Below the pieces are notes generated by a model that worked only from the letters and a program-made list of their open reading frames with translations, had not been told where the DNA came from and made no database searches. From Dehalococcoidia bacterium (GTDB lineage Bacteria; Chloroflexota; Dehalococcoidia; SHXV01), in the NCBI GenBank assembly GCA_009693105.1, contig SHXV01000008.1:1-42455 (forward strand): 42,455 bases of DNA, written 5' to 3'. Each line of letters begins with the position of its first letter. Positions within the stretch are counted from its first letter, which is position 1. This document shows positions 1-42,455 of the stretch, one piece after another. Made by a program: the position numbers and the translations under genes.

Positions 1-426
1 GCGGCAAAGATGGGGGAGCAGCCCACCGGCAACGCCCGCGCCATCGATTACCGCTTCCCGCCCATCGTCCGCATGACGAACACCTTCATCGAGCCGGGCC
101 AGGCGTCGTTCGAAGACATGCTCGCCGGCATCGAAGACGGGCTGTACGTGAAGAACTGGTACGGCGGCACCACCAGCATGGAGATGTTCACCTTTTCCGC
201 CGGGGAGGCCTACCGCATCCGCAAGGGCCGCGTCGAGGAGTTGGTGCGCCCGGTTCAGCTGACGGGCAACCTGTTCACCACCTTGGCAAACCTGGACATG
301 GTGGGCAACGACCTGGACATGAACCAGGGCGGCGGCTGCGGCAAGCAGGGGCAGTCCCCCCTGCCCGTGTCCAACGGCAGCCCTCACATCCGCATCCAGA
401 AGTGCCTCATCGGGAGCGGCGCATGA
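1..426 (+). CDS. tldD: TldD-like metalloprotease, C-terminal part (5' truncated)
   Basis: The reading frame is open from base 1, so the gene begins outside the window; only the last ~141 codons are present. The visible part carries the C-terminal TldD signature: an NARA segment, RMTNTFIEPG, a GGT(T)SME stretch, and the terminal GGGCGKQGQ and SNGSPHIRIQ blocks. TldD forms a heterodimeric zinc protease with PmbA/TldE that degrades unfolded or modified peptides in the cytoplasm. The zinc-binding HExxxH motif lies upstream of the window and cannot be checked. Its TGA overlaps the ATG of the next gene (ATGA at 423-426), and that next gene is the PmbA partner, which supports the assignment and implies translational coupling. 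Confidence 0.93.
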   Translation, partial: AAKMGEQPTGNARAIDYRFPPIVRMTNTFIEPGQASFEDMLAGIEDGLYVKNWYGGTTSMEMFTFSAGEAYRIRKGRVEELVRPVQLTGNLFTTLANLDMVGNDLDMNQGGGCGKQGQSPLPVSNGSPHIRIQKCLIGSGA

Positions 427-1757
427 GCATAGTCGCCGGAGACGCCGTCCTGGAACGCATCCTCGACCTGGCGAAGCGCTCCGCCGACGCCGTGGAGGTC
501 TTCGCCATCTCCGCGGAGGAAACCCCCGTCCGCTTTGAGGCGAACCGGCTGAAGCAACTCTCGACGCGGCAGACCCAGGGCATTGCGCTGCGGCTGCTCA
601 AGAACGGCCGCATCGGCTTCGCCGCCAGCACCGCCCCGGACGACGCCGACGCGCTCGTCGCCATGGCGCTCGATGTCGCCGCCTTCGGCGCGGAAGCGCA
701 CTTCACCTTCCCCGGGAGCGCCGCCTATCCCACCGTCGATGTCTACAATCCCGCCGTGCTCACCGTCTCCACGGACGCCATGGTGCAGCTAGGCCAGTCC
801 CTCATCGACCGGGTGCGGGCGCAGGCGCCGGACCTCCTGTGCGAAGGCTCCGTTCGCCGCACCACGCAGGAGGTGCGCCTCCTCACCAGCGCCGGCGCCA
901 ACATGGGCTACCGCGCCACCAGCTTCTCCGTGGGCATCGAAGGGACGCTGGTGCGCGGCACCGACATGCTCTTTGTGGGCGATAGCGACGCCTCCAGCCA
1001 CCCAATCACGGATATCGGCGCCATCGCCCAGAACACCCTGCAACAGCTGGAGTGGGCGCGGGAGACCGCCTCCCCCTGCACCAGCGGCACACTGCCCGTC
1101 ATCTTCACGGCGGACGGGCTGGCCGGCGCCCTCCTCGCCCCGCTGGCCTCCGCCTTCTCCGGCCGCTCCGTCTACCTCGGCTCCTCCCCCATCGGCCACC
1201 GGCGGGGTGAGCGCGCCTACGACGAGCGGATCACGATAACCGATGACGCCACCCTGTCCTTCCGTCCCTCCAGCCGCTCCGCCGATGACGAAGGCGTCCC
1301 CAGCCGCCGACTGTCGCTGGTGGAGGGCGGCGTCATCGCCAACTTCCTCTATGACTTGCAGACGGCGGGACTCGCCGGCGTGGAGAGCACCGGCCACGGC
1401 GAACGCGGCCTTGCCACCCAGCCCGGCATCAGCAGTTCCACCCTCGTCTTCGGGACGGGGAACACCACCTTTGAGGCGATGGTGCGCGGCATCGATGAAG
1501 GCGTCGTCGTTGAGGCGCTCATGGGCGCCACGCAGGGCAACGTACAGGGCGGCGACTTCTCCGGCAACGTACTCCTCGGCTACAAGATCGAACGGGGGAA
1601 GATCGTTGGGCGGGTGAAGAACACCATGGTGGCCGGGAACGTGCACCAGGCCCTGACGGACGTGCTGGCGATCGGCTCTGAGGGCCGCTGGATCGGCGGC
1701 TCACTCTTCCTGCCGCCCATCGCCTTCAACGGCCTGAGCGTCTCCACGAACGAATAG
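423..1757 (+). CDS. pmbA: PmbA/TldE-like metalloprotease subunit
   Basis: This 444-aa protein has the length of the PmbA/TldE family (about 450 aa). It has the family's N-terminal 'VEVFAIS.EE' region, central 'TSFSVGIEGTLVRGTDM', and C-terminal 'GATQGNVQGGDFSGN' and 'VGRVKNTMVAGN' blocks. PmbA lacks the HExxxH site of TldD and acts as its partner in a heterodimeric peptidase. I chose ATG 423, which overlaps the tldD stop as ATGA and has a GGGAG ribosome site about 6 nt upstream. A longer reading from GTG 402 is possible but would add seven low-complexity residues. The gene is followed after 11 nt by the HEAT-repeat gene, so the two are probably co-transcribed. Confidence 0.93.
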   Translation: MSIVAGDAVLERILDLAKRSADAVEVFAISAEETPVRFEANRLKQLSTRQTQGIALRLLKNGRIGFAASTAPDDADALVAMALDVAAFGAEAHFTFPGSAAYPTVDVYNPAVLTVSTDAMVQLGQSLIDRVRAQAPDLLCEGSVRRTTQEVRLLTSAGANMGYRATSFSVGIEGTLVRGTDMLFVGDSDASSHPITDIGAIAQNTLQQLEWARETASPCTSGTLPVIFTADGLAGALLAPLASAFSGRSVYLGSSPIGHRRGERAYDERITITDDATLSFRPSSRSADDEGVPSRRLSLVEGGVIANFLYDLQTAGLAGVESTGHGERGLATQPGISSSTLVFGTGNTTFEAMVRGIDEGVVVEALMGATQGNVQGGDFSGNVLLGYKIERGKIVGRVKNTMVAGNVHQALTDVLAIGSEGRWIGGSLFLPPIAFNGLSVSTNE

Positions 1758-1768
1758 GGAATGTGACG

Positions 1769-2689
1769 ATGACCATCCGCTCCTACCTCGCTGAGCTTGC
1801 CGATGAGGGCCGTCCCCCGGCGGTGGCGCAGCTAAAGAACCTGTCCTCCCTTGCTTCAGCCGACCTTTCGGCGCTGCGCGAACTATGGCCGTCGATCCCC
1901 GCCCCCCGCCGGGCCCACGTCGTGCAGCGGCTGGTCGAGCTTGGGGAAGAGAACGTGGACCTGGATTACAGCGCCGTCTTTCTGAGCGTGTTGGACGATC
2001 TCGATCCCTCCGTGCGGCTATCAGCGATGCAGGGCCTCTGGGAATACGAAGGGCGCGACCTTATCGACCCGCTCCTCGCCCTGCTGCGAGATGATGAGGA
2101 GCCGGGGATTCGCGCCGGCGCCGCCCTCCTCCTGGGCCAGTACGAGTATCGCGCCGAGTTCGATGATCTGCGGCAGGCCGACGTCAGCCGCATCGACGCC
2201 GCCTTGATCGCGACGGTGCAGGATGAGGACAGCTCGATCGAGGTCCGCGCCCGCGCCCTGGAAGCGGTCAGCGTGCGGACGATCCCCGTGGTACGCGACC
2301 TCATCGAAGACGCCTACGAAAGCGGCAACCAGCGGCTGCGCATCAGCGCCATCCACGCCATGGGCCGCAACTGCGATCCGGACTGGCTCCCCTTCCTCTT
2401 CGATGATCTGGCGGACGATGACCCGGAGGTGCGCTGCGAGGCGGCCATCGCCTGCGGTTCCATCGCCGATGACGCCGCCACGGAGGAGCTGCTCCCCCTC
2501 CTGGACGACGAGGACGTTGACGTGCACGTGGCCGCCATCTCCGCACTGGGCGCCATCGGCGGGCCGCAGGCGGCGCAGGCGCTGCGCACGCACGATAGCG
2601 GCGGCAATGAGGCGATCCGGCAGGCGATCGAGGACGCCCTCGATGAAATCCAGCAGATCCAAAACGTCTTCGATTTTGGGCTGAACTAA
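1769..2689 (+). CDS. HEAT-repeat protein
   Basis: This 306-aa acidic protein is built from tandem alpha-helical HEAT/PBS-lyase-type repeats. Recurrent units such as 'DPSVRLSAMQGLWEYEG', 'EPGIRAGAALLLGQY', 'DPEVRCEAAIACGSI' and 'DVDVHVAAISALGAIG' are spaced at roughly 30 to 40 residues. Such proteins serve as scaffolds for protein-protein contacts; no catalytic motif is visible and the partner is unknown. ATG 1769 is preferred over GTG 1763 because an AGGGA site lies 8 nt upstream of it. The stop codon (TAA) directly abuts the ATG of the Nudix gene, so it belongs to the tldD-pmbA transcription unit. No transmembrane or signal segment is visible, so a cytoplasmic location is likely. Confidence 0.85.
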   Translation: MTIRSYLAELADEGRPPAVAQLKNLSSLASADLSALRELWPSIPAPRRAHVVQRLVELGEENVDLDYSAVFLSVLDDLDPSVRLSAMQGLWEYEGRDLIDPLLALLRDDEEPGIRAGAALLLGQYEYRAEFDDLRQADVSRIDAALIATVQDEDSSIEVRARALEAVSVRTIPVVRDLIEDAYESGNQRLRISAIHAMGRNCDPDWLPFLFDDLADDDPEVRCEAAIACGSIADDAATEELLPLLDDEDVDVHVAAISALGAIGGPQAAQALRTHDSGGNEAIRQAIEDALDEIQQIQNVFDFGLN

Positions 2690-3154
2690 ATGAGCGCGCG
2701 GCGATCATCCGGCCCCCTGGAAACCCGGCAGGCCACCTCCGCCGGGGGCATCGTCTATCGCCGTGACGGGGACGGCGGAGTAGAGGTCGTTATCTGCGGG
2801 CGCACGCCGGATAAGCTCTGGGGGCTACCCAAGGGCACGCCCAACCCGGGGGAATCGCTAGAGGAGACGGCGCTGCGCGAGGTCTGCGAGGAGACGGGGT
2901 TGGACGTGGCGATCGAGCAGAAGGTGGGCACCGTCACCTACTGGTTCGCCCGCCCGGCGGAGGGCGTGCGCTTCCACAAGTCCGTGCACCACTACCTCAT
3001 GCGCGCCACCGGCGGCGATGTCGCCAACCATGACCATGAGTACGATACGGTGGTCTGGCTGCCCGCCGACCACGCCCTGCAGGCGCTGAGCCATGAGAAC
3101 GAGGCGAACATCCTGCGTAAGGCGCTGGCGCTCATCGCGGCCGAAGCGCCGTGA
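2690..3154 (+). CDS. Nudix hydrolase
   Basis: This 154-aa protein contains a complete Nudix box: GTPNPGE followed by SLEETAL and REVCEETGL, matching GX5EX7REUXEEXGU. The REVCEE glutamates are the expected metal ligands. The fold starts at 'SAGGIVYRRDG' and ends with a helix rich in Ala and Leu. Nudix enzymes cleave nucleoside diphosphates linked to another group (NDP-sugars, Ap4A, oxidised dNTPs, capped RNA ends). The 'WGLPKG.PNPGES' version resembles the Ap4A/MutT-like group, but the substrate cannot be read from sequence. Its ATG starts on the base after the upstream TAA, and its TGA overlaps the GTG of the GNAT gene, so it is tightly coupled on both sides. Confidence 0.9.
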   Translation: MSARRSSGPLETRQATSAGGIVYRRDGDGGVEVVICGRTPDKLWGLPKGTPNPGESLEETALREVCEETGLDVAIEQKVGTVTYWFARPAEGVRFHKSVHHYLMRATGGDVANHDHEYDTVVWLPADHALQALSHENEANILRKALALIAAEAP

Positions 3155-3714
3155 CGATCGAAGACGCGCTCCGTCCGCTGAGCGATGGCGAGGTGGTCAT
3201 GCGGGGCGAGCGCGTGACGCTTCGCCGCAAGCGTCTGGCTGACGCCGGCAACGACTATGCCTGGCGCGCCGACCCTGAGCTGGCGCGCTTCGACGCCGCT
3301 CCCCCGCTCCGGATCGACTTCCAGGACTTTCTCCTCATCTACGCCGATGATCTGGAGCGCCCTGACCCCCGCCGCCGCACCTACGCCATCGAAGATGAGC
3401 GGGGGCGGCACATCGGCAACGTCATGTATTACAACATCGACCAGCGGAAAAAGCAGGCGGAACTGGGGATCACGATCGGGGAGCGCGACGCCTGGAGCCA
3501 GGGGTACGGCAGCGATGCGGCGCGCGCCCTGTTGCGGGTCGTCTTCACCCAGACGGACCTGACGCGCGTATTCCTCAACACCCTGATCTGGAACGAGCGC
3601 GCCCAACGCGCCTTTGAGAAGGCGGGGTTCCAGCGCTGTGGCCGCGACCGGCGCGATGGCTACGACTTCATCGTCATGGAAGCGCTGCGCAACGCCGGCG
3701 AGGACAGCGAGTAG
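3151..3714 (+). CDS. GNAT family N-acetyltransferase (RimJ/RimL type)
   Basis: This 187-aa protein begins at GTG 3151, overlapping the Nudix stop (GTGA). It has the GNAT order: a beta strand 'MRGERVTLRRKRLAD', a central 'IGNVMYYNIDQRKKQAELGITIGERDAWSQGYGSDAARALL' core with the acetyl-CoA-binding Q/R-x-x-G-x-G/A-like turn (SQGYGSDA), and the C-terminal 'NERAQRAFEKAGFQRCGR' motif typical of the RimJ/RimL branch. RimJ/RimL-like enzymes acetylate protein N-termini or small amines; the substrate is not predictable. It is the last gene of the left-hand plus-strand unit and converges on the MFS gene with a 7-nt gap; I see no hairpin between them. Confidence 0.87.
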   Translation: MTIEDALRPLSDGEVVMRGERVTLRRKRLADAGNDYAWRADPELARFDAAPPLRIDFQDFLLIYADDLERPDPRRRTYAIEDERGRHIGNVMYYNIDQRKKQAELGITIGERDAWSQGYGSDAARALLRVVFTQTDLTRVFLNTLIWNERAQRAFEKAGFQRCGRDRRDGYDFIVMEALRNAGEDSE

Positions 3715-3721
3715 ACCCGCC

Positions 3722-5002
3722 CTACTGAATCCGCCGGTACGCCGGGACAAGGACGACCATCGCCGCCACGAACACCGTGACGATGATCCCTGCCATCGCG
3801 ATCGTCATCGGCGCACCAATGCTGTCGGCGAGCATGCCCATCGGCATCGCCGAGAGCGGCATGAGCGAAAACGTCATCATGAACACGCTCATGACCCGCC
3901 CGTAATACTGCTCGTTCGTGTGTTCCATGATCATGGAGTTGTTGAGTGACATGTAGGAGCTGCTCACCAGCCCCAGCACCGCCACGGAAATCAGCGCCAT
4001 TACGAAGGACCCGGACAGCGCGAACCAGATCAGCGCCAACCCAAACCCGATGCCCATCACCGCCTGCACCCGGCCGCGGCCCTGCATATCGCTGAATGAA
4101 GCGATGGCGAGCGAACCGAGAAGCGCACCCACGCCCACGGCGGCGTACAGGATCCCCAGCCCCAGCGAGCCGACGTGGAGCACGTCCTTCTGGAATACCG
4201 GCATCAACATCTGGAACGGCATGCCAAACAGGATGGGAACGAACGCCAGTCCGATCAGCACCACCAGCGTCTGGTTCTTGCCGATGTAGACGAACCCCGA
4301 CTTTAACTCCTGGGCCATCGGCAGGCGCGCCCGCGTGGAAACCTTGCCTGCGGGCAGGAGAAACAGCGACCACACGGCGAGACCATACAGGGCCGTCATG
4401 AAGTAGAACGTCCCCGTCATACCGACGAAGGGGACGCTGATCAGGATGCCGGCGAAGGCCGGGCCCAGGATGCGGCTGACGTTCATGCCCGCGTTGTTCA
4501 GGGCGATGGCGTTCATCAGCTTGTCGTGCCCCACAAGCTCCGGGATGATCGCCTGGCGAGAGGGCATGTTAAAGGCGAAGATGGTGCCCTGCCCCAGACC
4601 CAGCACAAACAGATGCCATATCTCGATCAGGCCAGTGTGCACCAGCACCGCCGTGATCAAGGAGAGGACGCCCATGCAGGTCTGGGTGGCCAGCAACACG
4701 CTCCGTTTCTGAGCGCGGTCCGCCAGGACGCCGCCGAAGAGGGAAAAGACTAGCATGGGAACGCCCCAGGCTAGGCTGACGATGCCCAGTGCCGTGGCCG
4801 ATCCCGTCAGGTTATACGCCAGGTAGCCCCGCGCCACGATGTTCAGCTGCATTGCCACGAAGCCGGCCACCATCCCCCACCACATCGTGCGGTAGGCGGG
4901 GATGCCCAGGGTGCTGAAGGTGCGCCGCCACCCCACCTCCCGAATAGAGATGTTGCGGTGCATACGGGCATCGGCTGGCAAGGGACGGGGAGACGTGGCC
5001 AT
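3722..5002 (-). CDS. MFS transporter (drug/siderophore exporter-like)
   Basis: This 426-aa membrane protein has about twelve hydrophobic segments and the loop 2-3 signature 'GGVLADRAQKRSVLL', typical of the major facilitator superfamily and closest in style to the DHA3/EntS-like exporters. 'GLGQGTIFAFNMPSRQAIIPELVG' and 'NAIALNNAGMNVSRILGPAFAGILI' are also typical of that branch. It should act as a proton-coupled efflux pump in the cytoplasmic membrane; the substrate is unknown. I chose ATG 5002, which has a GAGG site 8 nt upstream; the open frame continues further upstream but would run into the hairpin at 5023-5059. It lies downstream of sucD on the same strand, separated by that hairpin. 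Confidence 0.88.
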   Translation of the reverse strand: MATSPRPLPADARMHRNISIREVGWRRTFSTLGIPAYRTMWWGMVAGFVAMQLNIVARGYLAYNLTGSATALGIVSLAWGVPMLVFSLFGGVLADRAQKRSVLLATQTCMGVLSLITAVLVHTGLIEIWHLFVLGLGQGTIFAFNMPSRQAIIPELVGHDKLMNAIALNNAGMNVSRILGPAFAGILISVPFVGMTGTFYFMTALYGLAVWSLFLLPAGKVSTRARLPMAQELKSGFVYIGKNQTLVVLIGLAFVPILFGMPFQMLMPVFQKDVLHVGSLGLGILYAAVGVGALLGSLAIASFSDMQGRGRVQAVMGIGFGLALIWFALSGSFVMALISVAVLGLVSSSYMSLNNSMIMEHTNEQYYGRVMSVFMMTFSLMPLSAMPMGMLADSIGAPMTIAMAGIIVTVFVAAMVVLVPAYRRIQ

Positions 5003-5022
5003 ACAGGGAACCTCAGCGGGGC

Positions 5023-5059
5023 AAGGAAAGCCCCGGCCAGTATAGCCGGGGCTTTCCTT
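5023..5059 (-). terminator. 15-bp perfect hairpin between sucD and the MFS gene
   Basis: AAGGAAAGCCCCGGC (5023-5037) is the exact reverse complement of bases 5045-5059, giving a 15-bp stem with a 7-base loop. On the minus strand it follows the sucD stop (5093) and precedes the MFS start (5002). The U tract is short and mixed (TTTCCTT), so it may be a partial or factor-assisted terminator that lowers read-through from sucCD into the exporter gene. Confidence 0.7.
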
Positions 5060-5092
5060 CACGTCTACGTGAGGGTGTGCGGCGTCAGCGAT

Positions 5093-5965
5093 TCACCGCT
5101 TCAGCACCTTCGCCATCGTGGCACCGATTTCCGCCGGGCTGCCGCAGATCACCGCGCCCGCCTTCGCCAGCGCATCCTTCTTCGCCGCCGCCGTCCCCTG
5201 GTTGCCGGCGATCACCGCGCCCGCATGGCCCATGCGCCGCCCGGCGGGAGCGGTGCTTCCAGCGATGAACACGACCACCGGCTTCTTCATAGACGACCGG
5301 ATATACTCCGCCGCCTCCTGCTCCGCCGTCCCACCAATCTCGCCGATGAGTACGACAGCGTCCGTCCCCGGATCATCGTTGAACATCGCCAGCGCCTGGG
5401 TCTGCGTCGTGCCGATGACCGGGTCGCCGCCCACGCCGACGCAGGTGCTCTGCCCGATGCCCAGGGCCGTGAGCTGATCGACCGCCTCATACACCAGCGT
5501 GCCGGAGCGGGAGATCACGCCCACCCGGCCCGGCAAAAAGACCTGTCCCGGCATGATCCCCACGCGCGCCTCGCCGGGGGTGATGACACCGGGACAGTTG
5601 GGGCCGATGAGGGTAACGCCGCTGCCCCGCAGCGCCCGCTTCACCCGCACCATGTCCAGCGTAGGAATGCCCTCCGTGATGCAGACCACAACCGGGATCC
5701 CCGCCTCGGCGGCCTCCAGTATGGCATCGGCGGCGCCCGCCGGCGGCACAAAGATGAGGCTGACGTTGGCCTGCGTCGCCTTCACCGCTTCCCGCACCGT
5801 GTCGAAGACCGGCCGCTCCAGCACGATCTCGCCACCACGGCCGGGCGTGACGCCCGCCACCACGGTGGTGCCGTACTGGATGCAGCGCTCCGTTTGGGCG
5901 CTCCCCTCACGTCCGGTCATCCCCTGCACCAGGAGGCGGGTCTGCTTCCCAACAAGAATGCTCAT
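5093..5965 (-). CDS. sucD: Succinate-CoA ligase, alpha subunit
   Basis: This 290-aa protein matches the SucD family in length and sequence. It has the CoA-binding Rossmann part '[13 protein letters not shown]' near the N-terminus, '[13 protein letters not shown]', and the '[11 protein letters not shown]' loop in which His247 is the expected phosphorylated catalytic histidine. With SucC it interconverts succinyl-CoA and succinate with nucleotide phosphorylation in the TCA cycle (cytoplasm). The ATG at 5965 has a GGGGGAG site about 6 nt upstream. It follows sucC with a 60-nt gap, so the two form one operon in the usual beta-alpha order. A strong hairpin lies just after the stop. Confidence 0.97.
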
Positions 5966-6025
5966 GCCTTACTCCCCCCGGGGCCTGCGGCCCCGCCTAT
6001 TCATTTCAGCAACCGTGAAACGGTC

Positions 6026-7186
6026 TTACTTCGCCGCCTGGACAGCCAGTTTTGCCGCCTCCCCCAGGTCCTTCGCCCGGATAACGTTGACCTTGGCGGC
6101 GGCGAGCAGCGCCTCCCCCTCGTCCACGTTCGTCCCGGCCAGCCGGGCCACCACCGGCACGTCGATGTTGAACTGCTTCTGCGCGTCAATGATGCCCTGG
6201 GCGATGACGTCGACGCGGGCCATGCCGCCGAAGATGTTGAACAGCACCACCTTGACCGCGGGGTCAGCCGTGATGATCTTGAGCGCGTTCACCACCCGCT
6301 CCGAGTCGTTGACGGTGCCGATGTCGAGGAAGTTCGCGGGCTCCCCCCCGGCCAGCTTGATGCTGTCCATCGTCGCCATGGCCAGGCCGGCGCCGTTCAC
6401 GACGCAGCCGATGTTGCCATCGAGCTTGATGTAGTTGAGGATGCCCATCTCGTGGGCCTGAACCTCCAGTGGGTCCTCTTCGTCCTTGTCCCGCAGCTCC
6501 ACGAGGTCCTTGTGACGGAAGTCCGCGTTGTCATCGAACGTCACCTTCGCGTCCAGCGGCAGCAGCCGGCCGTCAGTGGTGACCACCAGCGGATTGACCT
6601 CGACAAGCGAGCAGTCCTTAGAGACGTACAGGTCGTACAGCGCGCCGAAGAGCTGAACGGCGGAGCGCAGGAGATCCCCCCTGAGCCCCAGGCCGAAGGC
6701 AATCTGGCGGCCCTGGTACGGCTGATATCCGGTGGCCGGGTCCACCGGGATGCGGATGATCTTCTCCGGCGTGTTCGCCGCAACCGCCTCGATGTCCATG
6801 CCACCCTCGGCGGAGGCCATCAGGATCGGCATGCCGATAGCGTTATCAAGCAGGATGGCGAAGTACAGCTCCCGCTCGATCGGCATCTGCTCTTCGATGA
6901 GCACCCGCTGCACCTTCTGGCCCTGGGGGCCCGTCTGGTGGGTGATCAGCTGCATGCCGATGATCTGGGAGGCGACCTTCGCCGCCTCATCCGGGGAGTT
7001 CGCCAGCTTCACCCCCCCGCCCTTTCCGCGTCCGCCGGCGTGAATCTGCGCCTTGACCACGACCTTGCCGCCAAGGTCCTGCGCGATCTTCTTCGCCTCC
7101 TCCGCTGTGGCGGCGACCTGGCCGCGAGGCACCGGGACGTTGAATTGCTGAAAGAGCTGTTTTGCCTGGAACTCGTGAATCTTCAC
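6026..7186 (-). CDS. sucC: Succinate-CoA ligase, beta subunit
   Basis: This 386-aa protein is the length of SucC (about 388 aa). It starts with the conserved 'KIHEFQAKQLF', has an ATP-grasp domain ('VVKAQIHAGGRGKGGGVKLA'), 'EVNPLVVTTDG' and the C-terminal CoA-ligase domain with 'FNIFGGMARVDVIAQGI'. It supplies the nucleotide-binding half of succinyl-CoA synthetase. I chose GTG 7186, which places the family's normal N-terminus right at the start and has GGAGG 5 nt upstream. The frame stays open to 7255 but the extra residues are unlike the family, and the predicted promoter (7226-7255) overlaps that extension. Confidence 0.96.
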   Translation of the reverse strand: MKIHEFQAKQLFQQFNVPVPRGQVAATAEEAKKIAQDLGGKVVVKAQIHAGGRGKGGGVKLANSPDEAAKVASQIIGMQLITHQTGPQGQKVQRVLIEEQMPIERELYFAILLDNAIGMPILMASAEGGMDIEAVAANTPEKIIRIPVDPATGYQPYQGRQIAFGLGLRGDLLRSAVQLFGALYDLYVSKDCSLVEVNPLVVTTDGRLLPLDAKVTFDDNADFRHKDLVELRDKDEEDPLEVQAHEMGILNYIKLDGNIGCVVNGAGLAMATMDSIKLAGGEPANFLDIGTVNDSERVVNALKIITADPAVKVVLFNIFGGMARVDVIAQGIIDAQKQFNIDVPVVARLAGTNVDEGEALLAAAKVNVIRAKDLGEAAKLAVQAAK

Positions 7187-7225
7187 GTTGGCCTCCGAGG
7201 GGAAATTGGGGGAAACGCCCCTCGG

Positions 7226-7255
7226 GTTATAGCCTACCTCGGCGGCACGGGGCAA
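7226..7255 (-). promoter_or_regulatory. Predicted sigma70-type promoter for sucCD
   Basis: On the minus strand TTGCCC (7255-7250) and TATAAC (7231-7226) are separated by 18 bp and lie about 40 nt upstream of the sucC GTG. The expected transcription start is near 7219. Confidence 0.55.
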
Positions 7256-7265
7256 GCGCCGGCGC

Positions 7266-7463
7266 TTACAGTCTTGCCGCTAGCCGCGCCAGCAGCGCCC
7301 CGGCGGCGGCCCGGAGCGCGCCTGCCCCCAGGGAAGCCGCCCACAAACGCCAATCGCTGATCTTCGCCGGATCGAACGCCGCCACCACCTGCAGCACCGC
7401 CACAACGGCGGCCACCAGCGCCGCCCACACCAGCTCATCCCGCTGCTTGAATTCGTATCGCAT
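7266..7463 (-). CDS. Small membrane protein, hypothetical
   Basis: This is a tentative 65-aa protein with a charged N-terminus (MRYEFKQRDELVW), a hydrophobic segment at about residues 12-30 and a second Ala/Leu-rich stretch near the C-terminus, so one or two membrane passes are likely. I do not recognise a family. In its favour is a GGAGGA site a few bases before ATG 7463 on the minus strand. Against it are its small size and high-GC background, where chance open frames are common. It lies upstream of the sucCD promoter on the same strand, between that operon and the divergent nusA operon. Confidence 0.45.
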   Translation of the reverse strand: MRYEFKQRDELVWAALVAAVVAVLQVVAAFDPAKISDWRLWAASLGAGALRAAAGALLARLAARL

Positions 7464-7553
7464 CCGCTCCTCCAATCCACCGCCGGCGCCGTCGCCCGCC
7501 GCTATTGTCCGGCCCCGCCGGACGCCCCGTCATCGCCCCACTGTCACCGGCGA

Positions 7554-7582
7554 TTGCGAGGGCGGGAATGGGATGCTATACT
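7554..7582 (+). promoter_or_regulatory. Extended -10 promoter of the nusA operon
   Basis: TTGCGA (7554-7559) and TATACT (7577-7582) are 17 bp apart, and TGC (7574-7576) directly precedes the -10 box, making an extended -10 element. The predicted start at about 7589 lies only some 18 nt before the hairpin at 7607. Confidence 0.75.
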
Positions 7583-7606
7583 GCAAAACGTACACGGCAC
7601 TTCTTC

Positions 7607-7635
7607 AAAAAGTGGGCGGCGCCGCCCACTTTTTT
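7607..7635 (+). terminator. Intrinsic terminator in the nusA leader (putative attenuator)
   Basis: Bases 7607-7634 are a perfect 28-nt palindrome (AAAAAGTGGGCGGC and its reverse complement) ending in a run of six T (7630-7635) and then GTTTG. This is a textbook Rho-independent terminator. It lies between the predicted nusA promoter and the nusA start (7686), so in that transcript it would act as an attenuator. Because the stem is a palindrome it could also stop minus-strand transcription. Confidence 0.85.
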
Positions 7636-7685
7636 GTTTGGTCATTCTTGGGAGAAGGGCGAAAGGAACCGGACACCAGAACGCT

Positions 7686-9146
7686 ATGAAGAACGATTTT
7701 CTTGTTGCGATCAGTCAACTTGCCGCGGAGAAGAACCTCTCAAAAGAGGTCGTCCTTGAGGCGGTGGAGACGGCGCTTGCCTCCGCCTACAAGAAGGACG
7801 AGGTCCACGCCGATAACGTGAGCGTGCGCATCGACCCGGCCACCGGCACGATGCAGGTCTTCGCCCACAAGCTCGTCGTGGAGGACGTCACCAACGACCG
7901 CGAAGAGATGGACCTGGGTGAAGCGCGCAAGTTCAAGCCGGACGCCGCCCTTGGTGAGACGATCGAGTACGAAGTAACCCCCGCTAACGCCGGCCGCATC
8001 GCCGCGCAGACCGCGAAGCAGGTGGTACTTCAGCGGTTGCGCGAAGCGGAACGGGAAGTGGTGTTTGAGGAGTTCGCCCAGCGTGAAGGCGACGTCCTCT
8101 CCGGCACGATCCAGCGCGTCGAGTCCCGGCAGGCGCTCGTCGACCTGGGCAAGACGGAAGCGGTCATGCCCTCATCGGAACAGGTGCGCAACGAACACTA
8201 CCGCCCGGGCCAGCGGATGAAATTCTACATCGTTGAGGTGTTCCGGGCGAACAAGGGGCCGCAAATAGTAGTCTCCCGCGGACACAAGAACCTGGTCAAG
8301 CGCCTCCTGGAAATGGAAGTGCCGGAGCTGTTCCGCGGAACGATCGAGCTCAAGGCCATCGCCCGGGAGGAGGGCTCCCGCACCAAGGTCGCGGTCTACT
8401 CCCGACAGCCGGACGTGGACGCCGTCGGCGCCTGCGTCGGCATGCGGGGCGTCCGCATCCAGAACATCGTCAACGAACTGGGCGGCGAGCGGATCGACGT
8501 CATCCAGTGGGACCCGGACCCGGCCCGGTTCGTCGCCAACGCCCTCAGCCCGGCCCAGGTTCTGGCCGTGCGGCTGCACGAAGCGGAGAACACCGCCTAC
8601 GTCGTGGTGCCGGACCGGCAACTCTCCCTCGCCATCGGCAAGGAGGGGCAGAACGCCCGGCTCGCCGCCAAGCTGACCGGCAGGCGAATCGATATCAAGA
8701 GCCAGACCGCCGCCGAGATCGAGTACGGCGGGATCATCCCGCCTGTCCCGGAGCCGGTCGCCGTCGCGGCCGCCCCCACCACGATGGAGGCGCAGCTTCT
8801 GTCCGCAAGGACGGGACTGGCGGAGGCGCCGGAGGCCGTATCCACGCTCCCGCCAGAGGAAGAAGCCGCCCTGGCGTTCCAGGACGTGGTGGCGGAGGCG
8901 GAACCCGTCGCCGCCGCGCCCGTAGCCGTAGCCGGGGCCCCGGAGGACGGCAACAAGCCCCAGATCCGGTTTGCAGAAGACATTTTGGGCGGGGCGGCCG
9001 CCCGCGCTGCCCGTGCCGACCGGCGCGGACGCAGGGACGATGAGCCTGAGATCCCCGCCCGGCCGATCAAGAAGAAGTCCCGCCGTGTCGTCACCGAAGA
9101 TGAGGATGAGGACGTCGATGCGGAGTACCCCGGCCTGCGCCGGTAA
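7686..9146 (+). CDS. nusA: Transcription termination/antitermination factor NusA
   Basis: This 486-aa protein starts '[18 protein letters not shown]'. It has the NusA order: an RNA-polymerase-binding N-terminal domain (about 1-130), an S1 domain starting near '[21 protein letters not shown]', and two KH domains ('[15 protein letters not shown]', '[15 protein letters not shown]') with their GxxG loops. It modulates pausing, termination and antitermination. After about residue 350 comes a long low-complexity tail rich in Ala, Pro and Glu that ends with mixed basic and acidic clusters, in place of the AR repeats of enterobacteria. ATG 7686 has only a distant AAAGGA (about 18 nt). No rimP lies upstream, unlike the common rimP-nusA order. 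It heads the nusA-ylxR-infB-rbfA-truB operon. Confidence 0.96.
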
Positions 9147-9149
9147 CCG

Positions 9150-9470
9150 GTGGTGACGGCCGTGGCCGGCAGCAATCAGATCGTGGCACGGAGAGCGCCG
9201 GAACGCACCTGCATCGGCTGCCGGCAGACGGCGGGCAAACGAGCGCTGGTGCGGGTGGTGCGAACAGCGGAGGGCAACGTGCAGGTGGATCAAACCGGCC
9301 GTCGCAACGGGCGTGGGGCCTATCTCCACGCCGACCCGGCCTGCTGGCGCACCGCGCTGGGCCGCGACGCCCTGACCCGGGCGCTGCACACCGCCGTCGC
9401 CCCGGCCGATAGGGAAGCGCTGGAAGCATATGCCGCCGCGCTGCCCAACCGGGACAGCGCCACCCCATGA
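9150..9470 (+). CDS. ylxR: YlxR-family RNA-binding protein (DUF448)
   Basis: This 106-aa protein has the YlxR signature: '[20 protein letters not shown]', followed by '[17 protein letters not shown]'. The family is a small nucleic-acid-binding protein almost always found between nusA and infB, exactly as here; it has been linked to transcription regulation and to RNase P in some bacteria. The start is GTG 9150 (GTG 9153 is equally possible), 3 nt after the nusA stop. It ends about 64 nt before the infB start, and its reading frame does not run into infB. Confidence 0.9.
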
Positions 9471-9534
9471 GCGGCCCAACGCGGAGCAATTTGGCCCCTC
9501 ACTAACAAAGGACGGGCCGGTGGAAGGAACAAGC

Positions 9535-11337
9535 ATGTCCACGCAAACCCCGCCCCAAACGACGCAGGAACCGGAAGAACGCCGCGTCCAACTTCCACGC
9601 GCCCTGACGGTCAAAGAGCTAGGCGATACGCTCGGCACCTCCGCCATTGAAGTGATCAAGGAACTGATGAAGAACGGCGTGATGGCGTCGATCAATCAGG
9701 TGATCGACTTCGACACCGCCGCTATCGTCGCTACGGACCTCGGATTCGAGGTGGAGGAGGAGGCCCAGACGGCCGCGGAGGAAGCGGCGCCGGAGGCGAC
9801 CACCAGCCGGCGCATCGTCGATGAGACGGCCACCACGCCCCGTCCACCCGTCGTTACCGTGCTTGGCCACGTCGACCATGGAAAAACCAGCCTGCTGGAC
9901 GCCATCCGCCGCACCAAGGTGGCGGAGGGCGAGGCGGGCGGCATCACCCAGCACATCGGCGCCTACCAGGTCGATGTCCAGGGCCGTCTTATCACATTCC
10001 TGGACACCCCGGGCCACGAGGCGTTCACCTCCATGCGCGCACGCGGGGCGCAGGTCACCGACCTCGCTATCCTCGTCGTCGCGGCCGACGACGGCGTGAT
10101 GCCGCAGACCGTAGAAGCGATCAACCACGCGCGCGCGGCGGACGTGGCCATCGTCGTCGCCCTGAATAAGATCGACGCGGGCAACGCGAACCCGGACCGA
10201 GTCAAGCAGCAGCTGCTCAACAGCGGGCTCGTTCTGGAGGAACTGGGGGGCGACGTCATCTGCGTCCCCGTCTCCGCGCGCACGGGGGAGGGGCTGGACT
10301 CCCTGCTGGAGAACCTCCTCATCGCCACGGAAGTACTGGAACTGAAGGCGAACCCTGACCGCGCCGCCGTGGGCGTGGTGATCGAATCAGAGCTCGATGT
10401 CCAGCGCGGCCCCATCGCCACCATCCTGGTGCAGACGGGGACGCTGCGCGCCGGCGACGCCGTCGTCGTCGGGCAAACGTGGGGCAAGATCAAGGCCATG
10501 TTCGATGACCGCGGCGCCCGGGTGACTGAGGCGGAGCCCTCCAAACCGGTAGTGGTCATGGGCCTGCAGGAGGTGCCGGTGGCGGGCGACCGCCTGATCG
10601 TCGCCCCGGACGAACGCACCGCCCGTGCGGAAGTGAGCAGCGGTCGCAGGGAGCGGGAGGCGGATGCCTTCCGCGATCAGCGGTCCATCTCCCTGGACAC
10701 CCTGTTCGGCGAGATCAGCGCGGGCAAGATGAAGGAATTCAACATCGTCCTCAAGACGGACGTGCAGGGCAGCATCGAACCGATCCGCAACTCGCTGGAG
10801 CGGCTCACCAACCAGCAGGTGCGCGTCAAGATCATCCACACCGGCACCGGCCCGATCACGGAATCGGACGTGCTGCTGGCCGCCGCCTCCCGCGGTATGA
10901 TCATCGGATTCAACAGCCGCCCCGATGAAGCGGCGCGCCGGCTGGCGGACGTGGAGAAGGTGGATATCCGCCACTACTCCATCATCTACAAGCTGATTGA
11001 GGACATCGAAGCGGCGCTCAAGGGGATGCTGGAGCCGGTGTTCGAAGAGATCATCGATGGTCACGCCGAGGTGCGCCAGGTGTTCAAGATCGGCCGCAAG
11101 GGCAACATCGCCGGCAGCTACGTGCGTGATGGCGACGCCCCCCGCGGCAGTCTGGTCCGCGTCACGCGCAAGGGCGAGAAGGTGTTTGAGGGGCGAATCG
11201 CCAGCCTCAAGCGCTTCCAGGAAGACGTACGGGAGGTTGCCACCGGCTTCGAGTGCGGCATCGCCCTGGAAGGCTTCGAAGAATTCCAGGAAGGCGACGT
11301 GCTGGAATTCTTCCACAGCCAGCGGGTCAACACCTAG
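9535..11337 (+). CDS. infB: Translation initiation factor IF-2
   Basis: This 600-aa protein is a short IF-2 (890 aa in E. coli) with a reduced N-terminal region. An IF2-N module ('[20 protein letters not shown]') occupies about residues 25-75, then an acidic linker, then the GTPase: G1 GHVDHGKT (111-118), G2 around '[10 protein letters not shown]', G3 DTPGHEAF, G4 NKID and G5 'SARTGEG'. Domains II, III and the fMet-tRNA-binding C-terminal barrel follow. It places initiator tRNA on the 30S subunit. ATG 9535 is chosen because GGAAGGAA lies 6 nt upstream. It sits between ylxR and rbfA in the standard order. Confidence 0.97.
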
Positions 11338-11357
11338 CATCCTGAGGGGGTGCCCCT

Positions 11358-11717
11358 ATGTCCCGAAGAACGGAGCGGGTGAACGCCCTCATCCAAGAGG
11401 ATCTGAGCGAACTGATCGCCCGCGAGGTCAAGGATCCCCGGATCAGCGGCATCATCAGCATCACAAAGGTGGAAGTGTCACCGGACCTGCGCCACGCCCG
11501 CGTCCACATCAGCACGCTGGGCGATGAAGCAGAGCAAAAGGCGATGCTAACGGCGCTCCAATCGGCGGCGCCGTTCCTCCGCCGGGAGCTCAATCGCCGG
11601 CTCACCATGCGCTACACGCCCGATCTCTCCTTCCGCCTGGACGACTCCATCCGCAGGGGGGCCGAACTCATGGCCCTGATCCACAACCTGGACAGTGATG
11701 AGGAGCGCACGCCCTGA
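11358..11717 (+). CDS. rbfA: Ribosome-binding factor A
   Basis: This 119-aa protein fits RbfA in length and sequence: 'RTERVNALIQEDLSELIAREVKDPR' at the N-terminus, 'ITKVEVSPDLRHARVHIS' and the terminal 'YTPDLSFRLDDSIRRG' (KH-type fold). It helps mature the 16S rRNA 5' end and is needed for late 30S assembly, especially in the cold. The ATG at 11358 has a GAGGGGG site about 8 nt upstream. Its TGA overlaps the unusual CTG start of truB (CTGA at 11714-11717). Confidence 0.95.
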   Translation: MSRRTERVNALIQEDLSELIAREVKDPRISGIISITKVEVSPDLRHARVHISTLGDEAEQKAMLTALQSAAPFLRRELNRRLTMRYTPDLSFRLDDSIRRGAELMALIHNLDSDEERTP

Positions 11718-12628
11718 GCGAACAGCCGTGGGGCATCCTGATCATCGACAAGCCGGGGGGACTCACCTCCCACGATGTGGTGGCCCGGTTGCGCCGGCTC
11801 CTCGGCATCCGCCGCATCGGCCACGGCGGCACGCTCGACCCGCTGGCGACGGGGGTCCTCCCCGTGTGCATCGGTAGCGCCACCCGCGTCGCGGGGTTCT
11901 TCACCCGCTGGCCCAAGACCTACCGCTGCACCATGCGCATGGGCATTAGCACGGACACGTACGATGCCGCCGGCGCCGTAGTGCGTGAGGACGATGCCTC
12001 CGCCATAACCGCGGCGGACATCGAGCGGGCGCTGGAGGCGTTCCGGGGGGAGATCGCCCAGACTCCGCCGGCCTACAGCGCCGTGAAGCTGGCCGGGCGC
12101 CCGCTCTACGATTACGCGCGCAAGGGCCAGCCGGGGGAAGTCTCCCCACGCAGCGTCCACATCTCCAGCCTGCATCTCACCGGCTACCGGACGCCGGAGG
12201 CAGATCTGACAATCGAGTGCGGCTCCGGCACCTACGTCCGCGCGCTGGTGCATGATCTGGGCACGGCGCTAGGGTGCGGGGCGCACGTCACCGCCCTTCG
12301 GCGCACGGCGGTGGGCCCCTTCACCGTAGAGCGTGCCCTGACCTTAGAGGCGCTGGCAGCGGAGGTGGAGCGCAGCGCCTGGCAGCAGCATCTGCTGCCC
12401 GCGGACACGGTGCTGGCGTCCCTGCCTCGCGTCCTCCTCACGGAGGCGGAAGCGGGTCGCGTACTCCACGGCGGCGCCATCGAGCGACCGGCGCCTCCGT
12501 CCGATGATCATGCGCTTGCCCGCGCCTACGACGCCTCCGAACGCTTCCTCGCCATCCTCCGTTATGACACCGGGGCGGCGATCTGGTCGCCGTGGAAGGT
12601 ATTCAATCCGGGAAATCTATCGGCATAG
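11714..12628 (+). CDS. truB: tRNA pseudouridine-55 synthase, CTG start
   Basis: This 304-aa protein makes pseudouridine 55 in the tRNA T-loop. The conserved N-terminal 'DKPGGLTSHDVV' is at about residues 12-23, the catalytic Asp42 in 'GGTLDPLATGVL', then 'YSAVKLAGRPLYDYAR' and 'SGTYVRALVHDLG'. There is no ATG, GTG or TTG between the in-frame stop at 11699 and the DKPGG motif. The first usual start, GTG 11777, would remove that motif. CTG 11714 is therefore the likely start: it overlaps the rbfA TGA as CTGA and has GAGGAG 8 nt upstream. A sequence error (an original ATGA) would be the alternative. Confidence 0.93.
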   Translation: MSEQPWGILIIDKPGGLTSHDVVARLRRLLGIRRIGHGGTLDPLATGVLPVCIGSATRVAGFFTRWPKTYRCTMRMGISTDTYDAAGAVVREDDASAITAADIERALEAFRGEIAQTPPAYSAVKLAGRPLYDYARKGQPGEVSPRSVHISSLHLTGYRTPEADLTIECGSGTYVRALVHDLGTALGCGAHVTALRRTAVGPFTVERALTLEALAAEVERSAWQQHLLPADTVLASLPRVLLTEAEAGRVLHGGAIERPAPPSDDHALARAYDASERFLAILRYDTGAAIWSPWKVFNPGNLSA

Positions 12629-12641
12629 ATTCGTTTGAGGC

Positions 12642-12669
12642 TTGACACGACTGTCTGAGCGGCTATGAT
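12642..12669 (+). promoter_or_regulatory. Strong sigma70 promoter of the small zinc-ribbon gene
   Basis: A consensus TTGACA (12642-12647) and TATGAT (12664-12669) are separated by 16 bp, just after the truB stop. The predicted start is near 12676, giving a leader of about 80 nt. Confidence 0.75.
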
Positions 12670-12754
12670 GCGAACAACCCGTGCACAGATTCAGATCGAA
12701 TACGGGTCCGAGAGCGGGCGCAGGCGTGCCCATGAACACGAAAGGAAGGCCCGA

Positions 12755-12895
12755 ATGGAAGCATATTGCCTCAAGTGTCGCACCAAGCGAGAAGTCCAGG
12801 GCGCGAAGCAGATCACGATGAAGAACGGAAAGCCCGCCACCCAGGGGAAGTGCCCTGTCTGCTCAACCACCATGTTCCGTATCGGCAAGGGCTAG
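12755..12895 (+). CDS. DUF5679-type 46-aa zinc-ribbon protein
   Basis: The protein is 46 aa with two CxxC knuckles (Cys5/Cys8 and Cys33/Cys36). The 'MKNGKPATQGKCPVCSTTMFRIG' layout resembles small DUF5679 proteins and the zinc ribbon at the C-terminus of topoisomerase I. A DNA- or RNA-binding role is plausible but unproven. ATG 12755 is chosen over earlier in-frame starts because of the AAGGAAGG site 6 nt upstream and because the family starts just before the first knuckle. The gene stands alone between a near-consensus promoter and a strong terminator, so the product may be abundant. Confidence 0.85.
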   Translation: MEAYCLKCRTKREVQGAKQITMKNGKPATQGKCPVCSTTMFRIGKG

Positions 12896-12913
12896 AACCA
12901 CACCGAAACACTG

Positions 12914-12948
12914 CAGAGGGGGACGCCGATGGCGTCCCCCTCTGTTAT
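12914..12948 (+). terminator. Intrinsic terminator after the zinc-ribbon gene
   Basis: A 14-bp stem (12914-12927 with 12931-12944, CAGAGGGGGACGCC and its complement) closes a GAT loop and is followed by TTATCT. It lies between the convergent zinc-ribbon and PHP genes and may serve both strands, although the T tract is on the plus side. Confidence 0.8.
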
Positions 12949-12966
12949 CTCTACCGCTCCACGCCG

Positions 12967-13644
12967 CTAGAGCGGGCGCGTAACCTTCAGTGAGCCCAGC
13001 TTCTCCAGCAGCAGCAGCGGGTTCCTGACCGCGATCTCCTCCACATCGGACTCGTCCAGCCCGGCGCCCAGAATGATCCCCCGCACCCGTTCCTCGCTCA
13101 GGAAGTCCAGCACGTGATTATCGGAGTTGACCAGCAGCCGTGCGCCCGTCGCCTTCGCCACCTTCGCCACGTGCCCGTTGGTGAAGGCGTGCGTGGACTT
13201 GCCCGATAGCTCGATGAACACATCGTTGCGGGCCGCCAGCGCCGCCACTTCCGCCGTCATCAGCCCCGGGTGCGCCAGCACATCGACATAGCCGCAGGTC
13301 ACCGCCGCCAGGTTCGTCCCCCCCTCCACCGGTTCCGCGATCGTCTCCCCGTGCACGATGACGATACGCGCCCCCAGCCGCTTCGCTTCCTGCGCCGCCT
13401 TCTCCACCGCCCCCGCCGGGGTGTGTGTCAGCTCCACGCCCGGGTACACCGGGATGCCCCAGTGCGCGGTAGCGATCTCACAATCGATCCGCAGCTCGTG
13501 CGCAAAGCGCTCCAGCTGCCCTACGCCGGCGTGATCGGTGATCGCCATCCCCCTGTACCCGGCGACGACGGCGCGCCGGATCAGCTCAATGGGCGAAAGC
13601 TCGCCATCGGACAGGGTGCTGTGGGTGTGAAAGTCGTAGACCAC
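12967..13644 (-). CDS. PHP-domain phosphoesterase (histidinol-phosphatase-like)
   Basis: This 225-aa protein has the full PHP metal-site series: HTH (His6/His8), TDH (Asp37/His38), GVE (Glu71), VHGE (His98), 'LAHPG' and 'NSDNH'. The PHP family hydrolyses phosphate esters; members include histidinol phosphatase, polymerase exonucleases and the RNase AM 5'-3' exoribonuclease. The compact single-domain form resembles archaeal PHP proteins. GTG 13644 is chosen because AAGGAG lies 5 nt upstream and the protein then begins just before the HTH motif, as is usual. It follows the translin-like gene by only 13 nt, so the two are co-translated. Substrate unknown; histidinol phosphate is possible, since no hisB or hisJ is in the window. 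Confidence 0.87.
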   Translation of the reverse strand: MVYDFHTHSTLSDGELSPIELIRRAVVAGYRGMAITDHAGVGQLERFAHELRIDCEIATAHWGIPVYPGVELTHTPAGAVEKAAQEAKRLGARIVIVHGETIAEPVEGGTNLAAVTCGYVDVLAHPGLMTAEVAALAARNDVFIELSGKSTHAFTNGHVAKVAKATGARLLVNSDNHVLDFLSEERVRGIILGAGLDESDVEEIAVRNPLLLLEKLGSLKVTRPL

Positions 13645-13657
13645 GGTCGCTCCTTCA

Positions 13658-14317
13658 TTACAGCCGATCCGCCAGCCCATCGAGCTTGCGCTCCAACGCC
13701 TGCTGACGCACCGCCACGGTGAGATCGCCACGCGTCTTCTCCAGCACCCCCCGCAGCTGATCGGTGGTGCGGCGGAGACCGCCTGTAATGGCATCCGGGT
13801 AGTCGATGGTGATGAGCACGGCGTAGACATCGTCCATGATGGCGAGCAGCGATTCGCATCGCTCCACATCGCCCCGCCGGAGCGTATCCAGCAGGTGGCG
13901 GCGCAGCTCGCTCGCCGCTTCCGCCAGCCCGTTGAGATAGGCCGCGGCCCCCACGCCCAGGTCCGCCTCATCGGGCGCGCGATGCCCGGAGACGAACGCC
14001 AGCGTCAGGCTGGCCTCCGCGTATTCCTTCTGGGCGTCGTGGACGAACCCCGCGTGGTAAATGTCGGCGTGGCCGATGAGGAGATCGTTGATCTCCCCCA
14101 GCCGGTCCCCGGCGATGCGGAGAAGCTCCCGCCCGCGCTCGTACTCCAGCCGGTGCACGGCACGGATGGCGTTGGCGGAGAGCTGGATCACCTCACGGCA
14201 GCGGGGCAGCGCCGCCTCACGTGCCTCGTGCTTAGCGATGAGCTCCCCCCGGGATGAGGCGACCAGCGTATCGATGTCCTGCTCCACACCGAGGTGCGCG
14301 CGGGCGTCAACGCTCAC
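13658..14317 (-). CDS. Translin-family protein
   Basis: This 219-aa, mostly helical protein has the translin fold signatures: an N-terminal helix ending '...HEAREAALPRCREVIQLSANAIRAVHR', and the C-terminal 'DYPDAITGGLRR..D..RG.LEKTRGDL' block (DYP at 172-174), which is the family's most conserved part. Translin and Trax bind single-stranded nucleic acid and form the C3PO RNase in eukaryotes; archaeal homologues form similar shells. Bacterial members are uncommon. GTG 14317 has AAAGGAG 6 nt upstream. It sits in a minus-strand series of nucleic-acid enzymes and is followed 13 nt later by the PHP gene. Whether it has Trax-like catalysis or only binds RNA/DNA cannot be decided here; structural modelling would be needed. 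Confidence 0.78.
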   Translation of the reverse strand: MSVDARAHLGVEQDIDTLVASSRGELIAKHEAREAALPRCREVIQLSANAIRAVHRLEYERGRELLRIAGDRLGEINDLLIGHADIYHAGFVHDAQKEYAEASLTLAFVSGHRAPDEADLGVGAAAYLNGLAEAASELRRHLLDTLRRGDVERCESLLAIMDDVYAVLITIDYPDAITGGLRRTTDQLRGVLEKTRGDLTVAVRQQALERKLDGLADRL

Positions 14318-14350
14318 GGTGTGCTCCTTTGCGAACGGGATCGAGCGGGG

Positions 14351-14809
14351 CTAGGCATCGAACGGATCGGGGTGCATCGCCTCAAACTCTTCCGTCTGGG
14401 AGGGAAGCCCGGCCTCAATGCGGCGGTTTTTATCGATCTCGTATCGCGCGGTCTGCGCCGCGTCGAAGCGCTCAACCGGGTCTTCGCCGGACTCCGTGCG
14501 GTCCGCCAGCTCGCGGAAGCGCGCCCCCCCGGATTCGCCCAGATCCTCGCTCATCCGGCGCGCCCAGATGGCGAACTCCCCCCGCTCCATCGTGTCGCTC
14601 ACGCCGTTGAGGGCGCGGTCGCTGGCGAAATTGGAGAAGCTGGCGTTGGGATCGCGGCGGGCATAGGTGCGGGAAATGAGACGCTCCACCGTGGCGCTGC
14701 CGCAGTGCTCACACGCCGCCGCCACACCGCCCGCCGCCGCCGCCACGGTGCGAAAGAACAGGCTGCTCGTCCCGCCACAATCGTTACAACGGTACTCGTA
14801 AATCGGCAT
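14351..14809 (-). CDS. FmdB-type zinc-ribbon protein
   Basis: This 152-aa protein begins 'MPIYEYRCNDCGG', the hallmark of the FmdB/CxxC regulatory family, with a second CxxC pair ('CEHCGS') about 30 residues later forming a zinc ribbon. The remaining ~110 residues are polar, acidic and probably helical, longer than the usual FmdB protein (70-110 aa), and I do not recognise that part. The family is small and of unclear function, often called a putative regulator. The ATG at 14809 lies inside the end of the upstream nuclease gene (26-nt overlap), and the translin-like gene follows after 33 nt. Confidence 0.78.
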   Translation of the reverse strand: MPIYEYRCNDCGGTSSLFFRTVAAAAGGVAAACEHCGSATVERLISRTYARRDPNASFSNFASDRALNGVSDTMERGEFAIWARRMSEDLGESGGARFRELADRTESGEDPVERFDAAQTARYEIDKNRRIEAGLPSQTEEFEAMHPDPFDA

Positions 14810-15549
14810 TCATCGCCCCCGCGCCACGCGCCGCGATCTCTTCACGCCGCGGGCAGATACCCCGGAAGTCGCAGAAAGTGCACTGCGGACCGACGTCCGG
14901 CGCGTACTCCCGCTCTCGCGCTATCTCCTCCACTGTCTGAAGGACTCCCGCCTCTGCCTCGGCTAGCTCCGCCGGCGTCGGCGATGCCGACCAGACGGAC
15001 CCGTCCTCGAGGTAGAGATAGGAGGTCATTCCCACCGGCCGGCCGGCCGTGCGGGCCAGTATCATAGCATAGATGCGAAGCTGCTCCGGGTCCGGTTCTT
15101 CCTGAGCCCGCCCCGTCTTGTAATCGATGACATGCAGGTCCCACTGCGCGCGCTCATCCACCCGGTCGATCCGGCCGAACAGCCGCACCCCCTCCGTGAG
15201 CGCCACTATCCACCTGCTGCTCCAGCGCCAGCGGCCTCCCCCCCGCCTCCGGCAACGCCACGAATCGCTGCTCCAGCGCGCGCGACCGCCAGCGCGCCTC
15301 CTCCGCCAACCCGCTGAACCCGGTGCGATTGACCGCCCAGGCCGCCCGCAACAGGTCTGCGGCGCGGGCGGCGGTCCGCTGCTCCGGCGGCAGGCGCATC
15401 AGGTCACGCAGGGCGGTATGCACGTGGGAGCCCATCGTATCGTGCGGGTTGGGAGGTACAGGGAGCCGCTCCACGTAGCGGTACTTGTACAGCCGCCGGC
15501 AGCGCCGGAACGTGGAGAGGCGAAAGTGGGAGAGGCGGAACACGGCCAT
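14784..15549 (-). pseudogene. RecB-like PD-(D/E)XK nuclease with a frameshift
   Basis: Two adjoining frames together encode one protein of about 254 aa. The N-terminal piece (15549 to about 15208) has 'STFRRCRRLYKYRYVERLP', the usual first helix with a single Cys. The C-terminal piece (from about 15206) has 'GRIDRVD', the catalytic 'VIDYKTG' motif, and a terminal 'CTFCDFRGICP' cluster. The one early and three late cysteines match the 4Fe-4S layout of AddB/Cas4-like nucleases. One extra base near 15207 breaks the frame; removing it gives a smooth 'QQVDVALTEG' join. The base is not in a long homopolymer. This could be a sequence error, a real pseudogene, or two separate polypeptides. It starts 3 nt after the yraN stop. 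Confidence 0.8.
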
Positions 15550-15552
15550 ACC

Positions 15553-15900
15553 CTAGTCCCCTTCTCCTTCCACGGCGTTCTGGACGTGGCGCAGGCCGCG
15601 CAGCCTGCCGTCCGGGTCCATATCCACGGCGATCACATCGATGCGCACGTCCCCGGACAGCCCCTCCCGCGCCGCGTAGGAGGCAGCCAGGGTGCGCAGG
15701 CGCGCCGCCTTGCGCCCATCGATCGACTCCAGCCCATCTCCCATGGCGGGGCCCCGGCCGGCGCCAACCTCCACCAGGACGGTGATCACCCCTGTGCGGG
15801 CGACAATATCGATCTCCCCCTCCGGCAGCCGCACTTTGCGCGCCGCCACCCGGTAGCCGTTCGCCTCCAGGTGGGCGACGGCCAGCCCCTCCCCTACCAC
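15553..15900 (-). CDS. yraN: YraN/UPF0102-family endonuclease-like protein, altered active site
   Basis: The protein matches the UPF0102 family: 'GEGLAVAHLEANGYRVAARK', 'PEGEIDIVAR', 'VLVEV' and 'DVRIDVIAVD'. The family has a restriction-endonuclease-like core whose motif normally reads VEVK; here it is VEVG, so the expected catalytic lysine is missing. The only in-frame usual start before the conserved part is GTG 15900 (116 aa), without a good ribosome site. A better start, ATG 15926 overlapping the rnhB TGA as ATGA, is in another frame; one added C in the C-run opposite 15908-15912 would join it and give an 'MSVRRPPLGVVGEG' start. A 1-base deletion at this homopolymer is therefore likely. 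Confidence 0.78.
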   Translation of the reverse strand: MVGEGLAVAHLEANGYRVAARKVRLPEGEIDIVARTGVITVLVEVGAGRGPAMGDGLESIDGRKAARLRTLAASYAAREGLSGDVRIDVIAVDMDPDGRLRGLRHVQNAVEGEGD

Positions 15901-15922
15901 ACCGAGCGGGGGCGTCGCACGC

Positions 15923-16630
15923 TCATAGCTTCGACGCCCCCGCTCCGACCGGGACGCGGGCCAGCAGCTCTTCCAGGTGGCCGTCCCCGCACAGGCGGGA
16001 GCGCACCGGTGCGAACGTTCGCCGGTGCACATTGCTCACGCCCAGATCCCGGATCGCCTCCAGGTGCGTGCGGGCAGCGTACCCCTTGTGGCCGGCGAAC
16101 CCGTAGCCGGGGTATTCCCGATCCAGCGCCACCATGAATCGATCCCGCGAGACCTTGGCGACGATGGACGCCGCCGCGATGGAGCACACGGTGGCGTCGC
16201 CGCGGACGATGGCCGTGGCCGGCGGCCAGCCCCGGCGCCCTACGGGCCTGCCATCGATGAGCAGGTGATCGGGCAGCGCGGGCAGCGCCGCGATGGCCCG
16301 CTCCATCGCCAGCCACGTGGCCTGGAGAATGTTGACCCCGTCGATGACAGCCACGCCCGCGTAGCCGACCGCGACCGCAACCGATTCCTCCCGTATGGCC
16401 GCGGCTAGGCGCTCACGCGCCCGCGCCGTCAGCAGCTTGCTATCCCGGAGCTCCCCGAGCCACGCCGGGCGGCGGTCCGATGGCAGCACCACGGCCGCCG
16501 CCACGACCGGACCGGCAAGGGCGCCCCGCCCGACCTCATCCAGCCCGGCCACGGTGCCCGTCCCGGCCGCCCACAGCGCTAGCTCACGGTCCAGCGTCGG
16601 CACAGGGACAGGAGACGCTATATGGCTCAT
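15923..16630 (-). CDS. rnhB: Ribonuclease HII
   Basis: This 235-aa protein has the RNase HII active-site set: 'AGLDEVGRGALAGP' (Asp31/Glu32), 'LLIDG' and 'AAASIVAKVSRDR', then 'YPGYGFAGHKGYAARTHLEAIRDLG'. It removes RNA from RNA-DNA hybrids and single ribonucleotides from DNA. ATG 16630 is used; GTG 16648 is six codons further upstream and cannot be excluded, since both have weak ribosome sites (GAAGG close to the ATG). It is the first gene of the minus-strand nucleic-acid cluster, with a possible TAGTAT -10 box at 16668-16663. Its stop overlaps the likely original yraN start. Confidence 0.95.
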   Translation of the reverse strand: MSHIASPVPVPTLDRELALWAAGTGTVAGLDEVGRGALAGPVVAAAVVLPSDRRPAWLGELRDSKLLTARARERLAAAIREESVAVAVGYAGVAVIDGVNILQATWLAMERAIAALPALPDHLLIDGRPVGRRGWPPATAIVRGDATVCSIAAASIVAKVSRDRFMVALDREYPGYGFAGHKGYAARTHLEAIRDLGVSNVHRRTFAPVRSRLCGDGHLEELLARVPVGAGASKL

Positions 16631-16730
16631 AAACCTTCGCCGTTGCACCCTTCGTTGGCGCGATACTACCGCAAAACGGCCGGGGGCGGTATCTCGCCCA
16701 ACGGGACCATCGCGCCGGGGCGGGGACGGC

Positions 16731-16739
16731 TGCTATTCT
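16731..16739 (+). promoter_or_regulatory. Extended -10 element before the tautomerase gene
   Basis: TGC (16731-16733) followed by TATTCT (16734-16739) forms an extended -10 element, 25 nt before the start codon. No convincing -35 box is seen. Confidence 0.5.
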
Positions 16740-16764
16740 CTGTACCAGAACCGAGGAGGACACC

Positions 16765-16950
16765 ATGCCGATCATCAGGGTAGAAATGTGGGCGGGGCGC
16801 ACGCGGGAGCAGAAGGCAGAGCTGGCAAAGGCGATAACGGATGCGGTGGTGAACATCGCGCGCACGTCGCCGGAGAGCACGATCGTCATCTTCGACGACG
16901 TCCAGCGGGAGAACTGGGCGGAAAACGGCAAGCTGTCATCGGAAAGCTAG
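16765..16950 (+). CDS. 4-oxalocrotonate tautomerase-family protein
   Basis: This 61-aa protein starts MPIIRVEMW, so removal of Met exposes the N-terminal proline that acts as catalytic base in the tautomerase superfamily. The following 'AGRTREQKAELAKAITDAVVN' helix and 'ESTIVIFDDVQRENWAENG' strand match the short 4-OT subfamily, which works as a hexamer. Such enzymes ketonise enols in aromatic degradation, but many are of unknown physiological role, and no catabolic genes are nearby. ATG 16765 has a clear GAGGAGG site about 5 nt upstream. The gene appears monocistronic, divergent from rnhB. Confidence 0.9.
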   Translation: MPIIRVEMWAGRTREQKAELAKAITDAVVNIARTSPESTIVIFDDVQRENWAENGKLSSES

Positions 16951-16992
16951 GGGCCGATCTTCCCCGCCGAATCCGCTCATCTCGTGGTGCGT

Positions 16993-17022
16993 TTGCGCTG
17001 GCGAAATACCGCCCCCTATAAT
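16993..17022 (+). promoter_or_regulatory. Predicted ftsH promoter
   Basis: TTGCGC (16993-16998) and a perfect TATAAT (17017-17022) are separated by 18 bp, giving a start near 17029 and a leader of about 60 nt before ftsH. Confidence 0.7.
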
Positions 17023-17089
17023 GAACGCATCATCCTTTCGCATGGCGTAAGCCCCGGATAAGCGCGAAAGGACGATCGTTTGGAGTATT

Positions 17090-19075
17090 ATGTCCTCTCG
17101 CTGGCTGCGCAATAGCTTCATCTACCTCCTGATCCTGGTTGCGGTTACCGCTGTACTCTTCTCCTTCTTCCAATCGGGGACGGGCAAGGAGAGCAAGCCG
17201 TTCGGCACGGTCATTGAAGACGCGAAGGCCGGACGCATCGAGCGGATCAAGGTATCCGACGATACGCTCGCCCTGACCTACAACGATGGCCGGGAGTTCA
17301 CCTCCCGCAAGGAAACCGGCGCCACCATCGCGGAGCTACTCCAGCAGGCCGGGGTCCACACCGGGCCCAACGGCGTGCAGGTGGAGGTGGCGGAGCCCAG
17401 CCAGTTCGGAAGCATCCTTGGGCTGATGCTGAACTTCCTGCCCATCCTCATCTTTGTCGGCATCATCATCTTCATGATGCGGCAGGCGCAGGGCTCCAAT
17501 TCCCAGGCGATGAGCTTCGGCAAGAGCCGAGCCCGCATGTTCGTCGGCAACACGTCAACCGTGACCTTTGCCGACGTCGCCGGCGTGGACGAATCGAAGG
17601 AAGAGCTGCAGGAGATCGTGGAATTCCTCAAGTTCCCGGAGAAGTTCGCCGCCCTGGGCGCACGTATCCCCCGGGGCGTCCTGCTGGTGGGCCCGCCCGG
17701 AACCGGCAAAACGCTCCTGTCCCGGGCCGTGGCGGGTGAAGCCGGCGTCCCCTTCTTCTCCATCAGCGGCTCCGAGTTTGTGGAGATGTTCGTCGGCGTG
17801 GGCGCATCCCGTGTACGCGACCTCTTTGAACAGGCCAAGCGCAACGCCCCCTGCATCGTCTTCGTGGACGAGATCGACGCCGTCGGCCGCCAGCGTGGTG
17901 CTGGCCTGGGCGGCTCTCACGATGAACGGGAGCAGACCCTGAACCAGATCCTGGTGGAAATGGACGGGTTCGGCACCAACACCAACGTCATCGTCATTGC
18001 CGCCACCAACCGGCCGGACATCCTGGACCCGGCGCTGCTTCGCCCCGGCCGGTTCGACCGCCAGGTGGTGCTGGACCGCCCGGACGTGCGCGGCCGCGTC
18101 GCCATCCTCAACGTGCACGCCAAGGGCAAGCCGCTAGACGCCGATGTCGATATGGACATACTGGCCAAACAAACGCCCGGCTTCTCCGGGGCGGACCTGG
18201 CCAACCTGATGAACGAAGCAGCCATCCTTGCAGCCCGCCGAAACAAGAAGAAAGTGGCCATGGATGAGTTCGAGGAGGCGGTGGACCGGGTCATCGCGGG
18301 GCCGGAACGCAAGAGCCGCGTCATCAGCCCGCGTGAGAAGGAAATCATCGCCTACCACGAAGCGGGACACGCCCTTGTCGCCTACACCCTCCCCGATGCC
18401 GACCCGGTGTACAAGATCACGATCGTCTCTCGCGGTATGGCCGGCGGCTACACCCGCTTCCTGCCGGACGAAGAACGCCACCTGGGCACCAAGCGCCAAT
18501 TTGAGGCCATGCTCGCCTCCATGCTCGGCGGCCACGCGGCGGAGGAACTCCAGTTTGATGAGATGACGACGGGCGCGTCCGATGACATCAGCCGGGCGAC
18601 CAAGCTGGCCCGCCAGATGGTGACCCAGTGGGGCATGAGCGAGAAGTTGGGCCCGCGCACCTTCGGGCGGAAGGAAGAGCTCATCTTCCTCGGCCGCGAA
18701 ATCTCGGAGCAGCGTGACTACTCTGAGAAGGTGGCGGAGGAGATCGACGAAGAGGTTCGCGCCATCATCGATGCCGCCCACCAGAAAGCGCGCCGCTCCC
18801 TGCAGGGAAACCGGGACAAGCTCAGCCGGATCGCCAGGGTCCTCATCGAAGAAGAGACGATCGAAGGGGAGGCGCTGAAACGGCTGTTTCAGTCCACCGA
18901 TGACGCGCCGCCGCCCTCAGAGATCGGGACGACCGCTTCCGCGGGCAGCGCCCCGGCCGCGCCGACGGCAGACGAACGCGAAACGCCCCGCCCATCCAGC
19001 ACAACCGGGCTGGCATGGGGGGGAGGACCGGCCCAGTCCACCCTAGAGCCGGACCCCGGCCCGACGCCTGCCTAA
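17090..19075 (+). CDS. ftsH: ATP-dependent zinc metalloprotease FtsH
   Basis: This 661-aa protein has two transmembrane segments (about residues 9-27 and 110-128) flanking a short extracytoplasmic domain, then an AAA+ module with Walker A GPPGTGKT (201-208), Walker B 'IVFVDEIDA' and the second region of homology '[20 protein letters not shown]'. The M41 protease domain has HEAGH at 423-427. FtsH is a membrane-anchored hexamer that degrades misassembled membrane proteins and regulators. The C-terminal ~50 residues are a disordered Pro/Ala/Thr-rich tail. ATG 17090 has GGAG 4 nt upstream. It has its own promoter and is followed by the separately promoted rplU. Confidence 0.97.
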
Positions 19076-19099
19076 CCCTGCCACCAGATTCGATTCGTT

Positions 19100-19128
19100 T
19101 TGACGCAGCAGTACCGGCACGATATGAT
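19100..19128 (+). promoter_or_regulatory. Predicted rplU-rpmA-rpmE promoter
   Basis: TTGACG (19100-19105) and TATGAT (19123-19128) are separated by 17 bp, 28 nt before the rplU start; transcription should begin near 19135. Confidence 0.75.
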
Positions 19129-19156
19129 GTCGTTCCGATCAGGAAATGGAGCACCT

Positions 19157-19504
19157 ATGTACGCGGTGATTCGCACCGGTGGCAAACAATACCGGGTTGA
19201 ACCGGGCATGACCCTCGAGGTCGAGAAGCTCGCCCTCGAGCCCGGAGACCGGGTAGAGTTCGACGCGCTCGCCGTGGGCGACGGTGAGAACATCACCATC
19301 GGCGCGCCCATCGTCGCGGGCACCCGCGTGGTGGCGGAGGTGCTGGAGCAGACCCTGGGCGACAAGATCATCGTCGCCACCTACAAGGCCAAGGTGCGGA
19401 CGCGCCGCCGCATCGGCCACCGCCAAAAGTACACCCGGCTGGCGATTCGCGAGATAGGCTCGGGCGACGGACACTCACAACCAGAGGTCGCCGCCGCGGA
19501 ATAG
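19157..19504 (+). CDS. rplU: 50S ribosomal protein L21
   Basis: This 115-aa protein begins 'MYAVIRTGGKQYRVEPG', the invariant L21 start, and contains 'ATYKAKVRTRRRIGHRQKYT', the basic rRNA-binding region. L21 binds 23S rRNA and works with L20 in assembly. ATG 19157 has GGAG 5 nt upstream; earlier in-frame starts overlap the promoter. The C-terminus is slightly extended with 'GSGDGHSQPEVAAAE'. rpmA follows after 85 nt, the standard order. Confidence 0.97.
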   Translation: MYAVIRTGGKQYRVEPGMTLEVEKLALEPGDRVEFDALAVGDGENITIGAPIVAGTRVVAEVLEQTLGDKIIVATYKAKVRTRRRIGHRQKYTRLAIREIGSGDGHSQPEVAAAE

Positions 19505-19589
19505 GCCAGATGCGGCGTTCCGTCACGCCACCCGGCCCTGCCGGAACGATTCCCGGCACCGTACGTTAGTAAATCTGGGAGATTGAACC

Positions 19590-19853
19590 ATGGCACACAA
19601 GAAGGCGGGAGGCAGCTCCCGTAACGGTCGCGATAGCAACAGCCAGCGCTTGGGCGTGAAGCGCTTCGATGGGGAGCGCATCAACGCCGGCACGATCATC
19701 GTGCGGCAGCGCGGCACCCGCATCCACCCGGGGGAGAACGTGGGCGTCGGCCGGGATCATACCCTGTACGCCCTCATCGAGGGCCAGGTGAAGTTCGCCC
19801 CCTACTCCAAAGACCGTAAAAAGAAGGTCAGCGTTTTTGCCCCGGCTGGCTAA
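19590..19853 (+). CDS. rpmA: 50S ribosomal protein L27
   Basis: This 87-aa protein starts '[24 protein letters not shown]', the classic L27 N-terminus whose flexible tail reaches the peptidyl-transferase centre. There is no cleavable Firmicutes-type leader, so the mature N-terminus forms directly after Met removal. '[17 protein letters not shown]' and '[10 protein letters not shown]' are also conserved. It lies between rplU and rpmE, 18 nt before the latter. Confidence 0.97.
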
Positions 19854-19871
19854 AGCGCGAAAGGAACACCG

Positions 19872-20171
19872 TTGAAAGCGTCCATCCACCCCAACTACGT
19901 CGAGAGCATCGTCCGCTGCGCCTGCGGGAACGAGTTCACCACCCGCTCCACCCTGCCCCAGATGCGCGTGGAGTTGTGCAGCAAATGCCACCCCTTCTAC
20001 ACCGGGGAGCAGCGCCTCGTCGATACGGCCGGCCGCGTCGACCGGTTCAACCGCCGCTACGCCAAAGCCGCGGCCCCCAAAGCCCCCGCCGAAGAAGCCC
20101 CCACGGCCGAAGCCCCTGCCGCCAGGGCGCCCACCCGCAAGGCGCCCGCCGTCAAGCGGGCGGCAAAGTAA
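19872..20171 (+). CDS. rpmE: 50S ribosomal protein L31, zinc type, with Ala/Lys tail
   Basis: This 99-aa protein has '[22 protein letters not shown]' and the zinc ligands Cys16, Cys18, Cys36 and Cys39 (the C+ form of L31). '[21 protein letters not shown]' ends the normal domain. After about residue 65 comes a 35-residue tail of Ala, Pro, Glu, Lys and Arg, longer than usual for L31 (about 70 aa). The start is TTG 19872, with AAAGGA about 7 nt upstream; no ATG or GTG would keep the conserved N-terminus. It ends the rplU-rpmA-rpmE unit. Confidence 0.95.
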
Positions 20172-20175
20172 GGGT

Positions 20176-20199
20176 ATTCCCCTAGGGGAATTCTTTCCC
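20176..20199 (+). terminator. Weak hairpin after rpmE
   Basis: ATTCCCC (20176-20182) pairs with GGGGAAT (20185-20191) around a very short loop and is followed by TCTTTCCC. It starts 5 nt after the rpmE stop and could end the ribosomal-protein transcript, but the effective stem is only about 6 bp. Confidence 0.4.
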
Positions 20200-20235
20200 A
20201 AACCACCGGCAAGTCCCTCATGTTTCCCTGCAGAG

Positions 20236-20505
20236 GTGCCAACTATTATGGCACCAGCCGCACTGTATGCGGCGGAGTCCCACTCTGCGGGAGGAGCATC
20301 TTGGAATCATCCGATCAAGCGGTTACCCACCCAGCGCCGCCGAAAGGTCCGCTCGTTCAAGCGGAGCATATTCGTCGTCGGCGTTCTCGGCGCGCTCCGC
20401 CTGCTCGTAGCTACGGGTGTGTCATTCACGTCAACGAACGGGGAATCCTCCACCATCATCAGCGCCGGCGCCGCTAACTACGGCGACGTCTACGCGTCCT
20501 CCTGA
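20236..20505 (+). CDS. Tentative small membrane protein, unknown
   Basis: This 89-codon frame could encode a protein with an Arg/Lys-rich stretch (QRRRKVRSFKRS, about residues 33-44), a hydrophobic segment of about 20 residues and a Ser/Thr/Gly-rich end. I recognise no family. Start choice is weak: GTG 20236, or ATG 20248 inside a GGTGCC...GGCACC inverted repeat (20235-20240 with 20250-20255). The overlapping frame 20478-20573 also encodes a basic stretch followed by a hydrophobic segment (TVGAAAAGLVIILIAS) without a start, so an old frameshift between the two is possible. Treat as hypothetical. Confidence 0.3.
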   Translation: MPTIMAPAALYAAESHSAGGASWNHPIKRLPTQRRRKVRSFKRSIFVVGVLGALRLLVATGVSFTSTNGESSTIISAGAANYGDVYASS

Positions 20506-20575
20506 CCGTCGGGGCGGCGGCGGCCGGACTCGTGATCATCCTCATCGCCAGCGGCCGCAGGAGGGAAACCTAAGC

Positions 20576-21097
20576 GTGCGCCCCAGACGATCCCGGAGAA
20601 CCGGCCAGACACGCGTATCGATCGTCTTCGGGCTCCTCTTCGCCGTGGTCGCCACCCTCTGGGTGTTCTCCCCCAGCGTCTCCACTAGCAATCCCGGTCA
20701 TACGCTCGATGCAGCAACCCCATTCACCCGGCGTACGGGGCCGGACCGCATCTCCCTCCAAGATCACCGCGCCGCTCTCCTTGCGGCCGGGCAAACGCCC
20801 GCCACCACCCGTCTCCAGATCGGAGAAGCAGAGAAGGCAATAGGACAGGCTATCCCCTCATCCGGCGCAGGCATCGGCGGGAGGATTGCCCCTGCGCCCG
20901 GCGGGATCGCGTCCGGCAGCCTCTCTCTGGCGATCATGGCGGACCTCGCTTCCTCCACCGCTGGCGGACGGCCCTTCCGCAACCCGGTCGACTTCTGGAG
21001 CATCACGAGCCAGATGTGCGCCGGCCAACCCGCTCACCCCCATCGCGGGGCCGTGGACCCCACGGCCGAGCTCCTGCTACACCACCCCGGTCGATAG
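20576..21097 (+). CDS. Hypothetical membrane-anchored or secreted protein
   Basis: This is a 173-aa frame from GTG 20576, with a GGAGGG site about 10 nt upstream. It has an Arg-rich N-terminus (RPRRSRRTGQTR), one hydrophobic segment ('VSIVFGLLFAVVATLWVF', about residues 14-31) and then a Ser/Thr/Pro/Ala-rich region with no recognisable domain, which would lie outside the membrane. I know no family for it. It lies in the 950-bp stretch between rpmE and the DUF1385 gene that otherwise has no clear gene. It may be lineage-specific or a chance frame; conservation in relatives would decide. Confidence 0.4.
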   Translation: MRPRRSRRTGQTRVSIVFGLLFAVVATLWVFSPSVSTSNPGHTLDAATPFTRRTGPDRISLQDHRAALLAAGQTPATTRLQIGEAEKAIGQAIPSSGAGIGGRIAPAPGGIASGSLSLAIMADLASSTAGGRPFRNPVDFWSITSQMCAGQPAHPHRGAVDPTAELLLHHPGR

Positions 21098-21114
21098 CTG
21101 ATCGCCCCCCTTCA

Positions 21115-21123
21115 TGCTATGCT
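21115..21123 (+). promoter_or_regulatory. Extended -10 element directly before the DUF1385 gene
   Basis: TGC (21115-21117) and TATGCT (21118-21123) form an extended -10 box. The expected start (about 21130) coincides with the ATG at 21131, suggesting a leaderless transcript. No -35 box is evident. Confidence 0.5.
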
Positions 21124-21130
21124 TGACTCG

Positions 21131-22057
21131 ATGAAGACTCTGCTCCTCATGGCGCTCGCTCGGCCTTACTACTACGGCGGACAGGCCGTGATGGAAGGCG
21201 TGATGATGCGCGGCGCGCGGTCGATGGCCGTCGCCGTCCGCACAGGCGATGGCGGCATCCGGCTGCACCAGGAGCAGCTACGCGGCCTCTACGTCGGCCG
21301 CATCCGCCGCGTGCCGTTCCTCCGCGGCGTCATCGTCCTTGCGGAGACGCTGACCCTGGGCATGAAGGCCCTTCTCTTCTCCGCCAACGCCGCGCTGGAG
21401 GATGAGGGCGAGGAGGAGATCAGTAGTGGCGCCATCGCGGTCACCCTAGCGGCCTCGCTCACATTCATCGCTGCCGTCTTCTTCATCGCACCCCTGCTGG
21501 CCACGGGGCTCATCGGCCGCCTGTTCTCGACAAGCGGCACCGGCCTGTTCGCCCTGGAGGGCGGCATCCGCCTGGCGATGTTCCTGGGCTATGTCGCGCT
21601 CATTGGTCGGCTGAAGGACATCCGGCGCACCTTCGCCTACCACGGAGCGGAGCACCGCACGATCCACGCGTGGGAGCAGGGGGCGCCGCTCACCGCCGCC
21701 GGCGTCCTGCCCTTCCCCAACGCCCATCCCCGCTGCGGCACCGGCTTCCTCCTGGTCGTCATGGTGGTGGCTATCGTCGTCTTCGCCGCCGTCGGGGATC
21801 TGCCCTGGCCCCTCCTGATCTTCTCCCGCGTCGCGCTGCTGCCGATCATCGCCGCCATCGCCTACGAGATCCTGCGCTTCTCCGCCGCCTTCTGGCGCTT
21901 CCGCCTGGTCCGGCTCGTGTTCCAGCCAAACCTGAAGCTGCAAGCCCTGACAACGCGAGACCCGGACAGCGACCAGATCGAGGTCGCGATCGCCGCCCTC
22001 CACGCCGTCATCGCCGGCGATGCGAAGGCCCAGGCCACCCCCGCCACTTCCCGTTGA
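21131..22057 (+). CDS. DUF1385 membrane protein (YqhQ-like)
   Basis: This 308-aa protein begins with the family signature 'YYGGQAVMEGVMMRG', followed by hydrophobic segments near residues 95-125, 140-155, 200-225 and 230-250, and the conserved 'YHGAEHRTIHAWE' and 'HPRCGTGFLL' motifs (His, Glu and Cys that could bind metal). The family is universal in several phyla but its function is unknown. It is often found beside rpmE and prfA, and here follows rpmE at a distance. ATG 21131 is chosen because of the promoter position; ATG 21119 in the same frame would overlap the -10 box. No ribosome site precedes either. Confidence 0.88.
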   Translation: MKTLLLMALARPYYYGGQAVMEGVMMRGARSMAVAVRTGDGGIRLHQEQLRGLYVGRIRRVPFLRGVIVLAETLTLGMKALLFSANAALEDEGEEEISSGAIAVTLAASLTFIAAVFFIAPLLATGLIGRLFSTSGTGLFALEGGIRLAMFLGYVALIGRLKDIRRTFAYHGAEHRTIHAWEQGAPLTAAGVLPFPNAHPRCGTGFLLVVMVVAIVVFAAVGDLPWPLLIFSRVALLPIIAAIAYEILRFSAAFWRFRLVRLVFQPNLKLQALTTRDPDSDQIEVAIAALHAVIAGDAKAQATPATSR

Positions 22058-22121
22058 CGCCCGTCCCTGAAGGTGACAAACTGGAGCTCAAAGCTCGACT
22101 TTATGTCGGCGGGGGACTCTC

Positions 22122-22571
22122 ATGCGCGTCGATCGTTCCGCTCTCAAGACTAACCAGGCACTCATCGTCATCCTCACCGTGCTCGCCTTCGTCCTGGGTG
22201 GAGACGCCGGCACCTGGCTGGTGCTTTTCACCGGCCTAGTCCTCGCCATCGGCACCGTCGCGCCGCCGGTCGCCCTCTTCCAGCAAATCTACCACCGGCT
22301 GCTGAAGCCGTTGGGCCTGGTCAGGCCCAACGTGATCGCGGAAGACCCGATGCCGCACCGCTTCGCCCAGGGGCTGGGCGCCGTCTTCCTGCTGGCGGCG
22401 ACGGCGTTCCTGCTGGCGGGCAGCCCCGCCGTGGGCTGGACGCTCTCCTGGATCGTGACGGCGCTAGCCTTCATCAACTTCACGATCAACTTCTGCGCGG
22501 GCTGCTTCATCTATTTCCAGCTCGCCCGGCTGGGGCTGATCCGCTCCGCCGGTCACGCCCAGGCTCCCTGA
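22122..22571 (+). CDS. DUF4395 membrane protein with intramembrane CxxC
   Basis: This 149-aa protein has about four hydrophobic segments, a conserved 'VDRSALKTNQALIV' start and 'PHRFAQGLGA', and a terminal 'INFTINFCAGCFIYFQL' in which Cys125 and Cys128 form a CxxC pair at the membrane. This is the DUF4395 layout. The function is unknown, but the CxxC and the overlap (1 nt, TGATG) with a thioredoxin-like gene suggest a membrane thiol-redox or sulfur-transfer pair. The ATG has GGGGGA 6 nt upstream. Confidence 0.87.
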   Translation: MRVDRSALKTNQALIVILTVLAFVLGGDAGTWLVLFTGLVLAIGTVAPPVALFQQIYHRLLKPLGLVRPNVIAEDPMPHRFAQGLGAVFLLAATAFLLAGSPAVGWTLSWIVTALAFINFTINFCAGCFIYFQLARLGLIRSAGHAQAP

Positions 22572-22978
22572 TGGAGCGCATCCTCCTCGCGCTGCTCCTC
22601 CTCGCCGTCTTCGCCGCCGCCGTCATAGCCGGGCGCTGGTGGGTACGCCGCCGCGCCGGGAGCGCGTTGGCGGCCGCGGTCAGCGTCGCGGGGGAAGAAG
22701 ATGTCGACCGCGTTCTGCTGTTCACCACGGAGGACTGCGTGCAATGCCGAGAGATGCAGCGCCCCGCCCTGGAGCGCCTGCGGGAGCGCTGGCCCCGCCC
22801 GCTCATCGTCGAGGAGATCGACGCCATCGCCCGGCGGGACATGGCGCGGCAGTACGGCGTCCTCACCGTGCCCAGCACGGTCGTGTTCGCCGGTGGCCAG
22901 CCCCGCGGGGTGAACTACGGCTTTGTCCCGGCGGAGAAGATCGCCCGGCAGCTCCGCGGCGATAGCTACACAATCTAG
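22571..22978 (+). CDS. Membrane-anchored thioredoxin-like protein
   Basis: This 135-aa protein has an N-terminal signal anchor (residues 1-22), a basic stretch (RWWVRRR), and a thioredoxin fold with a CVQC active site (Cys56/Cys59) and the cis-Pro loop 'YGVLTVPSTVVF'. The anchor orientation (positive residues after the hydrophobic segment) favours a cytoplasm-facing domain, but this is uncertain. It should exchange thiols with a partner, most likely the adjacent DUF4395 protein, whose stop codon overlaps its ATG. It converges with the hydrolase gene, leaving a 4-nt gap. Confidence 0.87.
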   Translation: MERILLALLLLAVFAAAVIAGRWWVRRRAGSALAAAVSVAGEEDVDRVLLFTTEDCVQCREMQRPALERLRERWPRPLIVEEIDAIARRDMARQYGVLTVPSTVVFAGGQPRGVNYGFVPAEKIARQLRGDSYTI

Positions 22979-22982
22979 CTTG

Positions 22983-23813
22983 CTAGCCCGGCATCCCCTC
23001 AGCGGAGAAGAACGCGCCCGTCACCTCGATGTACGCCTGCGGCGTCGTCACGTGTGGCGCGTGCCCGGCCATCGGGAAAGTGTACTCGCGGACATTCGAC
23101 AGAGGCAGCGCCCGCGCAATTGCCGCAACAACAGGCGCGAAAAAAGGCGGGCCATTCTCTCCCCGCGTCACCATCGCCGGGTAAGGGAAGCGCTCCAGCG
23201 CGGCGAGATCGATGGCGAACACGTCCGGGTCCCGCATCTCGTCGTACCAGGTGAGCGCGTTGGCGATGAACAGGTCCTGCATCGCCGGGGGCAGCTTCGC
23301 CCAGGCGCCCGGCCCGAACCCCACCGTTTCCACAAACGCGAACGCTCCGCCCGCCAGGTCGCCCGCACCAAGCTGCTGGACCACCGCGTCGACCCGCTTG
23401 CGCAGCTCCGCCAGCACCGGTTGCGCCGCCGCATCATCGGCCAGCACCCCGAACAGTGGCGGCTCATGCACGGCCAGCGCCCGGAACAGCTCCGGCCGCA
23501 GCGGCGCCAACCGCAGGACGATGGCCGCGCCGTAAGAGTTTCCGGCGATGTTGGCGGGATCGAGGCCCAGCGTCTCGATGAGGGCGGCCAGGTCGAGCGC
23601 GTCCTCCTCCATGCTCCCCGGCGACGTGGCGGGGGCGCTGCGACTGTGGCCGCGGCGATCGTAGGTGAGGACGGCGAAGCGCTCCGCCAGCCCCGGCACG
23701 ACGGCGTCCCAGTTGCGCCCGTCGCCCCAACTTCCGTGCACCAGCACCAGCGGCGGGCCGAGTCCGGTCAGCTCGTAGTACAGCGACGTGCCGTTGACCG
23801 GCGCAGTCGGCAT
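22983..23813 (-). CDS. Alpha/beta-fold hydrolase
   Basis: This 276-aa protein has the alpha/beta-hydrolase order: oxyanion motif 'LVLVHGSWGDGRNWD', 'LTYDRRGHSRS', nucleophile elbow G-N-S-Y-G (Ser93) and the terminal histidine in 'MAGHAPHV'. The elbow reads GNSYG instead of the common GHSxG. It could be an esterase, haloperoxidase-like or lactonase-type enzyme; the substrate is unknown. ATG 23813 has AGGAGA 6 nt upstream; the open frame upstream is spurious. It is the last gene of the ferredoxin-his operon, 10 nt after hisI. Confidence 0.88.
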   Translation of the reverse strand: MPTAPVNGTSLYYELTGLGPPLVLVHGSWGDGRNWDAVVPGLAERFAVLTYDRRGHSRSAPATSPGSMEEDALDLAALIETLGLDPANIAGNSYGAAIVLRLAPLRPELFRALAVHEPPLFGVLADDAAAQPVLAELRKRVDAVVQQLGAGDLAGGAFAFVETVGFGPGAWAKLPPAMQDLFIANALTWYDEMRDPDVFAIDLAALERFPYPAMVTRGENGPPFFAPVVAAIARALPLSNVREYTFPMAGHAPHVTTPQAYIEVTGAFFSAEGMPG

Positions 23814-23823
23814 TGCTCTTCTC

Positions 23824-24156
23824 CTAAGTGGAAGCGGGAGTGCGCAGCTCTTCCGGGATCTCCGCGAAGAAACAGGATCGCTCGCCCGTGTGGCAGGTGG
23901 GGCCCGCGGGGGCGGCGCGGATGAGGATGGCGTCCTCATCGCAATCCGTCTTGATGCTGCGCAGCGTCAGCACGTTGCCGGAGGTGGCACCCTTGTGCCA
24001 CAGCTCCCGGCGGGAGCGGCTGTAGAACCACACCTCGCCCGACTGCAACGTCCGCCGGATCGACTCCTCATTCATGTAGCCCAGCATCAGGATGTCGCCG
24101 CTGGCGTCGTCCTGGATGATCGCCGGGATCAGCCCGTTGTCCTTGTACTCCAACAT
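23824..24156 (-). CDS. hisI: Phosphoribosyl-AMP cyclohydrolase
   Basis: This 110-aa single-domain protein (no HisE fusion) has 'GDILMLGYMNEES', 'VWFYSRSRRELWHKGATSGN', 'IKTDCDEDA' and 'CHTGERSCFF', which supply the zinc and magnesium ligands of HisI. It opens the purine ring of PR-AMP, the third histidine step. The ATG lies 2 nt after the hisF stop. The downstream hydrolase gene starts 10 nt after its own stop. Confidence 0.96.
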   Translation of the reverse strand: MLEYKDNGLIPAIIQDDASGDILMLGYMNEESIRRTLQSGEVWFYSRSRRELWHKGATSGNVLTLRSIKTDCDEDAILIRAAPAGPTCHTGERSCFFAEIPEELRTPAST

Positions 24157-24158
24157 GC

Positions 24159-24941
24159 TTAACGCTCCTCGATCTCAGTCGCCAGGGGCCGCACGGGCAC
24201 GCCGTGCCGGCCCAGGTAGTCCTTCACCGCGCCGATGCTGTACGTGCCGAAGTGGAAGATGCTGGCCGCCAGGACCGCATCGGCCCCGCCCTCCAAGATG
24301 GCAGCGCGCAGGTGCTCCGGCGTGCCCGCCCCCCCACTGGCGATGACCGGCACCGGCACCGCCTCGCTTATCGCCCGCAGCATCGGCAGGTCGTACCCTT
24401 GCAAGTGGCCGTCCGTATCCATGCTGGTCACCAGCAGCTCGCCCGCGCCCAGATCCACGACCCGCTTCGCCCATTCGACGGCATCGAGGCCCGTGGGCCG
24501 GCGCCCGCCGTGCGTGTACACCTCCCACCGCCCCTTCCCCACCTTGCGCGCATCGATGGCGACGACGATGCACTGCGCCCCGAAGCGAGCGGAGGCGCGG
24601 CCTACCAAGTCCGGCTCCGTCACGGCAGCCGTGTTGATCGAGACCTTGTCTGCCCCCTGCTCCAGCAGCATCCGTATATCGTCCTCGCTGCGGATGCCGC
24701 CGCCCACGGTGAGGGGGATGAATAACTCGTCCGCCACGCGGCGCACCATGTCGTAGACCGTCGTGCGATCCTCGTGGGACGCCGTTATGTCGAGGAATAC
24801 GATCTCGTCCGCGCCCTGCTCGTCGTAGAGGCGCGCCAGATCCACGGGGTCGCCGGCGTCGCGCAGCTCCACGAAGGAGACGCCCTTCACCACGCGGCCG
24901 TCCGCCACGTCGAAGCAGGGGATGATCCGTTTCGTCAGCAT
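24159..24941 (-). CDS. hisF: Imidazole glycerol phosphate synthase, cyclase subunit
   Basis: This 260-aa TIM barrel begins '[20 protein letters not shown]' with Asp11 as one catalytic acid; the second lies in 'VVAIDARK'. The phosphate-binding loops '[11 protein letters not shown]', 'VSINTAAV' and '[11 protein letters not shown]' are all present. It joins ammonia from HisH to PRFAR, giving imidazole glycerol phosphate and AICAR. It starts 1 nt after the hisA stop. Confidence 0.97.
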
Positions 24942-24942
24942 G

Positions 24943-25671
24943 TCAGTCCGCCACCCGCTCCGCCAGTGCCCGCATCGCCTCCGGCAGCGCGATATCGCCC
25001 GTGTACAGCGCCCGCCCGATGATCGCCCCCTCTACGCCGATGTCCGCCAGCCGCAGCAGGTGCTCCACGGAGGCGATTCCCCCCGCTGCGATCACGGGCA
25101 CGCCGGCGCGCTTCACCAGCGCCTCCAGCGCCGCGTAGTTCGGCTCCGTCAGCGTGCCGTCGCGCGAGACGTCGGTGAAGATAAGCCGCCGCACGCCCAG
25201 CGCCAGCACCCGGTCCACAAACGCATCGATCGGCTCGCGCGTCTGCTCCGTCCAGCCGTTGACGGCCACCATGCCATCGCGCGCATCCACCGATACGACG
25301 ATCCCCTGCGGATGCTCCCGCGCCGCCGCCTCCACCATCGCCCCATCGGACAGCGCCGACGTGCCGATGACGACGCGTTCCGCGCCCGCGTCCAGGTAAG
25401 CGTGCACCGTCTCGATGGTACGGATGCCGCCCCCCACTTCCACCGGCGCTTCCGCCGCCCGGATGATGTCCTCGATCGCCTGGCGATTCACCGGCTGGCC
25501 GCTGCGCGCGCCGTCCAGGTCGACGACGTGCAGCCGCCCCGCTCCCAGCGCCACCCAGCGCGTGGCCGCCTCCACCGGGCTATCGGGAAACACCGTCTCT
25601 TGCGCGTAATCGCCCTGGTACAGCCGGACGCAGCGCCCATCGCGAATATCGACGGCGGGGATGATCTCCAT
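24943..25671 (-). CDS. hisA: ProFAR isomerase (HisA)
   Basis: This 242-aa TIM barrel begins '[21 protein letters not shown]' with Asp8 as catalytic acid and has 'VVDLDGA', '[10 protein letters not shown]', 'VSVDARDG' and '[12 protein letters not shown]'. It isomerises ProFAR to PRFAR, the fourth histidine step. It could also serve as PriA (HisA/TrpF), since no trpF is visible here, but sequence alone does not show this. Its ATG overlaps the hisH TGA by one base (TGATG). Confidence 0.96.
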
Positions 25672-26324
25672 CAGCCCGCGCCCTCGCCCGGCCGAACGGC
25701 CTGCCCCGTCAGCGCGCGCTCCGCTATCCGCAGGAAGTTGGCGTACAGCCGAAGCCCGGCGGCGCCGCTCTTCTCCGGGTGAAACTGGGTGGCCACCAGC
25801 GACCCCCGCGCGATCACGCTGGGGAAGGTTCGCCCGTAATCCGTCTCCCCAATGATGACACTCTGGTCCTCCGGGTCCACGTAGTAGCTGTGCACGAAGT
25901 AGAAGTAGGACCCGTCCGGGATGCCCTCAAACACCGGGTGCGGCCGTAGCTCATGCACCGTGTTCCAGCCGATTTGCGGCACCTTCAGCCCTGGGGAGAA
26001 GCGCCGCACCCGGCCGGGGATGACATCGAGGCAGCGATGCTCGCCGCCCTCCTCGCTCACCGTGAACAGGGCCTGCAGCCCCATGCACACGCCCAGGAAC
26101 GGCGTGCCGCGCGCGATGACTTCTCGCACCGGCCCCACCAACCCCGATTCAGTGAGGTTGCGCATCGTGTCCGCCGCCGCGCCTACGCCGGGGAGGATGA
26201 CCGCATCCGCCGCCAGCGCATCGGCCGGGCTGGCCGTCACCGTCGCTTCATAGCCGGCGCGCGCCACCGCCCGCGCCACGCTGCGCAGGTTCCCGGCGCC
26301 GTAATCGAGGATGGCGATGTTCAT
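25671..26324 (-). CDS. hisH: Imidazole glycerol phosphate synthase, glutaminase subunit
   Basis: This 217-aa class I glutamine amidotransferase has the nucleophile Cys80 in 'FLGVCMGLQ', and His182/Glu184 in 'QFHPEKSG'. 'DYGAGNLRSV' at the start is typical of HisH. It releases ammonia from glutamine and channels it to HisF. It is the first his gene of this operon, 12 nt after the ferredoxin stop, and is translationally coupled to hisA. Confidence 0.97.
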   Translation of the reverse strand: MNIAILDYGAGNLRSVARAVARAGYEATVTASPADALAADAVILPGVGAAADTMRNLTESGLVGPVREVIARGTPFLGVCMGLQALFTVSEEGGEHRCLDVIPGRVRRFSPGLKVPQIGWNTVHELRPHPVFEGIPDGSYFYFVHSYYVDPEDQSVIIGETDYGRTFPSVIARGSLVATQFHPEKSGAAGLRLYANFLRIAERALTGQAVRPGEGAG

Positions 26325-26336
26325 CTGTCCCCTGCT

Positions 26337-26654
26337 TTAGCTGATCTTGATCGGTCCGACGCCCGGCTTGCGCACCACAACGTCGCCGCCATGCACACGG
26401 GCCTGGCAGCCCAGGCGAAAGTGCTTTGGACCGGCGGGGCCCCGCCCTTCCTCCAGCGCCCGCCGCTCACCGCGGCCCATGTCATCCAGGTGCTCCCTAC
26501 CCTCGATGACGACGGTGGCGCAGGTGGTGCAGATCGCCTGGCCGCCGCAGGTGGTGGGCCAGTAGTAGCCGGCCTCGTGCGCCGCGTCCATCAACGTATC
26601 GCCGTCGTTCGCTGCGAACTCGATACCTGACGGCTCGACCCTGATCTTCGGCAT
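26337..26654 (-). CDS. 2Fe-2S ferredoxin
   Basis: This 105-aa protein has Cys36, Cys42, Cys45 (C-x5-C-x2-C in 'CGGQAICTTC') and Cys83 in 'RLGCQARV', the ligand set of plant/adrenodoxin-like 2Fe-2S ferredoxins. It should carry single electrons to an oxygenase, P450 or similar enzyme; no such partner is adjacent. It leads the his operon, which is unusual because none of these histidine enzymes needs a ferredoxin. The ATG has a GGGAG site 4 nt upstream and a promoter at 26680-26688. Confidence 0.92.
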   Translation of the reverse strand: MPKIRVEPSGIEFAANDGDTLMDAAHEAGYYWPTTCGGQAICTTCATVVIEGREHLDDMGRGERRALEEGRGPAGPKHFRLGCQARVHGGDVVVRKPGVGPIKIS

Positions 26655-26679
26655 ATCACTCCCGTTCGAATCAGATTCC

Positions 26680-26688
26680 AGTGTAGCA
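26680..26688 (-). promoter_or_regulatory. Extended -10 promoter of the ferredoxin-his operon
   Basis: On the minus strand TGC (26688-26686) and TACACT (26685-26680) form an extended -10 element identical to the one before rpsO. The predicted start near 26673 gives a leader of about 19 nt. No clear -35 box. Confidence 0.55.
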
Positions 26689-26702
26689 TGGCGGCCCGTT
26701 CG

Positions 26703-27326
26703 CTACGCCAACGCGACGACCACCGGTATCTCCGCGCAGTGCTCCAGGATGGGGCAGCTCACGCAGTCGCGCAGCAGCTTCTGTGGCGTCCGCACCGTCC
26801 GCCGGAAGCCCGCCCGCTCGAACACCGGCAGCGACTGCGCGTTCACCAGCGCGTACAGCTCCCGGAAGCCCCGCTCCCGCGCCGCCACCTTCGTCGCCTC
26901 GATCAGGCGCAGCCCCAGCCCGCGCCCGCGGCTGCCGTCATCGACCGCCAGCGAGCGCAGCTCCGCGATCGTTCCCTCCGCGGGCGAACGCTCGACGTTG
27001 AGCAGGCGCAGGTGCCCTTCAAGGTGGTCCGCCGTCAGCCGTGTGCGCAGGCTCGCGAGCAGGCGCTCCTGCTCCACCGGCAGCCCGTACACCACGAACG
27101 AACAGCAGCCGGCGACATCGCCCGTGGCGGAGATGGCGGTGAAAAAGCGGCCTCGCCCCTCATCCGCGATCACGGCGCGGATGCCATCGGCGCCGACGGG
27201 AATGAGGGAGCCACTGCCATCGGCGCGGAAGCTCTGCCGCGCGATCAGCGTGGCGATGGCAGCGGTGTCTTCGGGCCGGCTGGCGCGAATCTCCGCCTCC
27301 ACCGCACCCGGCGCTTTCTCATCCAT
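26703..27326 (-). CDS. GNAT acetyltransferase, N-acetylglutamate-synthase-like
   Basis: This 207-aa protein has a GNAT core ('AELRSLAVDDGSRGRGLGLRLIEA', acetyl-CoA loop RGRGLG; 'ALVNAQSLPVFERAGFR') and a C-terminal 'DCVSCPILEHCAEIPVV' cysteine motif. That CxxC...C tail is seen in the short stand-alone N-acetylglutamate synthases (ArgA-like GNATs). It may therefore start arginine synthesis, but no arg gene is in the window, so the role is inference. ATG 27326 has GGGGAG 6 nt upstream; the frame continues upstream through the hairpin at 27349-27371, which argues against a longer form. Confidence 0.82.
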   Translation of the reverse strand: MDEKAPGAVEAEIRASRPEDTAAIATLIARQSFRADGSGSLIPVGADGIRAVIADEGRGRFFTAISATGDVAGCCSFVVYGLPVEQERLLASLRTRLTADHLEGHLRLLNVERSPAEGTIAELRSLAVDDGSRGRGLGLRLIEATKVAARERGFRELYALVNAQSLPVFERAGFRRTVRTPQKLLRDCVSCPILEHCAEIPVVVALA

Positions 27327-27348
27327 TTGCACTCCCCGGAATGAAAGC

Positions 27349-27371
27349 GCCCCTTCCACAGCGGAAGGGGC
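27349..27371 (-). terminator. Hairpin in the leader of the GNAT gene
   Basis: A 9-bp GC-rich stem (27349-27357 with 27363-27371; GCCCCTTCC and its complement) closes an ACAGC loop. On the minus strand it is followed by a T-containing stretch (GCTTTCATT), like a weak terminator. No gene reads into it from upstream on that strand, so it would act in the GNAT mRNA leader. Confidence 0.5.
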
Positions 27372-27547
27372 ACACAAGGTACTCAGAATTCCGCTCCGCT
27401 ACAAACCGGCCCCATGACGGACGCGAGCAGCCGTGCCGCGCAATGAGGCCCGGTGTTCCGTGGCGCGATGGTGGACGAGGTTTCGAGCGATCATCGTACT
27501 GAAAAGGCTACCGGCGCCGGCGGCATGTGTCAACTGATCCGGCGGTG

Positions 27548-27556
27548 TGCTAAAGT
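27548..27556 (+). promoter_or_regulatory. Extended -10 element before the thioesterase gene
   Basis: TGC (27548-27550) and TAAAGT (27551-27556) lie 9 nt before the ATG at 27566; the transcript would start within about 3 nt of the start codon. Confidence 0.45.
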
Positions 27557-27565
27557 CGCCTCACC

Positions 27566-27958
27566 ATGCCGAAACCGACACTGCAGGCCGGCCTGACCGC
27601 GGAGCAAACGTTCACCGTCACGGCGGGGATGGGCACGCCCCACCTGGCGAACCCCGTGCTGGCCACGCCGTTCATGATCCAGATGATGGAAAGCACCTGC
27701 CGCGAGCTGCTCACCGCGCACATGGAGGAAGGGGAGGAGTCCGTCGGCTTTCACGTCGATGTCCACCACTACGCGCCGGTGAAGATCGGCGAGCAGGTGC
27801 TGACGAAGGTGACGCTGCGCGAGTTCCGCGACGGGCGCAAAGCGTTCTTCGATGTCGCCGTCTACCACGAAGGCGGCACGAAGATCGGCGAGGGCACGCA
27901 CGAGCGCCGGATCATCCGGGTGGACCGCTTCAGCCAAAGCGCCGCCGGCCGCGGCTGA
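27566..27958 (+). CDS. Hotdog-fold thioesterase (FlK-like)
   Basis: This 130-aa protein has the hotdog pattern of the fluoroacetyl-CoA-thioesterase-like group: 'LATPFMIQMMESTCRELL', 'ESVGFHVDVHHYAPVKIGEQV', 'LREFRDGRKAFFDVAVYHEGG.KIGEGTHERRII'. The Glu in 'MMESTC' and the His in 'VDVHHYAP' are likely active-site residues. It should hydrolyse an acyl-CoA, perhaps as a clearing enzyme; the true substrate is unknown. No ribosome site is visible before the ATG, in line with a leaderless transcript. It converges with the deazaflavin-type gene (9-nt gap). Confidence 0.88.
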   Translation: MPKPTLQAGLTAEQTFTVTAGMGTPHLANPVLATPFMIQMMESTCRELLTAHMEEGEESVGFHVDVHHYAPVKIGEQVLTKVTLREFRDGRKAFFDVAVYHEGGTKIGEGTHERRIIRVDRFSQSAAGRG

Positions 27959-27967
27959 CCGCCGCTG

Positions 27968-28345
27968 CTAGCGCCCGTCCTCTAGCCGCACGCGCACAAG
28001 GGGGCTGCGCGCGATCCAGTCCTCCAGGTCGTCCTTGAACTGCGTCCAGCGTTCGCCGAGCTGGCTGGTGAAGAAGGCGCGCCGCTCCGTCACGTCCGTG
28101 ATCGGCGTCGCCGTCGCCGGGATGTCGCGCTGCAAACTCTGCTTCAGGTGGAAGGTGAAGCGCGGGTCGGCGCGCATGTTGGCGAACCAGTTCCGCCGCC
28201 GGTCCGGCGTGGCCGTGATGTACAAACCGTCGCCCTCAAGAATGAATGCGATCTCGATCCTGCGCGGCTGGCCGCTCTTGCGCCCCGTCGTCGTGATGTC
28301 GATGAGCGTGTCCTTGCTCAGCGCTGTCCGAACCGCGTCATCCAT
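27968..28345 (-). CDS. Deazaflavin (F420)-dependent nitroreductase-family protein
   Basis: This 125-aa protein matches the DDN/FDOR split-barrel family: 'DITTTGRKSGQPRRIEIAFILEGDGLYITATP', then 'RRNWFANMRADPRFTFHL'. The 'TTGRKSG..R..' motif is the typical cofactor-binding start. Family members use F420 (or flavin) to reduce quinones or nitro compounds; F420 use by this organism is an inference. ATG 28345 has AGGGGG 7 nt upstream and overlaps the rnhA stop by 8 nt. It is the last gene of the zinc ribbon-recombinase-RNase H operon. Confidence 0.88.
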   Translation of the reverse strand: MDDAVRTALSKDTLIDITTTGRKSGQPRRIEIAFILEGDGLYITATPDRRRNWFANMRADPRFTFHLKQSLQRDIPATATPITDVTERRAFFTSQLGERWTQFKDDLEDWIARSPLVRVRLEDGR

Positions 28346-29063
28346 TCCGATCCCCCTGTTCAACCGGCTCCATGTGCTTCTCGATCAGTTCCTGAGCGGT
28401 CTCGTTTCGGGACTCGATCCACCACTTCGCCGACGCTTCGGCACGAAGCGCTGCCACCGCCCGCTCAACATCGGCGCGAACCTGAACCGGATACTGACTC
28501 CGGATTGCCTCTGCCGCGGACAGCTTTTCACCGCGAATGCGACCCGCCCAGACGACCTGTTTGGGGCTGCCTTTGAGTCGAGGGGAGCCGCCCGATGACG
28601 AGACCGATGCGGCCGGCACGACAAGCACGGCGTCGCCCTCCCCCTCGAACGGCTGCCCGTCCAGCGCCGCATTGGCCAGCGCATCCGCCTCCCGGTTCAG
28701 CTCGCGCCGGACGTGGCGAACGGAGAACCGCCCGAACTGGCGCGTCAGCGCCCCCAGCGCCTGGAAGTGGGGGAGCAGGGCGGCGTTGCGCACGCGGTAG
28801 CGCCCCTCCAGCTGCCGTACAATCAGTTCCGAGTCCATGCGCAGCTCAACCTCCGCAGCCCCCAGGGAGAGCGCCGCCTCCAGTCCGGCCAGCGCCGCCC
28901 GGTATTCTGCCTGGTTGTTCGTGGCGTGGCCGATGGCCCGCCCGATCCGATAGCACACCGCGCCCGCCGGGTCCCGCACCACGCAGCCGATGGCCGCCAG
29001 GCCGGGGTTGCCCCGAGAGGCGCCATCGCTCTGCACCACCCACGTCGCATCGCCCGTCGTCAT
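28338..29063 (-). CDS. rnhA: RNase HI-like protein with C-terminal extension
   Basis: This 241-aa protein has the RNase HI catalytic quartet: Asp13 ('QSDGASRGNPG'), Glu53 ('NNQAEYRAAL'), Asp77 ('RMDSELIVRQ') and Asp127 ('READALANAAL'). It cleaves RNA in RNA-DNA hybrids. The core ends near residue 135; a further ~105 residues contain a Ser/Gly linker and an 'AEAIRSQYPVQVRADVERAVAALRAEASAKWW' helix that I do not recognise. The ATG overlaps the recombinase TGA as ATGA, so the two are translationally coupled. A second RNase H (type HII) is at 15923-16630. Confidence 0.92.
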   Translation of the reverse strand: MTTGDATWVVQSDGASRGNPGLAAIGCVVRDPAGAVCYRIGRAIGHATNNQAEYRAALAGLEAALSLGAAEVELRMDSELIVRQLEGRYRVRNAALLPHFQALGALTRQFGRFSVRHVRRELNREADALANAALDGQPFEGEGDAVLVVPAASVSSSGGSPRLKGSPKQVVWAGRIRGEKLSAAEAIRSQYPVQVRADVERAVAALRAEASAKWWIESRNETAQELIEKHMEPVEQGDRNG

Positions 29064-30490
29064 GGCCGCAGGTGGACGTGGATAGCGTCGTCGTCCACGA
29101 CAACCCGGTCGATAAGGGAGCGGAATAGCGCCTGCTTCCGATCGTCCTCCAGGGAACCCCAGCGCGTCTTCACGTCGTCCAACGCCCGGTTGCGCAACTG
29201 CTCCCGCTCCTCGTTCCCCTCCTGGCGGCGGACGCGCATCTCCACTTCCACCAACTCATCCTCCAACGCCATGCGCTCCCGGGCCAGCGCCGCGGAATCG
29301 CGCCGAAGCCGCTCCTTCGTCATCCGCCCCTGCACCGTCTGGTCAAGGAGCGCTCCGATCCGCCGGTCAAACTGAACCAGCCGCCCTCGAAGCTGCCCCG
29401 CCGCCTCCTCCGCCTCTGCCCTCACCGCCTGCTCGTTGCCGGCGCGCAGAACGGGCCGCGCCGCCCGATCCTCGTTCAGGACCTGGCAGACCTCCACTTC
29501 CAGATCGTCCGCCCGCCGGGTATGGTAGGCGCACATACTCTGGTTGGTGCGGCTCTCACATTGGTAGTAGCGGTATTCCGCCGTCATCTCCATCCCACTG
29601 CTGCGCCGCTTCCAGTGCTGGCGGCGGCTCACCCCGATCATCCGGTTGCCGCAGGCCCCGCAATAGGCCAGGCCGGAGAGGAGAAACGGCTTCCGCGGCG
29701 CCCGCTCTTCCCCCTCCGCCATGGGGCGCGCCGTGCGCCGGGCGCTCAGCCGATCCTGCACCAGCCGGAAGTCATCCGGCGAAACCAGCGCCGGGTGACT
29801 CCCCGGCACCCGCACCCCAAAGCGATTGTAGGTGCCAAGGTAGGCGCGGTTGCGCAGGATGTCCCGAATGGACACCATGCTCCAGTTGCCCCCGCGGCGC
29901 GTCTTCAGCCCTTCTTCGTTCAGCCGCCGGGAAATGAGGCGCACACCGATTCCTTCGTGCAGGTAGAGACGGTAAATGAAGCGAACGATGGTCGCCTCTT
30001 CCGGCACCAGTTCCAGCCGGCGCTTGGGCCCGACGGCATAGCCGTATGGCGGGCGACCCAGCACCTCCCCACCCACCGCCTTGCGCCGCATGGCGGCGCG
30101 CACGCGTTCCCCCACCTCCCCGCGGCGGCCATCGCCGGTCCACGCGTGCAACAGGTCCGCCAGCCCATCGCCCCCCTGGCTGACAACAACCTGCGTGCCC
30201 AGGCTCTCGATCTCGAAGAAGGAGCGCGCCGCCTCCCGCATATTCTCCCCCAGCCGATCGACGGCGCTCACGGCGACGACGACGAAGCCCTTTTCCGGTT
30301 GGCGCAGGTAAGACAGCATCTGGCGAAAGCCGGTACGGGAATCGCCGGAGGTGGCGGTATCGAGGAAAGTCGCCGCCGGTTCATACCCCTCTCTGCGGCA
30401 GAACTCCAGGAACGTCTCATTCTGGCGGGAAAGCGAATCGCCCTCAGCCCGCTCATGGGAGAACTCACGGAAGTAGCCAACCGCACGCAC
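29060..30490 (-). CDS. Large serine recombinase-family protein, atypical active site
   Basis: This 476-aa protein has the large-serine-recombinase order: resolvase domain (about 1-150), recombinase domain ('GRPPYGYAVG', 'LNEEGLKTRRGGNWSMVSIRDILRNRAYLG', about 150-270), a zinc ribbon ('LAYCGACGNRM'...'YYQCESRTNQSMCAY', about 290-345) and a long coiled coil (about 370-450). The active site is odd. Arg8 is present, but position 10, the nucleophile in the usual Y-x-R-x-S, is Phe and the serine comes one residue later (YFREFS). The DRLGR motif reads DRLGEN, so one catalytic arginine is Glu82. No att sites, cargo or other mobile genes surround it. GTG 30490 follows the zinc-ribbon stop by 11 nt; the TGA overlaps rnhA. 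Confidence 0.88.
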   Translation of the reverse strand: MRAVGYFREFSHERAEGDSLSRQNETFLEFCRREGYEPAATFLDTATSGDSRTGFRQMLSYLRQPEKGFVVVAVSAVDRLGENMREAARSFFEIESLGTQVVVSQGGDGLADLLHAWTGDGRRGEVGERVRAAMRRKAVGGEVLGRPPYGYAVGPKRRLELVPEEATIVRFIYRLYLHEGIGVRLISRRLNEEGLKTRRGGNWSMVSIRDILRNRAYLGTYNRFGVRVPGSHPALVSPDDFRLVQDRLSARRTARPMAEGEERAPRKPFLLSGLAYCGACGNRMIGVSRRQHWKRRSSGMEMTAEYRYYQCESRTNQSMCAYHTRRADDLEVEVCQVLNEDRAARPVLRAGNEQAVRAEAEEAAGQLRGRLVQFDRRIGALLDQTVQGRMTKERLRRDSAALARERMALEDELVEVEMRVRRQEGNEEREQLRNRALDDVKTRWGSLEDDRKQALFRSLIDRVVVDDDAIHVHLRP

Positions 30491-30501
30491 GCGCCCGCCC
30501 C

Positions 30502-31203
30502 CTAACCGCCCGCCAGAAAGCGTTCACAGCTGGGGCAGCGCGCCACCGCTGTTGCTGAGCGGGCCTGGGAAGCGACGCCCCCCGGGAGGTTGACCCGGCA
30601 GCCACCGCAGGCGCCGCGTTCGATGTGGACCACCGCCCGGCCCCGTCTGCGGCGGCGCAGGTCCTCGTACACGGCCAGGACATCGGCGGCGATCCGCCCC
30701 ACGGCATCGCGATGCTTCGCCTCCAGCTCCCCGATAGCGCGCTCCACGACCGTGCGCCGCTCCTCCAGCTGGGCGACCTCCGCCTGACGCTGCTCTCGCG
30801 CTTCCTGCGAGCGGGCACGCGCGGCAACGTGGGCGCCCGCCACATCCTCAACTTGCGTCATCACGGCGAGCAGCGTCTCCTCACGGGTACGGAGCTGCTT
30901 CTGCAGATTCGCCACCTCCTGCTGCAGCGTGGTCAGCTCGCGGGAGCTGACCACGCTGCCATCGTAGAGCCGGCGCTCCTCCGCCTGCAGCTTGGAGCGC
31001 ACCTCCTCCGCGCGGGTCTCCGCCTCCCGTTGGACGGAGTCCAGGTCACGCAGGTGCGATTCGCTGGTCTGGAGCGCCACCCGCGCTTCGTAGTAGGCGC
31101 CCTGATCGGCCAGGCGCATGTCCAGGTGGCGGAGCGTTGCGCGCTGCTCATCAAGCGATGTATCGAGCTCTTGCAGAACAGCGAGGTCAGCGATAGTAGG
31201 CAT
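30502..31203 (-). CDS. Coiled-coil C4 zinc-ribbon protein (DUF164/CT398-like)
   Basis: This 233-aa protein has a long N-terminal antiparallel coiled coil (about residues 1-175, rich in Glu, Arg, Gln and Leu) and a C-terminal zinc ribbon with 'CGGC' and 'CPSC' pairs. This is the layout of the CT398/HP0958/DUF164 family, whose members bind nucleic acid or act as adaptors (HP0958 links an RNA and RpoN/flagellar parts). The usual cofactor of this copy is unknown. ATG 31203 has no strong ribosome site. It heads the four-gene minus-strand operon with the recombinase, RNase HI and deazaflavin-type gene. Confidence 0.9.
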   Translation of the reverse strand: MPTIADLAVLQELDTSLDEQRATLRHLDMRLADQGAYYEARVALQTSESHLRDLDSVQREAETRAEEVRSKLQAEERRLYDGSVVSSRELTTLQQEVANLQKQLRTREETLLAVMTQVEDVAGAHVAARARSQEAREQRQAEVAQLEERRTVVERAIGELEAKHRDAVGRIAADVLAVYEDLRRRRRGRAVVHIERGACGGCRVNLPGGVASQARSATAVARCPSCERFLAGG

Positions 31204-31243
31204 AGCGGGGTCTCTGCGGTCGTGTCGTTTCGGTTAGGGTGCC

Positions 31244-31273
31244 AGTATAGGCCCGCCCCAGGGGGCCCGGCAA
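31244..31273 (-). promoter_or_regulatory. Predicted promoter of the zinc ribbon-recombinase-rnhA operon
   Basis: On the minus strand TTGCCG (31273-31268) and TATACT (31249-31244) are 18 bp apart; the predicted start is near 31237, 35 nt before the ATG. Confidence 0.6.
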
Positions 31274-31346
31274 GAACAATCAGGCGCCGGCAACGGGGAT
31301 GCGCGACCGCGCTGATGAACACTGCGTAACAGCTGCCCCCCGCGCG

Positions 31347-31375
31347 TTGACAGGGTCGGCCCCCCCTCTTAAGAT
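31347..31375 (+). promoter_or_regulatory. Strong sigma70 promoter of the pyrG operon
   Basis: TTGACA (31347-31352) and TAAGAT (31370-31375) with a 17-bp spacer; transcription should begin near 31382, 41 nt before the preferred pyrG start. Confidence 0.75.
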
Positions 31376-31422
31376 GACGAGAGCGGTGCGAAATGACCGC
31401 GGTAGCCCATATTCAGGGGCCT

Positions 31423-33087
31423 ATGCCGAAATTGATCTTTGTCACCGGTGGGGTCGTAAGCTCCGTCGGAAAGGGCATAACTACAGCGGCGCTGGGAAGA
31501 ATCCTCAAAAGCCGCAACATCTCCGTCTCCATTCAAAAGCTCGATCCCTATCTCAACGTCGACCCCGGCACCATGTCCCCCTACCAGCACGGGGAAGTCT
31601 TCGTTACGGCCGATGGCGCGGAGACGGACCTGGATCTGGGCCACTACGAACGCTTCATCGATACCGAGCTGACCCGCCTCAGTTCCATCACCGCCGGCCA
31701 GATCCACCAGACGGTCATCTCCAAGGAGCGTCGGGGCGATTACCTGGGCCGCACGATTCAGACCATCCCCCACGTCACCGACGAGATCAAAGCCCGGGTG
31801 CGTGAGCACGCCCAGGCCAGCGGGGCGGAGGTCGTCATCATCGAAATTGGGGGCACCGTCGGCGACATCGAAGGGCAGCCATTCTTGGAGGCGATCCGCC
31901 AGCTCCGCAACGAAGAAGAGCGGACAGACACGCTGTCCATCCACCTTACCTACCTGCCCTACATCGTCGCCGCCGGCGAGCTGAAGACCAAGCCCACCCA
32001 ACACAGCGTGCGCGATCTCCGCTCCATCGGCATCCAGCCCGATGTCGTGGTCGCCCGCAGCGATTACCCCGTCGCCGACGACATCAAGGAGAAGATCGCC
32101 CTCTTCTGCGATGTCCAGCCCCGCGCCGTCATCCCCTTGAACACGATGAGCAGCATCTATGAAGTGCCGTTGGCACTGGAATCGGCCGGGCTGGGGGACT
32201 TCATCCTTGAGCGCATGCACATGACGTCCCCCCAGCGCGACCTGAGGGAATGGGCGGCCATGGTGGAGCGCCTGAAGAACCCGGAACACTTCCTCGATAT
32301 CGCCATCGTCGGCAAGTACGTGGAACTGCCGGACGCCTATCTCTCCGTCCGGGAGGCGCTCACCCATGCCGGCGTCCACCACAGGGCCGGCATCAACATC
32401 CGCTGGGTGCACGCGGAGGAACTGGAGCGCCCGGGGGGGGCGGACCTCATACGCGATGCCGATGGCATCGTGGTGCCGGGCGGCTTCGGGGAGCGCGGCA
32501 TCGAGGGGAAGATCGCCGCCGCCACCTACGCCAAGGCCAACCGGGTTCCCTACTTGGGCCTGTGCCTGGGCATGCAGGTCATGGTCATCGCCGCGGCGCG
32601 GGAGCGCTTCGATTCGGCAGAGCCCAACTCCACCGAGTTTCGTCCCGACACACGCTACCCCGTCATCAGCCTGCTCTCTGAGCAGGAGGGCATCGAGGAC
32701 AAGGGCGGGACGATGCGGCTGGGCGCCTACTCCTGCCGCCTGATCGCCGGAACGCAGGCTCGGTGCGCGTACGGCGCCGACGAGGTCGTGGAGCGGCATC
32801 GCCACCGGTTCGAGTTCAACAACGCCTACCGCGAAGCGCTGGCGGAGGTCGGCCTCATCGTCAGCGGCGTTTCCCCGGACGGCGCACTCGTCGAGATCTG
32901 CGAGATCAAGGACCACCCATGGATGGTCGGTTCCCAGTTCCACCCGGAGTTCAGTTCCCGTCCCAACCGGCCCCAGCCCCTGTTTCGCGAGTTCATCGGC
33001 GCGGCGCTCCAGAGATCGAAAGGCGAGCGAGCCGTGCAGGAAGCATCCACCCCACGCGCACCCCGGAGCCCCGTCCTCGACGCGTGA
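31423..33087 (+). CDS. pyrG: CTP synthase
   Basis: This 554-aa protein starts with 'MPKLIFVTGGVVSSVGKG', the family's invariant N-terminus, and has the synthetase domain (about 1-270, with 'KLDPYLNVDPGTMSPYQHGEV') and a class I glutaminase domain with Cys381 in 'LGLCLGMQ' and 'FHPEFSSRP'. It makes CTP from UTP, glutamine and ATP. I prefer ATG 31423 (AGGGG just upstream) to ATG 31393, ten codons earlier, which lies only ~11 nt from the predicted transcript start; the latter would add an atypical extension. The stop overlaps the GTG of the next gene. Confidence 0.97.
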   Translation: MPKLIFVTGGVVSSVGKGITTAALGRILKSRNISVSIQKLDPYLNVDPGTMSPYQHGEVFVTADGAETDLDLGHYERFIDTELTRLSSITAGQIHQTVISKERRGDYLGRTIQTIPHVTDEIKARVREHAQASGAEVVIIEIGGTVGDIEGQPFLEAIRQLRNEEERTDTLSIHLTYLPYIVAAGELKTKPTQHSVRDLRSIGIQPDVVVARSDYPVADDIKEKIALFCDVQPRAVIPLNTMSSIYEVPLALESAGLGDFILERMHMTSPQRDLREWAAMVERLKNPEHFLDIAIVGKYVELPDAYLSVREALTHAGVHHRAGINIRWVHAEELERPGGADLIRDADGIVVPGGFGERGIEGKIAAATYAKANRVPYLGLCLGMQVMVIAAARERFDSAEPNSTEFRPDTRYPVISLLSEQEGIEDKGGTMRLGAYSCRLIAGTQARCAYGADEVVERHRHRFEFNNAYREALAEVGLIVSGVSPDGALVEICEIKDHPWMVGSQFHPEFSSRPNRPQPLFREFIGAALQRSKGERAVQEASTPRAPRSPVLDA

Positions 33088-33563
33088 ACGTCGATAATGT
33101 TCTCCGCCTGCTCCACACGCTGGCACTCTTCATGATGGCGGGCGGCCTCCTGACCGTACTCCTCCCGCTGTTTCGGGGATGGACCATGACAAGTCTTGAA
33201 CGCAGAATCGCCGCATTTGAGGAAGCGGATAACGCCAAGATCGCCCTGCTTGTTCCGGGAACAATCCTGGTAGGAATCACCGGATTTGCATGGACACTTG
33301 AACAAGGATATAATTTCATCACGACGGGTTGGCTCCTCGCCCTCACCGCGCTCTACCTCCTCAACGCGGTCATCTGCGTACCCCTCATGAGCCTCGGGCT
33401 GCGACGCGTGCAGCTTCTGACGTTACAGGCGCAAAAGAAAGAAACCCTGACCACCCCTGAGTTGGAAGCGGCACTTGCGGACAACGTGCCCATCGTCTTT
33501 GGCCTCGTGATCCTTGCCACCCTGCCGATCATGACCTTGCTACCGATATTCAAACCATTCTGA
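33084..33563 (+). CDS. DUF2269-like integral membrane protein
   Basis: This 159-aa protein has four hydrophobic segments (about residues 5-25, 50-68, 78-100 and 135-155) and the early 'LRLLHTLALFMMAGG' typical of DUF2269 proteins. Function is unknown. The start is GTG 33084, overlapping the pyrG stop (GTGA); there is no ATG before the first hydrophobic segment. Its base composition is visibly less GC-rich than its neighbours, especially 33180-33330, and its codons include more AT-ending ones, so later acquisition is possible. It lies between pyrG and the aldolase gene. Confidence 0.72.
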   Translation: MNVDNVLRLLHTLALFMMAGGLLTVLLPLFRGWTMTSLERRIAAFEEADNAKIALLVPGTILVGITGFAWTLEQGYNFITTGWLLALTALYLLNAVICVPLMSLGLRRVQLLTLQAQKKETLTTPELEAALADNVPIVFGLVILATLPIMTLLPIFKPF

Positions 33564-33622
33564 GCACCAACCCTTGAAACCATCACCGACCGGCGACCCG
33601 AGCATTGAGGAGAGGAGAACCC

Positions 33623-34333
33623 ATGCGGCTCTTCCTTGATACCGCGAACATCGATGAGATCCGTCACGCCGCCGACCTCGGTGTTCTGGCGGGGGTGACC
33701 ACGAACCCGACGCTCATCGCCAAAGAAGTGGGCGTCCCCTACCGGGACCGCGTCATCGAGATCGCCCGGCTGGTCGATGGCCCCATCTCCGCGGAATGCC
33801 TCTCCCGCACGGCGGATGAACTGGTGGAGGAAGCGCGGGCCATCGCGGCGTGGCATCCCAACGTCGTCGTCAAGATCCCGATCGACGAAGAAGGGCTCAA
33901 GGCGATCGCCCGGCTCTCCCGGGAAGGCATCCGCATCAACACCACGCTCATTTTCAGCACAAACCAGGCGCTTCTTGCCGCCACCGCCGGCGCCACCTAC
34001 GTCAGCCCCTTCGTCGGCAGGCTGGACGATATCGGCGAGGACGGCATGGCGCTGGTGCGGGAGATCGTTACAATCTTCGACCGCTTCCACATTCCCACCC
34101 AGGTGCTGGCGGCGAGCCTCCGCCACCCTCGACACGTGGTGGAAGCGGCCCAGGCAGGAGCGCACATCGCCACCATCCCGTATTCCGTGCTCCTGAGCAT
34201 GCTCAAGCACCCGCTCACCGATATCGGCATCGAGCGATTTCTCAGTGATTACCAGCGCGCGCTTACCAACCTTGGCAGCGGCGCCACCAAAGAGGGGGAA
34301 CAAACAATGATATCCGGAAAGGGGACGCGGTAA
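33623..34333 (+). CDS. Transaldolase/fructose-6-phosphate aldolase family (TalC/FSA)
   Basis: This 236-aa TIM barrel begins '[14 protein letters not shown]', has '[12 protein letters not shown]', the Schiff-base lysine Lys84 in 'NVVVKIP', '[33 protein letters not shown]', and the C-terminal '[15 protein letters not shown]'. This is the short transaldolase (class 3/MipB-FSA) family. It may act as a transaldolase in the pentose phosphate pathway or as an aldolase on fructose 6-phosphate; sequence does not separate these safely. ATG 33623 has GAGGAGA 7 nt upstream. rho starts 5 nt after its stop. Confidence 0.93.
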
Positions 34334-34338
34334 CCTCA

Positions 34339-35817
34339 ATGTACGGCGAACCACGCGGACGCCAGTACGGCTCCGACCCCAATCAGCGCCAATACAGCTC
34401 CCGAACACGCCGGCCCCGGCGCAGCGAAGCCTCACCCAACGGCCCGCCCGGCTCCTCGCCCAACGGCCAGCCCAACCGCTGGCGGGAACGGGAAGAAGAG
34501 GACGCCGCGCGTAACGGAGACGGCGTTGAGGCCGCCGCCGAGGGTCGCGCCGGCTCCATCTCGGACCTGGAGACCAAATCCCGGGAGGAACTGCTCGATC
34601 TCGCCAGGGGCGTCGGCATCGCCGGATACGCCACGATGAAAAAGCCGGACCTTGTTTTCCGGCTCCTCCAGGTGCAAACGGAACAGCAGGGCAACATCTT
34701 CAGCGGCGGCGTGCTGGAGATCGCGGATGACGGCTACGGCTTCCTGCGGGGAGAGAGCTACCTCCCCAGCATGAACGACGTCTACGTTTCCCAGTCCCAG
34801 ATCCGCCGCTTCGGCCTGCGCACCGGCGATTACGTCACGGGCCAGATGCGGACGCCCAAGGACGGCGAAAAGTACTACAGCCTGCTCCGCGTGGAGGCCG
34901 TCAACGGCCAGGACCCGGACGTGGCCAAGGCCCGGCCCTACTTTGAGCGCCTCACCCCGATCTTCCCCAACCGGATGCTCAAGCTGGAAACCAGCACCGC
35001 CAACCTGTCGAACCGGCTCATCGACCTGATCGCACCTATCGGCCGGGGGCAGCGCGGGCTCATCGTCTCCCCGCCCAAGGCGGGCAAGACGATGCTGCTC
35101 CAGAATATCGCCAACGGCATCTCCGCCAACTACCCCGATATTCACCTCATGATCATGCTCATCGGTGAGCGCCCGGAAGAAGTGACCGATATGCAGCGGT
35201 CCACCAAGGCGGAGGTCATCGCCTCCAACTTCGATGAGCCGGTGGAGGATCACACTCGCGCTTCCGAGATCGGCCTGGAGCGCGCCAAGCGGCTGGTCGA
35301 GAGCGGCACGGACGTCGTTATCCTCATGGACAGCATCACCCGCCTCTCCCGCGCCTACAACTTGGCGATGCCCTCCAGCGGACGAACCCTCTCCGGCGGC
35401 ATGGACCCCATCGCCCTGTACCCGCCCAAGCGCTTCTTCGGTGCCGCCCGCAACACGGAGCAGGGGGGCAGCCTTACCATCATCGCCACCTGCCTGGTAG
35501 ACACGGGCAGCCGCATGGATGACCTGATCTATGAGGAATTCAAGGGCACGGGCAACATGGAGCTGCACCTCGATCGCAAGCTAGCGGAGCGGCGCGTCTT
35601 CCCCGCCATCGATGTACCGCGCTCCGGCACCCGCCGGGAGGAACTGCTACTGGGCGAAGACAACCTTCGCCAGATCTACCTGCTCCGCCGCATGATTTCC
35701 CTCATCGGCGCCAACGCATCGAGCTCATCGGAACCGACGGAACGGCTGATTGAGCGGCTGCAGAAGACCAGCAGCAACGCTGAGTTCCTCGCCACCCTGA
35801 GCCGGCAAGATGTCTAG
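34339..35817 (+). CDS. rho: Transcription termination factor Rho
   Basis: This 492-aa protein has a Rho-N domain ('[15 protein letters not shown]'), the cold-shock-like RNA-binding domain ('[18 protein letters not shown]'), and the RecA-like motor with Walker A 'PPKAGKT' (245-251), '[14 protein letters not shown]' (Walker B, Q-loop region) and 'ALSGGMDP'-type R-loop. It ends transcripts by RNA-dependent ATP hydrolysis. The first ~75 residues are a disordered Arg/Gly/Asn/Pro/Ser-rich extension not found in E. coli Rho. ATG 34339 lacks a clear ribosome site and probably depends on coupling to the aldolase gene 5 nt upstream. Confidence 0.97.
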
Positions 35818-35827
35818 GCGCTGCCGG

Positions 35828-35857
35828 TTGCGCCACCTCGAAGCCCCATGCTACACT
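35828..35857 (+). promoter_or_regulatory. Extended -10 promoter of rpsO
   Basis: TTGCGC (35828-35833) and TACACT (35852-35857) have an 18-bp spacer with TGC (35849-35851) before the -10 box. The predicted start (about 35864) is 2 nt before the rpsO ATG. Confidence 0.65.
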
Positions 35858-35865
35858 TTCGCCGC

Positions 35866-36132
35866 ATGGTAACATTAGAACGAACCACAGACCTGATCAC
35901 GACCTACCGGCGCAGCGAAGCGGACACCGGCTCCCCTGAGGTGCAGGTCGCGCTCCTCACGGAGCGGATCAACCAGGTGAACGATCACCTGCGTGAGCAC
36001 CACCGGGACCACGCCGCCCGGCGCGGCCTGCTCCAAATGGTGGGGCGCCGCCGTCGCCTGCTGGCCTACCTTAACCGGACCGACGTGAACCGGTATCGCG
36101 CCGTTATAGCTCAACTGGGCCTCCGCCGCTAG
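35866..36132 (+). CDS. rpsO: 30S ribosomal protein S15
   Basis: This 88-aa protein has the S15 pattern: '[27 protein letters not shown]', '[16 protein letters not shown]', and '[26 protein letters not shown]'. It binds the central domain of 16S rRNA. The start is ATG 35866, which gives the normal length; ATG 35848 in the same frame would lie inside the -10 region. No ribosome site is present, in keeping with a leaderless or near-leaderless mRNA. pnp follows, the widespread rpsO-pnp order, after a 259-nt gap. Confidence 0.97.
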
Positions 36133-36145
36133 CGGAGGCTCTTCG
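36119..36145 (+). terminator. Terminator-like hairpin at the rpsO stop
   Basis: GCCTCCGC (36119-36126) pairs with GCGGAGGC (36132-36139) around a CGCTA loop; it spans the rpsO stop codon and is followed by TCTTCGTGTTC. It may reduce read-through into pnp, like the terminator between these genes in E. coli. Confidence 0.65.
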
Positions 36146-36391
36146 TGTTCGGGCATCCTCTGCCCAGCACGCGTGAAGGAAGTAGAAGAGAGAAAGAAGC
36201 AACCCAGCGCGGGGCCGCAAGCGCACACAGACGCGCCGTTTCCTCCGGTTCAAACGCACGTCCCAGTACCGTTCTTATTCCGGTCCCCGCACCAACAGAC
36301 GCCCGTGAAACGCAAGGCGAGCATTCGATAGTTCATCCCATCAGGATGTCTCGCGTTCCCTATCGCGGCGAAACGAGGAGTTCGCATAGCT
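36140..36391 (+). promoter_or_regulatory. Long leader of pnp
   Basis: The 250 nt between the rpsO hairpin and pnp hold no gene. There is a purine-rich tract (36176-36210) and small hairpin candidates near pnp (CATCC...GGATG, CGCG...CGCG). PNPase leaders are autoregulated in other bacteria; similar control here is inference. GAGGAG lies about 11 nt before the pnp ATG. Confidence 0.35.
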
Positions 36392-38686
36392 ATGCCCACC
36401 CAGACATTTGAAATCGAAATCGATGGCCGCCCCCTGCGGATCGAAACCGGCAGGCTGGCCGCCCAGGCCGGCGGCGCCGTCACCGTTACCTTTGGCGAAA
36501 CGGTGGTCCTAGCAACCGTGGTCGCCAGCAAGAACGTCCGGGAAGGGACCGACTTCTTCCCCCTCACCGTGGACTTCGAAGAGCGCATGTACGCCGCGGG
36601 ACGCGTCCCCGGAAGCTTCTTCCGCCGGGAAGGACGCCCCAGCAGCGAGGCCACCCTCACCGCCCGCCTCATCGACCGGCCGCTGCGCCCCCTCTTCCCT
36701 GAGGGGTTCCGCAACGAAGTCCAGGTCATCGTCACCGCCCTGTCCGTGGACATGGAGAACGACCCCGACGTCGCCGCCATCGTCGGCGCCTCCGCCGCAC
36801 TCACTATCTCCGATATCCCCTTTAGCGGGCCCGTCGCCGGCGTCCGCATCGGCCGTGTCGATGGCCGCTTCATCGTGAACCCCACGTTCGCCCAGCGCGC
36901 TGAGAGCGACCTCGACCTGGTCGTGGCCGGCACGTCCGATGCGATCATGATGGTGGAGGCGGGCGCCGAGCAGGTCGATGAAGCCGCCCTGCTGGAGGGC
37001 CTACGCATCGCCCAGGGCGCCATCCGGGACATCGTCGCCCTGCAAGAGCGTATGGCACGAGAGGTGGGCAAGCCCAAGCGGGAGTTCACCCTCATGGAGC
37101 CGGACGCGGACGTCGCCCTCGCCGTGCGCACCTTCCTGGGCGACCGGCTGGAGCACGCCATCCGGGGAGCGGGGGACAAGACCGCGCGCTACACCGCGAT
37201 CGATACCTTGCACGATGAAACCGTCGGACACTTCGCGGGCCAGCACGACGCCGGAGAAGTGGCCCGCGCCTATGACAGTGAGCTGTCCCGCGTCGTCCGC
37301 GGGGCCATCCTGGACGCCGGGCAGCGGCCGGACGGGCGCGCCCTCAAGGAAATCCGCCCCATCACCGTCGATGTAGGCATCCTTCCGCGCACCCACGGCT
37401 CCGGCCTGTTCACCCGCGGTGAAACGCAGGTGCTGACCCTGGCCACCCTGGGCACCAAGGGCGACGCCCAAAAGCTGGATAACCTCTCACCGATCAAGCT
37501 GCGCCGCTACATCCACCACTACAACTTCCCCCCCTTCTCCACCGGCGAAACCGGCCGGGTCGGCTCCCCACGCCGCCGTGAAATCGGTCATGGCGCGCTG
37601 GCGGAGCGGGCGCTGCTGCCGGTCATCCCGGCGGAGGAGGATTTCCCCTACACCATCCGGCTGGTATCGGAAGTGCTGTCCAGCAACGGCAGCTCCTCCA
37701 TGGCCAGCGTCTGCGGAAGCACGCTGGCCCTCATGGACGCCGGCGTCCCCATCACCGCCCCGGTAGCGGGTGTGGCCATGGGGCTCATCCTGGACCCCAA
37801 CGGGCGTTACCAGGTGCTGACGGACATCGCCGGCATGGAAGACCACCTGGGGGACATGGACTTCAAAGTGGCGGGCACGGAGCGCGGCATCACCGCCCTG
37901 CAAATGGACATCAAGGTCAAAGGCATCACGCTGGCGATCATGAAAGAGGCGCTGGCGCAGGCGTACGAAGGACGCATGTTCATCCTCGGCCGCATGACGG
38001 AGACGATCAACCGTCCCCGCGCCGAGCTCTCCCCCCACGCCCCACGCATGTACCGGATCAGCATCGACCCGGAGAAGATCGGCGCCGTCATCGGGCCGGG
38101 TGGACGCGTCATCCGCGCCATCGTGGAAGAGACCGGCTGCTCGATCGACATCCAGGATGACGGCTCCATCTTCATCGGCGCGACGAACGAGGAGGCGGCG
38201 CGCAAGGCGATCGGCCGCATCGAAGGGCTGACGAAGGAAGTCGAAGTCGGCACCGTCTACACCGGCAAGGTCGTCCGCATCATGACCTTCGGCGCGTTTG
38301 TGGAGATCCTTCCGGGCAAGGACGGACTGGTCCACATCTCTGAGCTTGCCCAGGAGCGCGTGAACACCGTGGAGGACGTGGTCAAGATCGGAGACGAGAT
38401 CACCGTGATGGTCACAGAGATCGATTCGATGGGCAGGATCAATCTCTCCCGCCGCGCCATCCTTGAAGGCGCGCAGCCGGATGAAGTGATCGCGGCGGCG
38501 GCGCAGCGGCGCCCCGAGGGCCCTGGAGGCCCCGGTCGCGGCGGCCCGCCCAGCGGACGTGGCGGCTTCGACCGCGGCCCCCAGCGCAACGGCGACGGCG
38601 GCGGCCCACGCGGCGGCTTCGACCGCGGTGGTGGCGGCCCCCCGGGGCGTCCCCGGCCCACCCGCAGCGGCCCACCCGGGCGCTAG
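36392..38686 (+). CDS. pnp: Polyribonucleotide nucleotidyltransferase with RGG-rich tail
   Basis: This 764-aa protein has the PNPase order: first RNase PH domain ('[29 protein letters not shown]'), helical linker, second RNase PH domain with '[12 protein letters not shown]' and the catalytic Asp motif 'DMDFKVAGT', KH domain ('[16 protein letters not shown]') and S1 domain ('[27 protein letters not shown]'). It degrades RNA 3'-5' with phosphate. After about residue 700 comes a tail rich in Gly, Arg, Pro and Asp with the repeat RGGFDRG twice, not found in E. coli PNPase. ATG 36392 gives the usual N-terminus. dapB follows after 19 nt. Confidence 0.97.
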
Positions 38687-38705
38687 CCCGGAGGTTCGGC
38701 GAACC

Positions 38706-39506
38706 ATGACGGATGTTATCCGCGTTGCGGTCAGCGGCAGCGGCAAAATGGGCCAGGAGGTCCTGGCCGCACTCTGCCGCGAGCCGGACCTGCGGCCCGT
38801 AGGCGTGCTGGAGCGGTTCGCCACCACGGACAGCATCGCCCTGCCGGACGGCAGCGGCGCTGTGCCCATGCGCGCGGAAGCGGAGACGCTGTTCCATCTC
38901 TGCGCCCCGCAGGTACTGATCGACTTCACCAACGCGGCCTGGACCGAGAAAATCGTCCCGCTTGCCGTGGACGCGGGCATTCGCCCCGTGATCGGCACCA
39001 CCGGGCTGTCCCCCGGATTCGTCGATGCGCTGGCCGTGCGCTGCGCCGATCGGAAGGTGGGCGGCCTTGTGACCGCGAACTTCGCCCTGGGCGCCGTCAT
39101 CCTGATCCACCTGGCCAAGATCGCGGCGTCGTTCTTCGACTACGCCGAGATCATCGAGATGCACCACGAGAACAAGCGGGACGCCCCGTCCGGCACCGCG
39201 CTCCAGACCGTCCGCGCCATGCGCGAAGGCCGGGGGCGACCGTTTGAGCTGCCCCGGACGGAGCGGGAAACGTTGCCCGGCACCCGCGGCGGGTCAGATG
39301 AAGGGGTGACGGTGCACAGCGTGCGCATGCCGGGCATGGTGGCGCATCAGGAAGTCATCTTTGGTGGGCAGGGGCAAACGCTCACCATCCGACATGACAG
39401 CATCAGCCGGGAGTCCTTCATGCCGGGAGTCTTGCTGGCCGTTCGTGCCGTTATGGAGCGGCACACCCTGGCCCGCGGACTGGACGATCTCATCGGGCTT
39501 CGCTAG
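38706..39506 (+). CDS. dapB: 4-hydroxy-tetrahydrodipicolinate reductase
   Basis: This 266-aa protein has the NAD(P)-binding 'VSGSGKMGQE' (residues 9-18), 'LIDFTNA', 'GTTGLS', and the catalytic 'EMHHENKRDAPSGTA' with His153/His154 and Lys157. The first loop reads SGSGKMG where most DapB have GAxGRMG. It reduces the DapA product in diaminopimelate/lysine synthesis. ATG 38706 has GGAGG 11 nt upstream; the open frame further upstream lies in the pnp tail. asd and dapA follow, so three steps of one pathway are clustered. Confidence 0.95.
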   Translation: MTDVIRVAVSGSGKMGQEVLAALCREPDLRPVGVLERFATTDSIALPDGSGAVPMRAEAETLFHLCAPQVLIDFTNAAWTEKIVPLAVDAGIRPVIGTTGLSPGFVDALAVRCADRKVGGLVTANFALGAVILIHLAKIAASFFDYAEIIEMHHENKRDAPSGTALQTVRAMREGRGRPFELPRTERETLPGTRGGSDEGVTVHSVRMPGMVAHQEVIFGGQGQTLTIRHDSISRESFMPGVLLAVRAVMERHTLARGLDDLIGLR

Positions 39507-39508
39507 GC

Positions 39509-39536
39509 TTGCAGTTCGGCGGTGACCCGGTAAGAT
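39509..39536 (+). promoter_or_regulatory. Possible promoter and leader hairpin of asd-dapA
   Basis: TTGCAG (39509-39514) and TAAGAT (39531-39536) have a 16-bp spacer. A 7-bp hairpin with a GAGA tetraloop follows at about 39546-39563 (GTCGGGC/GCCCGGC, one G-T pair), just after the predicted start (about 39543). It has no T tract. Confidence 0.5.
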
Positions 39537-39586
39537 AGGAGCAGCGTCGGGCGAGAGCCCGGCGCAGTCGTCTCTGAGGTCAGAAC

Positions 39587-40609
39587 GTGGGAAAGAAGCA
39601 GCAGTACAACATCACGGTCATCGGCGCGACGGGCGCGGTCGGACAGGAGTTCCTCCGCGTGCTGGAAGGCCGCGCCTTCCCCCTGGGCGATCTGCGGCTG
39701 CTGGCAAGCGCCCGTTCTGCCGGCAGGACGCTGCGCGCCCTGGAACGCGACCTGATGGTGGAGGAAACAACCGAGGCCAGCATGGCGGGCGCGGACTTCG
39801 TCTTCATCTCCGCCACCTCCGAGATCTCCCGCCAGTACGCGCCCATCGCCGCGCGGGCCGGGGCCATCGCCATCGACGATAGCTCCGTGTGGCGCATGGA
39901 CCCGGCGGTGCCACTGGTGGTGCCGGAGGTCAACGCCGATGATCTGGCCGCCCACCAGGGAATCGTGGCCATCCCCAACTGCTCTACCACTCCGCTGGTG
40001 ATGGCGCTGGACGCGCTTCGCGCCCTCAGCCCCCTGCGCCGCGTCGTCGTCGATACCTACCAGGCCGTGTCCGGGACCGGCGCCGCCGCTGTACAGGAGC
40101 TACAAGAGCAGACGCGCGCCCACTTCGAAGGCCGCACCGTGGCTCCCGCCGTCTATCCTCACCCCATCGCCTTCAACGTGCTGCCCCAGGTCGATAGCTT
40201 CCTGGAGAACGGCTATACGAAGGAGGAGTGGAAAATGGTGCAGGAAAGCCGTAAGATTCTCCACCTACCAGACTTGGCCCTCTCCGCCACCTGCGTGCGC
40301 GTGCCCGTCATGATCTGTCACAGCGAGGCGGTGCACGTGGAGTTCGCGGGGCCGGTGGACCCGGGCGCTGCGCGCAAAGCGCTGGCCGCGGCGCCGGGCA
40401 TCGTCGTTCAGGATGACGTCGCCCACAACGAATACCCGCAGCCGCTGACCGCTGCCGGGACAGACCCGGTCTACGTCGGGCGTATCCGCACCGACGCGTC
40501 CAACCCGAACGGGCTTGCGTTCTGGGTCGTATCCGATAATCTCCGCAAAGGGGCCGCGCTCAACGCGATCCAGATCGCGGAAACCATGATCGCGCGCAAT
40601 ATCGTCTAG
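39587..40609 (+). CDS. asd: Aspartate-semialdehyde dehydrogenase
   Basis: This 340-aa protein has the NADP-binding 'VIGATGAVG' (11-19), the nucleophile Cys132 in 'IPNCSTTPLVMAL', 'VVVDTYQAVSGTGAAAV', and 'ATCVRVPVMICHSEAV' with the active-site His. It reduces aspartyl phosphate to aspartate semialdehyde, the branch point to lysine, methionine and threonine. GTG 39587 is the start, with GAGGT about 7 nt upstream. dapA starts 14 nt after the stop. Confidence 0.97.
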   Translation: MGKKQQYNITVIGATGAVGQEFLRVLEGRAFPLGDLRLLASARSAGRTLRALERDLMVEETTEASMAGADFVFISATSEISRQYAPIAARAGAIAIDDSSVWRMDPAVPLVVPEVNADDLAAHQGIVAIPNCSTTPLVMALDALRALSPLRRVVVDTYQAVSGTGAAAVQELQEQTRAHFEGRTVAPAVYPHPIAFNVLPQVDSFLENGYTKEEWKMVQESRKILHLPDLALSATCVRVPVMICHSEAVHVEFAGPVDPGAARKALAAAPGIVVQDDVAHNEYPQPLTAAGTDPVYVGRIRTDASNPNGLAFWVVSDNLRKGAALNAIQIAETMIARNIV

Positions 40610-40623
40610 CGGAGGGAAACGTC

Positions 40624-41526
40624 ATGCCCACACCCCGTTTCGGCCGCCTCCTCACCGCCATGGCCACGCCCATGGACTCCAGCGGCGCCATCGATTACGC
40701 GCAGGCGAAGCGGCTGGCACGTGCGCTCGTTGCCTCCGGCTCCGAAGGGCTCGTCATCAGCGGAACCACGGGGGAGGCCCCGACGCTCACCCAGGAGGAA
40801 AAGCTGCGCCTCTTTGCCGCGGTCAAGGATGAGGTTGGGGGGCAGGCCGCGGTCATCGCCGGCACCGGCAATTACAGCACCGCGGAGACGGTTGAGTTCA
40901 CCCGTGAAGCGGAGCGGCTGGGCGTCGATGGCGCGCTGGTGATTACCCCCTACTACAACAAGCCCAGCCAGGCGGGGCTGCTCGCCCACTTCACCAGGAT
41001 CGCGGAATCGACGGCGCTGCCGCTCATTCTCTACAACGTGCCATCACGCACGGCGCTGAACATGACGGCGGACACCCAGATCGCCCTCTCCCGCCTCCCC
41101 AACATCGTCGGCACCAAGGACGCCAGCGGCATGCTGGACCAGATCGCCCGCATCATCGAGGAATCGGAGCACGGCTTCAGCGTCTGGAGCGGCGATGACG
41201 AAGCGACCCTGCCCATCCTGGCCATCGGCGGCTGGGGCGTGATCAGCGTGGCGTCTCACCTGGTGGGGCTCCAGATCCGGACGATGATCGAGCGGTTCGT
41301 CGCGGGCGATACGGCGGAAGCGGCCCGCATCCACCGCCGGCTGCTGCCGCTGGTAAAGGCGCTGTTCATCACCACCAGCCCGGTGCCGCTGAAGCACGCC
41401 CTCAACCACATGGGCTTCGCCGTCGGCGCAACGCGGCTTCCTCTCGTGGGGCCGGAGCCGGCGGAGGCGCAGGTCATTGAGCGTGAGCTGGCCCGCCAGA
41501 CGATCGATCTGGCGCTATCGGTCTAG
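40624..41526 (+). CDS. dapA: 4-hydroxy-tetrahydrodipicolinate synthase
   Basis: This 300-aa TIM barrel has 'LTAMATPMD', 'GTTGEAPTL' (Thr48/Thr49), Tyr137 in 'YNVPSRT' and the Schiff-base Lys165 in 'VGTKDASG'. It condenses pyruvate with aspartate semialdehyde. The ATG at 40624 has GGAGGG 7 nt upstream. Its TAG is directly followed by the complementary CTA of the fabF-like gene, so the two convergent genes abut with no terminator visible between them. Confidence 0.97.
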   Translation: MPTPRFGRLLTAMATPMDSSGAIDYAQAKRLARALVASGSEGLVISGTTGEAPTLTQEEKLRLFAAVKDEVGGQAAVIAGTGNYSTAETVEFTREAERLGVDGALVITPYYNKPSQAGLLAHFTRIAESTALPLILYNVPSRTALNMTADTQIALSRLPNIVGTKDASGMLDQIARIIEESEHGFSVWSGDDEATLPILAIGGWGVISVASHLVGLQIRTMIERFVAGDTAEAARIHRRLLPLVKALFITTSPVPLKHALNHMGFAVGATRLPLVGPEPAEAQVIERELARQTIDLALSV

Positions 41527-42455
41527 CTACGCCCCCTCCCAGCGCTTGAAGATGAGGCAGGCGTTCTGCCCGCCAAAGCCAAAGCTGTTCTTCAGCACGT
41601 AGCGCACGTTCGCCTGGCGCGCCACGTTGGGCGTGTAATCCAGGTCGCACTCCAGGTCCGGCGTCTCGTAGTTGGTCGTGGGGTGGATGACCCCGGTCCG
41701 CAGCGCCTGCACGTACCCGATCGACTTCAGCGCCCCGGCGGCCCCCAGCGCGTGCCCGATCATCGACTTCGTGGAGCTGATCGGCGTCTGGTAGGCGTAT
41801 TCCCCAAACACCAGCTTGATCGCCTTCGTCTCAGAGACATCGTTCAGCGGCGTGCTGGTGCCGTACGCGTTGATGTAATCCACATCCCCGACCCCGATGC
41901 CGGCGTCATCGAGCGCTCCCTGGATCGCGCGGCTTGCCCCGCCGCCATCGGGGTCGGGCGCGACGATGTGGTAGGCGTCCGCCGTGCTGGCGAACCCGGC
42001 GACCTCCGCGTAGATGGCGTCCCCGCGGGCAAGGGCGCGGTCCAGCCGCTCCAGCACAAACGCGGCCGCGCCCTCCGCCGGGACAAAGCCGTCCCGGTCC
42101 TTATCGAACGGCCGGCTGGCGTGCGGGGGCTCATCGTTTCGGCCGGTGCTCAACGCGCGCATCACGGAGAACCCCGCCAGCCCAAGCTCAGAGATGCCTG
42201 CCTCCGTGCCGCCCGCGATCATGACATCGGCGCGGCCCAGGAGGAGCACGTCGCGCGCTTCCCCTATCGCCCCTGCGTCGATGCGGCGCAGGCCGTCACC
42301 ACCGTGCTGTTGTAGCCGCCCAACGAGAGTTGAAAGCTGACCTGACCCGCCGCCATGTTCGGCAGCAACCGGGGAAAGAACAGCGGGTCGACCCGCATAC
42401 CGCCGCGCTCGATCATGACGCGGGCGCCCTCCTCCGTCACCGGCATGCTCCCGTT
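41527..42455 (-). pseudogene. fabF: FabF-like beta-ketoacyl-ACP synthase, partial, frameshifted, His-to-Tyr
   Basis: The gene enters from the right edge, so its N-terminus is missing. The first piece (42455 to 42264) ends with 'LPNMAAGQ..F', and 'VVTACAASTQ' containing the nucleophile Cys, then hits a stop. The second frame (from about 42258) resumes with 'EARDVLLLGRADVMIAGGTEAG' and runs to the end. Two extra G (C-run at 42270-42273 on the plus strand) break the frame; removing them restores 'STQAIGEARD'. The conserved NAHGTST motif reads NAYGTST, so the first catalytic His is Tyr, while the second (SMIGHALGAAGA) is kept. This suggests decay, a non-catalytic paralogue, or a poor-quality contig end. 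Confidence 0.85.

Follow-up and report, generated by a model that had tools for sequence, protein, structure and literature searches.

The question raised by this locus is what an integrase gene with an altered active site is doing in a row of housekeeping genes. The window analysed here, a 42,455-nucleotide stretch of a Dehalococcoidia contig, carries at positions 29060–30490 of the minus strand an open reading frame of 476 codons that starts with GTG and runs without a frameshift. On the basis of sequence, Pfam matches, alignment and tree, its product is classified as a putatively catalytically dead large serine recombinase (LSR), referred to below as the pseudo-integrase. Its N-terminus, MRAVGYFREFS, provides Y6, R8, F10 and S11, and the VDRLGEN motif provides D78, R79, L80, G81 and E82. 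In the numbering of γδ resolvase, S10 is replaced by F and R71 by E, with R8, R45, D67 and R68 retained. The initial annotation had read a serine at position 11 instead of 10 and Glu82 in place of an arginine, and the translation bears this out.

The features that mark an LSR by descent, a resolvase-fold N-terminal domain (NTD), a Recombinase domain (RD) and a Zn_ribbon_recom domain, are all present, as Pfam matches at residues 3–107 (E 3e-13), 163–251 (E 3e-20) and 270–337 (E 1e-10), respectively. We delimit the NTD, with its eroded catalytic residues (S10 to F and R71 to E, R8, R45 and R68 being left), as residues 1–115 (30146–30490, minus strand, as are all features of this gene). The RD, the DNA-binding domain and the most conserved part of the family, comprises residues 146–250 (29741–30055) and includes the recognition-helix region WSMVSIRDILRN (residues 203–214, 29849–29884), in which contacts were mapped through alignment to A118 integrase (PMC3783163). 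It is followed by the zinc-ribbon DNA-binding domain with Cys277, Cys280, Cys311 and Cys320 (residues 268–335, 29486–29689) and by predicted coiled-coil helices, which show the lowest sequence conservation (residues 350–446, 29153–29443). The AlphaFold2 model of the protein has a mean pLDDT of 88.5, its PDB fold matches are LSR–DNA complexes, and both indicate that the resolvase fold of the N-domain is otherwise kept. The initial description of the remaining domains as intact was nearly right; the exception is the αE region. The segment between β4 and the RD, which holds αE, has about 53 residues in the family versus 59 in 16 of 19 ordinary LSRs, i.e., it is some 6 residues shorter, and the model predicts a break at residues 121–126, where pLDDT falls below 50.

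To judge the active site we used an alignment of 124 family members and 19 ordinary LSRs of the same class, in which R8, S10, R45, R68 and R71 were scored. All five residues are present in 18 of the 19 controls, the remaining one having a trimmed start. In the family, none of the five is kept in 47 members, one in 51, two in 24 and three in 2, the window protein being one of the latter two. Thus the set Ser10 plus Arg8, Arg45, Arg68 and Arg71 that characterises a functional LSR is incomplete in every aligned member, none of the 124 keeping more than three of the five. Pfam analysis of 50 members detected the Resolvase domain in only 26, and the Recombinase and Zn_ribbon_recom domains in all 50.

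The serine at position 11 had been taken for a displaced nucleophile. At position 10 most homologues have G, T or A, and at position 11 most have A, P or K; the S11/E82 pattern is not conserved among the 124 aligned sequences, and we therefore reject S11 as a new nucleophile and ascribe it to drift. Judged from the aligned residues, S11/E82 is a single genome's version of a class-wide erosion. A still-active recombinase, working through the shifted S11 or through a partner's active site, would be in keeping with R8, R45, D67 and R68 of the window member and with its serine just one position off. However, serine occurs sporadically in the family at position 10 (9 of 124) or 11 (7 of 124), R68 and R71 are kept together in only 2 members, and the shorter αE region with its predicted break also speaks against activity. 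Nor was a partner detected: in the host assembly (1.23 Mb, 83.6% complete) the window protein is the sole resolvase-domain protein found.

Attachment sites were sought as exact repeats of at least 14 bases lying more than 300 bp apart between 24.0 and 36.0 kb of the window. Just four pairs, of 14–15 bp, were retrieved, and the only pair that spans the pseudo-integrase gene (26220/32181) lies within two housekeeping genes; therefore, no repeat resembles att sites, in agreement with the initial annotation. Neither att-like repeats nor a mobile context, as expected for a functional LSR, are seen in the window, and the housekeeping synteny of the locus is class-wide. Taken with the residues, this makes continued recombination highly improbable.

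A profile search detected the family in 137 of 294 genomes of the class, always as a single copy (genomes at least 85% complete, scores above 200 bits, one background integrase at 204 bits excluded). The gene is missing from about half of the genomes of the class, and it is therefore not universally needed. A search of related genomes retrieved two kinds of matches, namely close orthologues, with 31–56% identity and a single copy in any one genome, and ordinary integrases. Named family matches come from Dehalococcoidia and other Chloroflexota metagenome-assembled genomes, several Tepidiforma and the isolate Tepidiforma flava; Tepidiforma forms its own class, Tepidiformia, at NCBI and is grouped with the window's class in the genome set used here. 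Among 301 genomes sampled across the phylum, no genome from outside the class rose clear of the integrase background; the best matches there reached 233 bits and have intact active sites wherever the N-domain is readable. The family is monophyletic with respect to 24 other integrases (support 100/99). Its pairwise distances correlate with those of neighbouring genes (yceD 0.92, nusB 0.91, tatC 0.91 and fabD 0.87), a level reached in none of 200 permutations; the correlation with DUF164 is 0.80. We conclude that the Chloroflexota class Dehalococcoidia holds a monophyletic, vertically inherited, single-copy family of pseudo-integrases.

The loss of active-site residues and the absence of cargo genes could also be expected of a decaying integrase left behind by a prophage or integrative element, i.e., of a pseudogene in progress. 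The class-wide synteny, a divergence that tracks housekeeping genes, the open frames with purifying selection in every domain, and DNA-reading residues fixed across deep divergence all argue against decay. A prophage remnant is rejected on account of synteny, selection and distance correlation, and we consider this reading the least credible of those weighed here.

Selection was estimated from pooled pairwise values over 17 close pairs, which gave dN/dS of 0.17 for the NTD, 0.076 for the RD, 0.082 for the zinc ribbon and 0.19 for the coiled coil. All domains of the pseudo-integrase are under purifying selection (dN/dS 0.08–0.19). The column conservation (sum of squared residue frequencies) of the family compared with that of LSRs is 0.33 versus 0.58 in the NTD, 0.59 versus 0.44 in the RD and 0.58 versus 0.46 in the zinc ribbon; the LSR panel is mostly one related group, so its true variability is, if anything, underestimated. 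Read from these alignments, the family reverses the conservation profile of active enzymes, with a drifting catalytic domain and a nearly fixed RD and zinc ribbon. The N-domain does have conserved residues of its own, F7, C31 and G81.

In the structure of A118 integrase with DNA, bases are contacted by the recognition helix αH, the linker between the RD and the zinc-ribbon domain, and the zinc-ribbon β-hairpin (PMC3783163). The stretches of the pseudo-integrase that align with these contacts are almost fixed in the family, while most of the positions vary among LSRs. In the recognition helix, S204, V206, R209 (118 of 124 members) and D210 (107) are nearly fixed in the family and variable in LSRs. 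The zinc ribbon shows the same near-fixation in the family at R289 (123), Y306 (118), R307 (114), Q310 (111), R314 (113) and N316 (115), as well as at Y322 and T324; Q291 (104) and W293 (114) lie at a hairpin tip that is missing from the panel LSRs. Such a pattern would be expected of a protein whose DNA target is single and unchanging, binding itself being predicted from it. In two loci of one genus (g21; L015 and L016) the zinc cysteines are lost, with C280 shifted or replaced, C311 changed to S and C320 to G, and most of the DNA-contacting hairpin is retained.

The gene directly upstream of the pseudo-integrase in the window (30502–31203, minus strand) encodes a DUF164, or CT398-like, protein with a coiled coil and a C4 zinc ribbon (CT398_CC and Zn_ribbon_9) and is its operon partner. 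Its stop is separated from the pseudo-integrase start by 11 nt (30491–30501). A candidate -10 element of the operon promoter, TATACT, is found at 31244–31249 (minus strand), and promoter-like elements occur at the same stretch in relatives. On the other side, the ATG (29063–29061) of an RNase HI-like gene, rnhA (RVT_3; 28338–29063, minus strand), overlaps the pseudo-integrase TGA (29062–29060) to form ATGA. Both junctions are as first annotated. Further along, the FlK family of fluoroacetyl-CoA thioesterases is matched by a gene at 27566–27958 (plus strand), which adjoins one for an F420H2-dependent quinone reductase-like protein (27968–28363, minus strand).

The neighbourhood was compared in 81 loci (80 named loci and the window): the pseudo-integrase lies directly 3′ of DUF164 in 78 of them, usually after a gap of 2–5 nt, but adjoins rnhA in just 43, so that rnhA is a frequent, not an obligate, neighbour. 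The DUF164 junction is kept in most of the very divergent family members. The usual surroundings are genes that we take, by recognition, to be yceD, fabD, fabG, nusB, tatA and tatC, divergent upstream, and murE and birA downstream; the window has pyrG as upstream neighbour instead. In the f2 family (L137, L138, L149, L150, L153 and L158), the pseudo-integrase is kept beside yceD and murE at a locus without DUF164 and rnhA. In one clade (L103, L104, L108, L111, L095 and L100), a tRNA-Met gene lies directly upstream of the DUF164/pseudo-integrase operon.

From a set of 89 genomes, 15 class genomes without the pseudo-integrase have DUF164 and rnhA directly adjacent, and the pseudo-integrase therefore occupies the DUF164–rnhA junction. 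In one genome (G044, L191:1775-3402) this junction carries a gene for an AAA_21 (AbiEii-like) ATPase and a second unnamed gene, which suggests that it tolerates insertions.

The initial annotation had proposed binding to DNA or hybrids. A module for RNA:DNA hybrids or R-loops together with RNase HI would fit with the ATGA overlap in the window and the 43 loci with adjacent rnhA. Yet 38 of the 81 loci have no adjacent rnhA, many genomes with the pseudo-integrase have no RVT_3 match at all, and the f2 lineage keeps the gene without either neighbour. The R-loop idea is weak, since rnhA adjoins in so few loci compared with DUF164; given that DUF164 and rnhA adjoin even without the pseudo-integrase, its co-transcription with rnhA seems to be a feature of the inherited locus. 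We regard such a module as quite unlikely.

A target site for the pseudo-integrase was sought, and not found, at its own operon and in sampled genome stretches. No class-wide operator was found upstream of DUF164; conserved elements there are clade-specific and promoter-like, and therefore are not assigned to the pseudo-integrase. Apart from these there is CCATAAC-N10-CGTRAYGATT (27–28 bp), an element that the f34 clade carries in the yceD–DUF164 interval (G059:C1:354999-355026, for example) and that occurs in exactly one copy per genome in 7 of the 11 genomes searched; restricted to one family, it is likewise not assigned to the pseudo-integrase and is a possible operator. In a search for dispersed sites in two genomes (G059 and G303, 0.8 Mb of each), no 8–10-mer was strongly over-represented in both. 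The second of these contains a dyad, GCTGTG-N17-CACAGC (stretches L234-L273), in 28 copies in 0.8 Mb versus 0.04 expected, which is probably a repeat family.

The lack of a shared dispersed k-mer in the two sampled genomes counts against a pure chromosome-architecture protein with many binding sites, an unlikely reading for which the DNA-binding head, the coiled coil and weak SMC-like coiled-coil matches can be cited. A second alternative is that the dead integrase keeps active elements from integrating by sitting on an attB-like site that is conserved: it is a dead recombinase with an intact DNA-reading head, and active-type LSRs do occur in other genomes of the class. Such a guardian would nevertheless be retained here although no other serine recombinase was detected in the genome, and its near-invariant specificity across the whole class is unlike arms-race evolution. 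PADLOC, run with two members, gave no match, on which grounds a defence-system reading is rejected, and we hold a guardian role to be very unlikely.

The explanation we favour, and judge fairly probable from the sequence evidence, is that the pseudo-integrase is a domesticated, catalytically dead integrase that acts as a sequence-specific DNA-binding protein with a transcriptional or local architectural role. The initial annotation had proposed a domesticated recombinase without full recombination chemistry; this is now strongly supported, at the level of the class rather than of one protein, because the catalytic residues are lost in all parts of a family that is monophyletic, single-copy and syntenic and evolves under purifying selection. 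In the scheme we envisage, a phage-type LSR gene would have arrived at the DUF164–rnhA junction in an ancestor of much of Dehalococcoidia, the direction of gain being assumed. Cleavage chemistry would then have been lost, as the residues indicate, DNA specificity would, as is strongly suggested, have become frozen, and the gene would have become a vertically inherited single-copy one. The present protein would bind one conserved DNA sequence through the RD and zinc ribbon without cutting it, acting either as a transcription factor beside a sigma- or RNAP-associated DUF164 protein or as a local architectural protein, and its coiled coil and resolvase-fold N-domain (F7, C31 and G81) may serve protein contacts rather than catalysis.

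The DUF164 homologues CT398 and HP0958 bind RpoN, Wcw_1456, a CT398 homologue, binds RpoD, and CT398 is found in complex with RpoN and core RNAP (PMC5947703, PMC6426960). Given these contacts with sigma factors and RNAP, the most economical assumption is a transcriptional role. The bolder form of the proposal, in which much of the class uses a dead phage integrase as a core regulator that reads a single conserved DNA sequence and works with the sigma-associated DUF164 protein, is tentative and in our view somewhat doubtful. That partnership is suggested by the shared operon only, and in the f2 clade the gene persists in the absence of DUF164.

None of Pfam, NCBIfam, PHROGs and PADLOC has a model specific to the family, and no description of it was found in the open-access literature searched, which covered few subscription journals or preprints. 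To domain libraries these proteins are just recombinases or phage integrases. The gene may therefore easily be mistaken for a marker of mobile elements and dropped from core-genome work, even though its inheritance in Dehalococcoidia resembles that of nusB or tatC. By its sequence, it is probably an ordinary but unrecognised DNA-binding protein. We see in it a clear case of an LSR domesticated through loss of catalysis while its DNA specificity froze and, if this is true, a route from mobile-element integrase to transcription or nucleoid factor. Which DNA it reads, and with which partner, is a tractable question in a class where few regulators have been characterised. Studies of DNA recognition by integrases could also draw on the family as a set of RD and zinc-ribbon domains that presumably share one fixed target.

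Among known systems, the pseudo-integrase is closest in architecture to the phage LSRs (A118/LI, SPbeta, Bxb1 and phiC31; PHROG 95, matched at E 2e-84), with which it shares the order NTD, RD and zinc ribbon with a coiled coil. It differs from them in lacking the catalytic residues, att sites and a mobile context, in its shorter αE region, and in being single-copy, syntenic and vertically inherited. The XisF/SpoIVCA type is likewise an LSR kept by its host, and XisF is the best NCBIfam match (NF041201; 84 bits, far under the cut-off of 375). Those recombinases excise elements and require an intact active site, which the pseudo-integrase family does not have. The operon partner belongs with the DUF164 proteins (CT398, HP0958/FlgZ, MSMEG_4306 and Wcw_1456), from which the pseudo-integrase itself differs in fold. 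Finally, Tn3/γδ resolvase is also a serine recombinase that affects transcription through site binding for which cleavage is not needed: it represses by binding res and is catalytically active as well. It binds with a small HTH, whereas the pseudo-integrase has an RD and a zinc ribbon.
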